NCBI RefSeq assembly: GCF_014697545.1
Contig: NZ_JACJSA010000004.1
Coordinates: forward strand, 310,001 to 374,000
From: Oscillatoria sp. FACHB-1407
Lineage (GTDB): Bacteria > Cyanobacteriota > Cyanobacteriia > Elainellales > Elainellaceae
Length of the DNA stretch: 64,000 nucleotides
Direction of reading: 5' to 3'
Positions 1-64,000 of this stretch are shown one piece after another (position 1 is the first letter of the stretch; the number at the start of each line of letters is the position of its first letter). The notes below the pieces were generated by a model. The model did not search any database. It had not been told where the DNA came from and saw only the letters and a list, made by a program, of their open reading frames with translations. Both the position numbers and the translations under genes were made by a program.

Positions 1-3000
1 GTGTTGAATTTCTGTGAGCAAATGGTCTGGAGTGATTGGTTTAGCGATGTGTTGCTGAAATCCTGCGGCTAGGGCTTGGAGTTGATCGGTTTTACTGGCG
101 TAGGCAGTCAGGGCGATCGCAGGAACCTGTCCACCCCGCTCCAGTGGCAACTGACGAATTTGGTGCAGAAAATTGTAGCCATCAACATCTGGCATTCCAA
201 TGTCTGCCAGCAAAATGTCGGGTACATCCTGTTGAAAGTGTTTCAGTCCTTCGAGGGCAGAGGCAACGGCAGTAACGGTCGCGCCAGCTTGTTCCAGAAT
301 GAAGGTCACGAGGTCTAAATTATCGGCTTCATCATCCACTACCAGGACTCGTACTCCATCCAAATTGGCGTGGGAGGAGGACGGGAAAGAGTTCATCAGA
401 GCAGGGTCGGGTGCTCCTTTCCAGACGGGTAGAGTTACTGTAAACGTTGCTCCCTGATCTTCGCCCAGGCTCTCGGCTTGAATAATGCCCCCATGCAACT
501 CAACAATGTGGCGGGCGATCGCCAACCCCAAGCCCAGGCCCCCAAATGTGCGGGTAATGCTGCTATCAGCTTGCCGAAAATAGTCAAACACATGGGGCAA
601 GAATTCAGGCTGAATGCCTTTGCCCGTATCTTGAATTTGAATAGAAACGTAGTCTCCAACTCGCTCCAGATAAACGTCAATCTTGCCCTTATGGGGGGTG
701 AACTTGACTGCGTTCGACAACAGATTCCAGATCACCTGCTGGAGTCGCCCAGAATCGCCTAAAACGATGTAATCTTTGAAGGCAAAATGGGTCTGTACCT
801 GAATAGCTTTTGTCTCGGCTGCAAGGCGGATGGTTTCCATGGCCGCCTCAACCGTAGCAGCGAGATTGACCGGACAGGAATTGAGGTTGAGTTTGCCCTG
901 CAAAATCCGCGAAATATCCAACAAGTCTTCGATCAGTTGAACTTGCAATTTGGCGTTGCGCTCAATAGATGCCAGGGCGATCGCCGTTGTGTCAGCATCA
1001 AGTTTGCCTCGCAGCAGGAGTTGTGTCCATCCCAGAATGGGGTTAAGGGGAGTCCGCAGTTCGTGAGAGAGCACTGCCAAAAACTCATCTTTAGCCCGGT
1101 TAGCTGCTTCAGCTGTGGCTCTGGCGCGTTGTTCTGCTTCGTAGAGTTGGGCACGGGCGATCGCCTGGGCACATTGTTGTGCGAGTGTGAGAATGAAGGT
1201 TCTGTCGTCCTCATCAAAAGGTTGCGGGTCAGCAAAGCTAATGCCCATACCGCCAAGGGTGCGCCCACTCACGATTAATGGAATTGTGGCGATCGCCCGA
1301 CTCCCTGTTATGGCGAGAATAGATGCCATCTGCGGAAATTGTTTGAGAATTTCGCGCTCACTTCCCAAAAAGATTGGTTTTTCAGTGCGAACAGTTTCTG
1401 CCAGGGCAATTGGAGCCGTAATCGGGAACTCCTGCCACTCGTCCAGAATCGGTTGAGGATAGCCAACAATTTCAGAGAGTTTTAAGCGACGCGAAGCTGT
1501 CTTCCCTACGACCGGATCGCTCTCTTCGCTCACTAAAACAATGGTGCCTGCTTTAGCACCCAGTGCTGTGATACCCCGCTCCATAATAGCTTTGGCAACT
1601 TGTTTAGGGGTTGATGCTTCGGCTAAAGCCGCTGTGACCCGTTGTAGTTGTCTGGCTCGATTCGCAGAACGGCGCAGTAATTCTTCTGTGTGCGTGCGCT
1701 CGTTTTCAATTCGTTTTTGCTGCGTTACATCAACAGAAATGCCAATAATTCGATCGGGCTGACCGGCTGTATTCCGATAAATTTTGCCCTCACTCCTTAA
1801 CCAGCAGATCACGCCATTGGGTTGAACCACTCGATATTCCACTGTGTAAGGGATTTCTCCAGTGAGAGCACGCGCATTCGTTGCGATAAGATGGGCGCGA
1901 TCGCCTGGATGGACGTGATCGATAAATTCTTCTGCTGTGCCCCGTTGAAATCCCCAAATCTCTCTGGCACTTTCAGAACAAATGACCTCATTTGTTTTCA
2001 CGTCAAAGTCCCAAACTACCATGCGGACTGTGGCAAGAGCTAACTGCAATCGCTCCTCACTTTGCCGTAGTTCTGCTTCTAAACGTCTCCGTTCCAGTTC
2101 ACTTTGTTTGCGATCGGTTATATCTTGAAATACAACAACCGCTGCAACAATCTGTCCTTGTTGGTTCAAAATTGGAGCTGAATTAGCACTCATCACAATG
2201 CGATGACCATCTTCATGGCACCACTCCATCTCTTCATCAGTGATCACCTCACCCGTTCTCAGCGATCGCACTAATGGCATCTCTGTTGAATGATCCTTTT
2301 GCTCACTGGGCGGTGATGAATCATCAGGAGCAAATCGGTGATAGGCATCTAACCCCAGTAATTGCGCACGAGAATAACCCACAATTTGTTCGGCTTGTTC
2401 GTTGGCTAAAACCAACTTGCCAGAAACAGCATCTGCAATCATCACGCCCGCTGGCATCTGTTGTAGAACTGCTTCAAATCGACTCCGTTCAACTTCTAAC
2501 TCATACAGCAATTGTTCTCGTTCAACATCGGCTTGCTTACGCTCAGTGATATCTCGAAAGTAGACCGCAATCCCTTCAGGTGAGGGATAGGCATTCACCT
2601 CCAACCAACGCCCGATGGGCTCCCCATACTCCTCCCAGGACACTGCAATTTGCTCTGTCATGGCTCGATGCATATTGCGATAAGCCATTCCATCAATGTG
2701 ATCGGGAAAGACCTCATTCCAAATGTGCTTTCCCAACAATTGCTCCGGTGTTTTATGCAAGATTTGGGTGGCTGCATGATTGACGTAGGCATAACACCAG
2801 TTGCGATCAATGGCTACAAACGCATCGGAAATGCTTTCAAGAATTGCTACAATTCTTTGTTCTACATCGGGTTTAGAATCTTGTTTAGTGTTAACTGGGT
2901 TGAGATTAGTTGCGTTGAGAAACGTTGGTTCGAGATTGACCTGAGCATTAATTTGTTCGGTATTGAGTTGCATTGGAGGAGGTTCACTCGGTTGGGTGAT

Positions 3001-3219
3001 ATCCTGTTGAGTGGGTTGAGCCTGATATGCTTCCTGCTCAAATGGATCTTGACTGGCAAGGTTACGCGCTAACCGCTCAATCACTTCAGACCGAGAGATA
3101 CTATGCCTTTGTGCGATTTTATTTAGCGATCGCCATGCAGTGCTGGTTAGAGATAGACTAATGCGTTGCTTGTTATCAGCCCAATTACGAATAAACTTGC
3201 CTGTGGCATCGCGCTTCAT
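1..3219 (-). CDS. Hybrid sensor histidine kinase (RHH-like, PAS x3, GAF, HisKA, HATPase, receiver), C-terminus cut by window edge
   Basis: A continuous minus-strand frame of about 1073 codons runs off the left edge. It starts at ATG 3219; an in-frame ATG at 3228 is an alternative. The first ~55 residues (KRDATGKFIRN, then QRISLSLT and ISRSEVIERLA) look like a ribbon-helix-helix segment, an unusual N-terminus for a kinase. Then come three PAS/PAC units (about 120-510, with DITERKQ-type PAC ends), a GAF domain (about 540-690), HisKA with SHELRTP (His 719), an HATPase domain with DTGKGI and GLGLGLAI, and a receiver with VLVVDDE and LADIGMP (phospho-Asp 1006). The receiver's KPI motif is present, so only the last residues are missing. 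The protein is predicted cytosolic, since no membrane segment is visible. It should autophosphorylate and pass phosphate to its own receiver. The ligand and output partner cannot be read from the sequence. Confidence 0.93.
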   Translation of the reverse strand, partial: MKRDATGKFIRNWADNKQRISLSLTSTAWRSLNKIAQRHSISRSEVIERLARNLASQDPFEQEAYQAQPTQQDITQPSEPPPMQLNTEQINAQVNLEPTFLNATNLNPVNTKQDSKPDVEQRIVAILESISDAFVAIDRNWCYAYVNHAATQILHKTPEQLLGKHIWNEVFPDHIDGMAYRNMHRAMTEQIAVSWEEYGEPIGRWLEVNAYPSPEGIAVYFRDITERKQADVEREQLLYELEVERSRFEAVLQQMPAGVMIADAVSGKLVLANEQAEQIVGYSRAQLLGLDAYHRFAPDDSSPPSEQKDHSTEMPLVRSLRTGEVITDEEMEWCHEDGHRIVMSANSAPILNQQGQIVAAVVVFQDITDRKQSELERRRLEAELRQSEERLQLALATVRMVVWDFDVKTNEVICSESAREIWGFQRGTAEEFIDHVHPGDRAHLIATNARALTGEIPYTVEYRVVQPNGVICWLRSEGKIYRNTAGQPDRIIGISVDVTQQKRIENERTHTEELLRRSANRARQLQRVTAALAEASTPKQVAKAIMERGITALGAKAGTIVLVSEESDPVVGKTASRRLKLSEIVGYPQPILDEWQEFPITAPIALAETVRTEKPIFLGSEREILKQFPQMASILAITGSRAIATIPLIVSGRTLGGMGISFADPQPFDEDDRTFILTLAQQCAQAIARAQLYEAEQRARATAEAANRAKDEFLAVLSHELRTPLNPILGWTQLLLRGKLDADTTAIALASIERNAKLQVQLIEDLLDISRILQGKLNLNSCPVNLAATVEAAMETIRLAAETKAIQVQTHFAFKDYIVLGDSGRLQQVIWNLLSNAVKFTPHKGKIDVYLERVGDYVSIQIQDTGKGIQPEFLPHVFDYFRQADSSITRTFGGLGLGLAIARHIVELHGGIIQAESLGEDQGATFTVTLPVWKGAPDPALMNSFPSSSHANLDGVRVLVVDDEADNLDLVTFILEQAGATVTAVASALEGLKHFQQDVPDILLADIGMPDVDGYNFLHQIRQLPLERGGQVPAIALTAYASKTDQLQALAAGFQQHIAKPITPDHLLTEIQH

Positions 3220-3317
3220 GAATAGCATCCGTATACGTACACGGTCTCTTCTATTCAATCGAAGTTTTTTAGAAATGAAAATCTCTCTTAAGGAGGACGA
3301 TGATCGAAAAAGATGAA

Positions 3318-3485
3318 GGATGAGGGATGAGGGATAAAGGATAAAGGATAAAGGATGAGGGATAAAGGATAAAGGATGAGGGATAAAGGATAAAGGATGA
3401 GGGATAAAGGATGAGAGATAAGGGATAAAGGATGAGGGATAAAGGATGAGGGATAAGGGATAAAGGATAAGGGATAAAGGATGAG
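3318..3485. repeat. Heptanucleotide tandem array, 24 units of GGATAAA/GGATGAG
   Basis: Exactly 168 bp can be divided into 24 consecutive 7-bp units, almost all ggataaa, ggatgag or ggataag. The array fills the spacer between the kinase and the ABC exporter. It is the kind of short tandem repeat (STRR) known from filamentous cyanobacteria. Short runs of the same units recur near 11623-11703, 12700-12711, 12843-12912, 21775-21805, 23457-23490 and 47705-47725. Confidence 0.95.
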
Positions 3486-3570
3486 GAACGGAAAACAGGT
3501 AGTCAGGAGATAAAACACTACTTTTCATCTTTTATCCCTTATTGTTCATCCTTGTTTATCCTTCCCCTGC

Positions 3571-5346
3571 TTACCGATCGCCCGTCTGGATGCACCACAA
3601 CGCCGCATAGATGCCTTTAGAGGCTAGCAACTCCTCATGTGTGCCCTGTTCAACAATTTGCCCCTGATCCATCACATAGATGCAATGGCTGTGACGAATT
3701 GTGGAAAGACGATGCGCGATCGCGATTGTAGTCCGATTTTGGGTAATTACCATGAGGGATTTTTGAATCGCGGCTTCGGTTTCGTTATCTACTGCCGAGG
3801 TTGCCTCATCCAGAATCAGAATGGGTGGGTCTTTTAACAAGGCACGGGCGATCGCCAACCGCTGTCGCTGCCCCCCGGAGAGCTTTTGCCCCCGTTCGCC
3901 AACGATGGTGTCATATCCCTGCGGCAAGCCCATAATGAACTCGTGTGCTTCAGCTAATTTCGCTGCCTGGATAATCTCGTCGCGATCGGCGTCAAAGCTG
4001 CCGTAGCCAATGTTCTCAGCGACCGTACCGTGAAACAAAAACACATCCTGACTGACCCAACCGATACAGCGTCGTAAGTCGCGCAAGCTTAAATCTCGAA
4101 TGTCAGTGCTATCAATCAAGATCTGTCCCTGCTGCGGTTCATAAAAGCGCAGCAGCAGCTTCGCTAACGTGCTTTTGCCCGATCCGGTCGCTCCAACAAC
4201 TCCGATATTGGTTCCCGGTGGAATGTGCATCGACAGATCTTTTAATACCGTCTGAAACTCGTTGTAGCCAAAGGTGACATGATTAATCTGCACATCACCT
4301 TTGACTGTCTGAACGGGTAAAGCCTGCTGTCCGGTGGGGATGGCGATCGGCGTATCTAACAACCCCATGGTTCGACGAATGGATGCCATGGCTCGCTGAT
4401 ATTCATCCATGACCTGGCTCAACTCCGTGAAGGGCCACAACAACCGCTGCACAATAAACACGAGAAAACCGTATGTCCCTACCGAGAGGCGACCGTTAGC
4501 GGCTTCAATCCCTCCTAAAAAGAGCGTGGCGGTGAATCCCACCAGGATGACAAACCGGATCGTCGGCACAAAGGCTGCACTCAGGGCGATCGCCCGACGG
4601 TTACTCAAGCGGTATGCCTGACTTTCCTGCATGACGCGATCGCGCTCATAGGCTTCGGTGGTGAAGCTTTTGATCGTGGCGATGCCCGTTAAATTATTGG
4701 CTAACCGACCACTAATCAGCCCACTTTTTTCGCGTACATCGGCATAACGGGGAGCAAGTTTCTTTTGAAAGGCGATCGACCCCCACAAAATAAAAGGAAT
4801 CGGTAACATTGCCCACCACGACACACCAGGAGCCAACGCAATAAAGGTGCTGCCAACAAACAAAATGGTTGTAAAGAAGCGCAAAATGTTATGCGCTCCA
4901 AAGTTGAGAAACCGTTCGAGCTGGTTAATGTCGTCGTTGAGAATGGAGAGCAACATTCCAGAGCTACGGTCTTCAAAGTAGCTCAGCTCCAATTCCTGCA
5001 AATGGCTGTAGACGTCAACCCGCAATTCATGTTGCAGCGTTTGTGCCAGGTTGCGCCAGAGCTTGTTATAGAGATAGTCAAACAGTGACTCAAATCCCCA
5101 AATTGCCAGGGTCAGCAACGACAACACCGTGAGCTGTCCGACAGTACCCGTCACTCCAAAGCGAGCGATTAAGGAATTTTCTTCATTCACGACGACATCA
5201 ACCGCGATCCCAATCAAATAGGGGGGTGCCAGGTCAAAAATCGTGTTGAGGATGGAATAGGTCGTGGCTTGCCACACCTGAGGCTGATGAACCTTGCTAT
5301 AGCGCAATAGACGCAGCAGGGGATGCAGGGAGGAGGTATTTTGCAT
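3571..5346 (-). CDS. ABC exporter, fused permease and ATPase (MsbA/LmrA-like half transporter)
   Basis: This 591-residue protein has the usual half-transporter layout. A six-helix transmembrane domain (about 20-320) is followed by a nucleotide-binding domain (about 350-585). The ATPase domain has Walker A GATGSGKST, the Q-loop in GWVSQDVFLF, signature LSGGQRQR, Walker B ILILDEATSAVD and the H-loop AHRLST. It would act as a homodimer in the plasma membrane and export a lipid, peptide or drug; the substrate cannot be told from the sequence. The length is normal for the family. It stands alone, with repeat-filled spacers on both sides, so no operon partner hints at the cargo. Confidence 0.95.
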   Translation of the reverse strand: MQNTSSLHPLLRLLRYSKVHQPQVWQATTYSILNTIFDLAPPYLIGIAVDVVVNEENSLIARFGVTGTVGQLTVLSLLTLAIWGFESLFDYLYNKLWRNLAQTLQHELRVDVYSHLQELELSYFEDRSSGMLLSILNDDINQLERFLNFGAHNILRFFTTILFVGSTFIALAPGVSWWAMLPIPFILWGSIAFQKKLAPRYADVREKSGLISGRLANNLTGIATIKSFTTEAYERDRVMQESQAYRLSNRRAIALSAAFVPTIRFVILVGFTATLFLGGIEAANGRLSVGTYGFLVFIVQRLLWPFTELSQVMDEYQRAMASIRRTMGLLDTPIAIPTGQQALPVQTVKGDVQINHVTFGYNEFQTVLKDLSMHIPPGTNIGVVGATGSGKSTLAKLLLRFYEPQQGQILIDSTDIRDLSLRDLRRCIGWVSQDVFLFHGTVAENIGYGSFDADRDEIIQAAKLAEAHEFIMGLPQGYDTIVGERGQKLSGGQRQRLAIARALLKDPPILILDEATSAVDNETEAAIQKSLMVITQNRTTIAIAHRLSTIRHSHCIYVMDQGQIVEQGTHEELLASKGIYAALWCIQTGDR

Positions 5347-5420
5347 AGATGCCAGAAGATATCGTCAACAGGGGATTGACAGCCAGGTGCTGAAGCAGAA
5401 TGACATGACGATGGAGTAAA

Positions 5421-5524
5421 TGTAGCTTTGGTCAGAAAGCTGAAAGCAAAGGCATGGCTCAAACCCGGATGCTGGAAAAGCGTCCTGACTCGCCTCTGCC
5501 CCATCGAATGTGGCTACGGCTATA
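5421..5524 (+). repeat. Dispersed ~104-bp element, family A (ends TATAGC...GGCTATA), copy 1
   Basis: The sequence from tgtagctttggtcag to gtggctacggctata is closely matched at 7989-8091 and 26302-26405, and in inverse orientation at 46239-46343. A truncated version lies at 34347-34403. The ends are short inverted repeats (TATAGC/GCTATA), the form expected of a non-autonomous TA-targeting element (MITE). No reading frame is shared between copies. Confidence 0.85.
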
Positions 5525-5573
5525 ATTGCACCTTTCACGGGATCTGTCGTCACCCGATCATCGCACTTAGGAG

Positions 5574-5694
5574 CGTGGATTGAATAAATCTGTAAACTGT
5601 ACGGTCGGGTTTAGCAGGCTCATCTGCACGCTGTAATAGATTGATGGCAAAACCCGCTTGTACCCGATATCGCACTGATTTAATTCCCATTCCG
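5574..5694 (-). repeat. Dispersed ~115-bp repeat, family F, copy 1
   Basis: The reverse complement of this stretch matches 7747-7860 over its length: both share ggaatgggaattaaatca, a 'gttttgcc..aatctatt.cagcgtgcagatg' core and an end rich in ggattta. A related core (gggtttagcaga) also appears near 51390-51415. There is no coding potential. Confidence 0.75.
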
Positions 5695-5988
5695 GTGTTG
5701 CTGAATCTAATGCATGAATTTTGTCGGGGCTTTTCGCGAAACGCCTACAGCCGTTGGCGATCGCCATGGTAGGTTTACACTGTGGCTGATTCGGTATCTT
5801 GCAATGTCATACCGCTTTAAATGGTTTCCAGTGCAAATGCGGACGCTCGTAGGGGCGGGTTTAGCTGTTTACTAACGGCAAACCCAAGCACTTATCTGCA
5901 AAACCTGCCCCTACCGATATCTGTCTTGAACACCATTTGATTTGGTATCAGATGAACCGCTGCGATCGTAGCCGCTAGCTCTTTGCTC

Positions 5989-6291
5989 TTAGCACATCGC
6001 GCAGGAGCCCTCTACCTCAGGCTGTTCAACCGCAACGTGAGACGCAAAGCGGAGATCAGTCCAAACTCCATAGGATTTGTCAGAAGCGGTGATGATAGTT
6101 TGTAGCCCTTGAGTTGCTAACTTACAAGCACAGACAAAAGCGGTCGATCGCTGAGCGGGAATAAAAGCTTCAACCAGTTTGTACAACCTTCCTTGATGAT
6201 TCATGCCCTTGTAAAAACTGCCATCAAAATAAAATGTGAATGGCTTCACAGAATCCTCATGGATGACGGCGGGTAATATCGAAGAGAACAT
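5989..6291 (-). CDS. Small protein of unknown function (100 aa)
   Basis: I do not recognise this family. The 100-residue product has a normal soluble-protein composition. Its N-terminal half is rich in aromatic residues (FTFYFDGSFYKGM), a middle part contains AFVCACKLATQGLQ, and it ends GSCAMC. The cysteine pairs could bind a metal or thiols, but that is inference. No strong ribosome-binding site is visible before the ATG at 6291. It stands alone between two repeat-rich spacers. I favour a real gene because it reads without low complexity in an otherwise non-coding stretch, but a chance frame is possible. Confidence 0.5.
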   Translation of the reverse strand: MFSSILPAVIHEDSVKPFTFYFDGSFYKGMNHQGRLYKLVEAFIPAQRSTAFVCACKLATQGLQTIITASDKSYGVWTDLRFASHVAVEQPEVEGSCAMC

Positions 6292-7031
6292 CAGAGTAAC
6301 TGGGTGATGAGATCATGTATAGCTATCCCAAATGAGCTGTATAGCAAGCGAAGGGTTGATCAGGATAGGGCAAGGGTTCCGCACTGGCTTGGAGCAAAAC
6401 CCATACCTCTCTTGTCTCAACTATCTCGGAAGTTGCTACAAGTGCAAACTGGTTATCTCAGAACCGAGAACAGGGCACTTGCTCAATGGATTAGCAAGAC
6501 AAATGGTTATAGACCTCATCATCTTATGTAAATTTTGTTTAAGCATCAGCGTCATGGCTTAGAACGCTGTAATTCAGTCAGCAGATGCGCGTAATTACAG
6601 AAAACCCTCTTTCAAGACCTCTAAAGGGAGTGCTAGATTAACTATCTGCCTTAATGGGAATAGTTTTTCCTTTACAAATTTTTCCTTTACAATTTATTAA
6701 CAGTCATTTAGTTATTGTTAACTCATCCGATATTGGTAAGGAAATAGTCGGATTTGTATAGGAGAGAACAAAACACTCGTGTTTTGGGTTCTGCTTTTAT
6801 CTATTTTGGACTGAAGCAGTTGGAGCAGTCGGGGTGCTAGTAACTTATAGCTAATTTTCTATGGCAACTGAGGAGTTGGTGAAGACGGGGTACAGAGGCA
6901 GAACTCCTGGCTAGGGGCGCAGTCTCCATACCCCCCTTGTCTCAACTATCTCGATAGCTATATATATCTCGTAGAAACTAATAATCGGTCGGCCAATACC
7001 TAAAGAGGATTCATCTCAAGGAACTGCAACT
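6292..7031. other. Intergenic region of 740 bp with degenerate family B repeats; probable leader of the comFB-like gene
   Basis: The stretches at 6385-6440 and 6875-6960 share 'cccttgtctcaactatctcg'-type wording, and the second resembles the family B element seen at 9895-10001. AT-rich sequence at 6660-6720 probably carries the promoter of the downstream gene, but I cannot assign boxes safely. No gene is supported. Confidence 0.6.
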
Positions 7032-7730
7032 ATGGGGGCATACAAGAATGCAATGGAAGTGCTGGTTGAAGAGGAAGTTGACCGTCAGGTAAAAGCCTTG
7101 CCTGCTCGTTCAACGGTATACATCAATCGATTAGAGCTAGTTGCCTACGCTCTAAACCAATTGCCGTCTCTTTATGCGACTAGCGAGAGAGGATTTGACT
7201 ACCAGCTACAACGGGGTCGCTCTAAGTTTCAAGAACAGATTACTCAAGCGGTACGGCGTGCCCTGGCTGCAATTCGTCGAGATCCCATTCGCACCTATGC
7301 TCCGCTGCAAGCTCCCCATCAGTCTGCTCCATTGCGTGAAGTGCTACACGAGCTACGACTGTTGTTGAAAAATGACAAAGTTGACTGGGAAACGTTACCC
7401 AAAGAGGTGGAGCGTGCCTTATCCACCCAACGCCCACCCCAACAGAAAGGCATGACCTGGGATGCACGGTACGAGGCAACTACTCACAGCTACCCCAATC
7501 GACGAGTGCCCCCTGCTTTACGTCATCCCAACTATGCCACAGATAATACGGTAATTGATTCTCCTGTCACTCAGTTGCAGTCTCCACCGCCACCTCCCCC
7601 AAGTTATCGCCCTGCACCTCGACCCAACCAGGATGCAGCGAAGCGAGTCAATGCCAATCGGTATGACGCGCCTGAAACAGAGGCTCCAGCTTCAGAATAT
7701 GGCTGGGATGACCCGTTCTACAACATCTAG
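7032..7730 (+). CDS. ComFB-family protein with proline-rich tail
   Basis: The first ~100 residues match the late-competence ComFB family: NAMEVLVEEEVDRQ, then INRLELVAYALNQLPSLYAT and the FQEQITQAVRRAL helix. In cyanobacteria ComFB-like proteins are reported to bind cyclic dinucleotides and to affect pilus-linked behaviour; that is family knowledge, not shown here. After about residue 140 the protein becomes low-complexity, with a PPPPPP run near 187 and a C-terminal acidic/aromatic patch (YGWDDPFYN). Bacillus ComFB is far shorter, so the tail is an extension. The ATG is preceded by AAGGAACTGCAACT, a fair ribosome-binding site. It is monocistronic with repeats on both sides. Confidence 0.88.
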   Translation: MGAYKNAMEVLVEEEVDRQVKALPARSTVYINRLELVAYALNQLPSLYATSERGFDYQLQRGRSKFQEQITQAVRRALAAIRRDPIRTYAPLQAPHQSAPLREVLHELRLLLKNDKVDWETLPKEVERALSTQRPPQQKGMTWDARYEATTHSYPNRRVPPALRHPNYATDNTVIDSPVTQLQSPPPPPPSYRPAPRPNQDAAKRVNANRYDAPETEAPASEYGWDDPFYNI

Positions 7731-7746
7731 CAGCGCAACAGCTTTA

Positions 7747-7860
7747 GGAATGGGAATTAAATCAATTTGATATTGGGTAGGTTTTGCCGTGAAATCTATT
7801 GCAGCGTGCAGATGGGTCTGCTAAGCCCACCTGTATAGGTTGTGGATTTAATTGATAACG
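7747..7860 (+). repeat. Dispersed ~115-bp repeat, family F, copy 2
   Basis: This is the forward copy of the repeat whose reverse complement lies at 5574-5694. It begins with ggaatgggaattaaatca directly after the stop of the comFB-like gene and ends in tgtggatttaattgata. Confidence 0.75.
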
Positions 7861-7988
7861 TCAGTTCGGTTTAAAGGCCCGGCGAATGAATTCGCGGCTA
7901 CTAGAGCGAAGTCCGCCGACGCGACTCCGAGAAGATGCAGGATTTGACGAACTGACGCAGGTCGGTTTTGCTCCTATAGTTGCGGTTT

Positions 7989-8091
7989 TTTAGCTTTGGT
8001 CAGAAGGCTCAGGACAAAGGCTACGGCTCAAACCCTGATTCCAGGGGAGCCGTCTGACTCGCCTCCTCCATCGAATGTGGCTATGGCTATA
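7989..8091 (+). repeat. Dispersed ~104-bp element, family A, copy 2
   Basis: It has the same order of blocks as the copy at 5421-5524: tagctttggtcag at the left, ctgactcgcctcc in the middle and gtggctatggctata at the right. It lies immediately downstream of the DICT kinase. Confidence 0.85.
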
Positions 8092-8124
8092 ACCGCCAAA
8101 ATCCCTACCCTGAACTCAGGTAAC

Positions 8125-9771
8125 TTACCGATAGACTGGCAACAGCACTGTAAAGATCGACCCTTCACCGGGTTTACTCTTAACCGAAATCGATCCACCG
8201 CAGCGTAAAAGTAGTTGTTGTACGATCGATAGCCCCAATCCTGCTCCGCTGGACTCATCACCAGAACCAGAACGTGCTTTGTAGAAGCGATCGAAAATTT
8301 TGGGAATGTCGGTTGGGGCAATACCAACACCGGTGTCTTGAAACTCAATCTGGACGTAATCGCCCTGTTGCTTGGCTCGTACCCAGACCCGCCCTCCCTG
8401 GGATGTAAATTTAATGCCGTTATGGAGGAGGTTAATCACGATTTGGCGCAACCACGCGCTGGAGCAAGACACCGCAGGCAAGTCCTCAGGAATGGTGTAC
8501 GCCACCATCACTCCTTTCTCTTGTGCCAGGGGTTGGTAGGTGCTGATGACACCCGGCACAATATCTGCCAACCGGAGTGGTTGAGTGGAGTTGTGTTCTA
8601 TTGTGTTTTCGAGTTGGATTAAATCTAGAACGCTGGTGATGAGGGCACTCTGGCGATCGCACTCCTGGGTCAACAACTCCATGTATTTCTGCCGTTGAGC
8701 GGCTTTGAGGCTGGGAGAATTGAGCAGGGTCACAGCCGTTTTCATGGTAGTGAGGGGAGTTCGCAACTCCTGCCCCACATTCTTTAAAAACTCATCCTTT
8801 AATCGAATGGCATTTAACAACTCCTCATTCTCCATTTGTAGAGCCGCCGCTGTCTCTGCTTGCCGCCGCGAAGCTGCGTTGCTGTGCCAGATTTCCTCCT
8901 GTTGTTGAATCTGGCGAGTAAGCAACTGCCCTAGCATGAGAGGGCTTTGGTGGGCGATCGCCACTGAGCGGGTCAGTTCATCCCAATTCTGCAACAGTTC
9001 ATCTACTTCAACGGTCAGGGGCTGATCTGCCTGACCCACGCAGATTGCTCGATGAATTCCATCCAAAATGCGTTGAATGGTGGCAGATTCAAAAGAACAC
9101 AGCCCCAACAAGGGATGTTTTCGTTCTAATTCATCATCACCCGCTTGACCTACTTTGGTGATGGTCAGTGGCACGTCTCCAGCTACCGCATCAAAGCGGT
9201 TACCCCGCACAGAGCGTGGGCGGTGTGCCAGCACCAATCCAGAAAACTCAGGAGAAATGACCAGCAAAAAGTATTCTCGGCGCAGTTGGCTTTCGGGTGC
9301 CAATGGCAAGATCAGGTTTTGAGTGGGATGAACCCCAGCAGTAGATACAATTCCCTGATCATCAATCAAGTCGGAATCCTCAATCTCTGAGGGAGTTAGC
9401 TCGGTGTGGGTTGACTCAGAGTGATTTGATTCTGGCTGGGTTGGCTCAGAAGCATGGCTATAAGAAACCTCTGTCACGGGGCTAGCCGGTGTTTCTCCCA
9501 GTTTGTCTTCTTCCCGATGGGTCTGGAGACTATAAACGGAGGAGTTTGACCCGGCTAGTTTGCAATAGCGGTCTACTTCTGCTTGCCAGACAGCCCCACG
9601 CGGCAGCTTCAGCAAGACCGTAGCGGGTATTTGGCGATCGATCAAAACATCCAAAAAAGTAGTCACCACTGACTTAAACGTAGTGGGACTAACCTGGAGC
9701 GGATGGGGGGGCTGTTCGACACTCAGTGCCAATTCATACAACGACACATCATGCAAGCTAGATGAGATCAT
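8125..9771 (-). CDS. DICT-domain sensor histidine kinase-like protein lacking the phospho-acceptor histidine
   Basis: The 548-residue product begins with a DICT-type sensory region (about 1-220: SLYELALSVEQPPH, FLDVLIDRQIPATVL), a domain often tied to light or redox sensing in cyanobacteria. A low-complexity acidic stretch (about 85-145, SEPTQPESNHSES) interrupts it. A dimerisation helix follows, but the H-box reads VGQELRTPLTTM, so the usual His is Gln 334. The HATPase domain looks intact: N-box NLLHNGIKF, G1 DTGVGIA and G2 GLGLSIVQQ. Either the protein cannot autophosphorylate in the classical way, or it works as a scaffold or phosphatase-like partner. No receiver or regulator gene is adjacent. 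No membrane segments are visible. Confidence 0.9.
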   Translation of the reverse strand: MISSSLHDVSLYELALSVEQPPHPLQVSPTTFKSVVTTFLDVLIDRQIPATVLLKLPRGAVWQAEVDRYCKLAGSNSSVYSLQTHREEDKLGETPASPVTEVSYSHASEPTQPESNHSESTHTELTPSEIEDSDLIDDQGIVSTAGVHPTQNLILPLAPESQLRREYFLLVISPEFSGLVLAHRPRSVRGNRFDAVAGDVPLTITKVGQAGDDELERKHPLLGLCSFESATIQRILDGIHRAICVGQADQPLTVEVDELLQNWDELTRSVAIAHQSPLMLGQLLTRQIQQQEEIWHSNAASRRQAETAAALQMENEELLNAIRLKDEFLKNVGQELRTPLTTMKTAVTLLNSPSLKAAQRQKYMELLTQECDRQSALITSVLDLIQLENTIEHNSTQPLRLADIVPGVISTYQPLAQEKGVMVAYTIPEDLPAVSCSSAWLRQIVINLLHNGIKFTSQGGRVWVRAKQQGDYVQIEFQDTGVGIAPTDIPKIFDRFYKARSGSGDESSGAGLGLSIVQQLLLRCGGSISVKSKPGEGSIFTVLLPVYR

Positions 9772-9894
9772 AGGATTTCAAAGGGGCACGAATTTTAAAG
9801 CCACGGTCTTTAGGGAAGACTGCCCTGCTTTCAGACTGTATCTAGAACTTGAAGAAGTTTCCAGTTCTCTGTGTAGTTTTTCAAAGTTCGTAAC

Positions 9895-10001
9895 CATAGC
9901 AGTACTCACTAAGGTTAGGACGGGGTGCAGGGGTGGAATCCCTGGCTGGGGGCGCAGCCCCCACACCCCCTTGTGTCCTAATGCATATACGTAGGGCTAT
10001 A
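9895..10001 (+). repeat. Dispersed ~106-bp element, family B (TATAGC-type ends), copy 1
   Basis: This copy and 25387-25492 are nearly identical: (c/t)atagcagtactcactaagg at the left, a G/C-rich core that folds on itself (ctgggggcgcagccccca), and cgtagggctata at the right. The inverted TATAGC/GCTATA ends resemble those of family A, so both may be mobilised by the same TA-targeting transposase. That is inference. Confidence 0.85.
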
Positions 10002-10004
10002 CAT

Positions 10005-11513
10005 CTATGCCAGTATAGACAATCGCTCAGTCAGTGCCAGTTGTGCTTGTTCACGGTCATCAAAGTGAACTTTTTCAGTCCCTAAAATCTGGTAATCTTC
10101 GTGACCTTTTCCAGCGATCAGCACCCCATCTCCTGATTTTGCCTGCAAAATTGCCGTCCGAATTGCTTCTGCCCGATCGCAAATGACCAGAGGGTTGACC
10201 GACTCTGGAATGCCTTCGACAATATCTTGCAAAATTCGCTGTGGGTCTTCGGTGCGGGGGTTGTCGGAGGTGACGATAACCCAATCTGCCAGATCAGCTG
10301 CGATCGCCCCCATCTTGGGTCGCTTTGTCCGGTCGCGATCGCCCCCACAACCAAACACACAGATCATCCGCTGTTGAATGAACGGTCGGGCTGCTTTCAG
10401 CAAATTCTCCAAGCTATCGGGAGTGTGGGCATAGTCAACGATGACGCTGATATCCTGCTCAGATTTGATCTGCACTCGCTCAACTCGACCGGGGACTCCA
10501 GCAAAGTGGGGCAACGCTTGGGCGATCGCCTCCAGGTCTAATCCCAGGTGTAGTGCGGCTCCCACCGAGGCTAACAGATTTGATAAATTGAACTGTCCCA
10601 CCAGTGGCGACTCAAAGGGCACCGACCCTTTGGGGGTGTGCAATACGCCAGAAACGCCACTCGACCCATACACCAGGTCACTCGTCCACAGGTCAGCCGT
10701 CGTATCGGTAACGCTATAAGACCAGACGCGATCGCGCCCAATCTGGTTGATCAGTCGTTGCCCGTAGGGGTCATCCCAATTCACAATCGCCCGTCCCTGG
10801 AGGTATTGGGGACTAAACAATAACGCTTTTGCCGCAAAATAATCGTCTAGATCTTTGTGATAGTCCAAATGATCCTGCGTCAGGTTGGTAAACACTGCCA
10901 CCTCAAAGGGGCATTCCAGCACCCGTCCCTGTGCCAGTGCGTGGGAACTGACCTCCATCACCGCCAATTTGCATCCCGCTGCGACCGCTTCCGCTAGTTG
11001 TTCCTGCAACTCCAGGGCAAAAGGGGTCGTGTGAACTGCTGTCTTCTGGTAGCCCATCCAGCGAGCATAAAGGGTGCCTAACAGAGCCGTAGGTTGTTGA
11101 GCCCGCAACAAAAAGAATTCGATCAGGTGAGTCGTGGTGGTTTTGCCATTGGTGCCCGTCACGCCCACGAGTTGTAACTGTTGCCCCGGATAGCCATAAA
11201 ACGCAGCGGCCAGTCGAGCGCAAGCCGACACCATATCGGGTAGAGCAATGACACACGCCTGTTGCAACTCTGGAGAAGGAGCAGGCTTTTGTGCTGCTGC
11301 CGGAGATACCAGAGCCGCGATCGCCCCTGCCGAAATGGCACTCGACCAGAACTCACCACCATCGACCCGCGTTCCCGGCATCCCGATAAACACGTCTCCC
11401 GGTTTGCACGCATGGGAATTGGTGGCTAACCCCAGAACCTCTTCATCGAGAGCGGGGTGCTGCGGCAGCGTCACGGCATCAGGCAACGTCGCTAACAACT
11501 CACGCAATTTCAT
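10005..11513 (-). CDS. murE: UDP-N-acetylmuramoyl-tripeptide synthetase MurE
   Basis: MurE adds meso-diaminopimelate to UDP-MurNAc-L-Ala-D-Glu in the cytoplasm during peptidoglycan synthesis. The 502-residue length is typical. The N-terminal uridine-binding domain (about 1-105) is followed by the Mur ligase ATPase domain with GTNGKTTTTHLIEFF. The C-terminal domain has the DNPRTEDP motif that marks the meso-DAP enzymes rather than the lysine ones, followed by GKGHEDYQ. The start is well supported: GAGGAGG lies 7 nt before the ATG. The glutaredoxin-like gene ends 28 bp upstream on the same strand, so the two are probably cotranscribed. Confidence 0.97.
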   Translation of the reverse strand: MKLRELLATLPDAVTLPQHPALDEEVLGLATNSHACKPGDVFIGMPGTRVDGGEFWSSAISAGAIAALVSPAAAQKPAPSPELQQACVIALPDMVSACARLAAAFYGYPGQQLQLVGVTGTNGKTTTTHLIEFFLLRAQQPTALLGTLYARWMGYQKTAVHTTPFALELQEQLAEAVAAGCKLAVMEVSSHALAQGRVLECPFEVAVFTNLTQDHLDYHKDLDDYFAAKALLFSPQYLQGRAIVNWDDPYGQRLINQIGRDRVWSYSVTDTTADLWTSDLVYGSSGVSGVLHTPKGSVPFESPLVGQFNLSNLLASVGAALHLGLDLEAIAQALPHFAGVPGRVERVQIKSEQDISVIVDYAHTPDSLENLLKAARPFIQQRMICVFGCGGDRDRTKRPKMGAIAADLADWVIVTSDNPRTEDPQRILQDIVEGIPESVNPLVICDRAEAIRTAILQAKSGDGVLIAGKGHEDYQILGTEKVHFDDREQAQLALTERLSILA

Positions 11514-11541
11514 GTCAAGACCTCCTCACATAACCTTGCGC

Positions 11542-11874
11542 CTATTCTGACCTATTTTTCACTCCAAATTTCTGTAACATCTGCTCCACTTGTTGCACCG
11601 ATGCGCGAGGTGAGAGGCGAGGCAAGGGAGTTAAGGCTAAAGGATGAGGGCTAAAGGATAAGGAATCTTGACTTTTATCCTTTATCCTTTCGCCTTCATC
11701 CTTCTGCAAAATCAGCACCGGAATCTCGTATTGATACGCCTGAAACCAATCTTCACGGGTGGTAATGTCTCGAATCTCTAACTCAAAGTCAAGGGTGTGA
11801 AGCTGCTCTAGTTTCTCCTGTAAGCCTTCGCACAAGTGACATCCGGGCTTGCTATACAAAATTAACTTGCTCAT
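11542..11874 (-). CDS. Glutaredoxin-family thioredoxin-fold protein carrying a repeat-derived insertion
   Basis: The 110-residue protein starts with the thioredoxin-fold strand and active site KLILYSKPGCHLCEGL, so a CxxC dithiol is present. The cis-Pro motif YEIPVLIL (about 49-56) follows. It belongs to the small bacterial glutaredoxin/DUF836-like family, normally 75-90 residues long. Residues about 58-84 are an insertion: the DNA there (11623-11703) consists of the ggataaa/ggatgag-type heptamers that occur elsewhere in spacers, placed as an inverted pair and kept in frame. The family C-terminal helix (SVQQVEQML) follows. It probably reduces disulfides in the cytosol and is likely in one operon with murE. 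Confidence 0.88.
   Translation of the reverse strand: MSKLILYSKPGCHLCEGLQEKLEQLHTLDFELEIRDITTREDWFQAYQYEIPVLILQKDEGERIKDKSQDSLSFSPHPLALTPLPRLSPRASVQQVEQMLQKFGVKNRSE
11623..11703. repeat. Heptamer-type repeat inserted inside a coding sequence
   Basis: Within the glutaredoxin-like gene the plus strand reads gttaaggctaaaggatgagg, then ctaaaggataagg, and later the opposite-strand forms ttatcctttatcctttc and cttcatcctt. The two halves are inverted copies separated by about 15 bp and could form a hairpin. The length is compatible with the reading frame, so the gene stays open. Confidence 0.85.
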
Positions 11875-11958
11875 GATAAGGCTTTATTCCTATCTGGTTA
11901 TGTGCCTTTCCACAGTAAAATGGTTGGTGTTGCAAGATACTAAATAAATGTGAAGGGT

Positions 11959-12693
11959 ATGACCACTCCTGCTACGACCCCGGTGATTGAACCTCAGACG
12001 CTTGATTTAGAGGCTCTGAACAAACAGTATGATACCGCTCATCCCAGTGAGGTGCTGGCATGGTGTGTCGCAAACCTGCCCACTGGATTGGTGCAAACGA
12101 GCGCGTTTAATGTGGATGATTTGGTGATTACAGACATCCTGTATCGTCAACTCAAGCCTGCTAATCCGGTTCCTGTGATGTTTCTGGATACGCTTTACCA
12201 CTTCCCTCAGACGTTGGAACTGGTGGCAAAAGCCAAGGATCTCTACAACTTGAATCTGCAAACCTACAAGATTCCTGATGTCGATAGCCGCGAAGCGTTT
12301 CAAGCCAAGTACGGCGATGCCCTGTGGGAAACTGATGTGGCTCAGTTTCACCACCTGACCAAGATTGAACCATTGCAACGGGGTCTACAGGAGTTGGGGG
12401 CGATCGCCTGGATTACGGGTCGTCGTCGGGATCAAGCCGTGACTCGTGCTGATATGCCCGTATTTGAGCTAGACGGCAACCAACGCCTGAAAGTGAATCC
12501 CCTCGCTGCCTGGACTCGCAAACAATCCTGGGCATATGTGGCAGAGCACAACATGATCTACAATCCCCTCCATGACCAGGGCTACGCCAGCATCGGTGAC
12601 GAACCCCTCACTACCCCGATCGCCGAAGGCGAAGATGAACGGGCAGGACGTTGGCGCGGTATGGGCAAAACTGAGTGTGGCATTCACATCTAG
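11959..12693 (+). CDS. cysH: Phosphoadenylyl-sulfate reductase
   Basis: CysH reduces PAPS (or APS) to sulfite with thioredoxin or glutaredoxin in assimilatory sulfate reduction. The protein has the substrate-binding region VQTSAFNVDDLVI, the LDTLYHFPQTL helix, ITGRRRDQAVTRADM and the C-terminal catalytic ECGIHI with its single Cys. The paired cysteines (CC...CxxC) of the Fe-S APS-type enzymes are absent, which points to the PAPS type. I prefer the ATG at 11959; an in-frame GTG at 11950 would add three residues. It is transcribed divergently from the glutaredoxin-like gene, with about 80 bp between them, which is suggestive because glutaredoxins can be the electron donor. The ABC subunit cysA lies 8.7 kb away. 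Confidence 0.95.
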   Translation: MTTPATTPVIEPQTLDLEALNKQYDTAHPSEVLAWCVANLPTGLVQTSAFNVDDLVITDILYRQLKPANPVPVMFLDTLYHFPQTLELVAKAKDLYNLNLQTYKIPDVDSREAFQAKYGDALWETDVAQFHHLTKIEPLQRGLQELGAIAWITGRRRDQAVTRADMPVFELDGNQRLKVNPLAAWTRKQSWAYVAEHNMIYNPLHDQGYASIGDEPLTTPIAEGEDERAGRWRGMGKTECGIHI

Positions 12694-12711
12694 GAAGGGA
12701 TAAAGGATGAA

Positions 12712-12822
12712 GGGTAGTGTTTCAGATCTGTTGCTACTAACCCCCGGCTGTCGCCGTCCCCCTTACCAAGGGGGACTATAGGGGGTCTTACAGAGGTTAT
12801 CAACAGGTTTGGAACACCACCC
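12712..12822. repeat. Dispersed 111-bp inverted-end element, family C, uninterrupted copy
   Basis: The ends are imperfect 22-bp inverted repeats: gggtagtgtttcagatctgt at the left, and gggtggtgttccaaacctgt when the right end is reverse-complemented. The core includes ccgtcccccttaccaagggg. A second copy at 20043-20454 has the same ends but is split by a 294-bp element at the position matching 'gactatag' here. Confidence 0.85.
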
Positions 12823-12954
12823 ACTAGATGCACCCCCTTTAGCCCTTATCATTTATCCTGCTTTTTCCCTTTCATCCTTTAGCCCTTATCGTTTATCCTT
12901 TCATCCTTTGCGGTAGGATTAGTACAAATGTTTAGCTACTAGTCCTACTTGGTT

Positions 12955-14232
12955 ATGAAGATCCTCCATCTCTCGGATATTCACCTGGGCAGTGGATTTT
13001 CCCATGGTCGAATTAATCCAGTCACCGGGTTGAACACCAGATTGGAGGATTTTGTCAGTACGCTGAGCCGATGCATTGATCGAGCGATCGCCGAACCCGC
13101 AGATTTGGTTCTCTTCGGCGGCGATGCCTTCCCCGATGCGACGCCACCTCCAATTGTGCAGGAAGCATTTGCCAGGCAGTTTTGCCGATTGGTGGATGCC
13201 CAAATTCCAACCGTGTTGCTCGTTGGCAACCACGATCAGCACTCCCAGGGTCAGGGGGGTGCCAGTTTGTGTATTTACCGGACGCTGGGGGTGCCGGGTT
13301 TTATTGTGGGCGATCGCCTGGAAACCCACCGCATCAGTACTCGCAACGGCGACATTCAGATCATTACGTTGCCCTGGTTGACGCGCTCCACCCTGTTGAC
13401 GCGCCCCGAAACCGAGGGACTGTCGATGATTGAGGTCAACGAGTTACTGATCGATCGCCTGCGAGTGGCATTGGAAGGCGAGATTCGTCGGTTAGACCCC
13501 ACAATTCCTACGGTATTGTTGGCGCACTTGATGACAGACACCGCACGCTATGGAGCAGAGAGATTCTTAGCCGTAGGTAAGGGCTTCACGGTGCCGATGG
13601 CGTTGCTGACCCGTCCCTGTTTTGACTATGTAGCACTGGGGCATGTGCATCGCCATCAAGTGTTGTGTGAGCAACCTTACATTGTCTATCCCGGCAGCAT
13701 TGAGCGAGTCGATTTCAGCGAAGAGTCGGAGGAAAAGGGCTTCGTATTAGTCGAGATCGAACGTGGCTCCACCCAGATTCAGTTTTGCTCCGTACCCGCT
13801 CGCCCCTTTTGCACGATTCGAGCCGATGTTTCCCAAGCCGACGATCCCCAGGCAGCGTTATTAGCGGCGATCGCCCCAAATGCCATTGACGATGCTGTGG
13901 TGCGGTTAGCCTATCAGGTTCGCGCTGATCAACTGGAAGCGATCGACAATAATGCTCTCCATGAAGCGTTAAGCCTTGCCCACACGTACACGATTCACCC
14001 GGAAGTGGTCAGCCAATCAGCGCGATCGCGCTTACCAGAGTTGGGGGTGGGGAACAGCACTGACCCGATCGAGTCGCTCAAAACCTATCTAGAGAACCAA
14101 ACTCACTTAAGCGATATTGCCGCTGAAATGCTGGAAGTGGCGCAGCGATTGCTGGCAGATGAGGAGGTCTGGGTCGAGGCAGAAGGTGATCTTTTGGCAG
14201 AACCCGCCGAAGCTCAACTGCGATTGTTATAG
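12955..14232 (+). CDS. sbcD: SbcD/Mre11-like metallophosphoesterase, DNA repair exonuclease subunit
   Basis: The 426-residue protein has the calcineurin-like phosphodiesterase motifs in order: DIHLG (motif I), GGDAFPDA (II), GNHDQHS (III), LAHLM (about 195) and GHVHRH with PYIVYPGS (IV-V). This is the SbcD/Mre11 layout. The family cleaves DNA ends and hairpins, using Mn2+ and a partner ATPase, SbcC. No sbcC is visible in this window, which is common in cyanobacteria where the two genes can be apart. The ATG at 12955 gives MKILHLSDIHLG; a TTG two codons earlier is less likely. Upstream lies a spacer with heptamer-like repeats (12843-12912). Inverted-repeat-rich surroundings are the sort of substrate such nucleases act on, but any link is speculative. 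Confidence 0.9.
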   Translation: MKILHLSDIHLGSGFSHGRINPVTGLNTRLEDFVSTLSRCIDRAIAEPADLVLFGGDAFPDATPPPIVQEAFARQFCRLVDAQIPTVLLVGNHDQHSQGQGGASLCIYRTLGVPGFIVGDRLETHRISTRNGDIQIITLPWLTRSTLLTRPETEGLSMIEVNELLIDRLRVALEGEIRRLDPTIPTVLLAHLMTDTARYGAERFLAVGKGFTVPMALLTRPCFDYVALGHVHRHQVLCEQPYIVYPGSIERVDFSEESEEKGFVLVEIERGSTQIQFCSVPARPFCTIRADVSQADDPQAALLAAIAPNAIDDAVVRLAYQVRADQLEAIDNNALHEALSLAHTYTIHPEVVSQSARSRLPELGVGNSTDPIESLKTYLENQTHLSDIAAEMLEVAQRLLADEEVWVEAEGDLLAEPAEAQLRLL

Positions 14233-14274
14233 TATTGAGATCTTGGCTGGCAAAAACGCTGATAACGTAGCGAC

Positions 14275-14460
14275 TTATGCTTGTGTCTCATTTGCTTGGT
14301 TGAATCGCTCCAAAATCTTGTTGACGAAGGTTTCACCATCGATTGGAGGAGTATGGTTTGAGGCTTCGATTGCTGCATCGATTGTTACCCGAACTTCCTG
14401 AACCCATTCGGCTTCAGAGCGATCATATTCATCCAACAATCGCAAAGCAATTTCTAACAC
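14275..14460 (-). pseudogene. ParD-like antitoxin fragment lacking its N-terminus
   Basis: The frame reads EVLEIALRLLDEYDRSEAEW, followed by IDAAIEA and IDGETFVNKILERF. This is the pattern of the C-terminal two thirds of ParD/CopG-type antitoxins (second RHH helix, then the toxin-binding tail). The expected ~25 N-terminal residues with the DNA-contacting strand are missing. An in-frame stop lies four codons before the GTG, and beyond it runs a ctccctactcccca heptamer-like array (14487-14531). No ParE toxin gene is next to it. The GTG is directly abutted by GAGGAG, which is too close for normal initiation. I read it as a decayed antitoxin, though a short functional protein is not excluded. Confidence 0.5.
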
Positions 14461-14524
14461 CTCCTCATTTTAAGCTGCTGAGCCTTAACCTACTCCCCAT
14501 TCCCTACTCCCTACTCCCCACTCC

Positions 14525-14959
14525 CTACTCCCCCTTCAGGGTTTGCCAATCCTGTTGCAGGTGATTGCCCCATTGAACTGCTAACGCTAGCTCTGTAAAG
14601 GGGATGCGAATCGTGGTTGTGGGAAGTTGAAACTCCAGGGCAGCACGATCTTTCGTTTGCGATAGAGCATCGGGGTCAACGGTGCTCAGATTCAGGACGC
14701 GATCGCCCACTACGATTTGAATTTGCTTCACCTCTTTAAGGGAAAAGGATTGCAGATCTACCGGACCTTGACGGGTAGGCTTTCCCCAGGTCAACTCGCT
14801 GCCTTTTTGCCCCAACACAGCATAAATGTCATATTTGGCATGATCAAACTGTTGTGCCCATGTTTTGTAAGTTTCCAGCTTTTGATATTCATTCCACCCT
14901 GCCCACGCTAGCCCGATAAAGACAAAGAGCAGCGGTAACCATAACAATCCCCGTGTCAT
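14525..14959 (-). CDS. Membrane-anchored protein of unknown function (144 aa)
   Basis: I do not recognise a named family. Residues 4-24 (GLLWLPLLFVFIGLAWAGW) form one hydrophobic segment after a short positive N-terminus, so the protein is probably anchored with its C-terminal part outside the cytoplasm. The soluble part (30-144) looks like a compact beta-rich domain: KQIQIVVGDRVLNL, then TTTIRIPFTELALAVQWG. The stop codon falls in the end of the ctccctactccccc repeat, so the last residues may be repeat-shaped. It is divergent from the site-2 protease gene, with 170 bp between them, which may share regulation with it. Confidence 0.8.
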   Translation of the reverse strand: MTRGLLWLPLLFVFIGLAWAGWNEYQKLETYKTWAQQFDHAKYDIYAVLGQKGSELTWGKPTRQGPVDLQSFSLKEVKQIQIVVGDRVLNLSTVDPDALSQTKDRAALEFQLPTTTIRIPFTELALAVQWGNHLQQDWQTLKGE

Positions 14960-15130
14960 TTCACCCGACCTGAATGCAACATAAAGCCGTCTCCCTCAGA
15001 GGGAGCGATCGCCTTGTTCTTTAAAGCTTACGCAGTAAAGCACATTTGTGTCTGTTGCCTTTAGATTAGTTCTAGGGCTTTATTGATTAGACGCGATCTT
15101 GTCCTCACCCTATTCCCAACGGTTCCGCCC

Positions 15131-16855
15131 ATGTCTTACCTTTTTCTGTATCTCATTGCGGTTTACCTGCTGTTGTTCGCGGTTCCCTACCTGGTTATCT
15201 TTCAGCAGCTTTCGGGGTTGCCGTTTCAGCACTCCAGCTATCTGTTGAAGCATGAAGACGAGGTGCCTGACTACATCAAGCAGGTGTTTAAGACCTCAGT
15301 GCAAGAATTGGAAATGTTGGGCTTTGAGTTTAGTAGCTATTACCAGGTCGATGATATTTTAGGGGCGCGACGGTGGGGCGTGTTGATGCAACAGGTGCCC
15401 TGCCGCTCGTTTGCTGTTTTAGCGGTGAATGCTCTCCCTGATCCAGCAAACCCGGTTATCACAACCTTTTATACCTTTTTTGAACAGGGGAACAAGCCGA
15501 ATTTTTTATTGATGACGATGAATGCGTTAGCGCATGGCATTGTGGGGCAAATGCCAAATACCCTTGTGCTGGATAAATATGTGCTGACGACGGAGGAACA
15601 GTGGAACGTTCACAAAACTAAGTTACAAGAGTTGGGGAACAGCCAGTTTGCCCAAATTGATACCTACACGACGTTCGTAACTAAGCTTCAGGCACACGAA
15701 AACGCTTATATCGATAGCTTAATTCAAGCTAAAACCTTGGCGCGCCTACCCCGTCGGGGAAACAGCATGACACCGGATGGTGCTTCGTTTCTCTATTTGG
15801 GGTTGTTGCCTGCTGTGCAAACGGCATTCAAGATGGGGCGGGGCAATCCTAAACGGATGTCAGTCTTAAAGCAGCGACTGGCGCAGGTAAAACCAAATAT
15901 GAGTGAAGCTGGCTCCATTCCGGTTGAAGCAGAAGTAGACGCATACCAATACTTGCAAAAGTTTGAGCAGGGGCGATCGCGTCGGGGTGCCAAGCTGTGG
16001 ATTTTGGTGTTGAGTCTGGTGGTGTTTTTTCTGTCCTTTACCCATCTGTTTCCCTGGCAGGATTTGCTGATCCTGATTGGAGTTCTGTTTCTGCATGAGT
16101 TGGGACACTTTGTGGCGATGCGGAGCTTTGGCTACGAAAATACCTCTATTTTCTTCTTACCATTTTTTGGAGCGGCTACCTCCGGTCGCAAAGACCATGC
16201 CACTCTCAGCGAAAAGGTCATGGTGTTGTTGGCGGGGCCGTTGCCTGGATTGCTGCTCGGCTGTGTGTTGGCGATCGCCCTGTCCCAGGAGGTCAGCCAA
16301 TCCGCCTCACTCGCCTCTGCGATTAACTTTTTGATTATTCTCAACTATCTCAACCTGTTGCCCATTTTTCCGCTGGATGGAGGACGGGTAGTCAATCTGC
16401 TGCTGTTTGCACGATATCCCTGGGCTGATCTCATCTTCAAGGGCTTTACTGTCTTGTTGATTGTCACGTTGGCAATGATGGCTTTTGGTGACCCGTTTTT
16501 GCTGTTTTTGGCGATCGTGGTGGGGTTGAGCATTCCCAATAGCTATCGCAGTGCTCGCATTCTCAAACAGCTACGGCAGATTAAACCCAATGACCCTGTG
16601 GAACAGTTTGTTCAACCTGTTAGTCCATCCCCTGCGTTGTTGTCGAGGCTGTTTACTGCTGTGAAGCAGGCGGGATATGGAGCGATGCCATTCAACCAAA
16701 AATACAACCTGGTGAAATCGCTGGTGCAACTGCAACAGGAACCCAATGTGAAATGGACAACTCGAATGGGGTTGCTGGTGTTTTATGGGGTGAGTTTAGT
16801 GGGAGGATTAGTGCTGGCGGTCGTGAGTCTCACCATTTCAATGCGGCCCCTCTGA
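15131..16855 (+). CDS. Site-2 protease family (M50) intramembrane metalloprotease, EGY-like
   Basis: The 575-residue product has the zinc site HELGHFVAM in a membrane segment at about 335-345 and the second M50 motif LLPIFPLDGGRVVN near 435. About seven hydrophobic segments are visible, including one at the extreme N-terminus (YLFLYLIAVYLLLFAVPYL). The long N-terminal region of ~280 residues before the catalytic core is the layout of cyanobacterial and chloroplast EGY-type proteases, which cut within membranes; their substrates are mostly unknown. I choose ATG 15131 over an upstream TTG at 15083. The DUF1824 gene begins 18 bp downstream, so the pair is probably one operon. Confidence 0.92.
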   Translation: MSYLFLYLIAVYLLLFAVPYLVIFQQLSGLPFQHSSYLLKHEDEVPDYIKQVFKTSVQELEMLGFEFSSYYQVDDILGARRWGVLMQQVPCRSFAVLAVNALPDPANPVITTFYTFFEQGNKPNFLLMTMNALAHGIVGQMPNTLVLDKYVLTTEEQWNVHKTKLQELGNSQFAQIDTYTTFVTKLQAHENAYIDSLIQAKTLARLPRRGNSMTPDGASFLYLGLLPAVQTAFKMGRGNPKRMSVLKQRLAQVKPNMSEAGSIPVEAEVDAYQYLQKFEQGRSRRGAKLWILVLSLVVFFLSFTHLFPWQDLLILIGVLFLHELGHFVAMRSFGYENTSIFFLPFFGAATSGRKDHATLSEKVMVLLAGPLPGLLLGCVLAIALSQEVSQSASLASAINFLIILNYLNLLPIFPLDGGRVVNLLLFARYPWADLIFKGFTVLLIVTLAMMAFGDPFLLFLAIVVGLSIPNSYRSARILKQLRQIKPNDPVEQFVQPVSPSPALLSRLFTAVKQAGYGAMPFNQKYNLVKSLVQLQQEPNVKWTTRMGLLVFYGVSLVGGLVLAVVSLTISMRPL

Positions 16856-16873
16856 AGTTGACTCTGCTAAACT

Positions 16874-17275
16874 ATGACCTCGTCTCTATCTCTGGAAGCT
16901 GCTCACCAACTGTTAAAGCAATTTGATTGCACTCGCCCTAACCCTGCTCTGACGAACGATTATGGGCAACTTCAAGATGCCTTAAGAACCGTGGCGCAAC
17001 ACTCGGATTATCAAATTTTGGGTATTTGTGCCGATACGCTAGCGCAAGGGGTCGTGGCGTTAGAGGGCTATATAACAGCCTTAGGCTATGACTATGAACC
17101 CCAACTAAACTCGATGGATGGTGTGGTCTATATCAAGTTCAACCCCAAGTCAGGGTTGTGTTATGCCAGTCCTTATGAAGGGCACCATCGTGGTGTTTTG
17201 GTGTCGTGTCAGTCAGCTTACGCTGATGGCGTGAATGAAACCTATGGACATTTACCTCTGGATCTCTTTGCCTAG
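16874..17275 (+). CDS. DUF1824 family protein
   Basis: This 133-residue protein matches the cyanobacterial DUF1824 family, recognisable by the central ALGYDYEP segment, the VYIKFNPKSGLCY strand and the end SYQ/AYADGVNETYGHLPLDLF-like block. The function is unknown. There is no signal peptide or membrane segment. It lies 18 bp after the site-2 protease gene in the same direction and converges on the HAD hydrolase gene, with 7 bp between their stops. Cotranscription with the protease is the only functional clue. Confidence 0.88.
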   Translation: MTSSLSLEAAHQLLKQFDCTRPNPALTNDYGQLQDALRTVAQHSDYQILGICADTLAQGVVALEGYITALGYDYEPQLNSMDGVVYIKFNPKSGLCYASPYEGHHRGVLVSCQSAYADGVNETYGHLPLDLFA

Positions 17276-17282
17276 TCCTTTA

Positions 17283-17930
17283 TCAATCCTTGCGCCGTAG
17301 CCAGATGCCCCGCAGTCCTGCGGCTTTTGCGCCTTCATAGTCTTCTCGGTAGCTGTCGCCGATGTGCCATGCCATCTCAGGTGAACAGTTGTGTTTTTTT
17401 AATGCAGCTATAAATAGCTGTGGATCGGGCTTGGCTGCCCCAACTTCTGTTGAGATAGTGACAGACTTGAAGTATTTGGCTAACCCTAATGCATCCAACA
17501 CTGCATGAATCCGCGAGTCAAAGTTGGAAATGATGCCTAACTCAACGCCCTGATCGTGCCAATGGATCAATGTGTGGCGGGTATCTGGATACACAAACCA
17601 GGGTTCTGCCGTTGTGAAATGGGCATAAAGGGCAGTGAAGAACACTTCAAAGTCAGAAAACTGCCCTAATACGCCTGCTTCTTGAAAGGTTTCAGCGGCG
17701 ATCGCCCACCACCAGGCATATTCCCGCTCTGGAACATAGGTGGCATTGACCCCGGCAAATGCCATCGGAGGAGCGGCTCGAAAGGCTTTGAAAAATCCTT
17801 CATTTAAGACCTGCGGATCAGCCGTCACCCCAAACTGTTGAGCCAGATTAGAATAGGCTTGACCAACGCTGCCTCGCACCCCAAACAGCGTTCCAACGGC
17901 ATCAAAAAAAATAACTTGAGGATAGTTCAT
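17283..17930 (-). CDS. HAD-superfamily hydrolase, subfamily IA (REG-2/HDHD3-like)
   Basis: The 215-residue protein has HAD motif I as FFDAVGTLFG, motif II around GIISNFDSR, motif III VGAAKPDPQLF and motif IV HIGDSYREDYEGA. In motif I the second acidic residue of the usual DxD is Val, as in the REG-2-like group, so phosphatase chemistry should not be assumed. The C-terminal RGIWLRRKD is typical of the group. The substrate is unknown and cytosolic action is expected. Its 3' end nearly meets the DUF1824 gene (7 bp apart). Confidence 0.9.
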   Translation of the reverse strand: MNYPQVIFFDAVGTLFGVRGSVGQAYSNLAQQFGVTADPQVLNEGFFKAFRAAPPMAFAGVNATYVPEREYAWWWAIAAETFQEAGVLGQFSDFEVFFTALYAHFTTAEPWFVYPDTRHTLIHWHDQGVELGIISNFDSRIHAVLDALGLAKYFKSVTISTEVGAAKPDPQLFIAALKKHNCSPEMAWHIGDSYREDYEGAKAAGLRGIWLRRKD

Positions 17931-18634
17931 CTATTGCCGAGATAACTTCTTATTGCAGTGAGGATGGGATGAACAGGTAGAGCCTCCGACTGGAGATATT
18001 GTCCCCCAACTCCCTTCATGTCTGACTTTCCTCAGGTGGGGCGATCGCTTAACTTCATCAAACGACTCGCTTACCGCAGAAAAAAATAACATGCCTTCTG
18101 CATCAGGAACCTTCGCTATTCATCTTACGGCAGATGCAAGAGTTTAATCCATGGCTGATGTGCAGGCTGAGTCTGTGCCTTAGCAAAGTGGAGGATGCTG
18201 ACCTATTTCAACCAACTAAAAAAGCAGGGCTTACCCAGTTAGATCCTCCAAATCCTCTTGGAAAGGGGCTTCCGGAATTCCCCTCCTCTAAGCTACGGTG
18301 TAGACATAAGTCCTCTCAGCCTCCTAAATCCCCTAACTTTGGGAGATTTTGAGCCTTTGTCAAAGGTCTTGACCCAACCAAAAGCACCCGTACTTGGAAC
18401 CGATGCGAAGCGCGCCTTTGGGTAAACTGAAATACCTTCTGCTAGGGGGTTTGGGGGAGGCAGTGGCGTCCCCCAATGGGGGTCTGGGGGAGACTCCCCC
18501 AATGCCTGGTTCTCAAACGCTTGAAACAACCGTGCACCTCATTTGGAAGGAAGCAGAGATCTGTGTACACGGTAGCTCTTCTAAAGGGGCTAGGGGGGAT
18601 CAAAGTTTTAGGCTTCAAGTGTGTAAGTTCTAAC
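17931..18634. other. Intergenic region of 700 bp around a family D element
   Basis: Apart from the element at 18292-18575, I see only a HIP1 site at 18042-18049 and AT-rich sequence near 18080-18130 that could hold a promoter. No gene is supported. Confidence 0.65.
18292..18575. repeat. Dispersed ~280-bp inverted-end element, family D, copy 1
   Basis: The ends are inverted repeats (gctacggtgtagacat; reversed right end gctaccgtgtacacag). An inverse copy lies at 46513-46791. Shared internal blocks include cgatgcgaagcgcgcctttg, the ctgctagggggtttggggga block and cccccaatggggg. The similarity extends some 50 bp beyond the left end in both copies (cagttaga..cct, cttccgg.att). Short proteins could be translated from it in several frames, but they are repeat artefacts. 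Confidence 0.8.
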
Positions 18635-18674
18635 AATAAAGTAGGGGTGAGTCGTAATTCACCCCTACTTTATT
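18635..18674 (-). terminator. Perfect 16-bp stem-loop terminator downstream of the carotenoid protein gene
   Basis: Arms AATAAAGTAGGGGTGA and TCACCCCTACTTTATT pair perfectly around an 8-nt loop. Read on the minus strand, the descending arm ends in CTTTATTG, giving a modest U-rich end. It lies 30 bp past the stop of the helical carotenoid protein gene. Confidence 0.85.
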
Positions 18675-18703
18675 GATGGAAATCGGTAATGATGGAAATC
18701 GGT

Positions 18704-19171
18704 TTAGTTATCGATCGGCTTTGCGCCCATTCCCATCACAGCACTCTTCGTAAAGTTAATGCGCTGCTCAAAGTCTAACCCTTTGATTTGTTCAACAAAG
18801 TTATTTGTCTCAGAGGGCAACTGATAGTTAGATGGAAATCCAATAATGGAACCATTCTCCATCCCTTGAGCCAGCATCAGCCACAGTTCTAACTTGCTGC
18901 TGGAATTGAGTGCGCTGTAAGCCTGACCAATCTGGTTATTTGCACAATTAATAATGTCGCGTTGGGCTTGCAGTTGCTGATCTTGAGGCAGAGCCTGAAT
19001 CTGATCAAAGATCGCTTTGCTAGTCACTTCCACATCAATGGGAGGAGCAGGATGCAATTGATCCTTAATATCCAAGTAGCCATACCACAACAAAGCGAGT
19101 TGAGTATCCGCATCAAATTGTTTGAAATTGTCGTACGCTTGTCTGGTTTTGTTATCCGCTGTATACGTCAT
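18704..19171 (-). CDS. Helical carotenoid protein (OCP N-terminal domain homolog)
   Basis: The 155-residue product is a stand-alone version of the carotenoid-binding N-terminal domain of orange carotenoid protein. It shows the family's helical layout, with NFKQFDADTQLALLWYGYLD, INCANNQIGQAYSALNSSSK and LELWLMLAQGMENGSIIGFP. The last block corresponds to the domain's second four-helix half. Helical carotenoid proteins bind a ketocarotenoid and quench singlet oxygen, and some also quench phycobilisomes; which applies here cannot be read from sequence. No gene for the OCP C-terminal-domain homolog or FRP is nearby. A strong hairpin terminator follows. The start ATG at 19171 gives the expected N-terminus. 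Confidence 0.94.
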   Translation of the reverse strand: MTYTADNKTRQAYDNFKQFDADTQLALLWYGYLDIKDQLHPAPPIDVEVTSKAIFDQIQALPQDQQLQAQRDIINCANNQIGQAYSALNSSSKLELWLMLAQGMENGSIIGFPSNYQLPSETNNFVEQIKGLDFEQRINFTKSAVMGMGAKPIDN

Positions 19172-19571
19172 AACTACTCCTAAATTGGGGTCTATGATTC
19201 CTTGCTGGAAGAGAAACAGAAGCCAGTTCTATGTCTCTTTCATAGACGTTAATGACAACTGGGATCGCTATAACCGTACAAAGGATGGAGATGCGATCCC
19301 CTGCTTCTGACAGATGGAATATCGATTGATATGGAACCCGTTGCACTAGAGAAGCACGATGTCTTATACATAGGCGAAACATTTAACGAGTGGGTCTTCA
19401 ACGACATTGCATTCTTTGAACTGAGTGCTTTGCCTCTGCTGCCGCTCTTCACAAACGGGTTTGGTAGGGCTCCTGTCTTTTGTCGTAATGTGACCTCTGT
19501 CTTCAGATTGTTTAAGCCCAACATCTAATGCAGTAGAACTAGGGTATTAAATCTCATGGAGATTGTATTCT
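19172..19571. other. Divergent intergenic region (400 bp)
   Basis: It separates the carotenoid protein gene from the exported-protein gene and should carry promoters for both. I see no repeat copy or convincing gene; the open frames here have unlikely composition and overlap one another on opposite strands. Confidence 0.55.
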
Positions 19572-20018
19572 ATGAAACTGAATTTCGTAACGAAGCAGCT
19601 TTCGTCTCTGGGACGTTGGTTAGCGACTATGCTAGTTGGTCTATTGGCGATCGCCTTCATCTGGCAAGGGGCATTCACAACCGCTGCATTGGCTAGCCCA
19701 AACCCCACCTTGATCGCTTCCAGAGATGCGGGGGATCAAGTGCAGCAAAAGACCCGTGAAGGGGCTAGAGATGCCAAAGGGTTCATTCGTGACACGGCTA
19801 ACAAAGTGGAACGCACAGCTGACCGCAATGCCAGTCGAGTAGATCGGGCGACCGATAATAAGGGGAGTGGTGGTTTCTTTAGCCGCCGAGCCAAGATCGA
19901 TCGCGATCGCATCCACATGAGAGCAGAGCAAGATGCTGCTCGGACTCAACGGGCTGTAGACAACAGCAGAAATGCAGTTGAGCGGGCTGTAGACGACATC
20001 AAGGACGCATTAGATTAG
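19572..20018 (+). CDS. Exported highly charged protein of unknown function
   Basis: The 148-residue product begins with a signal peptide or anchor: KLNFVTKQLSSLGRWLATM, a hydrophobic run ending LLAIAFIWQGAFTTAALA, then ASP as a likely cleavage site. The rest (45-148) is hydrophilic, with alternating charges and no cysteines (RDTANKVERTADRNASRVDR), and is likely helical or disordered. Similar small exported proteins are common in cyanobacteria and uncharacterised. ATG 19572 has GGAG about 10 nt upstream (within catggagattg), so I prefer it to the TTG three codons earlier. The gene is followed by the nested repeat elements at 20043-20454. Confidence 0.8.
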   Translation: MKLNFVTKQLSSLGRWLATMLVGLLAIAFIWQGAFTTAALASPNPTLIASRDAGDQVQQKTREGARDAKGFIRDTANKVERTADRNASRVDRATDNKGSGGFFSRRAKIDRDRIHMRAEQDAARTQRAVDNSRNAVERAVDDIKDALD

Positions 20019-20042
20019 ATTTTTAGCTCACATCGACATTCT

Positions 20043-20454
20043 GGGTAGTGTTTCAAATCGGTTGCTATTGATCCCTGGTTGTTGCCGTCCCCCTTACCAA
20101 GGGGGACTACAGCAGGGTGGTTTCATACAAGTGAAAAATTTTTGGGCGTTGCTGAAATGACAAATGATACGTAAATTCCCAACGTGAGCGAGACGCTCAC
20201 TCTATCGGGATCATCACAAGGGAGTGCGAGCATCTTGCTCGCGATTTCATATCCTCAATCAGCAACGCCAATTTTTGCTTCGCCCCCCTAGCCCCCCAAT
20301 TTTGGGGGAAATTGGTCTGAAGTCCCCCAGAGTTGGGGGATTTAGGGGGCAAATTAAGGGGATTAAACTCCAATTCACTTTTCTTCGTGTATGTGAAACC
20401 ACCCTGGACTACAGGGGGTTCTTACAGAGGCTATCAACAGGTTTGGAACACCAT
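20043..20454. repeat. Family C element (copy 2) split by an insertion
   Basis: The left half (gggtagtgtttcaaatcggt to ccaagggggactacag) and right half (gactacagggggttcttaca to ggtttggaacaccat) together correspond to the intact copy at 12712-12822. The element at 20113-20406 lies between them. Confidence 0.88.
20113..20406. mobile_element. 294-bp non-autonomous transposable element with 8-bp target duplication
   Basis: The termini are inverted repeats: CAGGGTGGTTTCATAC at the left, and CAGGGTGGTTTCACATAC on reversing the right end (13 bp perfect, then a 2-bp offset). The element is flanked on both sides by gactacag (20105-20112 and 20407-20414). It has no transposase-length frame. The internal sequence contains a ccccccaattttgggggaaa hairpin and a gtgagcgagacgctcac palindrome. 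The 8-bp duplication and CAGGG ends would fit an ISAs1-like transposase acting in trans, but the family assignment is a guess. Confidence 0.88.
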
Positions 20455-20678
20455 CACATTCTGATCGATATCCCCGGCATCTCGCAGGTGCTGGGGATTT
20501 GTGATGAAACGGATATTCTCTTTTGTGTTACTCTTGTCTGCGCTATAAGAGATTCCATAGCTGCCCTCTCTACAGAACCTCCCGATGTATGATATAAATC
20601 TACAGTAATCGCGTCGGTAAACAGGGTTTTAAGTCTGTCGATCGTTTTCTCATTACTTATTCCAAGGGGATTACAACA

Positions 20679-21695
20679 GTGGGTATTGTCGTTGAAGATG
20701 TATCTAAGCAGTTTGGTAGCTTTCAGGCACTCGATAAGGTCAGCTTAGAGATCAAGACAGGTTCGCTGGTTGCCCTGCTTGGACCCTCTGGCTCTGGAAA
20801 GTCTACTCTACTGCGGTTGATTGCCGGATTAGAAACCCCCGATACGGGCAAAATCCTGCTAACGGGTAGAGATGCCACTCATGAGAGCGTACAAGATCGC
20901 AATATCGGGTTTGTGTTTCAGCACTATGCTCTGTTCAAGCACATGACCGTTCGCAGAAACATTGCGTTTGGGTTAGAGATTCGTAAGACCCCTCCTAATA
21001 AAGTCAAACATCGGGTCGAAGAGTTGCTGGAACTGGTGCAATTAAAGGGACTGGGCGATCGCTATCCTTCCCAGTTGTCGGGCGGTCAGCGGCAAAGAGT
21101 CGCTCTGGCGCGTGCCCTGGCAGTGGAGCCAAAAGTCCTGCTGCTTGACGAACCCTTTGGTGCGTTAGATGCCAAAGTGCGAAAAGACTTGCGAGCCTGG
21201 TTACGTCGCCTGCATGATGAAGTCCACGTCACGACCGTTTTTGTTACCCACGACCAGGAAGAAGCGATGGAAGTCGCTGACGAAATTGTGGTCATGAACA
21301 AAGGGCAGATTGAGCAAGTAGGCACTCCGGCTGAAATTTACGACAATCCGGCAACGGCATTTGTCATGAGCTTTATTGGACCTGTCAATGTCTTGCCCAG
21401 CACTTCAAATATCTTCCAGGACAACGGCTTTGACTCCGCTCTACCAGAAGTATTCTTGCGTCCGCAGGATGTCGTGATCCAAACCGAACCTAACGGCACC
21501 ACGGTTTCCGCTCGTGTGAGTCGTTTGATTCACCTGGGATGGGAGATTCAAGCCGAATTGACCCTCGATGACGGGCAAGTCGTTACCGCTCACCTGACGC
21601 GCGATCGCTTTGATGAACTCAAACTAGAACCTCAGCAACGAGTCTACGTCAAACCCAAAGAGGCAAAGGCATTTCCGATCTACTACTCAATTTGA
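20679..21695 (+). CDS. cysA: Sulfate/thiosulfate ABC transporter ATP-binding protein
   Basis: The 338-residue protein is a CysA-type importer ATPase. It has Walker [11 protein letters not shown]-loop [12 protein letters not shown] (the 'FKHMT' wording is typical of CysA), signature [14 protein letters not shown], Walker [13 protein letters not shown] and H-loop [12 protein letters not shown]. The C-terminal TOBE-like domain (about 240-338) includes [12 protein letters not shown] and [11 protein letters not shown]. It should energise the CysT/CysW permease with the Sbp/CysP binding proteins, none of which are in the window. The start is GTG 20679 ([12 protein letters not shown]), with AAGGGG about 11 nt upstream. 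Being solitary is unusual, since cysA usually lies with cysTW. Confidence 0.92.
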
Positions 21696-21798
21696 GGGAG
21701 TAGGGAGTAGAGGGGTAGAGGATTGGAGGGGTAGAGGATTGGAGGGGTAGAGAAGTGGAGGAGTAGAGTTTCGGCTCTTATCCTTTATCCTTCATCGC

Positions 21799-23355
21799 TT
21801 ATCCTTTCTCTTTTCTTTCTTCTTTTTTCCCTCCTCCCTCTTTCCCATGCCACTCTGCCGCTTTCTGCCGGATCACCTGCAATTCCTCCGGTGAGATCCG
21901 TTCCAGGTTTCGCAAGATCTGAAACATGCGGTGGTTCTTTTTGAGTTTGTCGTAGTGTCGTGCCAAAAAGTCCCAATAGAAGAAGTTAAACGGGCAGGCA
22001 TTGTCACCAGAGCGATCGCGCGGTTTGTAGGTGCAACCTTTGCAATAGTCGCTCATGTTGTTGATGTAGTTAGCCGAAGCGGCGTAGGGCTTGGATGCCA
22101 TCATGCCTCCGTCAGCAAATTGACCCATGCCAATGACGTTGGTTTGCATGACCCAGTCGTAGGCATCGATGAAAGCAGCGTGGAACCAGTCCTCGGTTTC
22201 CTGAGGAGAAATGCCCGCAATCAACGCAAAGTTATTCAACACCATCAGCCGTTGAATGTGATGAGCGTACCCGGTTTCTTTGACCTGCGTCAAAATCTGG
22301 TGCAGGCAATTCATCTGCGTGTCGCCCGTCCAATAGAAGTTGGGGAGTGGTTGCGTGTGGTTAAACCAGTTGCGCTCCGGGTAGTCCTCACCCATGTAAA
22401 TGTAGATGCCGTGCATGTATTCGCGCCAACCCAAGACCTGGCGAATGAAGCCCTCAACGCTGTTCAACTCCCATTCACTCTGATGTTGAAGGTAGGCTCG
22501 CTCTGCGGCTTGCACCACTTCTAAGGGATGCAACAATCCCAGGTTGAGATAGGGGGAAAGCATGGCGTGCCACATGGTTTGCTCACCTGTCACCATCGCA
22601 TCTTGATAGGGACCAAACTCAGATAGGCGGGTTTCAACAAAGAAGTCGAGGACTTGCAACGCTTGCGATCGCGTCACTCCCCAGCGAAAGGGTTCAATCT
22701 GCCAGTATTCCTGGCTATCTTTGCAGGCAGGCGACTGTTTTACCCAGTCGATCACATCCTGCGTGATGGCATCTGGCTCAAACCACAACGCCTCTGGCAA
22801 AGTCAGCTTGCCCTTGGGGGGTTTGCGGTTCTCACGGTCAAAATTCCAGCGTCCGCCAGCGGGTTGATCCCCCACCATCAAAATGTTGAAGCGTTGGCGT
22901 CCTTCGCGATAAAAGTCCTCCATCACCAGTCGCTTGCGCTGGCTTGCCCACTGTTTGAACTCCTCATCTTGCCAGATGAAGCGGTTACTGGGGGTAAAGG
23001 TAACAGCACAGGGCAGGTTGAGTTGCTGAATCAGTTGAGCAAAGGGGCGATCGGTGGGAGTCATTACCCGCAACTCGCTGATCTGGTATTGCTGAATCCA
23101 ATCGAGCAACAGTGTCTTAAAGTCTGGGGCTTGCACATAGGTCACTGCCCATCCGGCTTGGCGCAATTCCTCTGCAAAATGGCGCATGGCAGACCATACC
23201 AGCACCAGCTTTTGCAGGTGATAGGGCAACTTCTGGGCATGGTGCAGCGACTCAATAAAAAGAACGGGGGTCTGCGATTGTTGCAGTAAACAACTCTGTA
23301 AGGCGGTTTGCTCTGCCCACAGTTGATCGCCCAAAACCCAAACGCCTGTCGTCAT
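21799..23355 (-). CDS. Fe-S bacterial cryptochrome/photolyase family protein (deoxyribodipyrimidine photolyase-related)
   Basis: The 518-residue protein belongs to the FeS-BCP/CryPro group, several members of which repair (6-4) photoproducts. It has an N-terminal Rossmann part (VWVLGDQLWAEQTAL), then a helical FAD domain with GWREYMHGIY and GMGQFADGGMMASKPYAAS. Four cysteines suited to a [4Fe-4S] cluster are present: one in TQMNCLHQI, two in DYCKGCTY and one in NACPFNF. The C-terminus ends in a charged, low-complexity tail (KEGGGKKEERKEKG), where the frame runs into the purine-rich spacer repeat. The cofactor layout suggests light-driven repair, but a photoreceptor role is possible. The divergently placed cysA is probably unrelated. 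Confidence 0.93.
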   Translation of the reverse strand: MTTGVWVLGDQLWAEQTALQSCLLQQSQTPVLFIESLHHAQKLPYHLQKLVLVWSAMRHFAEELRQAGWAVTYVQAPDFKTLLLDWIQQYQISELRVMTPTDRPFAQLIQQLNLPCAVTFTPSNRFIWQDEEFKQWASQRKRLVMEDFYREGRQRFNILMVGDQPAGGRWNFDRENRKPPKGKLTLPEALWFEPDAITQDVIDWVKQSPACKDSQEYWQIEPFRWGVTRSQALQVLDFFVETRLSEFGPYQDAMVTGEQTMWHAMLSPYLNLGLLHPLEVVQAAERAYLQHQSEWELNSVEGFIRQVLGWREYMHGIYIYMGEDYPERNWFNHTQPLPNFYWTGDTQMNCLHQILTQVKETGYAHHIQRLMVLNNFALIAGISPQETEDWFHAAFIDAYDWVMQTNVIGMGQFADGGMMASKPYAASANYINNMSDYCKGCTYKPRDRSGDNACPFNFFYWDFLARHYDKLKKNHRMFQILRNLERISPEELQVIRQKAAEWHGKEGGGKKEERKEKG

Positions 23356-23517
23356 GATGAATGATGCAGATAAAACGCCTCATCTCTAAGGGTATGAGAA
23401 GAACTTTACATTACGCAACATAAACAAGAAGGAAAAAAGAAGGGGGAAGAAGAGGAAAGGATAAACGATGAAGGATGAAGGATGAAAGGTGAAATGCTAT
23501 ATCCCACACCCCACACC

Positions 23518-24003
23518 CTACTCCCCACTCTCCTTTCCCTCCAGCAACAGTCCCCAGGTGGCGTTGTAGGGATGCACGGCTTGCGTTTCATGCTCCATCC
23601 CATCGGTTGTAATGTGATAGACGGGATAGCCCTGATTCACCCACTCAAACAGCGACCCTTCCAGGTTGAAAACATTTTGATAGCCCAGTGTTTGTAATGC
23701 TTGGGCAAACTGGGCAGAGCGATAACCCACAGAGCAGTACACCACGATCGCCCCTGTTGTATCCTCTGCCAGGGGCAACTGATCTGGATCTGTTAACATC
23801 GATCGCTCAACTCGATGGGCGTTGGGTAAGTGACTCACCTCAAATTCTTCAGGGGTTCTGGCATCCAACAGTAACGGTTTAGAAGAACCAGGTTGTTGCA
23901 ATTGCTGGGCTAACTTTGCGATCGCCATCTGCTGAACCCCCGGAAACTTAATCCGAATCCAGGCTTTAAGGACGTTCCAGACAAGCGATCGCCCAATATT
24001 CAT
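23518..24003 (-). CDS. Rhodanese-like domain protein
   Basis: This 161-residue, single-domain rhodanese has the CH2A-like motif LLDARTPEEFEVSHLPNAHR (about 45-65) and the active-site loop VVYCSVGYRSAQFA with the catalytic Cys near 108. The six-residue loop length fits sulfur transferases rather than Cdc25-type phosphatases. An amphipathic N-terminal stretch (SLVWNVLKAWIRIKFPGVQQ) may touch the membrane. The last residues (LLLEGKESGE) run into the gggagta-type repeat. It lies 22 bp downstream of the TPM-domain gene on the same strand, so they may be cotranscribed. The physiological sulfur donor is unknown. Confidence 0.9.
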   Translation of the reverse strand: MNIGRSLVWNVLKAWIRIKFPGVQQMAIAKLAQQLQQPGSSKPLLLDARTPEEFEVSHLPNAHRVERSMLTDPDQLPLAEDTTGAIVVYCSVGYRSAQFAQALQTLGYQNVFNLEGSLFEWVNQGYPVYHITTDGMEHETQAVHPYNATWGLLLEGKESGE

Positions 24004-24025
24004 GGTTTACCTCACCCTGCTAACC

Positions 24026-25222
24026 TCACCAACTCCCTGACGCTCCTCCACCCGATGAATGACCTCCACCCGATGAATGATCACCACCGGAGCCAGAGGA
24101 ACTGTTGTGATCGTTATCGCTTCGGGTCAAGTGTGGGATGATTCGATCATAGCTGTGATCATAGGAACAGTTTTGGCAGGTTTCAGTAATTCTGGCTAAC
24201 CCTGTACTGGTGTAGGTCGCAGAGTAGATGGTTTGGGTTCTGACTGACAAGGTTTTGCGATCGCACCTGGAGCATCGTCTGTAACCGGAGAAATAGTTTT
24301 GATAGGGGTTCACCGAATGATAACCACAGCTTTGGCAGAGCCAAACATCATAATCAACTGATCCCAGGCTTTCTTCTCTTTGTTCTTCTCTGTTTAAATA
24401 TTGGTCATCTGCCATCTCATCCAGTCGTGTCATTGGGGTTTGACATTGAGGGCAAGAACGCTTGCGATATCGTCTCCGTATCTGAAACAGTGATATACCC
24501 GTAACTACAGCGATTAATCCTCCAACAATATTCCAAATCTCACTGGAGCCATCATGGCTAACGCCATCATTCGAGAGATAGGGTGGAGCATTGCTAACGC
24601 CAGGATTGTTAATTACACCCGGATTATTGTTACGAGCACCGGAGTTGACACGAGTTGGGTTAAAGCGACTGACAACGGCATTAACACCTGCAACGGTTCC
24701 TTGGCTAATCTGCCCTTGGCGAAAATAGGGCAGCATGACTTCATCAATAATGGACTGTGCAATGCGGTCGCCACTGCTGTCATAGCCTGCTCCTAATTCG
24801 ATGCGAACCCGACGATCGCGTGGAGCCACCAAAATCAAAATTCCATCATTGCGGCTGCGATCGCCAAGTCCCCAAGTGTTAAAGATATTGGTGGCAAACG
24901 CCTCAATCGAGGCATCTCCGGTGCGATAGTCAGAGACTGAATTGATTGCCAGCACGACAGCCTGAATTCGCGTTTCGTTGGTAAATTGGGCTAGAGTAGC
25001 GCGAATCGTTGCCTTATCGTTAGCATTTAGAACTTGCCCGTAGTCATTCACATAGGGGTCAAGCAGGGGAGGATAAGGACTTTGCGATCGGTTTTGTGCA
25101 GCAGTACTAAAGCTAGACGTGAGAAGAATTAGAGTGGTGGCGATCGCCACAAACCCATATCGATAACGATGCCACAACTCAGTAAACCAGGTTCGACGAG
25201 TCCAAGCAACGCCTTGCATCAT
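24026..25222 (-). CDS. TPM-domain membrane protein with zinc-ribbon and glycine-serine tail (YgcG-like)
   Basis: After an N-terminal hydrophobic segment (FVAIATTLILLTSSFSTAAQ, a signal or anchor) lies a TPM domain (about 50-190) with YVNDYGQVL and DGILILVAPRDRRVRIELG. Its paralogs in plants and cyanobacteria take part in photosystem II repair. A second transmembrane stretch (IWNIVGGLIAVVTGISLF, about 225-245) follows, then three CxxC pairs (CPQCQTP, CQSCGYHS, CSRCDRKT) and CQNC, suggesting one or two zinc ribbons on the cytoplasmic side. It ends in a GGGHSSGGGASGSW tail like that of YgcG proteins. ATG 25222 has AGGAG just upstream; a GTG at 25237 is the longer option. Confidence 0.88.
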   Translation of the reverse strand: MMQGVAWTRRTWFTELWHRYRYGFVAIATTLILLTSSFSTAAQNRSQSPYPPLLDPYVNDYGQVLNANDKATIRATLAQFTNETRIQAVVLAINSVSDYRTGDASIEAFATNIFNTWGLGDRSRNDGILILVAPRDRRVRIELGAGYDSSGDRIAQSIIDEVMLPYFRQGQISQGTVAGVNAVVSRFNPTRVNSGARNNNPGVINNPGVSNAPPYLSNDGVSHDGSSEIWNIVGGLIAVVTGISLFQIRRRYRKRSCPQCQTPMTRLDEMADDQYLNREEQREESLGSVDYDVWLCQSCGYHSVNPYQNYFSGYRRCSRCDRKTLSVRTQTIYSATYTSTGLARITETCQNCSYDHSYDRIIPHLTRSDNDHNSSSGSGGDHSSGGGHSSGGGASGSW

Positions 25223-25386
25223 CAATTCTCCTATCACGAGCTAGGTTCCTTCAGCAAGCCGCTCCAAAACGGTCAAGCATCTAGAGAGTTCAACTTCAAT
25301 CTCCAGCCTAAGCATTCCCGATTCCGGTAAATGAACCGCCAGTGAGTTAGATCGGAGCGTAGTATCATACTGGCAAGCTGCATCCT

Positions 25387-25492
25387 TATAGCAGTACTCA
25401 CTAAGGTTAGGACGGAGTGCAGGGGTGGAACCCCTGGTTGGGGGCGCAGCCCCACACCCCCTTATGTCCTGATGCATAGGCGTAGGGCTATA
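25387..25492 (+). repeat. Dispersed ~106-bp element, family B, copy 2
   Basis: It is nearly identical to 9895-10001, from tatagcagtactcactaagg to cgtagggctata, and overlaps the promoter side of the DUF547 gene. Confidence 0.87.
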
Positions 25493-25526
25493 AATGGAAG
25501 TGGCATGAATTTCACCGTTCCTGCTC

Positions 25527-26240
25527 ATGCAATATGACACCTGGAATCAACTTCTCCACCGTTATGTAGATTCGCAAGGTCGAGTCAACTACACTGCCTG
25601 GAAAGAGGAATCCGTCGAGATCTTAGATCAATGGTTGATTGAGATCCGTTCCACTCAATTGATAGAGTTAACGACGACCGAGCAACGGTTGGCACTATGG
25701 CTTAACCTCTACAATGCGTTGGTGATCGCCCAAGTGTTAGCCTTCTATCCGATCGCCACTATTCGCCCGACGATCTTTGGCATTCCTGATTGGATTTCCT
25801 TCTTTCGCTTCTTTTCGCGTCCACTCTATCAATTGGATGGCACCCGTTATAGCTTGAATGCGATCGAACATGGAACCTTGCGGAAGGAGTTTACTGAACC
25901 CCGAATTCACTTTGCGTTGGTGTGTGCGGCGATCGGGTGTCCACTGTTGCGGGCGGAGGCGTATGAACCGGAACGAGTGTATGCTCAGTTAGAGGAGGAT
26001 GCTCAGCGGTTCATCACCAATTCTTACAAAGTTCGGTATGACGCCCAAACGCAAACGCTCCATTGCAGTCAAATCTTTAAGTGGTACAAGGCAGATTTCT
26101 TAAAGGTGGCTCCGTCGCTAACGGCATACATTCAACGGTACTTGCTAACTGTGACAATGCCTGATGTGACTCGCGTCCGCTACCTTCCCTACGATTGGCG
26201 ATTAAACCAACGCAATAATCAGAGGCATTTGCTGAAGTAG
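25527..26240 (+). CDS. DUF547 domain protein
   Basis: The 237-residue protein matches DUF547, with LALWLNLYNALVIAQVLAFY (about 73-92), SLNAIEHGTLRKEF and HFALVCAAIGCPLLRAEAY. The family has a papain-like fold in some members, and the Cys in AAIGCP with the His in IEHG could be the catalytic pair; that is inference from the fold. No signal peptide is seen. No operon partners are visible. The promoter probably lies in or next to the family B repeat ending at 25492, only 35 bp upstream of the ATG. Confidence 0.88.
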   Translation: MQYDTWNQLLHRYVDSQGRVNYTAWKEESVEILDQWLIEIRSTQLIELTTTEQRLALWLNLYNALVIAQVLAFYPIATIRPTIFGIPDWISFFRFFSRPLYQLDGTRYSLNAIEHGTLRKEFTEPRIHFALVCAAIGCPLLRAEAYEPERVYAQLEEDAQRFITNSYKVRYDAQTQTLHCSQIFKWYKADFLKVAPSLTAYIQRYLLTVTMPDVTRVRYLPYDWRLNQRNNQRHLLK

Positions 26241-26301
26241 CAACTGTCTTCTGTCAGGGTGTGGCATGCGGTCAACAAGTTCTTGGCGTAACTGAGAAAT
26301 T

Positions 26302-26405
26302 ATAGCTTTGGTCAGCAAGCTTAAGGCAAAGGCAATGGCTCCAACCCGGATGCTGGGGAGGCTTTCTGACTCGCCTCCGCCCCATCGAATGTGGCTACGG
26401 CTATA
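26302..26405 (+). repeat. Dispersed ~104-bp element, family A, copy 3
   Basis: This is the best-preserved copy: tatagctttggtcagcaagc at the left and gtggctacggctata at the right. It lies between two convergent genes. Confidence 0.88.
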
Positions 26406-26433
26406 ATGCCGAATGCTACGCCCCTCCATTCTC

Positions 26434-27180
26434 CTACCGCACTTCTTCATAGAACCGCTTCAAATTGGTTGCAGAGACTCCGATGCCCCATAAAAAACCA
26501 ATACTCAAATAGATAAACGTTGCTTTCCAAACGCCCCAATGAGCCACACGGCGATCGGAGGACTGCACAACCCGATTAACCTGACGAATCCGCCCATAGC
26601 GGGTCAATTTCAGACACAAATCCGCCTCCTCCATAATGGGCATTGCCGCATCAAATCCGCCACACTGCCAAAAATCTTGCCGCCGACAAAACATGACCTG
26701 ATCCCCAAACAACAGGCGCAAACCCTTGAAGAAAAACAAATGAGGACGGAAGAATAATGGGGCGTAATAGGTTTTGAGATAGTTGTGTAGAGACACACTC
26801 CAACGGGTGACGTGGGTTCCCTGCATGAGCGAAATAAAGCCACCACAGGCGATCGCCGGATCTGTCAGGGTTGTCTCAATCACCGTTACCAGATCATCAG
26901 GCACCAGCGTATCGGCATGAAGAAAACAGAGAATCTCTCCAGTTGCCACCGTTGCACCCAGGTTCATCTGAACCGATCGCCCCTGGTATTGGGCTGCAAC
27001 GACTGTGACGCCTGCTTGATGAGCGATCGCCACTGTCTCGTCTTGGCTGCCTCCATCAACGACGACAATCTCTCTGGCAGGTGGATTGAGGATGCTCAAA
27101 TAACGCAGCGTCCGCTCCAGACAGGAGGCTTCATTTAACGTCGGAATAATGATAGAAACTTGAGCCACTTCACCATCCAA
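26434..27180 (-). CDS. Family 2 glycosyltransferase (TIGR04283-like)
   Basis: The 248-residue protein starts with the GT2 nucleotide-sugar fold: VSIIIPTLNEASCLERTLRY, VVVDGGSQDETV, then GEILCFLHADTLVP carrying the metal-binding acidic residue. A hydrophobic segment (about 225-240, FIYLSIGFLWGIG) lies near the C-terminus. The EEADLCLKLTRYG motif and GDQVMFCRRQDFW loop are typical of the TIGR04283 group, named after arsenosugar biosynthesis. No arsenic genes lie nearby, so the acceptor is open. The gene is isolated. Confidence 0.9.
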   Translation of the reverse strand: MDGEVAQVSIIIPTLNEASCLERTLRYLSILNPPAREIVVVDGGSQDETVAIAHQAGVTVVAAQYQGRSVQMNLGATVATGEILCFLHADTLVPDDLVTVIETTLTDPAIACGGFISLMQGTHVTRWSVSLHNYLKTYYAPLFFRPHLFFFKGLRLLFGDQVMFCRRQDFWQCGGFDAAMPIMEEADLCLKLTRYGRIRQVNRVVQSSDRRVAHWGVWKATFIYLSIGFLWGIGVSATNLKRFYEEVR

Positions 27181-27828
27181 ATCTTTTCAATCCATACTCT
27201 ACTGAGATAGCTATATGGAGCGATCGCGGGTTATATCAAATCCGTTTAATTAACCCTAATTATGGTAAGGGGATGCGGTTGAACTCGGCTAGGTTCAAGT
27301 GTTATCTGCTAAACCCACCCGTGCAACATCGCAGTCATGAATCCGGGTTTGATATGGGGTCAATAATGATTGTTTTGTCTCTCTATTTAGCTAGCCTATA
27401 GCAATGGTTTATACCTCTATCTTGAGGATTAGAGCTTTCAAGAATTACATTTCTACAAATTTCTAGAATGACGCTATTTGCTTGTTTTTACTACTCTTTG
27501 AAAGCAAACTGAATCTTGTAATATTTTGAAAAATTTGCCCTATTCCTTAGATAGATGATTGCAGAATTTCCTCAGTTTAATGTCTAAATTGAAACGTGTT
27601 AAATCATTTGATATAAGCCAAAGGTTAGGTTTCTAATCGCCTCAAAAGCTAGAAACGGTGGACTCCCTGTCCTTCTAACTTTGGGAATACAGAAAGGACT
27701 TAACACTATTTTGTGCTTCAAATGCTTGTGCTCAAAATGAGCAGTTTGTGTTTAGAAAAGGTGGTCACAGTTATGTGAAATATCCTTTTCTATTTACTTA
27801 TCTCTATATAATTTAGTGGTGGAAGGAA
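27181..27828. other. Intergenic leader (650 bp) of the iron-uptake porin, with one inverted-end repeat
   Basis: The stretch 27233-27355 has inverted ends (atatcaaatccg ... gggtttgatat) and an inner aaacccaccc block that resembles repeat family F. The following 470 bp are AT-rich and hold the porin promoter. I could not identify a convincing Fur box or riboswitch. Confidence 0.6.
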
Positions 27829-29694
27829 ATGAGAACAAAATCGCAGTATTTTACAGCGTCATGGTTATGGCTTCCGGTAGTTGGATGCTTGAATTTTGCT
27901 GTTTCTCTCCCTGCGATCGCGGCTGTTGAAGTTAGCGAACCTGAAGTGATAGAGCTTGAAACAGACATCCAGACAGATATTGATACGAATCTTGATACCG
28001 AGGTGGAGTCAACTGATAACGATGCGTTACCGTTATTAACGCAGCCTGAATTAGGAGAAGATGCTGCCTCTGAAAATTTGGGTTCGGCTGTCCCTGAATC
28101 GACGGATTCTCAATCGACAATTGCTCAGTCCACTGTGATTCAGTCAACGGTTGCGCAGGCAACAGAAAGCGGAGGCAGTAATTCATCATCCACTGCAACT
28201 ACTCCAACGGTTCAACAACTCGCCGCACCGTCAGTAGCCCAATCCGATATGGGGCAGGTGACATCTGTTAGTCAGCTTTCAGATGTGCAACCGACCGATT
28301 GGGCGTTTCAAGCGTTGCAGTCTCTGGTTGAGCGATATGGCTGTATTGCAGGCTATCCCGATGGCACCTATCGCGGCAATCGTGCTCTCACTCGCTATGA
28401 GTTTGCTGCTGGCTTGAATGCCTGTCTTGATCGCGTCAATGAATTGATCGCTGAAGGCTTGTCGCAAGCCGTGACACGAGAAGATTTAGCAACGCTGCAA
28501 CGTCTGCAAGAAGAATTTGCGGTTGAACTGGCGACTCTACGGGGTCGAGTCGATGCTCTCGAAGCTCGCACCGCTGAATTGGAAGCTAACCAATTTTCAA
28601 CCACCACCCGCCTCAATGGAGAGACGATTTTTGGGGTGGTTAGCGTGATAGATGGCGACAACGCTAATGGTGAATCTATTTCCCGCAACCCAACCTTTGG
28701 CTACCGGGTTCGTCTCAATTTAGAAACCAGCTTCACTGGAGAAGACCTGCTCACCACTCGTTTGCAAGCCAGTAACGTAGAGCCTTTAGGAGGTACCAAT
28801 AGTGGAGTGTTGGGCACCAACGAAGGTCGAATTGAGTTCGATGGTGACAGCAACAATGAAGTAAGTTTAGCCCTATTGCGGTATCGCTTCCCCATTAGCG
28901 ATCGCACCAACGTTTATATCGCGGCTACTGGAAACGGCTTTGTCGATTTAGATGCCTCCAGCCAATTAACTCCTTATCTGGATGGAGTAGCTGTTTCGCT
29001 GTTTGGTTTGCGTAATCCCATCTACAACTACTCCTTTGGGGCTGGTTTGGGTATCCGGCACTTCTTTAACGACAACCTGGAGTTAAACCTGGGCTACCTC
29101 ACCCCTGATGCAGGCGACCCATCCCCTGGACAGGGCTTGTTTAACGGCAGATACGGTGCATTAGCGCAGCTGATCGTTTACCCCACTGAGGACATTCGCA
29201 TCGGCTTTACCTACATCAATAGCTTCACCCCCTCTAACGATGATTTTGGGTTGGCGACAGGTAGTAACCTTGCCAACAGCGACTTTGGGCGAGCCGTTGT
29301 GACTAACTCCTACGGCATCTCAACCACGGTTGACATCACCCCAGGGCTGGCGATCGGGGGTTGGGTCGGTTATTCACAACACCGTTACATCGGTTTGGGT
29401 GATGGTGAAGTGTGGACATGGGCAGCCAGTCTTTCCTTCCCAGACTTGTTTGGCGAAGGAAACACAGGTGGCATTCTGGTCGGCATGGAACCTCGTTTAA
29501 CAGAGTTGGATGCCAATATTAATGGTGGGGCTACTGACCCAGATGTGTCGCTGCACGTTGAGGCATTCTATCGCTATCGCCTGTCAGACAATATCGACAT
29601 CACACCGGGTATTATCTGGCTCACCGCTCCTAACCATGAGCAAGACAATGACGATGCGGTGATTGGCGTATTGCGAACTCGCTTCTTCTTCTAA
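27829..29694 (+). CDS. Iron uptake porin with SLH domain (cyanobacterial OprB-type outer-membrane protein)
   Basis: The 621-residue protein begins with a signal peptide (SWLWLPVVGCLNFAVSLPAIAA). A Ser/Thr/Gln-rich linker (about 35-145) follows, then an SLH domain (about 155-205: DVQPTDWAFQALQSLVERYG, GYPDGTYRGNRALTRYEFAA), which anchors to cell-wall polymers. A coiled coil of ~40 residues (LATLRGRVDALEARTAELEA) comes next, and a ~370-residue beta-barrel ending in the aromatic RTRFFF, as expected of outer-membrane proteins. Homologs import inorganic iron and small solutes. The ATG follows GTGGAAGGAAATG, giving AAGGA directly upstream. It is monocistronic. Confidence 0.95.
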   Translation: MRTKSQYFTASWLWLPVVGCLNFAVSLPAIAAVEVSEPEVIELETDIQTDIDTNLDTEVESTDNDALPLLTQPELGEDAASENLGSAVPESTDSQSTIAQSTVIQSTVAQATESGGSNSSSTATTPTVQQLAAPSVAQSDMGQVTSVSQLSDVQPTDWAFQALQSLVERYGCIAGYPDGTYRGNRALTRYEFAAGLNACLDRVNELIAEGLSQAVTREDLATLQRLQEEFAVELATLRGRVDALEARTAELEANQFSTTTRLNGETIFGVVSVIDGDNANGESISRNPTFGYRVRLNLETSFTGEDLLTTRLQASNVEPLGGTNSGVLGTNEGRIEFDGDSNNEVSLALLRYRFPISDRTNVYIAATGNGFVDLDASSQLTPYLDGVAVSLFGLRNPIYNYSFGAGLGIRHFFNDNLELNLGYLTPDAGDPSPGQGLFNGRYGALAQLIVYPTEDIRIGFTYINSFTPSNDDFGLATGSNLANSDFGRAVVTNSYGISTTVDITPGLAIGGWVGYSQHRYIGLGDGEVWTWAASLSFPDLFGEGNTGGILVGMEPRLTELDANINGGATDPDVSLHVEAFYRYRLSDNIDITPGIIWLTAPNHEQDNDDAVIGVLRTRFFF

Positions 29695-29698
29695 AACT

Positions 29699-29803
29699 AA
29701 TACCAATTTGAATTGGCTTCGCTGCACATGATTCCGTAAGGGCGTTTCGCGAAACGCCCCTACCCAGTGATCTGCCACAATCAAACATTAAATCGGTATA
29801 AGG
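29699..29803. repeat. Dispersed ~105-bp element, family E, with GCGTTTCGCGAAACGC palindrome
   Basis: The ends are inverted (taataccaatttgaat; reversed right end ttataccgatttaatg). The centre is the perfect palindrome GGGCGTTTCGCGAAACGCCC (29740-29759). Similar 'ataccg.tttaaa' starts occur at 5809, 46351 and 56357, and the palindrome recurs at 51481-51496 and, imperfectly, at 5728-5745 and 60458-60473. Confidence 0.75.
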
Positions 29804-29987
29804 TTTAGGTAACGGTATCCATATTCATTGAAATGGGTTGCATTCTTCCAGTCATGGATTGCAATCCGTTTCAATGATTCGCGTTGATCCACGTCGGCAG
29901 ACTTAGTCCTGATAGCCGCGAATTCATCCCCAGGCTCTTAACCCGAACTGACGTTTTTCACGGAAGAAGAATGGAGAATAGAGAGTA

Positions 29988-31175
29988 TCACCGCTTCTTC
30001 TTTTTGCCCGCTTTAGGTTGAAAGCCTGCTCCAGATTTTGTCTGATCGCTTGGGGATTCTGCTACGTCCGGTTGGTTTTCATCCCCATTCAACACGACAT
30101 ACTTGCGATTTTGCTCTCGTATCCGGGCATCGTCGTCATTGTAGAAGAACGATAACAATGCAAATCGGCGTCCCTGTGTCACAGGTGTAACTTCATGGAG
30201 TAACGAGCAGGAGAAGATGACGGCTTCTCCTACGTTAGGACGGTAATATTGGGAGCCATATTCTGGGAACCACAAACACCCCCCTTCATACTCTCCAGTA
30301 TTGAGGTTCAGCGTCATGGCAAAGCGACGATGAGCCGTTCCCTTGGTGGTGTTGTCCCGATGTCGTCGAAAAAAGCCCTGATCTGTAGCTTCATAACAAG
30401 CCACAAGATGACGCTCAAACCGACTGATGCTGAATTGAAACGCCTTTTCAATTTCGGGTTTAACCCGCCTCAATATCAGATGATTGATCTGTTGTAGAAG
30501 TTTTGGATCTTCAATGAGGAAATCACGTCGCTTTTTAAACTTGTAGTCAAATATCTCAACGGTTTTGCCATCTACCTGCCGCATAAAACCAGAATCTCGA
30601 CTGCCCTGCGCTTCGTAAAGCTGAATCAATTGCTGGCACAAGTCGGGACTCAGCACGTGAGGAATAAACAGGGCGGGAGCTTGACGGGTTGCCAGAGTTG
30701 GCGGTGGAAACTCCGGTAATGCTTGAGCAAGCTGCAATAGCTGAGCGACGTGTTGGGTCGGATCTTGGATTGAGGCGATCGCCACGATTTGCAGATTTTG
30801 GTTGAGCACAAAACTGGTAGGCATGTACTGAACATCAGTGCCGGACGTACTTGGCTGACAAACGCCGTAAAGTTGGCTCACCGATCGCTCAAAATCCCAA
30901 AACAATTTGCAATAGGTCAGGTCTGTAATCTGCTCTTGAAGAGGCAGGTCATCGGGATCAATCAATACGCCAAAAAAAGGGATGTTAGCTTGCTTCAACT
31001 CTGACTGTAAAGCTAGAAACTGTCGCAACACCTCCCGACAGCAATCGACTTTAGAGCTACCTAAAAAAGACAAGATAACGCGGTAGCCCCCAACCGTATC
31101 AAAGTTAAAGCTGGGATTAGAAGTAGAAGGAAGACGAAACCACGGAGCGGGCTCGCCTACAGTCAGATGCGACAT
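29988..31175 (-). CDS. Peroxiredoxin-like / 2-oxoglutarate-Fe(II) oxygenase fusion
   Basis: The first ~160 residues have the thioredoxin-fold pattern of AhpC/TSA proteins: VGEPAPWFRLPSTSN, then RVILSFLGSSKVDCCREVL, where a Cys could be peroxidatic, and a late strand SFVLNQNLQIVAIAS. The second part (about 180-360) is a prolyl-4-hydroxylase-like domain with the iron triad His 272, Asp 274 (FFRRHRDNT) and His 327 (SLLHEVTPV). The 2-oxoglutarate-binding Arg lies in GRRFALLSF. A basic C-terminal tail ends PKAGKKKKR. The substrate is unknown, and hydroxylation of a protein side chain is the usual activity of the domain. The gene is isolated. Confidence 0.9.
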   Translation of the reverse strand: MSHLTVGEPAPWFRLPSTSNPSFNFDTVGGYRVILSFLGSSKVDCCREVLRQFLALQSELKQANIPFFGVLIDPDDLPLQEQITDLTYCKLFWDFERSVSQLYGVCQPSTSGTDVQYMPTSFVLNQNLQIVAIASIQDPTQHVAQLLQLAQALPEFPPPTLATRQAPALFIPHVLSPDLCQQLIQLYEAQGSRDSGFMRQVDGKTVEIFDYKFKKRRDFLIEDPKLLQQINHLILRRVKPEIEKAFQFSISRFERHLVACYEATDQGFFRRHRDNTTKGTAHRRFAMTLNLNTGEYEGGCLWFPEYGSQYYRPNVGEAVIFSCSLLHEVTPVTQGRRFALLSFFYNDDDARIREQNRKYVVLNGDENQPDVAESPSDQTKSGAGFQPKAGKKKKR

Positions 31176-31401
31176 GGCGATCGCTTGGGGTGAATAAACT
31201 TACCTAGACAATATAACAGAGCTTTAAAGCAACAAACGGCAGAATGTACGGGCAGTGGATGGGCAACGTTGATATCTACCTCTCTCTGGGCAATCTATTT
31301 TTAATGAGTTTTACAACGCAACATAGATTTCTCTAAAGCAGGGTTGGCTGAGCGGCGTTGACTCATCGTGTCTTCTTCTGAGGTATTTTCCACGCCAATT
31401 T

Positions 31402-34314
31402 ATGAAGTACTTTCCGGTTTCACTGAGAATCTCAATGTCCATAGCAGTGCTGATTTTCAGCATAGTTTTGGGAATAGTCAATTTTCAAGCAAATTTGTCG
31501 CAAGAAGAGCTTCAGCGATCGCTATTGACGATAGAGTTTCTCCTGCTTCTTGTGATTGCGTGGTTCCTTCTGGATAAAACCCTGACCCAAAGTACGATTT
31601 GCCTCGTTGTTAATCAACAAAAATTACTGCGACAACAGGTTGAGCAGGCAGCCCTGCTGAAGCAAATTACAGAACGTATTCGTGACAGTTTGGATGCTGA
31701 ACAGATTATGAAAACCACAGCAACCCAAATTGGTAAAACCTTTCGGGTCAACTGTTGCACCATTTACACCTACATCGTCGAACCAGCCCCTTGTTTTTCA
31801 ATCAAGGCAGAATATTGCGCGCCAGGATGCCCTTCCTTTAGAGAATTTGAGGACTCACTACTCGGCAATCCCTACATTGAGCAAGTTTTGATGCAAGATC
31901 AGGTTTTTACCTTTTCGGATGGTCAAGTAGAGCCGACTCGCAGGGTTGAATGGATCTCCTCTGATTCGATGGCGATCGCCCATCCATCTTCATTAATCGT
32001 GCGGACATCGTTTCAAGGTAAACCCAATGGCATCATCGGCATTCACCACAACAGCTGTCATCCCTCAGAGGAAACGGCTTGGCATCACCAGTGGACGCCT
32101 GAAGAGATCGAATTACTAGAGGCGATCGCTGATCAAGTTGGCATTGCGCTAGAACACGCTCGCTTACTAAAACAAGAAACGCAACAACGGGAGAAGTTAA
32201 CGGAACAGAATATTGCCCTGGAGCAGGCAAAACATGCCGCCGATACGGCAAATCGAGCAAAAAGCGATTTTTTGGCAATGATGAGCCATGAAATTCGGAC
32301 TCCCATGAATGCGGTCATGGGTATGGCTGGAATCTTATTAGAAACCTCTCTGACATCGCAGCAACAGGATCTAGTGCAAACCATTCGTCAGAGTAGTGAT
32401 GCGCTGTTGACCATCATGAACGGCATTTTAGATTTCTCTAAAATCGAGTCGGGCAAATTGGAGCTAGAACAACACCCGTTTAACCTACGAACCTGTATCG
32501 AAGAATCTCTGGATTTATTGGCTCCCAAGGCGAACCAAAAAGGATTAGAACTGGCGTATGTCATTGACCCAAATACCCCTGAGATGATCTTGAGTGACAG
32601 CACCCGTCTGCGCCAAATTTTGGTCAACCTGATCAGCAACGCAGTTAAATTCACGCAGGTCGGTGAAGTCACGATTTCAGCCAAAGCCCATAAGTTAGCT
32701 CGACCAACTGATGCTCCTAATAGCGACGGATTCACTCACAGCATCTGGTTTAGCGTTAAAGACACGGGAAGTGGTATTCCCTCTGATCGGCTCGATCGCC
32801 TGTTTCAACCCTTTAGCCAGGTTGATTCCTCTGTCAGTCGAACCTACGGAGGGACTGGCTTGGGCTTGGTCATTTGCCAGCGTTTATGCGAAATGATGGG
32901 TGGTCGAATCTGGGTTGACAGCGAACTGAGTAAGGGTACAACTTTTTATTTCTGCATCCTGGTTCGGGCTCTATCTGCGACTCCAGACCTGGCTGTAATC
33001 GACTTTTCTCTCACCGGAAAACGGTTATTGTTGTTTGACCACAACGAGATTCGCCGCGAGAATGTACGCTTGCAGGCTCAAAATTGGGGTCTTCAGGTGC
33101 AGACAGTTGATTCTGAAACAGCGGTGTTGAGCTGTTTACAAACACACCCCCCCTTTGATGTCGTTATGCTCCCCCAGGGAGCATCAACCGCCGAGGGGCA
33201 ACCATTGACAACTGCAATCCGGCAGCTTCCTTTGAAGAGTGCCGTTCCCTTGATTCTGATGACCTCTGGCTACTTATCGAGATTGGAGGCAACTGAGCAA
33301 ACCCCGTTGTTGACTTTCTATCTGCATCAACCTGTCAAACAATCCCAGTTTTACAATGCACTGATGGAAATCTTTGCAGATCAACTGCCACACTTGCCAA
33401 CGGTGCCTGCCTTTAATGTTGAGTCACGAATAGCTGAACAGCTTCCTCTCCGAATCCTATTGGTGGAGGATAATGTGGTCAATCAAAAGATCGCACTCTT
33501 ACTGTTGGAGCGGTTGGGATATCGGGCTGATGTGGCTGGAAATGGGATAGAAGCATTGGAGGCATTGCAACGGCAGATGTATGACGTTGTTTTGATGGAT
33601 ATCCAAATGCCAGAAATGGATGGACTGAGTGCAACTCGCCTGATCTGTGAAATGTGGGAACCGGGCTCGCGCCCGTACATTATTGCGATGACGGCAAACG
33701 CTATGCAGGGCGATCGCGAGGAGTGTTTTCATGCCGGAATGAGTGATTACATCAGCAAACCTATTCGGCCTGAGCGGTTAATAGCGGCTCTAGAACAATG
33801 TCGCCCAAACCCCCATCGCATTGCTGCTTGTTACCAGTGTGAATTTTTGGTTGGAGCAAATGGCTCAGTGACAGGTTATTCCCCTACAGAATCAAAAGTA
33901 GTGTCTGGGGATGTCTCAGCTGAAAATTTGGCTGCTTTGAGCACCTTAAATCGGCATGTTTTAGAGGAAACAGCCTACCAAATTGCTGGTGAAGCGGCTT
34001 CTAGTTTTATGGTGGAGATGATTGAGTGCTATCTGGACGATGCGCCCAAGCTGATTGGTTCCCTCAAAACGGCGTTTGCCGAGAGGAACGCAACTGGACT
34101 TCGGCAGGCTGCTCATACTCTTAAATCCAGCAGTGCAACCTTGGGGGCAGATAGATTAAGCCGATTGTGTCAGATGCTGGAGAAATCGTTGCAAGTCTGG
34201 ACGTTTGGTGGGGAGAGTTATGTCGGGCAGATTGAGACAGAGTATAAGCAGGTGCAGATGGCTCTGCATCTGGAGGTCTTAAAACTACAACAGGTTTGTT
34301 TAGAAGGGGTTTGA
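31402..34314 (+). CDS. Membrane hybrid histidine kinase: GAF, HisKA, HATPase, pseudo-receiver, receiver, HPt
   Basis: The 970-residue protein has two N-terminal hydrophobic segments (about 9-27 and 42-58), a GAF domain (about 88-255), HisKA with [11 protein letters not shown] (His 295), and an HATPase with [15 protein letters not shown] and GTGLGLVI. Two receiver folds follow. The first (about 535-650) starts [10 protein letters not shown], and at the phosphorylation site reads VVMLPQGA, so it lacks the Asp. The second (about 678-800) is complete, with LLVEDN and [11 protein letters not shown] (Asp near 732). An HPt domain with [14 protein letters not shown] (His near 903) ends the chain. This BarA-like phosphorelay would pass phosphate to a separate response regulator, not visible here. 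Confidence 0.94.
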
Positions 34315-34346
34315 CCGACGTGGCTTATGGCGGTGATCATGGACGT

Positions 34347-34403
34347 TATAACCGTAGATACGTTAGATGGGGCGAAGGCGAGTCGGAAAGCTCCCCCCAG
34401 AAT
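34347..34403 (-). repeat. Truncated family A element
   Basis: ttataaccgtag followed by gatggggcgaaggcgagtcg and ctccccccagaatcag corresponds to the right half of the family A elements in inverse orientation. The other half is absent. Confidence 0.6.
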
Positions 34404-34452
34404 CAGCACCCTTACCCCATCTGCCGTCTATGCTAATTTTTGCCCCTGTTGC

Positions 34453-35868
34453 CTATTTGGTTTCAGCAAGCAACTCTCGTATATCGGTGACCTGTCCGGT
34501 GACAGCGGCAGCAACCACCATCGCTGGACTCATCAATAGGGTGCGACCTGACGCTGATCCCTGACGACCCTTAAAGTTGCGGTTTGAGGAGGAGGCACTG
34601 ATCTGCCGTCCTTGCAGCTTATCGGGGTTCATCGCGAGGCACATAGAGCAACCAGGCTCTCGCCACTCAAATCCTGCTGCCAGGAAAATCTGATCAAGCC
34701 CTTCTGCCTCGGCTTGCTGTTTAACCCGCTCTGAGCCGGGGACGACAAAGGCTTTGACTCCCTTGGCTACATGCCGACCATTGGCGATTTTGGCAGCCTC
34801 GCGCAGGTCAGTAATACGTCCATTGGTACAACTGCCGATAAAGCAGACATCGACCTTGGTGCCCTGGATGGCTTGTCCGGGAGCAAGATCCATGTATTGG
34901 TATGCCTCCTGTGCGATCGCGCGATCGCCCTCTGCCAACGCTTCTAGGATGGGTACTGTTTCGTTTACCCCAATTCCCTGTCCCGGTGTGATTCCCCAGG
35001 TGACAGTCGGCGGAATATCTGCTGCATCAAAGACCACCACATCGTCATATTCAGCATCGGCATCACTGCGAATGCTCGTCCACCAGGCAACAGCGCGATC
35101 CCAATCGTCGGCTTTGGGAGCGAAGTCACGCCCCTTGAGATACTCAAAGGTCACGGCATCGGGGTTGACGTAACCGCAGCGGGCACCACCCTCAATCGAC
35201 ATATTGCAGACCGTCATGCGTTCTTCCATGCTCATCTGCTCAAAGGTTGTGCCTGCAAACTCATAGGCATAACCAACTCCGCCTTTCACTCCCAGCGTGC
35301 GGATGATGTGCAACACAACATCTTTGGCGTAAACACCGGGTTTGAGGGTGCCATTGACCTCAATTTTGCGGACTTTCAGTTTTGCCAGAGCCAGAGTTTG
35401 AGACGCCAACACGTCCCGAACTTGACTGGTGCCAATACCAAAGGCGATCGCCCCAAACGCACCATGGGTCGAGGTGTGGCTATCTCCACAGGCGATCGTC
35501 ATGCCAGGTTGGGTCAGACCCTGTTCAGGAGCGATGACATGCACGATTCCCTGACTACCAGAGCCAATGTTGTAAAAGGTAATATGGTTGTCTTTGCAAT
35601 TCTGCTCCAGGGCTTGCATCATCTCTTCCGCGAGGGGATCAGCAAAGGGGCGTGCCTGGTTTTCAGTGGGCACAATATGATCGACCGTAGCGATGGTGCG
35701 TTCTGGAAACATGACGCTTAGCCCTCGCTCCCGCAGCATGGCAAATGCTTGAGGGCTGGTCACTTCGTGGATCAGGTGTAGCCCAATAAAAAGCTGTGTT
35801 TGTCCCGATGGAAGGGTGCCAACCGTATGCAAATCCCAAACTTTATCGAACAGTGTGCCTTTACTCAT
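34453..35868 (-). CDS. leuC: 3-isopropylmalate dehydratase large subunit
   Basis: LeuC with LeuD isomerises 2- to 3-isopropylmalate in leucine synthesis, using a [4Fe-4S] cluster. The 471-residue length is standard. Diagnostic blocks are [30 protein letters not shown], the first cluster Cys in [11 protein letters not shown], and the CxxC pair in [15 protein letters not shown]. These are followed by [12 protein letters not shown], whose Arg residues contact substrate. The start gives [12 protein letters not shown]. leuD is not adjacent, which is common in cyanobacteria. The gene is convergent with the hybrid kinase; a truncated repeat lies in the gap. Confidence 0.97.
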
Positions 35869-36035
35869 GACTTAAAAATGTCTTTTCAGGGAGTGGATCT
35901 CTGATTTTATCTAAAAATGATGAATCGTTTCCTAAAATCATCCTGTTAGGCAGATGACAGCATTAAACTGGTCTAGCTGCACACTAATCTAGCTGCACAC
36001 TGAAGCATTCATTTACTGAGCGGTGTTGAGGGTTT

Positions 36036-37013
36036 ATGAGTCTGAACCGGGTGTCTGAACGATTGTACTGGTTTCGATATGCCTTACAATTGCGGGGCTC
36101 TGTGATCCCTGCAATCTTACCCCGGACAATTGTCTGCGGTGGGTTTGGTGCCTTAATCTCTATTCTCTATTACGCTGGGGTGCCCGTTTCAATGCCTGTG
36201 TTGGCGAGTTTAATCCCCAACATTGTCTTGGGGTTAATGCTTGTTTTTCGCACTAACACTGCCTATGAACGGTTTTGGGAGGGGCGACGGTTGTGGGGTA
36301 ATTTGAACAATGCCATTCGTAATTTGGCGCGTCAGATTTGGGTCGTTATTCTTGAAAAGAAACCCCGCGATCGCCAGGAAAAAGCTGCTGCTCTGCGCTT
36401 ACTGGTGGCATTTGCCGTTGCTCTGAAATTGCATTTGCGGCAAGAACCGATTAGTGACGAATTGAAAGCATTGTTATCTCCATCCCGTTTTTTCACGTTG
36501 AAGGAGATGTTGAACCCACCACTTGAGATTGCCTTTTGGGTTGGGGATTATTTGCAATTACAATATCGGCGCGATCGCCTCAACATTTACCAACTCAATG
36601 CAATGCAGGAATTGTTAAATCAAATGGTTGATGTTTTAGGAGGGTGTGAACGTATCCTTAAAACTCCAATTCCTCTCGCCTATGCCATTCATCTAAAGCA
36701 ACTATTACTGATTTATTGTTTGACGTTGCCGTTTCAGTTTGTTGATGACTTGAGTGTGTGGACTGGACCGATTGTTGCGTTGGTTAGTTTCACCCTGTTT
36801 GGCATCGAAGAAATTGGCATTGAAATCGAGAATCCCTTTGGTCGTGATCCTAACGATTTACCGTTAGATGCGATTTGTGCCACGATGCTTCACAACATTG
36901 AAGATTTAATGACTCTCACGCCCAGCACGGCTGTTGCATCTGAAGAAATCGAAGAGATAGAGAGGCATCGAGAATTGCTATCTCGTTCTGAAGAGAGTTC
37001 TGAAATTCCATAA
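36036..37013 (+). CDS. Bestrophin-like (RFP-TM, UPF0187) anion channel
   Basis: The 325-residue protein matches the bacterial and chloroplast bestrophin family: RYALQLRGSVIPAILPRTIV, the conserved FRTNTAYERFWEGRRLWG block (about 75-92), a charged cytosolic middle region, and two late hydrophobic segments (LKQLLLIYCLTLPFQFV, GPIVALVSFTLFGIEEIGIE) ending at NPFGRDPNDLPLD. The family forms pentameric anion channels. A thylakoid homolog in plants adjusts proton motive force, and cyanobacterial versions have been linked to bicarbonate or chloride movement. The acidic C-terminal tail (EEIEEIERHRE) is variable. The start ATG 36036 has weak ribosome-binding context (GAGGGTTT). Confidence 0.92.
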   Translation: MSLNRVSERLYWFRYALQLRGSVIPAILPRTIVCGGFGALISILYYAGVPVSMPVLASLIPNIVLGLMLVFRTNTAYERFWEGRRLWGNLNNAIRNLARQIWVVILEKKPRDRQEKAAALRLLVAFAVALKLHLRQEPISDELKALLSPSRFFTLKEMLNPPLEIAFWVGDYLQLQYRRDRLNIYQLNAMQELLNQMVDVLGGCERILKTPIPLAYAIHLKQLLLIYCLTLPFQFVDDLSVWTGPIVALVSFTLFGIEEIGIEIENPFGRDPNDLPLDAICATMLHNIEDLMTLTPSTAVASEEIEEIERHRELLSRSEESSEIP

Positions 37014-37261
37014 CATTTGCTACACAATCGATTGTTCTTAAGAAGCTTTACCATAGTTAATATTCGATGGAAAACAAGTTCTAGAAAATTTGGAAAATGT
37101 TTAGTTTTTGACAGGATTTGAAAGTAATTAAAGTTTCTTGAAGTGGCAATTGAGAATCTTTTTTAGTAAGGGAAAGCGTCGGTTGACTCTCCTGTTAAAT
37201 CTAGATACAGTAACTCTAACTAGACCTACATCATTCATTAAGTGCGTCCGAGGAAATTGTT
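37014..37261. promoter_or_regulatory. AT-rich leader of the Dps gene
   Basis: The 250-bp spacer is strongly AT-rich and probably holds the dps promoter. I could not choose between candidate -10 boxes. GAGGAAATTGTT, directly before the ATG at 37262, serves as ribosome-binding site. Confidence 0.5.
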
Positions 37262-37816
37262 ATGGCTGAGAGTGGAGTTGTACTACATCCGTTTAATCAA
37301 ATCAGGGAAAATCCAATCGCGTTGGATTTGAATGTTACTCCGGCTATCTGTGAGGGATTAAATATTACGTTGGCAAGTTTTCAAGCTCTATATTTGCAAT
37401 ATCAAAAACATCATTTTGTAGTTGAAGGAGCTGAATTTTATCAACTACATCAGTTTTTTGAAGACGGCTATGAAGAGGTTCAGGGTCATGTTCATGAGTT
37501 GGGTGAACGCCTGAATGGGTTAGGTGGAGTGCCTGCTGCAAGCTTCAGCAAACTGGCGGAATTGTGCTGTTTTACACCAGAGTCAGATGGCGTCTATTCC
37601 TGTCGCGATATGGTGATCCACGATTTAGCCGCAGAGCAAGAAATCATCAAAACCATTCGTCGTCAGGCGGGTCAGGCAGAAAGTCTGGGCGATCGCGCTA
37701 CTCGATATCTCTACGAAAAGATTTTGCTAGAAACTGAGGATCGGGCATTCCACCTCGATCACTTCCTGGCGCACGACAGCCTTACTCCGGCGTTTCGTCT
37801 TAACAACGGTAACTAA
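37262..37816 (+). CDS. dps: Dps-family ferritin-like protein with His-type ferroxidase centre
   Basis: The 184-residue protein has the four-helix Dps fold. With E. coli-like numbering that happens to coincide, His 51, His 63 and Glu 82 are at ferroxidase positions ([19 protein letters not shown], then [14 protein letters not shown]). Position 67 is Glu instead of Asp, and 78 is His instead of Asp. This His substitution marks the cyanobacterial His-type Dps class described for Nostoc punctiforme Dps4 and Thermosynechococcus DpsA. Such proteins form hollow 12-mers that oxidise iron with peroxide and may not bind DNA; no lysine-rich N-terminus is present here. A Cys-Cys pair (LAELCCF) is unusual. 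A hairpin at 37829-37857 follows the stop. Confidence 0.92.
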
Positions 37817-37828
37817 CCAACGCAAATT

Positions 37829-37857
37829 CAATAGGGGCTTACACAACACCCCTATTG
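37829..37857 (+). terminator. Stem-loop after dps
   Basis: CAATAGGGG pairs with CCCCTATTG across an 11-nt loop, 13 bp after the dps stop codon. There is no U-run, so it is a weak intrinsic terminator or an mRNA 3'-end stabiliser. Confidence 0.7.
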
Positions 37858-37967
37858 AGGCGTTGAAGTTGAGGCGTTGAAGGGTGATCCCGTGCTTCCC
37901 CTGATCGGGGAATCGTAAATTTATCTATCATGGTTGCTAGAGTTAAAATTCTTCATTTCTAGCTGCC

Positions 37968-38918
37968 TTGAACCATTCCTTTGCCTATCTTCTTGTCTCA
38001 CACGGCAGTCGTGATCCGCGCCATCAGCTCGCGATGGAGGCGATCGCCACATTGGTTGCTGCCCGGTTAAGTCAGCCTGAATTATCCGTCAATGGGATGC
38101 ACAACGGGACGCACTTGAGTGAGGGCGATCGCGCTCTGGGCCGATCTGAAGGGCAATTTCAGGGGCAATTCCATCAGAGTGAAGCGGGAATACTTCCAGC
38201 AGGGGAATCTGCCTTTGCTCCGCCATTTTCTGAAGAGAGAATCGCCTCTGTGCCTCTTGTGGCAACCGCCGCTCTAGAGCTTCAGCCATTGCCCCTCCAT
38301 GCGCAGATTCAGCAGTTTGCCGAGCGAGCGATCGCCCAGGGTTACCGTTCGGTCAAGATTTTGCCGTTGTTTTTGTTGGCAGGTGTGCATGTTGCAGAGG
38401 ACATTCCGGCGGAAGTGGCGATCGCCCAACGCCAATTGGGTCAACGGATTGAGCTAAAGCAATGCACTTATGTTGGGTTCTATTCCCAGATCCAACACCT
38501 AATTGTTAACGCCTTCGAGGTGCCCGATCAAATCCCAGTTAATGCTACTAAAATCCTCGTGGCACATGGTAGTCGGCGATCGCAGGGTAACGATACGGTT
38601 GAGGCGATCGCCCAAGACATCGGCGCAGTGACGGCATATTGGTCACTGGCTCCCAGTCTGGAGGATCGAGTTCTGGCACTGTCAAACATGGGCTATCGTG
38701 ATATCGCTGTCCTGCCCTATTTTCTATTTGCTGGGGGCATTACCGATGCGATCGCCCAAAAGGTTGAACAGTTATCTGACCAGTTCCCTAAAATTCACTT
38801 TTACCTGGCTCAGCCGTTAGGTGCTCGTCCCGCCTTTGCTGACCAGATTGCAGCGTTGTTGCAGTCTGATGATGCTAGCCTGCGTTTACATTGCGAGGCA
38901 ATTCCACACGGAAGGTAG
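37968..38918 (+). CDS. Sirohydrochlorin chelatase, CbiX/SirB-like two-domain form
   Basis: This 316-residue protein has two CbiX-type halves. The first carries LVSHGSRDPRHQ with the metal-ligand His and the second His in LFLLAGVHVAEDIP. The second half (from ~185) carries LVAHGSRRSQGND and LPYFLFAGGITDAI, where the second His is replaced. The enzyme inserts Co2+ or Fe2+ into sirohydrochlorin on the route to cobalamin or siroheme. Residues ~40-95 (GMHNGTHLSEGDRALGRSEG onward) form an insertion not usual in the family. The start seems to be TTG 37968, giving MNHSFAYLLVSHGS; no ATG lies close upstream in frame. The last 44 bp overlap the 3' end of the convergent kinase gene. Confidence 0.88.
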   Translation: MNHSFAYLLVSHGSRDPRHQLAMEAIATLVAARLSQPELSVNGMHNGTHLSEGDRALGRSEGQFQGQFHQSEAGILPAGESAFAPPFSEERIASVPLVATAALELQPLPLHAQIQQFAERAIAQGYRSVKILPLFLLAGVHVAEDIPAEVAIAQRQLGQRIELKQCTYVGFYSQIQHLIVNAFEVPDQIPVNATKILVAHGSRRSQGNDTVEAIAQDIGAVTAYWSLAPSLEDRVLALSNMGYRDIAVLPYFLFAGGITDAIAQKVEQLSDQFPKIHFYLAQPLGARPAFADQIAALLQSDDASLRLHCEAIPHGR

Positions 38919-40215
38919 ATCCCACGCCAACTTCGCTTTCCAGGGCTATGCTACCGTGCATCAGCTTGACCAGAGCTTGGGTAATTGGTAACCCCAAACC
39001 TGTGCCATTGTGCTGGCGGGTCAAGGTCTGGTTGACCTGCCAAAACTCCTGGAAGATGAGCTTTTGATGTTTTGGATCGATGCCAATCCCGGTATCGTGT
39101 ACAGCGATCGCCACCCGTCCTTCGGGTAACTCAAAGACTTCAACAAAAACTCCACCAATATTGGTAAATTTGATGGCGTTAGACATCAGATTGATTAAAA
39201 CTTGATGCAAACGAGTGCGATCGTTGACCACAGGAATACTGGCATTTGTTGGCAAACTGACCTGGAGAGATAGTTCTTTTTGCTTTGCCAGACTTTGCAA
39301 CTCATGCATCGTACTTTTAACCAACTCCACCAGATCAAAAGAACTGGGGCACAATTCAAGGTGATTGACCTTGAGCCGGGAGATGTCAAGCATCTCTTCA
39401 ATCAGGGTCAGCAGGTGACGACCATTACTGACAATCCTCTCGACCATGTGGACGACCTGGGGATCGGCACCCTGATGAAATTGTCGAAATAACAATTGCG
39501 AAAACCCCAATATGGCGTTCATGGGTGTCCGCAACTCATGCGACAACATCGCAATAAACTGATTTTTGAGGCGATCGGCTTCTAGCAGTTGCAAATTTTG
39601 GAGTTGCATCTGGCGCAACTGTTCATCGGCTTGCTTACGAGCCGTGATGTCTCGCAATAACCAACGTAGGGCGATCGCGTGTCCTCGCTCATCTCGGACT
39701 GTTTCGATTGTTAAGGCTGCATCAAACAGTCCCTGATCCTGCGATAACAATTTAATCTCCCACTCTTGCACTCGATTAATGCTGGGAAGTTGATTGAGCA
39801 GCATACAAAAGCTGCGCTGATCCTCTTCAGGGACAACAGAGACTAAATTTTTGCCGATCAAATCTTGTTTGCAAATGTTGAGCACTGAAGCTGCAACTCG
39901 ATTAGCCTCACAGATCGTGCCGTAAATATCAGTGACTAAATAGCCATCAGGTGCAAACTCAAACAGCTCCTGATAGCGATGTTGCTCAGCTTCAGCTAAT
40001 TGTTGAGCAATTAGTAATTGCTCGTTCTGTTGTCGTAGCTCTTCCTCAGCCGTTTGCAACTCTTCTAATGCAGTTTGCAACTCATGCAAACAGGAAATCA
40101 CCAAGTCAGGTTGCCGCCAGGGAGTCTTTCCAGCAGTGTGATGTAACTGTTCCATCCGATGTTGCACATTTTCTATACGGTATAGAAAAGTCCTACCCTG
40201 TCCATGTCTAGTCAT
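38875..40215 (-). CDS. PAS-domain sensor histidine kinase
   Basis: The 446-residue protein starts with a helical, coiled-coil segment (about 40-78: LHELQTALEELQTAEEELRQ), then a PAS domain (about 82-205, ELFEFAPDGYLVTDIYGTIC to LLRDITARKQ). HisKA with AMLSHELRTPMNAILGFSQ follows, then an HATPase with NLMSNAIKF, DTGIGIDP and GTGLGLPI. There are no membrane segments. The coiled-coil plus PAS module closely resembles that of the Crp-type protein at 40665-41852, transcribed in the same direction 449 bp upstream. That suggests a shared signal or a recent duplication of the input module. Its 3' end overlaps the chelatase gene by 44 bp tail-to-tail. Confidence 0.93.
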   Translation of the reverse strand: MTRHGQGRTFLYRIENVQHRMEQLHHTAGKTPWRQPDLVISCLHELQTALEELQTAEEELRQQNEQLLIAQQLAEAEQHRYQELFEFAPDGYLVTDIYGTICEANRVAASVLNICKQDLIGKNLVSVVPEEDQRSFCMLLNQLPSINRVQEWEIKLLSQDQGLFDAALTIETVRDERGHAIALRWLLRDITARKQADEQLRQMQLQNLQLLEADRLKNQFIAMLSHELRTPMNAILGFSQLLFRQFHQGADPQVVHMVERIVSNGRHLLTLIEEMLDISRLKVNHLELCPSSFDLVELVKSTMHELQSLAKQKELSLQVSLPTNASIPVVNDRTRLHQVLINLMSNAIKFTNIGGVFVEVFELPEGRVAIAVHDTGIGIDPKHQKLIFQEFWQVNQTLTRQHNGTGLGLPITQALVKLMHGSIALESEVGVGSTFRVELPRNVNAG

Positions 40216-40664
40216 TTTTTCAAAAAAACTAAATTAAATCTTTGTTCAGATCAAATAAAAGGGTTTAGTAAAAAGCTGTCAGAATTAATGCAGGCTAATT
40301 CCAACATCCTTTTAAGAATGACTTTCAGGGTTGCTAAAGTGCATCCTCTTTAGGATTGAGTCTGTTGAAGATAAGTTTGGCAGAGATAATGAGTTAGTTT
40401 TAAGTGTTAGAAAAGAGAAACATAATGAAAAGAAAAGTGAAACAAATTATATGACAGTAATAGATAAGTAAATGGGATAACTTAACGTGAATTGAGATAA
40501 GGGTTTTGGCGGTTGAAACCGTAGCTGTAGTAAAGTGCCGAGTGCTAAGAACTAAGTACTAAGACTGAAAGGCAGGTCATACATCACGTTCAGATTTGAG
40601 AGATGTCTTAACTAACCTTTCAGTTGCTCCTGGAAGGAGATATCGAGAGGAACGTAGACCCGCG
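40216..40664. other. Intergenic region (450 bp) between the PAS kinase and the PAS-Crp gene
   Basis: The sequence is AT-rich, with no repeat copy I could match and no supported gene. It probably holds the kinase promoter, near 40240-40330, and the 3' end of the PAS-Crp transcript. Confidence 0.5.
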
Positions 40665-41852
40665 TTATAGTCCTTCCTTAAGGTAGATGTGCCCTTTCCC
40701 ATCCACCGTCAATTTTTCCTGTTGTTGTAGTTCGCCCATTAAGCGAGTGATTGTAGCTCTGGTGCTTCCACAGGCATTTGCCAGGTCTTCGTGGGTTAGA
40801 CGAACACTCAGGCGTGTTCCTTCAGGTGTAGGCTCACTCATTTCTTTTTTGAGTAGCTCTAATAGGCGGTACAACCGATCTTTAATATGACGCTCTCCAG
40901 CGATCGCTAATAACGCTTCTGTTTGCCGCAACCGTCGGGCATTGATTACAAAAAAGAGTTGGGCTAATTGAGGAGAATTGGCAATTTCTTCGAGCGAGAT
41001 AGCGACGAGTTGAACATCTGAGAGGGCGATCGCCTGATATAGCGATAGCGAGGTCAGATAAGCTCCAAAAACCATTCCTGGACCTACCAACCCAGTGACA
41101 ATATCTGAGTTGGCATCAATTGGAGTCGTTAGCTTGACTAATCCCTGAACAACGAGCCAGATCTTCTCAGGCTCTAAAGCAATCAGTTCTCGGCGATTGT
41201 AGGTATGGACAAAGCGATTTTTTTGGATGGTCTGGATATAATCTGTGTTGGACTGATGTTTGTTGTGGTTGTAGTTGTTAATGGAAATTAATTGCTTACG
41301 ATTAGTGATATCCCGAATTAACCAGCGTAATGTTTTGCGATCGCCTCTGGATGCAGCAATTCCTACGACACATTCCACATCTACAGGTTTGCGATCGCGT
41401 GGATAAATTGAGAGTTCCCATGTTTGTGGAGAACTGTTGTTAAGTTGCAGAAGACGCGATCGCAAGTGAGCGTGATAATGCTCATCAACAAATAAACTAA
41501 ACGGTTTACCCGCCAAAAATCGAGTAGATACACCCAAAAGACTTGCTGTTGCTTGATTGGCTTCTAAAATATTGCCATCGACATCTGTAATTAAGTAAGC
41601 TTCTGGAGCAGATTCAAATAGGTCTTGATATTGCTGTCTTTCTCGCTCTGCTGTTGCTAAAGCTTGACCTAAAGCCTCATTCTGCTCACGCAATGCTTCT
41701 AAAGTCACTTCCAATTCTTCAGAAGCCACTCCCAGTTCTTTCAAAGAAAAAGGGACTAAATCCAAAGACATGTCAGAGTCAGCACGAGTCATCAATGTGA
41801 AGATGCGATCGCGCATGGCAGTGATCTGTCGGGAAAAGTACTCGATATCCAT
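40665..41852 (-). CDS. PAS-domain Crp/Fnr-type transcription regulator
   Basis: The 395-residue protein joins three parts. A coiled-coil (about 40-75, LGVASEELEVTLEALREQNE) plus PAS (about 76-190, LFESAPEAYLITDVDGNILE to WLIRDITNRKQ) is followed by a Crp-type beta-roll (about 205-310, LVVQGLVKLTTPI, LVGPGMVFGAYL) and a Crp helix-turn-helix (about 325-393, RLTHEDLANACGSTRATITR). I do not see the Arg-Ser phosphate-binding cassette of cAMP receptors, so cAMP binding is doubtful. Crp/Fnr proteins seldom carry a PAS input. The same input module is found in the neighbouring kinase, so the two may respond to one signal through different outputs. Confidence 0.9.
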   Translation of the reverse strand: MDIEYFSRQITAMRDRIFTLMTRADSDMSLDLVPFSLKELGVASEELEVTLEALREQNEALGQALATAERERQQYQDLFESAPEAYLITDVDGNILEANQATASLLGVSTRFLAGKPFSLFVDEHYHAHLRSRLLQLNNSSPQTWELSIYPRDRKPVDVECVVGIAASRGDRKTLRWLIRDITNRKQLISINNYNHNKHQSNTDYIQTIQKNRFVHTYNRRELIALEPEKIWLVVQGLVKLTTPIDANSDIVTGLVGPGMVFGAYLTSLSLYQAIALSDVQLVAISLEEIANSPQLAQLFFVINARRLRQTEALLAIAGERHIKDRLYRLLELLKKEMSEPTPEGTRLSVRLTHEDLANACGSTRATITRLMGELQQQEKLTVDGKGHIYLKEGL

Positions 41853-42130
41853 TATTATTATTATTGAAGTAATTTGACTTTGAGTTCCTAATTAAAGGCT
41901 TTTCTGGAGCTTTCGCCTTTAAATTGTAGTAACCATATTCTGAGACAGAACTCCCCCTCGTAATAATTCTGTCTAGCGATTAATCCGAGCAAGTAGTTTA
42001 TATTGAACCTGTGTTGATCAACACATTTTGTCTTCACAGATCAATTGTGAATTGTTGCTCAGGCTATTTCTCCTTAATTTGTGCTGCACCTCAACATGGA
42101 GCTAAAGGCATTTCGCGAAATCTTCTCAAG

Positions 42131-43141
42131 TCAGTCCTTACGGGCGATCAGATAATAACGCCACGGCGCAGGATATCCCTCAATTGTCTGGGAGCGATCG
42201 CCAGGGTCAAGAAACTCTTGCAGACTATCAATATTTGCCCAGGCTGTGCGGCGTTGTTCCTCGATAGAAAGGGGAGCCGCAAAGAAGGAATGCACCTGCG
42301 AGAAACCTGCACGAGCCATCCAGGTTTCCAGACAGGATTGAGTTGGCAAAAACCAAATGCCCCTTGCCTGAGCATAGCGTTTGCGGGGAGTCAGTGCTAC
42401 AGGCATATCTCCAGGAATGCCCTGGCAATCGATAATTAATTCGCCTTTGGGAGCCAGAGCTTCTCGCAGTTTCACTAACAAGCCGATGGGGTCTGTGTGA
42501 TGATACAAAATTCCTAAACAAAAAATTGTGTCAAAAAAATTGGGATAAAAGTGGATGTGCTCAACACCCAACAACTCAAAGGATAACTGGCTTTGTTGAG
42601 CAATGTTTTGTAGCAATTGGAAGTTCCAAAAATGTTTCGCAACAGGCTCAAAACCAATGACACAAGCGGGTTTATGATCTGCCATGCGAAACATGAAATA
42701 TCCGTTGTGACATCCAATATCGGCTACTTTGCGATCGCCCAACGGTTGAATGTGGGGTAAGATGCGTGCCCATTTCCAATCCGATCGCCACTCCGCGTCG
42801 ATTGCCACTCCAAACAATTCAAAAGGTCCTTTTTTCCAGGGACAAAAGGTTTGTAGTGCGCGGTAGAACTGCTGCTGTTGTTCGGCGGATAGCTCGTCTG
42901 CGCGACCGATTTTGACCGTATCTCCAGCAAAATCAAACCACTGACTGTGCAGGTCACGAACAGATTCCACTGCCCCAAGGTAAGGTTGCATAGAAGGGGT
43001 AAACAGACTGGCTAGCCGTTCTTGACGTACCGTGGCGATCGCCTCTCGATTTAGCTCGTTGCCATATTGGTCGAGGTAATCGGGGGCTGTATAAACAATT
43101 GCCTCAGAGGAAAAACTGCTTTGCATCGCGTCGTGCAACAT
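42131..43141 (-). CDS. cmoB: tRNA U34 carboxymethyltransferase CmoB
   Basis: CmoB transfers a carboxymethyl group from carboxy-SAM to 5-hydroxyuridine at tRNA position 34, giving cmo5U. The 336-residue length is close to that of the E. coli enzyme. The family is recognisable from the N-terminal half (LHSQWFDFAGDTVKIG, FCPWKKGPFELFGVAIDAEW), then DWKWARILPHI, SAM motif VADIGCHNGYFMFRM, CLGILYHHTDPIGLL and LDPGDRSQTIEGYPAPWRYY. The ATG at 43141 gives MLHDAMQSS; a TTG two codons upstream is less likely. Partner genes (cmoA and U32 proteins) lie 3.7-7 kb away on the same strand, past the nrtA-like gene and repeats. Confidence 0.95.
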   Translation of the reverse strand: MLHDAMQSSFSSEAIVYTAPDYLDQYGNELNREAIATVRQERLASLFTPSMQPYLGAVESVRDLHSQWFDFAGDTVKIGRADELSAEQQQQFYRALQTFCPWKKGPFELFGVAIDAEWRSDWKWARILPHIQPLGDRKVADIGCHNGYFMFRMADHKPACVIGFEPVAKHFWNFQLLQNIAQQSQLSFELLGVEHIHFYPNFFDTIFCLGILYHHTDPIGLLVKLREALAPKGELIIDCQGIPGDMPVALTPRKRYAQARGIWFLPTQSCLETWMARAGFSQVHSFFAAPLSIEEQRRTAWANIDSLQEFLDPGDRSQTIEGYPAPWRYYLIARKD

Positions 43142-43341
43142 AACCAATCGTTAGCCAAAAACACGGATGTGTTACCCCTGTAGAGTAGCTTGATTCCGCA
43201 GGAATTGGAATTCGGCATGGAGTTAGTGCCTGTCCGAAAACCAGTTCTTGTTCCCAACTTCTAGCTGAGAATGCCCTACAAGTGCTTCTACCACTGATGG
43301 TCAGGGGGCAGAGCTTTGGAACGAGATATTCAGTCAATCAG

Positions 43342-43517
43342 GGTTAATAGTTATTGGTTAATGGTCAATGGTCAATGGTCAATAGTTATTGGTTAATGGT
43401 TAATAGTCAATGGTCAATAGTTATTGGTTAATGGTCAATAGTTATTGGTTAATGGTCAATGGTTAATAGTCAATGGTCAATAGTTGTCGGTTAATAGGCC
43501 ATTGGTCAATAGTTATT
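43342..43517. repeat. Heptanucleotide tandem array, GGTTAAT/GGTCAAT/AGTTATT type
   Basis: Twenty-two consecutive 7-bp units (43342-43495) are followed by one 8-bp variant and two more units. The most common forms are ggtcaat, ggttaat and agttatt. It lies 200 bp upstream of cmoB. The unit differs from the ggataaa array at 3318-3485, so this is a second heptamer family. Confidence 0.95.
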
Positions 43518-44591
43518 GTTTACCTGAAAGCGCAATGTTTACTTTTCAGACATTTTCTTCTCAATGATTTGGAATTGTTCTAGCAACGATTGAACAATAA
43601 CCTCGCTTCAAATTAATCATCACCATTGATTCATGACCCCATTCCGTTTTGATAGTAACGATTGATAGATAGCTCTATGCCATCGCGATCGCAGGTAGAC
43701 AATAACGAAGGTTTGCTGGTCGTTACAACATTTGGTCAATCACTCTTTGCGATCGCCCCTTCCTGCTAGATGTGTACCCTTAGTAGGTAAGCTGAGCTTC
43801 TCAAACCTTTGCTTAATTACGCCAGTTGATAGAAACCTCACTTCATTTTAATAATCATGATTGATAGTTAGCTCTATTCCATTCTGATAGTTACTGTCTA
43901 TATAGCGATCCTAAATCGTTTGTGAAAGTGCCCGCCCTTTGGGCGGGCACTTTCACAAACAGCTTTTTTCACAAATCAAATAGGATTGCTATAGCAGCAA
44001 TTGATAGTCATGATTGATAAATGGCTCTATTTGAGTTACTAAGACGTTCCTGAATAGATAGATAAGGGCACTGCGATTGCTGAATGTTGAAGACTGTATA
44101 TAAAGCTGAAAGCGTTTCAGGGTAAAGATTTCCGTCTATTAACTTGTTCTGATGCAAGGCGAAATTCCTGGTTGAGCCTGAGGCCATCCTGATAATAACG
44201 ATTGACCTATTGAGTGATTGATCAACAACTAAATGTAATTTCAATAGTAAGTATTGATGGATTTTTGGATTAAACTCTGGTAGTAAGCATTTATAACTAA
44301 TCGTGATTCATAAATTGGCATTTTAAGCCAAAACTAAAAAGAAAACCTTATTCTTCAAATTAATGAATTTGAGATACAAAGCTAAACAAAATCAAAACTT
44401 ATATATCTAATTTGAACTTTCATTTTTTAATTGCATTTATGAGCTTAAAAAAACCTTTAAGAGAAGCTAATCTATTTTCAAGTAAGAAATTAAGCATTTG
44501 ACAAATAGCCAAGACCAACTGGAAAGAAAGCCCTTCTTTTCGGCTACTTCGCAATGTCAAATATTCACTCATGTTAGGAGGAAAATTGCTC
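43518..44591. other. Long AT-rich spacer (1.07 kb) upstream of the NrtA/CmpA-like gene
   Basis: The motif 'attgatag.tagctctat' recurs in degenerate form (about 43660-43680, 43860-43880 and 44010-44030), each time near 'ttctgatagt' or 'gatagtaacg', so the region contains an imperfect ~200-bp periodic repeat. A hairpin element sits at 43901-43993. No gene is supported. I looked for an NtcA site (GTA-N8-TAC) and found no convincing one. Confidence 0.6.
43901..43993. repeat. 93-bp inverted-repeat element with a perfect 17-bp hairpin
   Basis: The outer ends are tatagcgatccta and taggattgctata, inverted with one mismatch. Inside, TGTGAAAGTGCCCGCCC and its exact complement flank only TTT (43921-43957). 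The TATAGC termini resemble families A and B, so it is probably another small TA-targeting element. Confidence 0.85.
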
Positions 44592-45938
44592 ATGTCTAAG
44601 CTTTCAAGACGTCGGTTTCTCTATACTGCCGGTGCAACTACAGCAGGTACAATTTTGCTCAATGCCTGCACCAACCCACCTAATCCAAATCAACAACAAA
44701 CAACTACAACCGCTTCCCCGGCAGTTAACGTTGGTGGTGGAGAAGGGCCGGAAGTCACTACGGCTCGACTGGGTTATATCCCGATTTTTGAATCAACTCC
44801 CATTATCATTGCGAAGGTCAAAGGCTTTTTTGATAAGTATGGAATGACCGATGTACAGGTTGTGAAACAAGCCTCTTGGGGGGCGTTGCGGGATAACGTG
44901 ATCATTGGTTCTCAAGGGGGCGGATTGGATGCAGCCCAGTTTCAAATGCCTATGCCCTACTTTTTAAATGAAGGGTTGATTACAGCAGACAAATCCAAAC
45001 TGCCCATGTATGTGCTGTTGCAAACTTCCACGCAGGGGAATGGAATTGCGATCGCGGGTAAGCACAGCGGCAAGAACATGCACTTGAATTTGAGTCAGGT
45101 AAAATCCTATTTCACTCAACTCAAAGGGGGTGGAACTCCGTTCACAGCGGCTTACACCTTCCCCGGTGCGAATCAGGAATTGTGGATTCGCTACTGGTTA
45201 GCCGCAGGTGGAATTGACCCTGATGCTGATGTGAAGCTGATTGCTGTTCCACCACCACAAACCGTTGCCAACATGAAGACGGGAACCATGGATGGATTTA
45301 GCACAGGTGACCCGTGGCCCTACCGGATTGTGCAAGAAAACATTGGCTTCATGGCAACATTGACTGCTCAAATTTGGCCTGCTCACCCAGAGGAATACTT
45401 TGCAGTGCGTGCTGATTGGGCAGATCAATATCCCAAGGCGACGAAAGCCATCATGAAGGCGTTGATGGAGGCACAGCAATGGGTTGATGACCCTGCCAAC
45501 CGGGATGAAGCCATTCAGATTCTCTCCGGTCGGGAATACTTTAACCTCGCTGCCGATATCCTCACTCCTCCGATGAAGGGGCAATACAACCTGGGTGACG
45601 GTCAGCCCGCTATCAATGACATCAACATGGGACCACTCTTCTGGAAAGATCCGAGAGGCAGTGTGTCTTATCCTTACAAGAGCCACGATGCCTGGTTTCT
45701 GACAGAAAATATCCGGTGGGGCATGTTACCACTCGATACAGATGTCAAAGGATGGATTGATAAGGTCAACCGGGAAGACCTCTGGCGTGAAGCGGCTAAA
45801 GAAATGGGCATCGCCGATGCTGACATTCCTAAAGAAACTACACGCGGCGTTGAAACCTTCTTTGACGGCATTACCTTTGATGCCAATGATCCGACGGCAT
45901 ACCTGAAGAGCCTGCAAATCAAGAAGGTTTCTGTGTAG
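44592..45938 (+). CDS. NrtA/CmpA-family ABC transporter substrate-binding lipoprotein, orphan
   Basis: The 448-residue product begins with a twin-arginine-like signal ([17 protein letters not shown]) that runs into a lipobox (LLNAC), so it is likely a lipoprotein exported by Tat. A Thr/Pro-rich linker follows, then the NrtA/CmpA/SsuA-type periplasmic fold ([50 protein letters not shown]). NrtA binds nitrate or nitrite and CmpA binds bicarbonate; I cannot tell which from the residues. AGGAGG lies 9 nt before ATG 44592, so this start is preferred to ATG 44571. No permease or ATPase gene is adjacent, so it must work with a distant transporter or as a sensor. Confidence 0.9.
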
Positions 45939-46238
45939 GCAGTTTGGTGGCGATCGCCCCTTGTAATAAGAGCGATGCTTTGACTTGTGGCGATCGCTAT
46001 TGAACTTCGCTTATTCATCGCACTCAGCCCTGACATCGTAGTTACACATATGACCCAAATCTTTTGGGCTTGGCGATTGAAATCACAGCTAAAAGAGCAA
46101 AACCCGTCGATGTGGGTTACAGAAAACCTTGATGCATTGAGTCCGCGCAGATGGGCTTCGATCAAATAGGTGCGAATTCCATTCGCCTGCCACAGCACGG
46201 AATATCAAGGGTTTTGGAAATTTTGTCAGTCAACCAGA

Positions 46239-46343
46239 TATAGCCGTAACCACATTCGATAGGGCGGAGGCGAGTCAGGAAACTCCCCCAATATCAGGGT
46301 TTGAACGATTGCCTTTGTCCTATGCTCTCTGACCAAAGCTATC
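46239..46343 (-). repeat. Dispersed ~104-bp element, family A, copy 4 (inverse)
   Basis: tatagccgtaaccacattcg at the left and ctgaccaaagctat at the right are the reverse complement of the family A ends; cggaggcgagtcag lies between. Confidence 0.85.
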
Positions 46344-46512
46344 AGAACTTATACCGACTTAAAGAGTTTTTTGGGCAAATCAGCGTTGGGGAGGGGTTTG
46401 GTACTGCCAAACCCGTACAAGCATTCGTCGCCTTCACAATTCAAATTGATATTACGCAGTTAGAACCCCTAACTCTTTTAAAGGGTAGCTTCCGGGATTT
46501 TCCCCTTCTCAA

Positions 46513-46791
46513 GTTACGGTGTACACACATCTCTGTTTTTTAATGAGACTTGGTTGCTCCAATGAGTTTCAAAACCAGGCATTGGGAGATTTTCCCCCAA
46601 CCCCCCATTGGGGGACGCCACTGCCTCCCCTAAACCCCCTAGCAGAAGGTGTTTTGGTTAACCCAAAGGCGCGCTTCGCATCGGTTCCAAGTATGGGTGT
46701 TTCTGATTGGGTCAAGACTCTTGATAAAGGCTCAAAGTCCCTCAACGTTAGGGGATTTAGGGTCTGAAAGAACTTGTGTGTACACGGTAGC
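46513..46791. repeat. Dispersed ~280-bp element, family D, copy 2 (inverse)
   Basis: The ends gttacggtgtacacacat and gtgtgtacacggtagc are inverted repeats. Internal blocks (cattgggggac, aggcgcgcttcgcatcggtt) match the element at 18292-18575 in reverse order and orientation. Confidence 0.82.
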
Positions 46792-46842
46792 CTTTTCACA
46801 GTCTTAACCACCTCTCACTCACAAGGTTTCCTAACAGCCCAA

Positions 46843-46870
46843 GGGCAACCCTAAAAAGTTGCCCTTTTTT
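46843..46870 (+). terminator. Intrinsic terminator
   Basis: GGGCAAC and GTTGCCC form a 7-bp stem over an 8-nt loop, followed by TTTTTT on the plus strand. The nearest plus-strand gene is the NrtA/CmpA-like one, 900 bp upstream, with repeats between. On the minus strand the stem lies just past the cmoA stop but lacks a U-run. Confidence 0.75.
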
Positions 46871-46876
46871 CTGGCG

Positions 46877-47647
46877 TTATTTCAATGCCACTAGTGAAAC
46901 AAAATTATGCAATTTGATTAAAGTATCGATGTGCTCAAAGCCACTGTCGCGTAACATTTGAATCTGTTGCTGTTCCGTTAGGGGGACAAGCACATTCTCT
47001 AAAGCTTCTTTTTTACGTTCGATCTCAGTTCGGGCATAGCCGTTACGGGTTTTAAAGGCTTCATAATGCAACGTCACTGTTTCTTGTAATCGTGGATGGG
47101 GCGACTTCACCTTTTCACTCAAAAACAGCAGCCCTCCGGGTACTAAACCCTCATAGAGCGATCGCAACAACGTCTGTCGCTGTTTCACGGGCAAAAATTG
47201 CAACGTGTAATTAATTACGACGACACTGCTATTGTCAAACGATATATCTTCCGCATTCGCACAAATCAGTTTCACCTGATGTGTATGTTGAATCTCTTTT
47301 AACTTCTCATGGGCTTTCTCTAACATCGCCTCAGAGTTGTCGATGCCAACGAGTTGAGCCGGTTGTTTGAGAAAGCGTCCCAACAGTTCTAAAAAAGTAC
47401 CGGTTGAGCAACCGATATCTACAATTTGAGTGTTGGGCTGGTAGTAGGCGTGTGCCCAATGCACCGCACAGGCAATCACCTCCCGATACAGTGGCACTGA
47501 GCGTGACACCATGTTATCGAAGACCCGCGCTACCTCTTCGTTAAAGGTGAAGGGCTTGGGCCACGGTCCTTTTTCAAATAGGTCATCTTTGTCAGGGTTG
47601 AGATAGAGCGATGTGGAATAAAGCTCAGCGTCGATTGGGTCGGGCAT
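46877..47647 (-). CDS. cmoA: Carboxy-SAM synthase CmoA
   Basis: CmoA converts SAM and prephenate to carboxy-SAM, the donor used by CmoB. The 256-residue protein matches the family: DLFEKGPWPKPFTFNEEVAR, VFDNMVSRSVPLYREV, SAM motif VDIGCSTGTFLELLG, IDNSEAMLEKA, VVINYTLQFLP, LYEGLVPGGLLFLSEKV, and the C-terminal IKLHNFVSLVALK. I set the start at ATG 47647 (MPDPIDAELYS). A longer frame to 47752 would add a poly-Phe/Leu stretch translated from purine-rich repeat DNA and is not credible. It lies 132 bp downstream of the U32-like gene at 47780; the gap is filled by heptamer-type repeats, which may have separated a once tighter operon. Confidence 0.95.
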   Translation of the reverse strand: MPDPIDAELYSTSLYLNPDKDDLFEKGPWPKPFTFNEEVARVFDNMVSRSVPLYREVIACAVHWAHAYYQPNTQIVDIGCSTGTFLELLGRFLKQPAQLVGIDNSEAMLEKAHEKLKEIQHTHQVKLICANAEDISFDNSSVVVINYTLQFLPVKQRQTLLRSLYEGLVPGGLLFLSEKVKSPHPRLQETVTLHYEAFKTRNGYARTEIERKKEALENVLVPLTEQQQIQMLRDSGFEHIDTLIKLHNFVSLVALK

Positions 47648-47779
47648 AAGGGAAAAAAGAAGAGAGAAGAAAGAAAAAAGAAGAGAGAAGAGAGAAAAAA
47701 GAAGGATGAAGGATAAAAGATAAAAAGAAAAGTAAGAGGGGTTGTTCCCCATTCCCTCACTTCCCTACTCCTCCACTCC

Positions 47780-48952
47780 CTACTCCCCACTCCCTCCAAT
47801 CAACAGTGAACCCGACACAACTTTCTTAATCCACTCGGTGATGATTAATTGCTGTGGTGCGATCGCCTCTACTGTTTCATTGTGGATGTCTCGGAAGACT
47901 AAATTTTGGGGCAGAGGGAGTTCTTCTCCTGTAGTCAGCACAATACTTTTGATGTGTGAAACGTGAAACGATTGCGTTGTGTAGAAGACAAGGTACTGAC
48001 CTTTCTCAGCAGCAACCACTTCGGCTAACCGTTGCGGCGTATTGTAATCATCCAGTTTTGATTTCATCCGGTTGAATAAAGAGGTCGTCCGATTGGCATT
48101 AAAAAATGGCGCACGAGTCTCTCGTACCCACTGTTTCCGCAGCACAACGGGATCATCCAAAATTTGCTGACAAATGCGGTCTATATCGATCGCCATATCT
48201 CCATCACGTCCCAGATGACGCAGATCTAAACGAACGGTATGTAAACCCGCTGCCTTCAGTGCCTCTAAGCGATCGAGAATGAACTGATCTTTGTCGAGAA
48301 ACATCAACGTACCGTGAGCCGTTTCCACCGTGGGGAAGGGGCGTTGAGGAGACTCTTCAAACGCGACGGTGGTTTCTAAATAGGGTGCATTCTCTTCTTC
48401 TTGAGGATTGGAAATGTGTGCTGACAGGAGCGATCGCGGCGAGTAAAACAACAAAATCTGTCCAACGCCCAACAACTCACAGGCAACAGGCAGGCTTTGA
48501 CAGTACTCAACCAATTGCTTTTCGGGGAGTTCGATGGATAGGATCAATCGCTCCAGCGAAGTGCCAAACAACTCACACCATCCTTGCAATGCCTCAAGGT
48601 TGTGGTTGCCTGTTTCGACGATGAGTTGCAGTGGCATCTCTGGCGCGTGAGTTGTAAGCCAATAAGCGGCTCCTACGTCGCTCACCCGCACTGCGGCGAA
48701 ACGGCGCAGATCCCACCGTTGCAGGCGATCGCTCACCACCGACAACATCCGCTCGGTCATCACAATGTCCCATACCAGAACGGGACGCAATCCCCGCTGC
48801 GTGGCTTCTAGTGCCAGGGATTGCACCTCTGCTTCCCCCAACCTTCCCTGGCGAGCTAACAACGCTGGCTCCAGCAGCACCTCCTGTAACTGGGGGGCAT
48901 GGGCACACCGCTCAAGATCACGACTGGAGGAGGCAAAGGTGTTGAATTGCAT
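47780..48952 (-). CDS. U32 peptidase-like protein lacking the Fe-S cysteines
   Basis: The 390-residue protein has the fold signature of the U32 family without its cluster site. ILSIELPEKQLVEYCQSLPV and GVGQILLFYSPRSLLSAHIS correspond to the place where U32 proteins normally have a Cys after SPR and three more cysteines. Here the first is Ser and the others are missing from the following stretch (NPQEEENAPYLE). The C-terminal part (LDLRHLGRDGDMAIDIDRIC, RAPFFNANRTTSLFNR) resembles the rear of U32 hydroxylases. Its stop is repeat-flanked (LLIGGSGE). The gene starts 5 bp after the four-Cys U32 gene, so the two are surely cotranscribed and may form a heteromer. Confidence 0.82.
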   Translation of the reverse strand: MQFNTFASSSRDLERCAHAPQLQEVLLEPALLARQGRLGEAEVQSLALEATQRGLRPVLVWDIVMTERMLSVVSDRLQRWDLRRFAAVRVSDVGAAYWLTTHAPEMPLQLIVETGNHNLEALQGWCELFGTSLERLILSIELPEKQLVEYCQSLPVACELLGVGQILLFYSPRSLLSAHISNPQEEENAPYLETTVAFEESPQRPFPTVETAHGTLMFLDKDQFILDRLEALKAAGLHTVRLDLRHLGRDGDMAIDIDRICQQILDDPVVLRKQWVRETRAPFFNANRTTSLFNRMKSKLDDYNTPQRLAEVVAAEKGQYLVFYTTQSFHVSHIKSIVLTTGEELPLPQNLVFRDIHNETVEAIAPQQLIITEWIKKVVSGSLLIGGSGE

Positions 48953-48957
48953 AGAGT

Positions 48958-50226
48958 CTAAACCGCAACCGATTCAAGGACAGGTTGGGTGTTGGAGGAC
49001 GACGCATTGGAGGCAAGACGGACAACATTCCATTGCGCGATCGCCCCCCAACGTTCCAGTCCCTCTGGTTTGGCAACACACACTACACTGTCTTGTCGCA
49101 TCGATTGCAGTGGTTCTCCCGTAATCGAAGTCAACTGCTGTGCTGTCCAGGCGATCGGCTCTCCCACAAACGGCACAATCTCTAAGCGATCGCCCACCGC
49201 CAATGGCTCCAACAATCGCACAATCACCGTTTCTGAAGTAACGTCCAGGACTAACCCAATATATTGATGGGTGCCCGTATTAATGCCATGCAACCGCTCA
49301 AACACAGAGGAGCGATCGGCAGGGGTTTCCAGCGATCCGGTGGTGTAATCGCGGTGGGGAACGGACTGCAACTCAGCCGCAGCTTCTGCCAGCAAAGCAG
49401 CATCCAACGTGCCATTGGCATAGGCATCAATCAGTTGCCGATACACTTTGCAGGTCAGGGCAACATAAAAGGATGATTTCATTCGCCCTTCAATCTTGAG
49501 GGAGCAAATTTGGTGAGTAAAAAAGTCGCCAATTTGCGAAATACCCCACAGATCTTTGGACGACATAAACGCCACTAACTCAGTCGGTTGGGCTTGCTCA
49601 ATGGCATGATCTGTCGGCAAATGATAGGGCAATCGACAGGACTGGATGCATCCCCCCCGATTTGAGTCTCGCCCTGCGGTAAAGTTTGAGATGGTGCAAT
49701 GCCCCGAATACGCCATACACATAGCACCGTGGGTAAACATCTCCACGTCCATTCCGGTTTGCTGGCGAATCTGACCTGCTTCAGCAATGCTCAACTCTCG
49801 CCCCACAATTAACCGCTTCACCCCCAACTTTGCCCACACCTGAGCCGCATAAACGTTGAGGCAGGAGGCTTGTGTTGAGAGATGAATCGAGAGATTCGAG
49901 CTAGCTTGAATTCTGCGAATCACCCCAAGATCAGACACGATGACTGCATCTACCCCGATCGCTTCAAGAAACTGGCAATACTCCGCAAAGCCCTCAAAGT
50001 CAGCATCATGAAGAAAGGCATTGAGAGTGACATAAATTTTGGCGTTGTGCTGATGGGCAAATTGGATGCCCTGCACCAGATCATCCTCTGTGAAGTTATC
50101 GGCTCGTGCCCGTAACCCATACTTTTGCCCACCCAAATACACTGCGTCCGCTCCGTAGGCGATCGCAACGTACAATCTTTCCAAGTTTTTAGCAGGAGCG
50201 AGCAACTCCGGTTTCCACATCATCAC
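48958..50226 (-). CDS. U32 peptidase-family Fe-S protein, probable tRNA hydroxylation factor (TrhP/YegQ-like)
   Basis: The 422-residue protein starts PELLAPAKNLERLYVAIAYG and has the U32 core with Cys 170, Cys 177, Cys 193 and Cys 197 (FTHGAMCMAYSGHC, NRGGCIQSCRLP), the ligand pattern of a [4Fe-4S] cluster. It ends with the beta-barrel typical of TrhP (GLVLDVTSETVIVRLLEPLA). In E. coli, TrhP hydroxylates U34 of tRNA using prephenate-linked chemistry, making the substrate for CmoA/CmoB. With cmoA two genes downstream the same role is likely. RlhA and UbiU/UbiV are other members of the family. The length fits TrhP rather than the longer RlhA. Several start codons are possible at 50220-50226 (GTG, ATG, ATG). 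Confidence 0.88.
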   Translation of the reverse strand: MMMWKPELLAPAKNLERLYVAIAYGADAVYLGGQKYGLRARADNFTEDDLVQGIQFAHQHNAKIYVTLNAFLHDADFEGFAEYCQFLEAIGVDAVIVSDLGVIRRIQASSNLSIHLSTQASCLNVYAAQVWAKLGVKRLIVGRELSIAEAGQIRQQTGMDVEMFTHGAMCMAYSGHCTISNFTAGRDSNRGGCIQSCRLPYHLPTDHAIEQAQPTELVAFMSSKDLWGISQIGDFFTHQICSLKIEGRMKSSFYVALTCKVYRQLIDAYANGTLDAALLAEAAAELQSVPHRDYTTGSLETPADRSSVFERLHGINTGTHQYIGLVLDVTSETVIVRLLEPLAVGDRLEIVPFVGEPIAWTAQQLTSITGEPLQSMRQDSVVCVAKPEGLERWGAIAQWNVVRLASNASSSNTQPVLESVAV

Positions 50227-50350
50227 AATAAACGCAGCCCCATTGAGTCACTCCATTCTACCGCACTAGAAAATCGACGCGCCGAGAAACTAGCGCAGTG
50301 AGATATTGAGGATGCGTGGATTTCCCAATTTCAATTGATGGCTAGAAGCT

Positions 50351-50938
50351 CTACGACGCTAAAGATGTATCCTTTTTGCGGCGAGTCTTGCGGCCATTGG
50401 ATGGACTAACTTTGACCTGATTCTCAGATTGATTTTTAGCGGCAGCTTGAGTACGAGACGATGAACGAGGACGTCTTCCCCGCTTAGCCGGAGCTTCTGG
50501 CTCAGTGGATGTTGGTGCAGTCGGAGCATCTGCCGCCGCAGATTCATCAGCAGAGCCTTTATCTTCTGCTTCTGGTGTTGCTCCATTGGCAGTATTTGAT
50601 TGAGCGTCTGCCTGGTCTGATTTTGGCTTACGACCTCTCGGTTTACGAGTCGCTTTTGCAGGAGCCGCAGCACTACTTTCTCGCTTACTGCGAGTGAGGT
50701 AATTCTTCAAGGAAGAAACACTAATTTCAATGCCCTGACCCCGAAGCAACTCAACCAGCTCTTCATAGCTGTAGCCTTTGCTAATGGCTGCTGAAATCAC
50801 ATCGTTCATCTGATCAATCGCTTCCCGCAAGGACCAACCTTGCTTTGGTTTTTCGGGAAGACTTTGGAGTGTTTGTGTGGCTTGATCGATTGATGTTTTA
50901 GAAACGGTAACTGATGAGCGTTTTTTTGATGTAGTCAT
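50351..50938 (-). CDS. Basic AT-hook-like protein with N-terminal helix-turn-helix-like domain
   Basis: I know no name for this 195-residue protein. The N-terminal ~85 residues include WSLREAIDQMNDVISAAISK and a YSYEELVELLRGQGIEIS-VSSLKNYL helix pair that resembles small DNA-binding domains of plasmid mobilisation proteins. The rest is low-complexity, Ala/Ser/Pro/Lys-rich, with two AT-hook-like cores (KPRGRKPK and KRGRRPRS) and a basic C-terminus (GRKTRRKKD). This suggests DNA binding of a histone-H1-like kind in the nucleoid. It lies 125 bp upstream of the U32 operon on the same strand; a shared transcript is possible but unproven. Confidence 0.8.
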   Translation of the reverse strand: MTTSKKRSSVTVSKTSIDQATQTLQSLPEKPKQGWSLREAIDQMNDVISAAISKGYSYEELVELLRGQGIEISVSSLKNYLTRSKRESSAAAPAKATRKPRGRKPKSDQADAQSNTANGATPEAEDKGSADESAAADAPTAPTSTEPEAPAKRGRRPRSSSRTQAAAKNQSENQVKVSPSNGRKTRRKKDTSLAS

Positions 50939-51848
50939 TGTTAAGACACAGTATATGTGGGGTGGATGGTGGCTTTGGAGTCTGTATGGCTGAATGCGGG
51001 GCGATCGCTTATGATATCGCTCACGATGTGTAGTGCAAATGAAAGCACTTTAGCAGATCAACGCATGAATTTAGTGTATTTCATGAAATAGATAAATCAA
51101 TAACATTGAGTAAGAATCTATCTTTAGATCAGGTACAAAATTTTTTATCTCGATAAAGATTTTCAGAACTTTTGAAAGTTTGTGTGATTGACTTCAGCGA
51201 TCATTTATTCCTGCATCTTTCAGTTCTGTCTTTACAAACTGCAAACTCTAGATGAACATCTTTCTGAAATATTCTAGAGCAATCCTAAATCAATTTATGA
51301 GCGATGCATTCAGAAATGTATTTAACAGTGATACTTTTCATACTGCGTTCATCTCAGATCTTAGGGTTGTGGATTTAATCAATCCGAAAACCGTATGGAC
51401 AGGTTTAGCAGACCAACGATTAAATGCGGCAATTGCCAAGACCGTTAAGGAGATTTCCAGGAAACAAAATACCTGTAAGAGCGTTTCGCGAAACGCCCCT
51501 GCCGAAAACCGATTGGTAGATTCTGGCTCAGGAGATTTCTGAGCCAGAGAATGGGGGGTTGTAGTCCTGGTCGGGGATTTCGCATCACCAGAAAGTTAAA
51601 ACTACGGAGTCCCGCCTGACTCGGTTAAAACTACTTCATGGAAAATTACGGAGTCTTTCCCATCTGTACAGGTAGTCCAAACTAGGGTAATACCGCTGCC
51701 TCGCATCTCCTCCTGTATTACATCCGTACTTCTTCGGAGGTTCACTAAAGCGGAGCAGAATTCTTGCGTTGAACTGCTGAGGATTCGATCGCTCATGAGG
51801 CGCACCATAGGGACATAAGTCAGACCACATTCAATCCCGGAAAACGCA
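50939..51848. other. Intergenic region (910 bp) with repeat fragments
   Basis: It contains a partial family F core (about 51363-51420), the palindrome GCGTTTCGCGAAACGC at 51481-51496 and AT-rich DNA at 51060-51240. Two open frames lie here, 51252-51542 on the plus strand and 51602-51808 on the minus strand. The first is built of repeat pieces and the second is antisense-like, so I list neither as a gene. Confidence 0.6.
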
Positions 51849-52148
51849 ATGAGAACCCCAATACTAGAACCGAAGACCTTTAGAGGATGGGAAATTAACC
51901 TCTATTTGGAGAAAGGAGGTTTTTCATTCCAGGTCAAACCCCCCGTTCCTTTTCTGTTTGATATGTTTGACGACGGCTGTATTTATTCCACCTCTGCACA
52001 AGCTTATGCCGCTGCAAAGCGGTTTATTAAAGTGGAAATGGTTTCAATTGCAGTGGAGCGATGGTTGTCTGAGGTTTATGAGACGGACACGATTTCCCAA
52101 GCAGAATACGAATCGCTCTATTACTCGTTGAGAAATTTTCAAGGATAG
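51849..52148 (+). CDS. Small protein of unknown function (99 aa)
   Basis: The 99-residue product starts MRTPILEPKTFRGWEINLYL and looks like a small family seen in several cyanobacteria: a beta hairpin (WEINLYLEKGGFSFQVKPPV) followed by a two-helix region (AQAYAAAKRFIKVEMVSIAV). No catalytic motif, signal peptide or cysteine cluster is visible, and no function is known to me. GGAAAA lies 7 nt before the ATG. It is monocistronic with repeat-rich flanks. Confidence 0.7.
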   Translation: MRTPILEPKTFRGWEINLYLEKGGFSFQVKPPVPFLFDMFDDGCIYSTSAQAYAAAKRFIKVEMVSIAVERWLSEVYETDTISQAEYESLYYSLRNFQG

Positions 52149-52254
52149 ATCAGAAGCAAGGGATACGGGGCATACCTGTTGGGGTGACGGCTGATTAACC
52201 CAAGGCGACTGCTCTAAGTACTGCTATTCACAGATAGGATTCGGAAATAAAACA

Positions 52255-52305
52255 AGGGGATGTGGGGGCTGCGCCCCAGCCAGGGGTGGAACCCCTGCAC
52301 CCCAA
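52255..52305 (-). repeat. Family B core fragment, inverse
   Basis: gggggctgcgccccagccag followed by gggtggaacccctgcacccc is the reverse complement of the family B core. The TATAGC ends are not preserved, although 'ttgtactaa' and 'ctattcacag' flank it. Confidence 0.65.
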
Positions 52306-52436
52306 ATTCCCAACCCTATTTACGACGAGTTGTACTAAGAATTGGAGTTTTAGTCAGGGTTTAAGTTCTTGTGTTGAATTCTAGCGATTCATCTAGGCTT
52401 AGGGTATTGTCAGGATGAATTGCTAGGAGTGACGCA

Positions 52437-53138
52437 ATGATTGACCTCTATTACTGGGCAACCCCAAACGGGCACAAAATCACTATCTTTTTAGAAGAAG
52501 CGGCACTTGAATATCGCATCGTGCCTGTCAACATTGGAGCAGGCGACCAATTCAAACCCGATTTTCTGAAAATTGCTCCTAATAATCGAATGCCTGCGAT
52601 CGTCGATCATGCCCCAGCCGACTCAGGAGAGCCGATTTCAGTATTTGAATCAGGTGCAATTTTACTTTATCTCGCGGAAAAAACGGGTCAGTTTTTGCCT
52701 GCTAATGTGCGTGGACGCAAAACCGTAACCGAATGGCTGTTTTGGCAGATGGGCGGATTAGGGCCGATGGCAGGGCAAAATCATCACTTTGTGCAATACG
52801 CTCCAGAAAAAATTCCCTACGCAATCGATCGCTATGTACGCGAAACAAACCGATTATATGGAGTGCTCGATCGCCAACTTCAAGGTCGAGCGTACATAGC
52901 AGGGGACTATTCCATCGCCGATATGGCTTGTTATCCCTGGATTGTGCCCTACGAGCGACAACAGCAAAACTTAGCAGATTTTCCCAATCTCCAGCGATGG
53001 TTTGAGCAAATGCAGGCTCGACCGGCTGTCGTTCGTGCCTACGAAAAAGGGGAGACGTTTAAAAGTGCCTCCACGATGACCGAGGAGAGCAAGAAGATTC
53101 TGTTTGGGCAAACAGCCGCAACATTGCCAACCCCTTAA
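52437..53138 (+). CDS. Glutathione S-transferase family protein (YfcG/Ure2-like)
   Basis: The 233-residue protein has an N-terminal thioredoxin fold, MIDLYYWATPNGHKITIFLE, where TPNG is the YfcG-type active loop. The glutathione-binding pattern NNRMPAIVDH and then SVFESGAILLYLAEKTG follow. The helical C-terminal domain has the N-capping motif SIADMACYPWI. YfcG-like enzymes act as disulfide reductases and peroxidases with glutathione in the cytosol. The DMT permease gene begins 31 bp downstream in the same direction, so the pair is likely an operon, perhaps handling an electrophile or thiol conjugate; this is inference from position only. Confidence 0.93.
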   Translation: MIDLYYWATPNGHKITIFLEEAALEYRIVPVNIGAGDQFKPDFLKIAPNNRMPAIVDHAPADSGEPISVFESGAILLYLAEKTGQFLPANVRGRKTVTEWLFWQMGGLGPMAGQNHHFVQYAPEKIPYAIDRYVRETNRLYGVLDRQLQGRAYIAGDYSIADMACYPWIVPYERQQQNLADFPNLQRWFEQMQARPAVVRAYEKGETFKSASTMTEESKKILFGQTAATLPTP

Positions 53139-53169
53139 GCTGTATACATTATTTATATAAAGACGTTCA

Positions 53170-54066
53170 GTGACCTCTAAACGCACTCCGCCCCAGGTTG
53201 CCATTCTGGCTCTAATTGGTCTGGCAATGATTTGGGGCTACAACTGGGTTGTCATGAAAATTGCTGTCCGTGATGCGGCTCCCTTTGATTTCGCAGCAAT
53301 TCGAGCCTTTTTTGGATCGTTGAGCCTGTTTCTCCTCATGGTCTGGTTGCGGAAACCCCTCAAACCTGTAGCGATCGCTGAAACGGTTGTATGTGGCGTG
53401 TTACAAACAACCGGGGTAGTGGGGTTAATTGCCTGGGCATTGGTGAGTGGTGGCGCAGGTAAAACCGCTGTTTTGAATTACACCATGCCGTTTTGGGCAC
53501 TGATCCTGGCGTGGATTTTTCTCAAGGAACGGCTGCGTGGCTTGCAGTGGTTGAGTGTGGGGCTATCGCTGGTGGGCTTGGTGTTGGTGCTGCTGCCGTT
53601 GAGTTTAACGGGCGGTTTGTTAAGCGAAGCGTTGGCCGTTTCCGCTGGGATCAGTTGGGCAATGAGTGCGATCATTCTCAAAAAGATCAATCACCGCCCT
53701 GCTTTTGATGTGTTGTCGTTCACAACCTGGCAGATGTTGTTTGGCAGCATTCCCCTGATTCTGGTGGCGATCGCCATTCCGGCTCCCCCGATTCACTGGA
53801 CACCCTCGTTTATTGCGGCTCTGTTATACAACATTCTTCCCGGAGGGGCGATCGCCTGGTTGCTCTGGTTTTACGCTCTCAATGAGTTACCCACCGGGGT
53901 TGCCAGTTTGGGTACTCTGGCGATCCCTGTGGTGGGGGTATTTGCCGCCTGGATACAACTGAGTGAAGTGCCCAGTCTGACAGAGTGGCTTGGCATTGCA
54001 CTGATTCTAATTGCACTGATTCTGAACTCTATGGCAGCAAAGAATCCCCATTCAGCAACACACTGA
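53170..54066 (+). CDS. EamA/DMT-family permease
   Basis: The 298-residue membrane protein has about ten hydrophobic segments and two EamA repeats, the first opening with ALIGLAMIWGYNWVVMKIAV and closing in YTMPFWALILAWIFLKERLR. The second repeat opens SAGISWAMSAIILKK and closes in LGTLAIPVVGVFAAWIQLSE. This is the RhaT/YdcZ-like drug/metabolite exporter layout in the plasma membrane; the substrate is unknown. The start is a GTG at 53170 (MTSKRTPPQ). It is transcribed with the GST gene upstream. Confidence 0.92.
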   Translation: MTSKRTPPQVAILALIGLAMIWGYNWVVMKIAVRDAAPFDFAAIRAFFGSLSLFLLMVWLRKPLKPVAIAETVVCGVLQTTGVVGLIAWALVSGGAGKTAVLNYTMPFWALILAWIFLKERLRGLQWLSVGLSLVGLVLVLLPLSLTGGLLSEALAVSAGISWAMSAIILKKINHRPAFDVLSFTTWQMLFGSIPLILVAIAIPAPPIHWTPSFIAALLYNILPGGAIAWLLWFYALNELPTGVASLGTLAIPVVGVFAAWIQLSEVPSLTEWLGIALILIALILNSMAAKNPHSATH

Positions 54067-54184
54067 TTAGGATAGGTAAGGTTACACTAGTGGCAGAGGG
54101 ATATTCTACGGTTTCAAACCTTCAGGATTTGCCCCAAAGACCTGATGGTACGTATCAAATTCAACTTCCATAACAGCGATAGAG

Positions 54185-54245
54185 GGAATTAGGGTGGGGT
54201 GCAGGGTGAAATCCCTGGTTGGGACTCAGTTCCCGCACCGCACTG
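54185..54245 (+). repeat. Degenerate family B core
   Basis: agggtggggtgcagggtgaa followed by atccctggttgggactcagt recalls the core of 9895-10001. The ends are missing and it is more diverged than the other copies. Confidence 0.5.
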
Positions 54246-54318
54246 GTTTTAGCCGTCTCGACGGTTAGCAGCATATAAACTCACATTTGGTTACGGCACG
54301 GAAAGGACATCTTAAGTT

Positions 54319-56262
54319 ATGAAGCAACCTACTAACGAGGGATCGATGGATCAAGCGTCAATGACAACGTCAGCGCGATCGCCTAAAACCAGCTCTGTCG
54401 CAATGGGAGCTGTAACCGCCCTCTGGATGATGTTGCAAACGGTTTTGGCGAGTCCAGCTCTGGCACAAAATAGCTCTCCTGCTCGCAACAACACGCTCAC
54501 CTACACTGAACTGTTAGAGAGAATTGAGTCGGGTCAGGTGAGCAAAATTGAGATCGATCCTGTACGCAGTGTGGCTGAGGTCTATCTGGAAGATCAGCCC
54601 CGCAACACGCAACCCAAAGAAGTGACCCTGTTTACGGGCGATCGCAACCCCGAATTGGTCGAAGCGGCGCGTCAAAACAATGTGGACTTGGGAGTGCGTC
54701 CCTCCGCCAGCAGTGGGGCGATCGCCTGGTTTGTCACCCATGCCTTGTTAGCGTTTCTTATCATTGTTGGGTTGCTGATGATTTTGCGGCGATCGAGCAA
54801 CGCCTCTGGGCAAGCCATGAACTTCGGCAAATCGAAGGCGCGGTTCCAGATGGAAGCCAAAACGGGTGTGATGTTTGATGATGTGGCTGGGATCGAAGAA
54901 GCCAAGGAAGAACTGCAAGAGGTTGTTACCTTCTTGAAAAAACCTGAGAAATTCACGGCGATCGGTGCCAAGATCCCCAAAGGGGTGTTGCTGGTAGGCC
55001 CTCCTGGAACTGGAAAAACCCTGCTGGCAAAGGCGATCGCGGGTGAGGCGGGGGTTCCCTTCTTTAGCATCTCTGGCTCTGAATTCGTTGAGATGTTTGT
55101 CGGGGTGGGTGCTTCTCGTGTTCGCGACCTGTTCAAAAAAGCGAAAGAGAATGCCCCCTGTATTGTCTTTATTGATGAGATTGATGCGGTCGGACGGCAA
55201 CGGGGCGCGGGTATCGGTGGTGGCAATGATGAACGAGAACAGACGTTGAACCAGTTACTCACCGAGATGGACGGCTTTGAGGGCAACACTGGCATCATTA
55301 TCATTGCGGCAACAAACCGCCCAGATGTGCTGGATTCAGCCTTGCTGCGTCCGGGTCGCTTTGACCGTCAGGTGATGGTCGATCTGCCCAGCTATAAAGG
55401 GCGATTAGGGATTCTACAAGTCCATGCCCGTAACAAAAAGCTGGATCAGGATGTCTCTCTAGAAGCGATCGCCCGTCGGACTCCTGGATTTTCTGGGGCA
55501 GAACTCGCCAATATGCTGAATGAAGCGGCAATTTTAACGGCCCGTCGGCGCAAAGACGCTGTGACGATGCTCGAAATTGACGATGCGATCGATCGCGTGA
55601 CGACGGGCATGACGCTCGCCCCGTTGATGGATAGCAAGAAAAAACGACTGATTGCTTATCACGAGGTGGGTCACGCTCTCCTGATGACACTACTCAAAAA
55701 TTCTGACCCTCTCAACAAAGTGACGATTATCCCTCGCTCTGGGGGAGTGGGTGGGTTTGCACAGCAAACCTTTAACGAAGAGATGATCGATAGCGGTCTG
55801 TATACCCGCTCCTGGTTGCTCGATCGCATTACGATCGCCCTGGGTGGTCGTGCCGCCGAACAGGAAGTGTTTGGTGATGCAGAGATCACAGTCGGTGCAG
55901 GCAATGACATTCGTGTTGTTGCAGACATGGCACGCGAAATGGTGACTCGTTATGGCATGTCTGATCTTGGACCTTTTGCTCTGGAGAGCGGCAACAACGA
56001 AGTCTTTTTAGGACGTGATTGGATGGCACGCTCTGAATACTCAGAGGAAGTCGCGGTCAAGGTCGATCAACAGGTGCGGGCGATCGCCACCCGTTGTTAT
56101 GCTGAAGCTCGTCGCATTATCCGCGAACACCGAGGTCTGGTGGATAAACTGGTCGATATCTTGCTGGAGCAGGAAACCATTGAAGGGGAACAGTTCCGCA
56201 AGATTGTAGCAGAACATACGCCCCTGCCTGAAAGACAACTGGCAACTCCGGCAGTGTCGTAA
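54319..56262 (+). CDS. ftsH: ATP-dependent zinc metalloprotease FtsH
   Basis: FtsH is a membrane AAA protease that removes damaged proteins, including D1 of photosystem II in thylakoids. The 647-residue protein has an N-terminal hydrophobic segment ([19 protein letters not shown]), a short lumenal region (about 55-145), a second membrane segment ([20 protein letters not shown]), then the AAA module with [48 protein letters not shown] and the second region of homology [18 protein letters not shown]. The zinc site is [13 protein letters not shown]. The linker wording ([18 protein letters not shown]) is closest to the FtsH1/FtsH4 type of Synechocystis, as far as I recall. GGAAAGGAC lies upstream of the ATG. 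A strong hairpin follows the stop. Confidence 0.97.
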
Positions 56263-56294
56263 CCGTTGCTATAACCCGATTTCATCCTTTTGCT

Positions 56295-56323
56295 GAAGGG
56301 GCTTCGTATTGTGAAGCCCCTTC
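56295..56323 (+). terminator. Perfect 11-bp stem-loop after ftsH
   Basis: GAAGGGGCTTC and GAAGCCCCTTC flank a 7-nt loop (gtattgt), 32 bp past the ftsH stop. No T-run follows, so termination may be partial. Confidence 0.8.
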
Positions 56324-56481
56324 AATCGTTATACAGGTTAGGACGTTGCTTATCTAATACCGATTTAAACGGGTCTTTAGACAAATCAAGGTTTAGGAGG
56401 GGGTTGGCACCGCCAACCCTGTACAGGCATTGAGCGTCCACATTGCACCGGAAACTATAATTCGCGTTTCTGAGGAGATTG

Positions 56482-56787
56482 CTACAGCAACCCATTCAGC
56501 AATTGCACCAGAGGATTGGCTTCCTGTTGCTTAATCTGTTTGTAAGTTTCGACCAATTCAGTGGCAAAACGGTTCTCGATCTCGTCTGCTTCGTGTCGAG
56601 AATGGCACTGGGTATAAAGGTCTTGAGCTTGTTTTGATTGAAACAGAGTTGTCGCCAGGTCACGCAACAGGTCTTCGTCTACCAGAGGGCAATCATCTTG
56701 AAACTCAATTCCCTCTATGAGTTTCGCCTTTGCCTTGTGTCTCACTAAGGCTCGCATTGGATAGGCACTGCCAACTGGGTCTATCAT
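56482..56787 (-). CDS. Small protein of unknown function (101 aa)
   Basis: The 101-residue product is hydrophilic and mainly helical, with an N-terminal VGSAYPMRALVRHKAKAKLI and a coiled C-terminus ENRFATELVETYKQIKQQEA ending LLNGLL. One Cys (DDCPL) and another in TQCHSRHEADE are present. I do not recognise the family. AAGGAAA lies 6 nt before the ATG, which supports the start. It is convergent with ftsH and has no obvious partner. Confidence 0.65.
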   Translation of the reverse strand: MIDPVGSAYPMRALVRHKAKAKLIEGIEFQDDCPLVDEDLLRDLATTLFQSKQAQDLYTQCHSRHEADEIENRFATELVETYKQIKQQEANPLVQLLNGLL

Positions 56788-57152
56788 GTTTGCTTTCCTT
56801 GCAACAACGCTACATTACTTTCTCAACGTATCGTTCCCCGTTATTGGATACATCTATGAAAGGATGCAGGCCTGCTTGAGAGCCTTCTTTCAAGAGGTAG
56901 AAATTGCAGTAGGCAATTTCTCATTCAAAGGAGAAATTTTCCTGCCAAAAACAGCAGATCAAGCGATCGCCACAATGGTTAGAAGTTCACGGCTGACATA
57001 ACCGTGAGTTCAGCTTTTCCCTGTGGTCTTGTGCCTGCTGTCATGCTCTAGAACGGGTCGGTGAGAATTAAACATAGCGTGCCTTAAAACGGCACTGATA
57101 GTGTTGGGATTCAGAAAAACTTAAAAGATCTTTAAGAATTGACTATCTCTGT
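56788..57152. other. Intergenic region (365 bp)
   Basis: Sequence before the 3' end of the repeat-containing protein gene. It has a HIP1 site at 56963-56970 and a hydrophobic 71-codon frame at 56786-57001 that I consider doubtful. I see no repeat family copy here. Confidence 0.5.
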
Positions 57153-58175
57153 TTAAACAACTTGTAAAACAGGCACTTCAAAATAACCTGACGGGGCTGT
57201 TGCCTGTCGGACATTAACTAGAACTTGAAGCCGATAAAAACCGGGGTCTTCAAACATCAACTCTGGAAAAGTGGCTTTGTGAGTTGGGGCTTCTCCGACA
57301 ATTTCAGTGACCTCAATGCTGCTGAGAGGTGAGATGCAACCTGTGTAACGATGACGAGCATACACCTGAGCCGTATAGGCAAATGAGGCGTTAGGATTAA
57401 CATCCTCTAAACCGACCACCTCAAAGGCGACAGTGAGCGTAAACGCCTGACGACTGTGAATCGGGTTTAGGAATGCCTGATTCGTGCGATCGACAATCAT
57501 CACACTGCCCGTTGTAGGGGGTTGTTTGATTTCGAGTTGGTGAATTCTAACAGCTAAGGGATAGTCAACGGAAACCATCTCAACCTCAGCTTGCGGTAAG
57601 GATTGAGTGGGGGTTGAGTTTACGTCAAGTTGGGTCGCTATCCAATTTGATAATGGTTGAGTCTGGATGCCTGACCAAATCTCAGTTTTATGGGAGTCAA
57701 CCTGTTGAATGACAGTCTGATATTCGGTGTGATTTGCAAGGGTGCGGCTCTGCACTGTGACGTTAAACGATGTCATGGTTTCCCATTCAGGGATGGGCTG
57801 TGAGGTGGCAACAGAAGCGATTGCTGCAATGTCTGTTTCTGCAATGTCTGTTTCTGCAATGTCTGTTTCTGCAATGTCTGTTTCTGCAATGTTTGTTTCT
57901 GCAATGTTTGTTTCTGCAATTCTCGTTTTTGCAATATTGATTGTTGCAATATCGATGTTATCTGTGGTGCAAAGCGGTTTCTGCTCTGGGGCGATCGCCT
58001 CTAGAGTGGGCGGTTCGGTGATTTGCTCCGCCGCATCTGCTTCAGTGTTTGGGATGGGCTGCACGATGGCTTCAGGGGTGGGCTGTTTGGCAGCTTCACT
58101 CTCTGGCACTGAGGTCACAGTCTTACGCCGACGAGAAGAAGTTGTCGTTTTCTTTCTGCTGGTTGGTTCCGTCAT
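57153..58175 (-). CDS. Protein of unknown function with pentapeptide-like (AETDI) repeats and C-terminal beta-rich domain
   Basis: The 340-residue product has a basic N-terminus (RKKTTTSSRRRKT), a Pro/Ala/Glu-rich stretch, and then about eight tandem IAETD/IAETN pentads (about 85-125, from 15-bp DNA repeats at 57829-57925). A beta-rich C-terminal domain follows (about 215-340: FTLTVAFEVVGLED, YTAQVYARHRY, then PGFYRLQVLVNVRQ). Its end resembles the next gene's product in spacing and in the PGFY-x-V motif, so the two are probably distant paralogs. No signal peptide is seen. I set the start at ATG 58175, which has GGAG 8 nt upstream; frames to 58196 or 58220 lack this. It lies 137 bp downstream of the 182-aa gene. 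Confidence 0.82.
   Translation of the reverse strand: MTEPTSRKKTTTSSRRRKTVTSVPESEAAKQPTPEAIVQPIPNTEADAAEQITEPPTLEAIAPEQKPLCTTDNIDIATINIAKTRIAETNIAETNIAETDIAETDIAETDIAETDIAAIASVATSQPIPEWETMTSFNVTVQSRTLANHTEYQTVIQQVDSHKTEIWSGIQTQPLSNWIATQLDVNSTPTQSLPQAEVEMVSVDYPLAVRIHQLEIKQPPTTGSVMIVDRTNQAFLNPIHSRQAFTLTVAFEVVGLEDVNPNASFAYTAQVYARHRYTGCISPLSSIEVTEIVGEAPTHKATFPELMFEDPGFYRLQVLVNVRQATAPSGYFEVPVLQVV
57829..57925. repeat. 15-bp coding tandem repeat (gcaatgtctgtttct)
   Basis: At least six units of gcaatgtctgtttct or gcaatgtttgtttct follow one another, with diverged units on the right (gcaattctcgttttt, gcaatattgattgtt). They encode the AETDI/AETNI pentads of the protein at 57153-58175. Confidence 0.9.
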
Positions 58176-58257
58176 GGTGGTTGCTCCAACTGTCATATGA
58201 GGAAACTGGCAGGTTAGCAACCTACCAGTTAATTTGGTTTACTGTCGTGTTTTAGGG

Positions 58258-58279
58258 CTAGCCCTCACGGGAGGGCTAG
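58258..58279 (-). terminator. Stem-loop between the two beta-rich protein genes
   Basis: CTAGCCCTC pairs with GAGGGCTAG over a 4-nt loop, 33 bp after the stop of the upstream gene (58312). On the minus strand it is followed by AAAACACGACAG, not a U-run. It could be a partial terminator or processing site that lowers expression of the downstream gene. A second small hairpin (AACTGG...CCAGTT, about 58204-58230) lies next to it. Confidence 0.6.
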
Positions 58280-58311
58280 GTATCGTGACTGCTATGTTAG
58301 GAGCGTGAATC

Positions 58312-58860
58312 CTAGCAAACTTGCAGGAATACGCCAGCGATGTAACCGCAACCCAACAGGAATTGACCGCAAGGATGATCCGCAGGACCAACGTTCACTA
58401 CACCCGCGATCGCATAGAAGCCAGGAGTCATTTTGGCGTACTTGGGAGTACCCTTCCAGGTGATGGTGTAGGTGTACTTGTCCTTCTCGGAAATGATGCT
58501 CTCGCTCAGATCCAATTCAACTGCTTTTGCACCCACACCTTCTAAAGCGAAGTGAGCTTCCATTTTGATGCCCAGACAGAGCAACAGGCGAGTTAGCGGA
58601 GTGTTGTTAAATTTGATATCTACACTCAGGGTAAAGTTTTCATCTTCCATAACGATGTAGGGGGATTGACCAGGAGCTACATAGTCAGGGAAAGGAGGAA
58701 TACCTGCTGTACCTGCAACGCGCAAGTTGCTCAATTCATAAAAGACTGGACCCAAAATTGCTCTGGAGTAAGTTTCAGTTGCAGACAGTTGAGCACGGGG
58801 CTGAGGTCCGACAACAGGAACAGAAGGAGTGGATGTCATAGATGTAATAGTGTCTGCCAT
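58312..58860 (-). CDS. Beta-rich protein of unknown function (182 aa)
   Basis: I do not recognise a family. The 182-residue protein has a Ser/Thr/Pro-rich N-terminus (~25 residues, no signal peptide), a conserved-looking YSRAILGPVFYELSNLRVAG segment, and a beta-sandwich-like domain: PYIVMEDENFTLSVDIKFNN, KDKYTYTITWKG, PGFYAIAGVVNVGP. The C-terminus (CGQFLLGCGYIAGVFLQVC) has three cysteines in a hydrophobic run. The compositional quality is that of a well-expressed protein. GAGGATACATTTC precedes the ATG. It is divergent from the PAS/LuxR regulator gene, 784 bp away, and upstream of the related AETDI protein. A structural or surface role is only a guess. Confidence 0.85.
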   Translation of the reverse strand: MADTITSMTSTPSVPVVGPQPRAQLSATETYSRAILGPVFYELSNLRVAGTAGIPPFPDYVAPGQSPYIVMEDENFTLSVDIKFNNTPLTRLLLCLGIKMEAHFALEGVGAKAVELDLSESIISEKDKYTYTITWKGTPKYAKMTPGFYAIAGVVNVGPADHPCGQFLLGCGYIAGVFLQVC

Positions 58861-59644
58861 GAAATGTATCCTCGTAGTTGTTACAAAGTGGTGAAGTTAA
58901 CAAGTTGACTGAGAGCAATGGTTTAACGTTTGGTTTGTTTGCTCTTGTCGTTTCCTTGTCAACTAAAGTAATCATGGCAAATGGATTTACGGCTCACAGT
59001 ACCCAGTGCGGGTACTCTTTCCAGACAGGCATCTTTTTAGAGTTCTTCATAGTGCCCCATACCTATTTGCTTCACAGATATTTCCTCACGAAAATCCCTT
59101 CACGAAAATCTCTGCGAATTTGCATAATAGGCGATGTTTTGGCAGACCTGTATGTATGACAAAAGCCACGTTGTTAAGGCGGGGTGTTAGAGGTTTACCC
59201 TGAATGAGGGTCAAGCCTCGCACCGATCGATTGCAATGTTTGAAGTTATGTGGCGATCGCTAAACATCCTGTTGCTCAAATGGCTGATAGAACCCAGAAA
59301 CGTACGGCAATCACTCCAATATCAATGACCAGTTATAGAAGTGGATCATTAATTTACGGTCTATCCGGAATGGCTTCATTGATTCGTGAGACATTGATGC
59401 ATTAAGGCGATCGCTACGTTAAATGGGTGCCTCCAACGCTATCAGGGCTAAAGTACTACCGAAATTTTCAGATCAGTTGATGTAGTGGCATAAAGCAAAC
59501 TACCGTACAAACCTGCGTGGATTTCTATAGAAGCATCCTGACCACAGAACTTAAATGCGAACTGATCAAACAAGCTAAAAATACTAGAAACGAGAGCATT
59601 TAGCCTCCTGTGTAAGGATTTAGTAGTTCATTCGAGCCCCCAAA
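58861..59644. promoter_or_regulatory. Divergent control region (784 bp) between the beta-rich protein genes and the PAS/LuxR gene
   Basis: It holds a tandem direct repeat TCACGAAAATCCCT/TCACGAAAATCTCT (59086-59113, 13 of 14 bases equal), a 7-bp stem AGTACCC/GGGTACT (58999-59017), an imperfect GAGG.TT..CCCT hairpin near 59190-59220, and an agttgac...gtcaact pair at about 58903-58967 that would fall in the 5' leader of the minus-strand gene. These are candidate operator and leader structures; none is proven. Confidence 0.55.
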
Positions 59645-60310
59645 ATGAACAAACTCATTAACACATCAAAACAAACTCCATCAATTTCACAATCAAGTGT
59701 GTCGTTGTCCGTGCTGCAAGCTGAGGTTCAACTTGCAACGCAAACCCAAAATGCGGTCTTATTTCAAAGTAATAAGTCAACTGGGTTGTTGTTGAGTGTC
59801 TTAGAAAGCCTCATGGATGGCGTGTTACTGCTGACCGATAAAGGCAAATTGGTAAATGCCAATAACTACGCTTTGCAGATTTGTCATCAGTTTATGCAAG
59901 ACCGTTCCAGCACAACCCAAGTCCCCCAGCAGATCTGGCGGATCTGTGAGGCGTTGATTGATAGCCGGGATCACTATCCCGACCGAATCGTCACGATTGA
60001 AGATGAGATTGATATCGGCAAGACCAGCGTTATTCGGATTCGTGCGCGTTGGGTCGAGATAGAGGATGCCAATCGTCCTTATCTGTTGGTGATGCTAGAA
60101 GACCGCAGTCAATCTCTCAAGGATGCTGTCATCGCTGAAGCTCGCAAATATAACTTGACACCGCGAGAAGCAGAGGTGTGGCTGTTACGCCGAGCCAACT
60201 GCACCTACAAAGCGATCGCTGCCGAGTTGCACATTGCAATCGACACGGTTAAAAAGCACGTCAAAAGCATCAACGCCAAACGGGATGCTTTTCTCTGGGC
60301 AAACGAGTAA
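59645..60310 (+). CDS. PAS-domain LuxR-type transcription regulator
   Basis: The 221-residue protein has a Ser/Gln-rich N-terminus (1-45), a PAS-like sensor (about 48-160: LLSVLESLMDGVLLLTDKGK, VNANNYALQICHQF, YLLVMLEDRSQSL) and a C-terminal LuxR/GerE helix-turn-helix (about 165-221: NLTPREAEVWLLRRANCTYK then AIAAELHIAIDTVKKHVKSI). There is no receiver domain, so control is presumably by ligand or redox state in the PAS part. It is divergent from the two beta-rich protein genes and may regulate them. A HIP1-containing intrinsic terminator follows at 60387. Confidence 0.9.
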   Translation: MNKLINTSKQTPSISQSSVSLSVLQAEVQLATQTQNAVLFQSNKSTGLLLSVLESLMDGVLLLTDKGKLVNANNYALQICHQFMQDRSSTTQVPQQIWRICEALIDSRDHYPDRIVTIEDEIDIGKTSVIRIRARWVEIEDANRPYLLVMLEDRSQSLKDAVIAEARKYNLTPREAEVWLLRRANCTYKAIAAELHIAIDTVKKHVKSINAKRDAFLWANE

Positions 60311-60386
60311 CTGGTGGTTCTGGAGAGTGACACCGGAGTAGGCAACTAAACACCCTGGTCAAGGGTTTGTTAGATTTTGACGGCAG

Positions 60387-60411
60387 GAGGGGCGATCGCC
60401 CCTCTTTTTTT
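60387..60411 (+). terminator. Intrinsic terminator built on a HIP1 palindrome
   Basis: GAGGGGCGATCGCCCCTC is a perfect palindrome (stem with a GATC tetraloop) followed by seven T. It lies 76 bp after the stop of the PAS/LuxR gene. Confidence 0.88.
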
Positions 60412-60571
60412 GGGCGTTGCTTGCCGCTGCCCCATCAATCTGGCTACAGCAATACAAGCGTTTTGCGAAACGCCCCTCCAAAATTCCTGGATTGGAGCAG
60501 CACCCCCTTTTTGAACGGCTTTCGTAATTTTGCTGTTGCGAATTTCAGTAGATTCGCTTAGGCTCATAGCC

Positions 60572-61144
60572 ATGTCCTTTAAATCGCTCCACCAACTCTT
60601 CAGTTCCTTTGACAACCAGGACGCATGGCAAGCCCAACAACAGTTTCAGAAATTGTTGGGGTGCTGGTTCCAGGTTGTGGGTCCGGTTGTGGCAGCCCAT
60701 ACCCGCCCGATCAAGATTCAGCGGCAGGTGTTGCAGGTTGCTACATCGAGTCCTGCATGGGCGCAAAATCTCGTGTTTGAACGACACCGTATTCTAGAAA
60801 AGTTGAACGCTCAGCTTGGCAGCCAGTTGACGGATATTCGATTTTCGACGGCTCAGTGGTATTCGGATGCCCCCAAACAGGATAAACCTGACAGTGCCAC
60901 TGTCACCTGGCAAGAACACCCCAGTCGGATTGAGACAGACTTGAACACTCTGAAACCGGGTCTGTCCGAAACCAGCAGCGACCCAGTTGAAGTGTTTCAA
61001 CACTGGTCTGAAAGGATGCGATCGCGCCTACAACATTTGCCCTTGTGCCCTCAGTGTCAGTGCCCCACCCCAACTGGAGAGCTAAAGCGGTGGTCTGTTT
61101 GTGCGCTATGCGCCACTAAGCAATGGCAGCCAAAGGATTCTTGA
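60572..61144 (+). CDS. DciA-like (DUF721) protein with C-terminal zinc ribbon
   Basis: The 190-residue protein matches DUF721/DciA in its first ~95 residues: LGCWFQVVGPVVAAHTRPIK, LQVATSSPAWAQNLVFERHR, ILEKLNAQLG-x-LTDIRFS. DciA proteins help load the replicative helicase DnaB in bacteria without DnaC/DnaI, and cyanobacteria are among these. After a ~50-residue linker the C-terminus has CPQCQCPTPTGELKRWSVCA and LCATK, a four- or five-Cys ribbon that could bind zinc; this is an addition to the basic DciA fold. I prefer ATG 60572 (MSFKSLHQLF) to a TTG-type start at 60530. It is preceded by a repeat fragment and the terminator of the LuxR gene. Confidence 0.88.
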   Translation: MSFKSLHQLFSSFDNQDAWQAQQQFQKLLGCWFQVVGPVVAAHTRPIKIQRQVLQVATSSPAWAQNLVFERHRILEKLNAQLGSQLTDIRFSTAQWYSDAPKQDKPDSATVTWQEHPSRIETDLNTLKPGLSETSSDPVEVFQHWSERMRSRLQHLPLCPQCQCPTPTGELKRWSVCALCATKQWQPKDS

Positions 61145-61268
61145 TTTACGTTAGTCAGGGTAATAGTCTAAGCCGAAAAAGTTGTAGAGCATAGCCTAAA
61201 TACCTGAAATTGACATTAGAAGGGTCCGTAATTTCCCTGAGAAATAAAAAGTTGAGAAGAGGGCGATC

Positions 61269-61311
61269 GCTTTCGGTTCTTCTTGATCCCCAGATTGTTT
61301 TAACCGAAAGC
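61269..61311. other. Stem-loop in the spacer after the DciA-like gene
   Basis: GCTTTCGGTT pairs with AACCGAAAGC around a 23-nt loop. A second small hairpin (aaacctc...gaggttt, about 61423-61446) followed by a T-rich stretch lies before the next gene. They are possible transcript ends or leader structures. Confidence 0.5.
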
Positions 61312-61522
61312 AGTACATCCACTCAAAAGATATAGGAATCGTGATTGCTGTTTTTAATATGTCTGTTTCTTAAGGGAAATATAAAAACAATTTGAAACTT
61401 ATTTTATTTTCGGGATCGCCAAACCTCCTATCAATTAAGAGGTTTAGTCGTTTTTGACAGATTTATTGGCAAAAAAGCAAAGATGAGAATGGTTATAAAG
61501 ATATTTGATAAAAAAGCTCACC

Positions 61523-61810
61523 ATGAACACTTCTAACCTCGGCGTTTCAGTTTGTCGCCACTGCCAGTATTATCGGGCAGAGGGACGACGTGGAGGGTAT
61601 TGTCAGCAACTCTGTGCGGGGGTTCAGGGTACGTGGAAGGCTTGCTCACTGGCGATCCCACCCTTTGCTCCCACCTGGGAAGCCATACCGGGGATCATCG
61701 CCTGGCGCAATCAAATGCAACACTCTGCTGAGCATCAACTCGACCTGTTAAGTAAAGATGTTGAGCCTGCGGTTGAGACGGTAAAAGTTGCGATTGATGG
61801 AGATATATAA
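61523..61810 (+). CDS. Small conserved cyanobacterial protein with four cysteines
   Basis: The 95-residue product begins NTSNLGVSVCRHCQYYRAEG, then RRGGYCQQLCAGVQGTWKAC and SLAIPPFAPTWEAIPGI. The CxxC ... C ... C(x10)C arrangement in the first half suggests a small metal-binding knuckle. I recognise the pattern as a short protein common in cyanobacteria, but know no function. I use ATG 61523; a TTG or ATA-type start at 61505 would add six residues. The C-terminal third is a predicted helix (HQLDLLSKDVEPAVETVKVA). It is monocistronic. Confidence 0.8.
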   Translation: MNTSNLGVSVCRHCQYYRAEGRRGGYCQQLCAGVQGTWKACSLAIPPFAPTWEAIPGIIAWRNQMQHSAEHQLDLLSKDVEPAVETVKVAIDGDI

Positions 61811-61930
61811 ACTGCTTTCATAACCCAATGCCAGGGAACCGGGAAAGAGGCAGTTAGATGAATTGGGAAAGTGTGGGGCGATCGCCCCTGGCTTAATGCT
61901 CGTCAAGAGCGATCGCCCTTAATTGAGTGG

Positions 61931-62401
61931 CTAAGCCTGAGACGAAGGGGTTTTTGTTTTGCGGCTCTTACGGCTGAAGTGACGTCCCATTTGATCAACC
62001 GCTTCACTTAGCCCCATCGTTTTGCCATTGGCACGAGCAGAGTTATATGCGGTGCGAGCCGCCGAATACGCCTCACTGCCTGCTAACAAATAGGTGTCCT
62101 CAATTAATTCTTTCAATTGCCCGATTGAGAACAAGATGGGATATAACGCCTCGACGAGTTCTAAATCTCGCCGCATTTCTTCAACATCTAAACAGCGAGG
62201 CATCAGGTCAGCATTTTGCGTAGCTAGTTCTAACGCCCTATCCACAAAGGCACGAGACTTGTCACCCATCCGACACAAACTGCGCCGTTGCTCAGGGGTC
62301 AGACCCAACAGGAAGGGAAGCTTTTCACGGATGGTGGTAAGAGCTGTCAAAATATCGGCTTGGTCGGCAGCAGGCAAACTCGCACTGATTAAGTTAGACA
62401 T
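61931..62401 (-). CDS. Helical protein of unknown function (156 aa)
   Basis: The 156-residue product is almost entirely helical: ADILTALTTIREKLPFLLGL, TPEQRRSLCRMGDKSRAFVD, LELVEALYPILFSIGQLKEL and SEAYSAARTAYNSARANGKT, ending in a basic tail (FSRKSRKTKTPS). Homologous-looking proteins occur in cyanobacteria and Bacteroidetes as hypotheticals; I know no function. It has no membrane segment. The start ATG at 62401 fits the helix boundary. Tail-to-tail with it is the small four-Cys protein gene, 120 bp away. Confidence 0.82.
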   Translation of the reverse strand: MSNLISASLPAADQADILTALTTIREKLPFLLGLTPEQRRSLCRMGDKSRAFVDRALELATQNADLMPRCLDVEEMRRDLELVEALYPILFSIGQLKELIEDTYLLAGSEAYSAARTAYNSARANGKTMGLSEAVDQMGRHFSRKSRKTKTPSSQA

Positions 62402-62581
62402 GGGTTTAGATTCAATTTAAAGTAGTGCACTCAATGGTGAATGCATTGGGATAGCTCTATAGATGCCCGATATGAAGTGGAACTAACCTGTAATAGCACT
62501 GAAAATTTAGTTGGTAGAAAAATAAAGGCTCAGAAAATTCTAGGAGGAAATAAATTTAGGAGTAAGCACATTTGCTCTTTA

Positions 62582-62812
62582 AGTTCCGTCGGTGGAGGTC
62601 AAAGTTCCGTTGGTGGAGGTCAAAGCTCCATTGATGGAGGTCAAAGCTCCATTGATGGAGGTCGAAGTTCCGTCGTTAGAGGTCAAAGCTCCATTGATAG
62701 GAGTCAAAGTGCGATCGATGGGGGTTGAAGTGCGATCGATGGAGGTCAAAGCTCCATTGATGGAGGTCAAAGTGCGATCGATGGGGGTTGAAGTGCGATT
62801 GATGGGGGTTGA
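62582..62812. repeat. 21-bp tandem array, 11 units
   Basis: Exactly 231 bp divide into eleven 21-bp units of the form AGTTCCGTCGGTGGAGGTCAA, with variants AGCTCCATTGATGGAGGTCAA and AGTGCGATCGATGGGGGTTGA. Because 21 is a multiple of three, several frames stay open and give SSVGGGQ- or ALTSING-like heptapeptides, but no start, flank or codon pattern supports a gene. Confidence 0.95.
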
Positions 62813-62835
62813 AGTTCCATTTCATGATTTATACG

Positions 62836-63070
62836 CTACAGATCAAGATCCCCCTGCCTGCGGCATCCCCCTTAAAAAGGGGGACTTTGGCTCTCATTTT
62901 TCCCTTTAAGGAGGCGTAGGGGAATCTCTCTAAACAGGGGGCTTTAGCTCTCACCGCCCCCCTTTTGAAGGGGGGTAGGGGGGATCTCTAGAAAAGGATT
63001 TGCATTTTGAAGAATTCTCTCCAGTTTTTGATCCCCCTGCCTACGGCATCCCCCTTAAAAAGGGAGACTT
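62836..63070. repeat. Pair of ~40-bp direct repeats and a related inverted block
   Basis: 'gatccccctgcctgcggcat' with 'cccccttaaaaagggg' (about 62848-62885) recurs almost exactly as 'gatccccctgcctacggcat' with 'cccccttaaaaaggg' (about 63030-63067). Between them is an inverse variant (aaggggggtaggggggatct). These are hairpin-forming dispersed repeats of the type common in cyanobacterial spacers. Confidence 0.75.
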
Positions 63071-63287
63071 GAAATCTTGAGGGTAATTAAAGCCTAGAAC
63101 GCGATAGTTAGAGTTGAAAGGGCGATCGCTTGAATTCTAATCTCAACATTCCGCATCTAAAACTGAGTTCCAACCAGGCTATCTCAGTTTCTTAATTAAG
63201 ACTAATAATGTTGCTGGCATATCGTGAATAACTTGCTTAAATAGATGCAACCCCTTACCTATCAGCAAAGCTACTCCTTAATTCCCT

Positions 63288-64000
63288 ATGACAAGTGATT
63301 CTGGACTACCAATCAGCAAGCCTACCTCAGTTTTGAAAAAATCCATTAAGGTCAATTTCAAAGATTTTTCAAAAGCACTGGGTAAAGGTTTAGTAGATTT
63401 CGGTTTTGGTAAGTGGGATAGTCTAGCAGGAGATGGAGTTGATGCTCTAGCAGCTTTGGGTTTAGCGGCAAATGCCGAAGAAATTGCCTGGTTAATGGTG
63501 TACCGCTCTTTACTTCAGGCAATGAAGACTCTCATTGATGAGAAGACTGAATTAGAGCCAGACAAGTTTGACAGTAAAGCTTTGCAGGTCAGGATTAACC
63601 AGGCTTTAGAAACCAGTAGCTTACTAATTAACAAGAAATTTTTTGAGCATCCAGATAAAGACCCTATTGTTGAGGCGGTTAAACCTGCTTTTAGGGAATG
63701 GTTGCAGCAGTATGGGCTGAGTGAAGTCGATGCTCAGGCGATCGCGGATCGTCTGCCTATCTACTTTGCAGCAGCACTACATGAAGAGTGGGGCAGTCAC
63801 GCAAAGGACTATGCTGTACTTAAAGACAAGCTGGATACTCCCTTTACGCAAGCCAATGAGCGAGCTCAGGCGTGGTTGCGATATGCAACTTGGCTGCAAA
63901 AGCAGGTAGAAGAACCCATGTTTTTGGAAGCCTTTAGCCTCAAGCGGGTGTATGTGCCGCTACGGGCTTACTACAACCGTAAAGTTGAAGCACAGAAAGC
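63288..64000 (+). CDS. N-terminal part of a large protein, possibly a STAND/NACHT-type NTPase (cut by window end)
   Basis: A clean frame of 237 codons begins at ATG 63288 (TSDSGLPISKPTSVLKKSIK) and runs off the right edge. The visible part is mostly helical: GKGLVDFGFGKWDSLAGDGV, DALAALGLAANAEEIAWLMV, YGLSEVDAQAIADRLPIYF, and FLEAFSLKRVYVPLRAYYNR just before the end. N-termini like this, with the 'F..(V/I)YVPL' block, precede P-loop NTPase domains in some cyanobacterial STAND proteins used in signalling or defence. No P-loop is within view, so the class is a guess. The 21-bp array and hairpin repeats lie immediately upstream. Confidence 0.75.
   Translation, partial: MTSDSGLPISKPTSVLKKSIKVNFKDFSKALGKGLVDFGFGKWDSLAGDGVDALAALGLAANAEEIAWLMVYRSLLQAMKTLIDEKTELEPDKFDSKALQVRINQALETSSLLINKKFFEHPDKDPIVEAVKPAFREWLQQYGLSEVDAQAIADRLPIYFAAALHEEWGSHAKDYAVLKDKLDTPFTQANERAQAWLRYATWLQKQVEEPMFLEAFSLKRVYVPLRAYYNRKVEAQK

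Follow-up and report, generated by a model that had tools for sequence, protein, structure and literature searches.

Three nested miniature elements in a cyanobacterial genome and the 19-20-bp target duplications of an ISAs1-related group

A 294-bp segment with inverted ends, flanked by the same 8 bp on both sides, interrupts a short repeat in the 64-kb window (the whole stretch of DNA analysed here, G000:C4:310001-374000 of an 8.13-Mb genome in 66 contigs). An earlier note, made from the sequence of this window, took the segment for one mobile element that duplicates 8 bp of its target. Is it a single guest in a single host, and is 8 bp the duplication length of its family?

Layout of the nest

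The inverted ends of the guest, CAGGGTGGTTTCA at 20113-20125 and its inverted copy at 20394-20406, are perfect over 13 bp, and GACTACAG is present on both sides, at 20105-20112 and 20407-20414, as the note had described. The two guest ends are the only exact matches of CAGGGTGGTTTCA in the window (4 matches with up to two mismatches, 2.0 expected by chance), and genome-wide there are 13 exact matches versus 0 for the reversed control. Without the insert and one GACTACAG, the host can be aligned end to end, with approximately 90% identity, with an uninterrupted copy in the same window (110 versus 109 bp), which bears out the proposed empty site. The host was found as described, except that its limits and those of the intact copy lie about one base inside the bounds first given.

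A whole-genome search with the guest as query divided it into two unrelated parts. Guest positions 1-32 and 158-294 recur together as a 161-bp unit, e.g. at G000:C1:559678-559838, and positions 33-157 are found elsewhere on their own, as a 125-bp unit. The supposed 294-bp element is in reality a 161-bp element, G, split by a 125-bp element, T, with an 8-bp duplication of its own. Three families are nested, with C outermost, G in C, and T in G, as follows (window coordinates).

12713-12821, + strand: uninterrupted C copy of 109 bp, the empty site for G (whole-length alignment)
20036-20043, + strand: left target duplication of C, ACATTCTG (identical to 20456-20463; repeats of 8-9 bp occur around other C copies)
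20044-20455, + strand: host element C, most likely an IS1-type miniature element, interrupted by the guest (whole-length alignment to 12713-12821)
20093-20112, + strand: full 20-bp target of G, CTTACCAAGGGGGACTACAG, left copy intact (the 20-mer also flanks G at G000:C1:559678)
20113-20406, + strand: guest element G, an ISAs1-type miniature element (161 bp plus T and the T duplication; uninterrupted 161-bp copies occur elsewhere)
20137-20144, + strand: left target duplication of T, AATTTTTG (exact match to 20270-20277)
20145-20269, + strand: innermost element T, 125 bp, with ends GGCGTTGCTGA, most likely an IS1-type miniature element (independent copies and a 475-bp IS1 deletion derivative)
20270-20277, + strand: right target duplication of T, AATTTTTG (matches the left duplication)
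20407-20414, + strand: right flank of G, GACTACAG, most likely what is left, 8 bp, of a 20-bp duplication
20456-20463, + strand: right target duplication of C, ACATTCTG (matches the left duplication)

The arithmetic of the nest is exact (161 + 125 + 8 = 294 bp). Restored G, with T and one AATTTTTG removed, is 161 bp long and aligns over its whole length to an intact copy, and restored C is 110 bp long (20044-20112 plus 20415-20455). Uninterrupted G holds a single AATTTTTG, and the G copy of the window has AATTTTTG on both sides of T. That the elements are nested, non-autonomous inverted-repeat elements without a transposase inside was correctly recognized before; the flanking repeat ACATTCTG of C was missing from that account. 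A three-level nest is in itself ordinary. The neighbors of this one are a gene for an orange carotenoid protein N-terminal domain (18704-19171, - strand), with an unassigned 151-aa frame in between, and, on the other side, an ABC transporter ATPase with a TOBE domain (20679-21695, + strand).

A single 294-bp guest in one host element, with a true 8-bp target duplication, would agree with the exact match of GACTACAG on both sides, but we regard it as improbable, since two independent repeat families make up the guest and 49 of 57 related insertions carry 19-20 bp, one of them at the very same site of another C copy (see below).

From the nesting the order of arrival is C, then G, then T. The note had placed guest after host, which stands, and the third level was absent from its account. 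Divergence fits this order, with C approximately 90% and G approximately 95% identical to the copies compared, and T 98-100% identical to its best copies. The reverse nesting, a G copy within a T copy, is found at G000:C7:235877-236167 (loci L034 and L036), and hence there was an overlap in time between the activity of G and that of T. Nested copies of this kind give relative dates for three families.

At least 40 C copies of near full length are present in the genome, and where their duplications are preserved these are mostly 8-9 bp; the intact copy at 12713-12821 has no clear flanking repeat of its own. The genome has 15 matches to IS1 (NF033558), and C-like ends, with several mismatches, are found on several of its IS1 elements, e.g. 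the 837-bp L368. With 8-9-bp duplications and ends in common with an IS1 element, C is most likely an IS1-type miniature element, an assignment we make with moderate certainty. Most T copies elsewhere have exact 8-9-bp repeats, and T ends are found on a 475-bp IS1 deletion derivative, in which parts of IS1 transposase genes are preserved. This derivative is the sole carrier found, no intact IS1 element with T ends having turned up. T, too, is most likely an IS1-type miniature element, with lower certainty than C. Both resemble the IS1 family in ends that start with GG, in 8-9-bp duplications and in the similar ends on IS1 elements of this genome, for T those of the 475-bp derivative, but unlike that family they are non-coding and only 109-125 bp long, and the ends of the full-length elements corresponding to C and T match in part only.

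One further C copy, split by a contig break between C1 and C25 (G000:C1:1-254, L275, and the end of G000:C25, L276), appears to carry an IS66-like insertion in its hairpin, with the 8-bp repeat AGGGGGAC; it seems to occupy the same hairpin as the G insertions. The insertion has a weak match (E 2.8e-4) to DUF6444, a domain that occurs in IS66-type proteins. The C ends at these contig ends had raised the suspicion of a C-ended IS, a candidate that was rejected when they were seen to belong to another insertion inside C with the AGGGGGAC repeat.

Target duplication and target site of G

Repeats around other G copies had been expected to be 8 bp long. Instead, G copies in the genome are flanked by repeats of 19-20 bp, e.g. 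CTGTCAGTTCAGCCCACAG, CTACATTCCCCAAAATTGG and CCCAGTCCCTTTGAAAAGG. When all G-like end pairs were pooled, with loci from the window's genome and from other genomes, 57 distinct G-type insertions had a scorable repeat, which was 19 bp in 33 cases and 20 bp in 16. Of the remaining repeats, seven had lengths of 12 to 22 bp, and 8 bp was seen in the window copy alone, so that the 8-bp rule had to be given up.

To the left of the window copy the 20-mer CTTACCAAGGGGGACTACAG is complete, and to the right only its last 8 bp are present. Another C-type sequence carries a G copy, reversed in orientation, at this very site (G000:C1:559678); the 20-bp repeat of that copy, CTGTAGTCCCCCTTGGTAAG, is the reverse complement of CTTACCAAGGGGGACTACAG with one indel. 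In addition, a solo G end lies directly against this C site at G000:C20:28289. Because the duplication is 20 bp long where G entered this site in another C copy, the 8 bp in the window are most likely a 20-bp duplication whose right copy is short of the 12 bp next to the element.

A different explanation is that G was inserted with a real 8-bp stagger by a transposase of variable cut spacing (8 to 22 bp), and that nothing was lost. The few copies whose scorable repeats deviate from 19-20 bp, with 12 and 13 bp among the lengths, are in line with this, but 8 bp was seen in 1 of 57 insertions, and most of the deviating repeats differ by just 1-3 bp or look degraded; we therefore give it little probability. 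Some G-type cuts may nevertheless be shorter than 19-20 bp, considering the 8 bp of the window copy and the 12-bp repeat of one relative copy (L107). Our reading of the window copy as a shortened 20-bp duplication is a caution against trusting a short perfect repeat that surrounds a single copy; here, the 8 bp would have led to a wrong family rule.

Empty sites reconstructed from 39 near-exact repeats read CCC-N17/18-GGG across the two edges, which fall after the second C and after the first G (edge composition of the 39 sites 83-96% C and 75-93% G). The self-complementarity of the empty sites was 0.42, versus 0.26 for shuffled and 0.25 for random sequences. The C element offers a site of the CCC-N17/18-GGG type, and this would account for the presence of at least three G insertions there.

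A fourth repeat, ATACCAATTTGAATTGG...GGGCGTTTCGCGAAACGCCC, was observed in or beside G and C elements at G000:C6:294660-294930 (L032), as well as beside L030 and L031 and inside L282.

Full-length partner of G and a proposed history

A search of the window's genome for a full-length partner of G found none, and no ISAs1 transposase was detectable there. L012 (G000:C20), suspected to be a full-length IS, was rejected as a solo G end. A pattern scan of the genome collection did, among the matches listed, give a 1174-bp element in Scytonema sp. NIES-4073 that has the ends of G, and also G-type ends in Nostoc, Anabaena, Chamaesiphon and others, the named genomes among these matches being almost all cyanobacteria. 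The 21 Scytonema copies among the matches listed differ by at most one base, and 16 of the 21 have exact repeats of at least 17 bp; this near-identity, together with the exact repeats, suggests a very recent burst of the element in that strain. In the same genome, a 2316-bp element with G-type ends (L203 496-2811) holds a further frame of 305 codons, apparently a second transposon nested in the ISAs1-type IS.

The 1174-bp element encodes an ISAs1-family transposase, and ISAs1, which the earlier note had named as one lead, thus proved to be a good one. The transposase is in two frames, both of which match NF033564 above its curated cut-off (2.7e-25 and 5.2e-32) and which join at profile position 150, with PF13808 in the first frame. 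Its terminal inverted repeats, CAGGGTGGTTTCAT, start with CAGGG, as expected of ISAs1 (canonical members CAGGGC.../CAGGGT...). In contrast to the single frame of that family, two frames meet at an A8 run in nearly all elements of this type. The CC-A8-C run at the join, with a -1 offset, is kept in homologues down to approximately 45% identity, and the split at this run is seen in L154, L144, L246, L284 and other ISAs1-family elements; L265, without the A8 run, reads in a single frame. Judged from these sequences, the pattern points to programmed -1 frameshifting or transcriptional slippage at the A8 run. The frame split by itself is not new, since ISAcma12, also in two frames, is annotated as a single 1090-nt CDS.

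ISAs1 family elements duplicate 8-10 bp of their target. The 19-20-bp duplications in 49 of 57 insertions place the partner of G in a variant subgroup related to ISAs1 rather than among its typical members. G itself has the properties of a miniature derivative, with a length of 161 bp, 13-bp perfect ends, 19-20-bp repeats, no transposase, and the ends of the 1174-bp IS.

Could the three repeats instead be REP-like palindromes, structured repeats of intergenic DNA that recombination or replication slippage, and not transposition, has spread? All three are short and non-coding, and GC palindromes are abundant in them. Against this, their boundaries are exact, their family-specific direct repeats are of nearly fixed length, and their inverted ends match transposase-bearing elements, and we consider such an origin extremely improbable.

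We thus favor a history of successive insertions. The IS1-type miniature element C would have inserted first, duplicating ACATTCTG. G would then have inserted at the CCCC...GGGG site in C, with a 19-20-bp staggered cut instead of the 10 bp usual for the family, presumably mobilized in trans by an ISAs1-family transposase of the special subgroup; with no ISAs1 transposase found in the window's genome, this step is deduced from other species. Twelve bases of the right-hand G duplication, beside the element, would later have been lost, leaving 8 bp, and the IS1-type miniature element T would have inserted last, into G, duplicating AATTTTTG. As 19-20 bp correspond to about two helical turns and 10 bp to about one, the transposase complex may join sites one turn further apart. 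Taken as a whole, the account of a three-level nest, successive insertions, the 19-20-bp cut of G and the 12-bp loss is in our judgment highly probable.

Long and short duplications in related elements

IS families and groups are defined with the help of target-duplication length, which mirrors the geometry of the complex between transposase and target. By the same method as above, exact 10-bp repeats were found for ISAs1, ISEc1-like elements, ISAzs11, ISPa60, ISAs12 and cyanobacterial single-frame elements; left out of these controls were ISKpn31 and certain other loci for which the automatic search gave no credible inverted-end pair. Two-frame elements with CAGGGCT-type, CAGGGTTA or CAGGGTTG ends had 10-11 bp, and those with CAGGGTGG ends had 19-20 bp. 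In a maximum-likelihood tree built from 33 transposases, one clade (support 99/93) takes in all eight elements with 19-20 bp; it also holds two elements with unreadable repeats and is surrounded by two-frame 10-11-bp elements.

On the simplest reading of this tree the long repeat would have arisen once. It is likely that a cyanobacterial clade switched from a 10-bp to a 19-20-bp cut at CCC-N17/18-GGG sites, with a transposase that is mostly -1-frameshifted and with miniature elements that outlive it in genomes like that of the window. No description of a long-duplication ISAs1 group was found in the open-access papers searched, and an earlier ISfinder record is possible. The doubling from approximately 10 to 19-20 bp in one clade of homologous transposases offers a natural comparison for the determinants of cut spacing.

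The canonical ISAs1 family has a homologous transposase (NF033564) and ends that begin with CAGGG or CAAGG, but differs by its one open frame and exact 10-bp duplications. ISAcma12 of Acaryochloris, in the same family, is alike in having its transposase in two frames with an A7+C run, whereas its ends are CAGGGTTGTTTTA and its duplication is 10 bp. ISPlr1, the ISAs1-family element of Planktothrix, has 10-bp direct repeats and inserts into GC-rich palindromic repeats (PMC4766695, PMC9366434). Its ends, CAGGGCTGTTTCA, resemble CAGGGTGGTTTCA of G, but it is autonomous and has 10-bp repeats, in contrast to the 19-20 bp of the G family. Its ends place ISPlr1 with the 10-bp group, and since it fits there, the preference for palindromes is probably older than the doubling of the duplication. 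The IS1202 group, in which a long-duplication subgroup (16-28 bp) exists beside short-duplication relatives (PMC10132070), is a precedent for such a subgroup, albeit in an unrelated transposase family and with no target sequence found for its long-duplication group.
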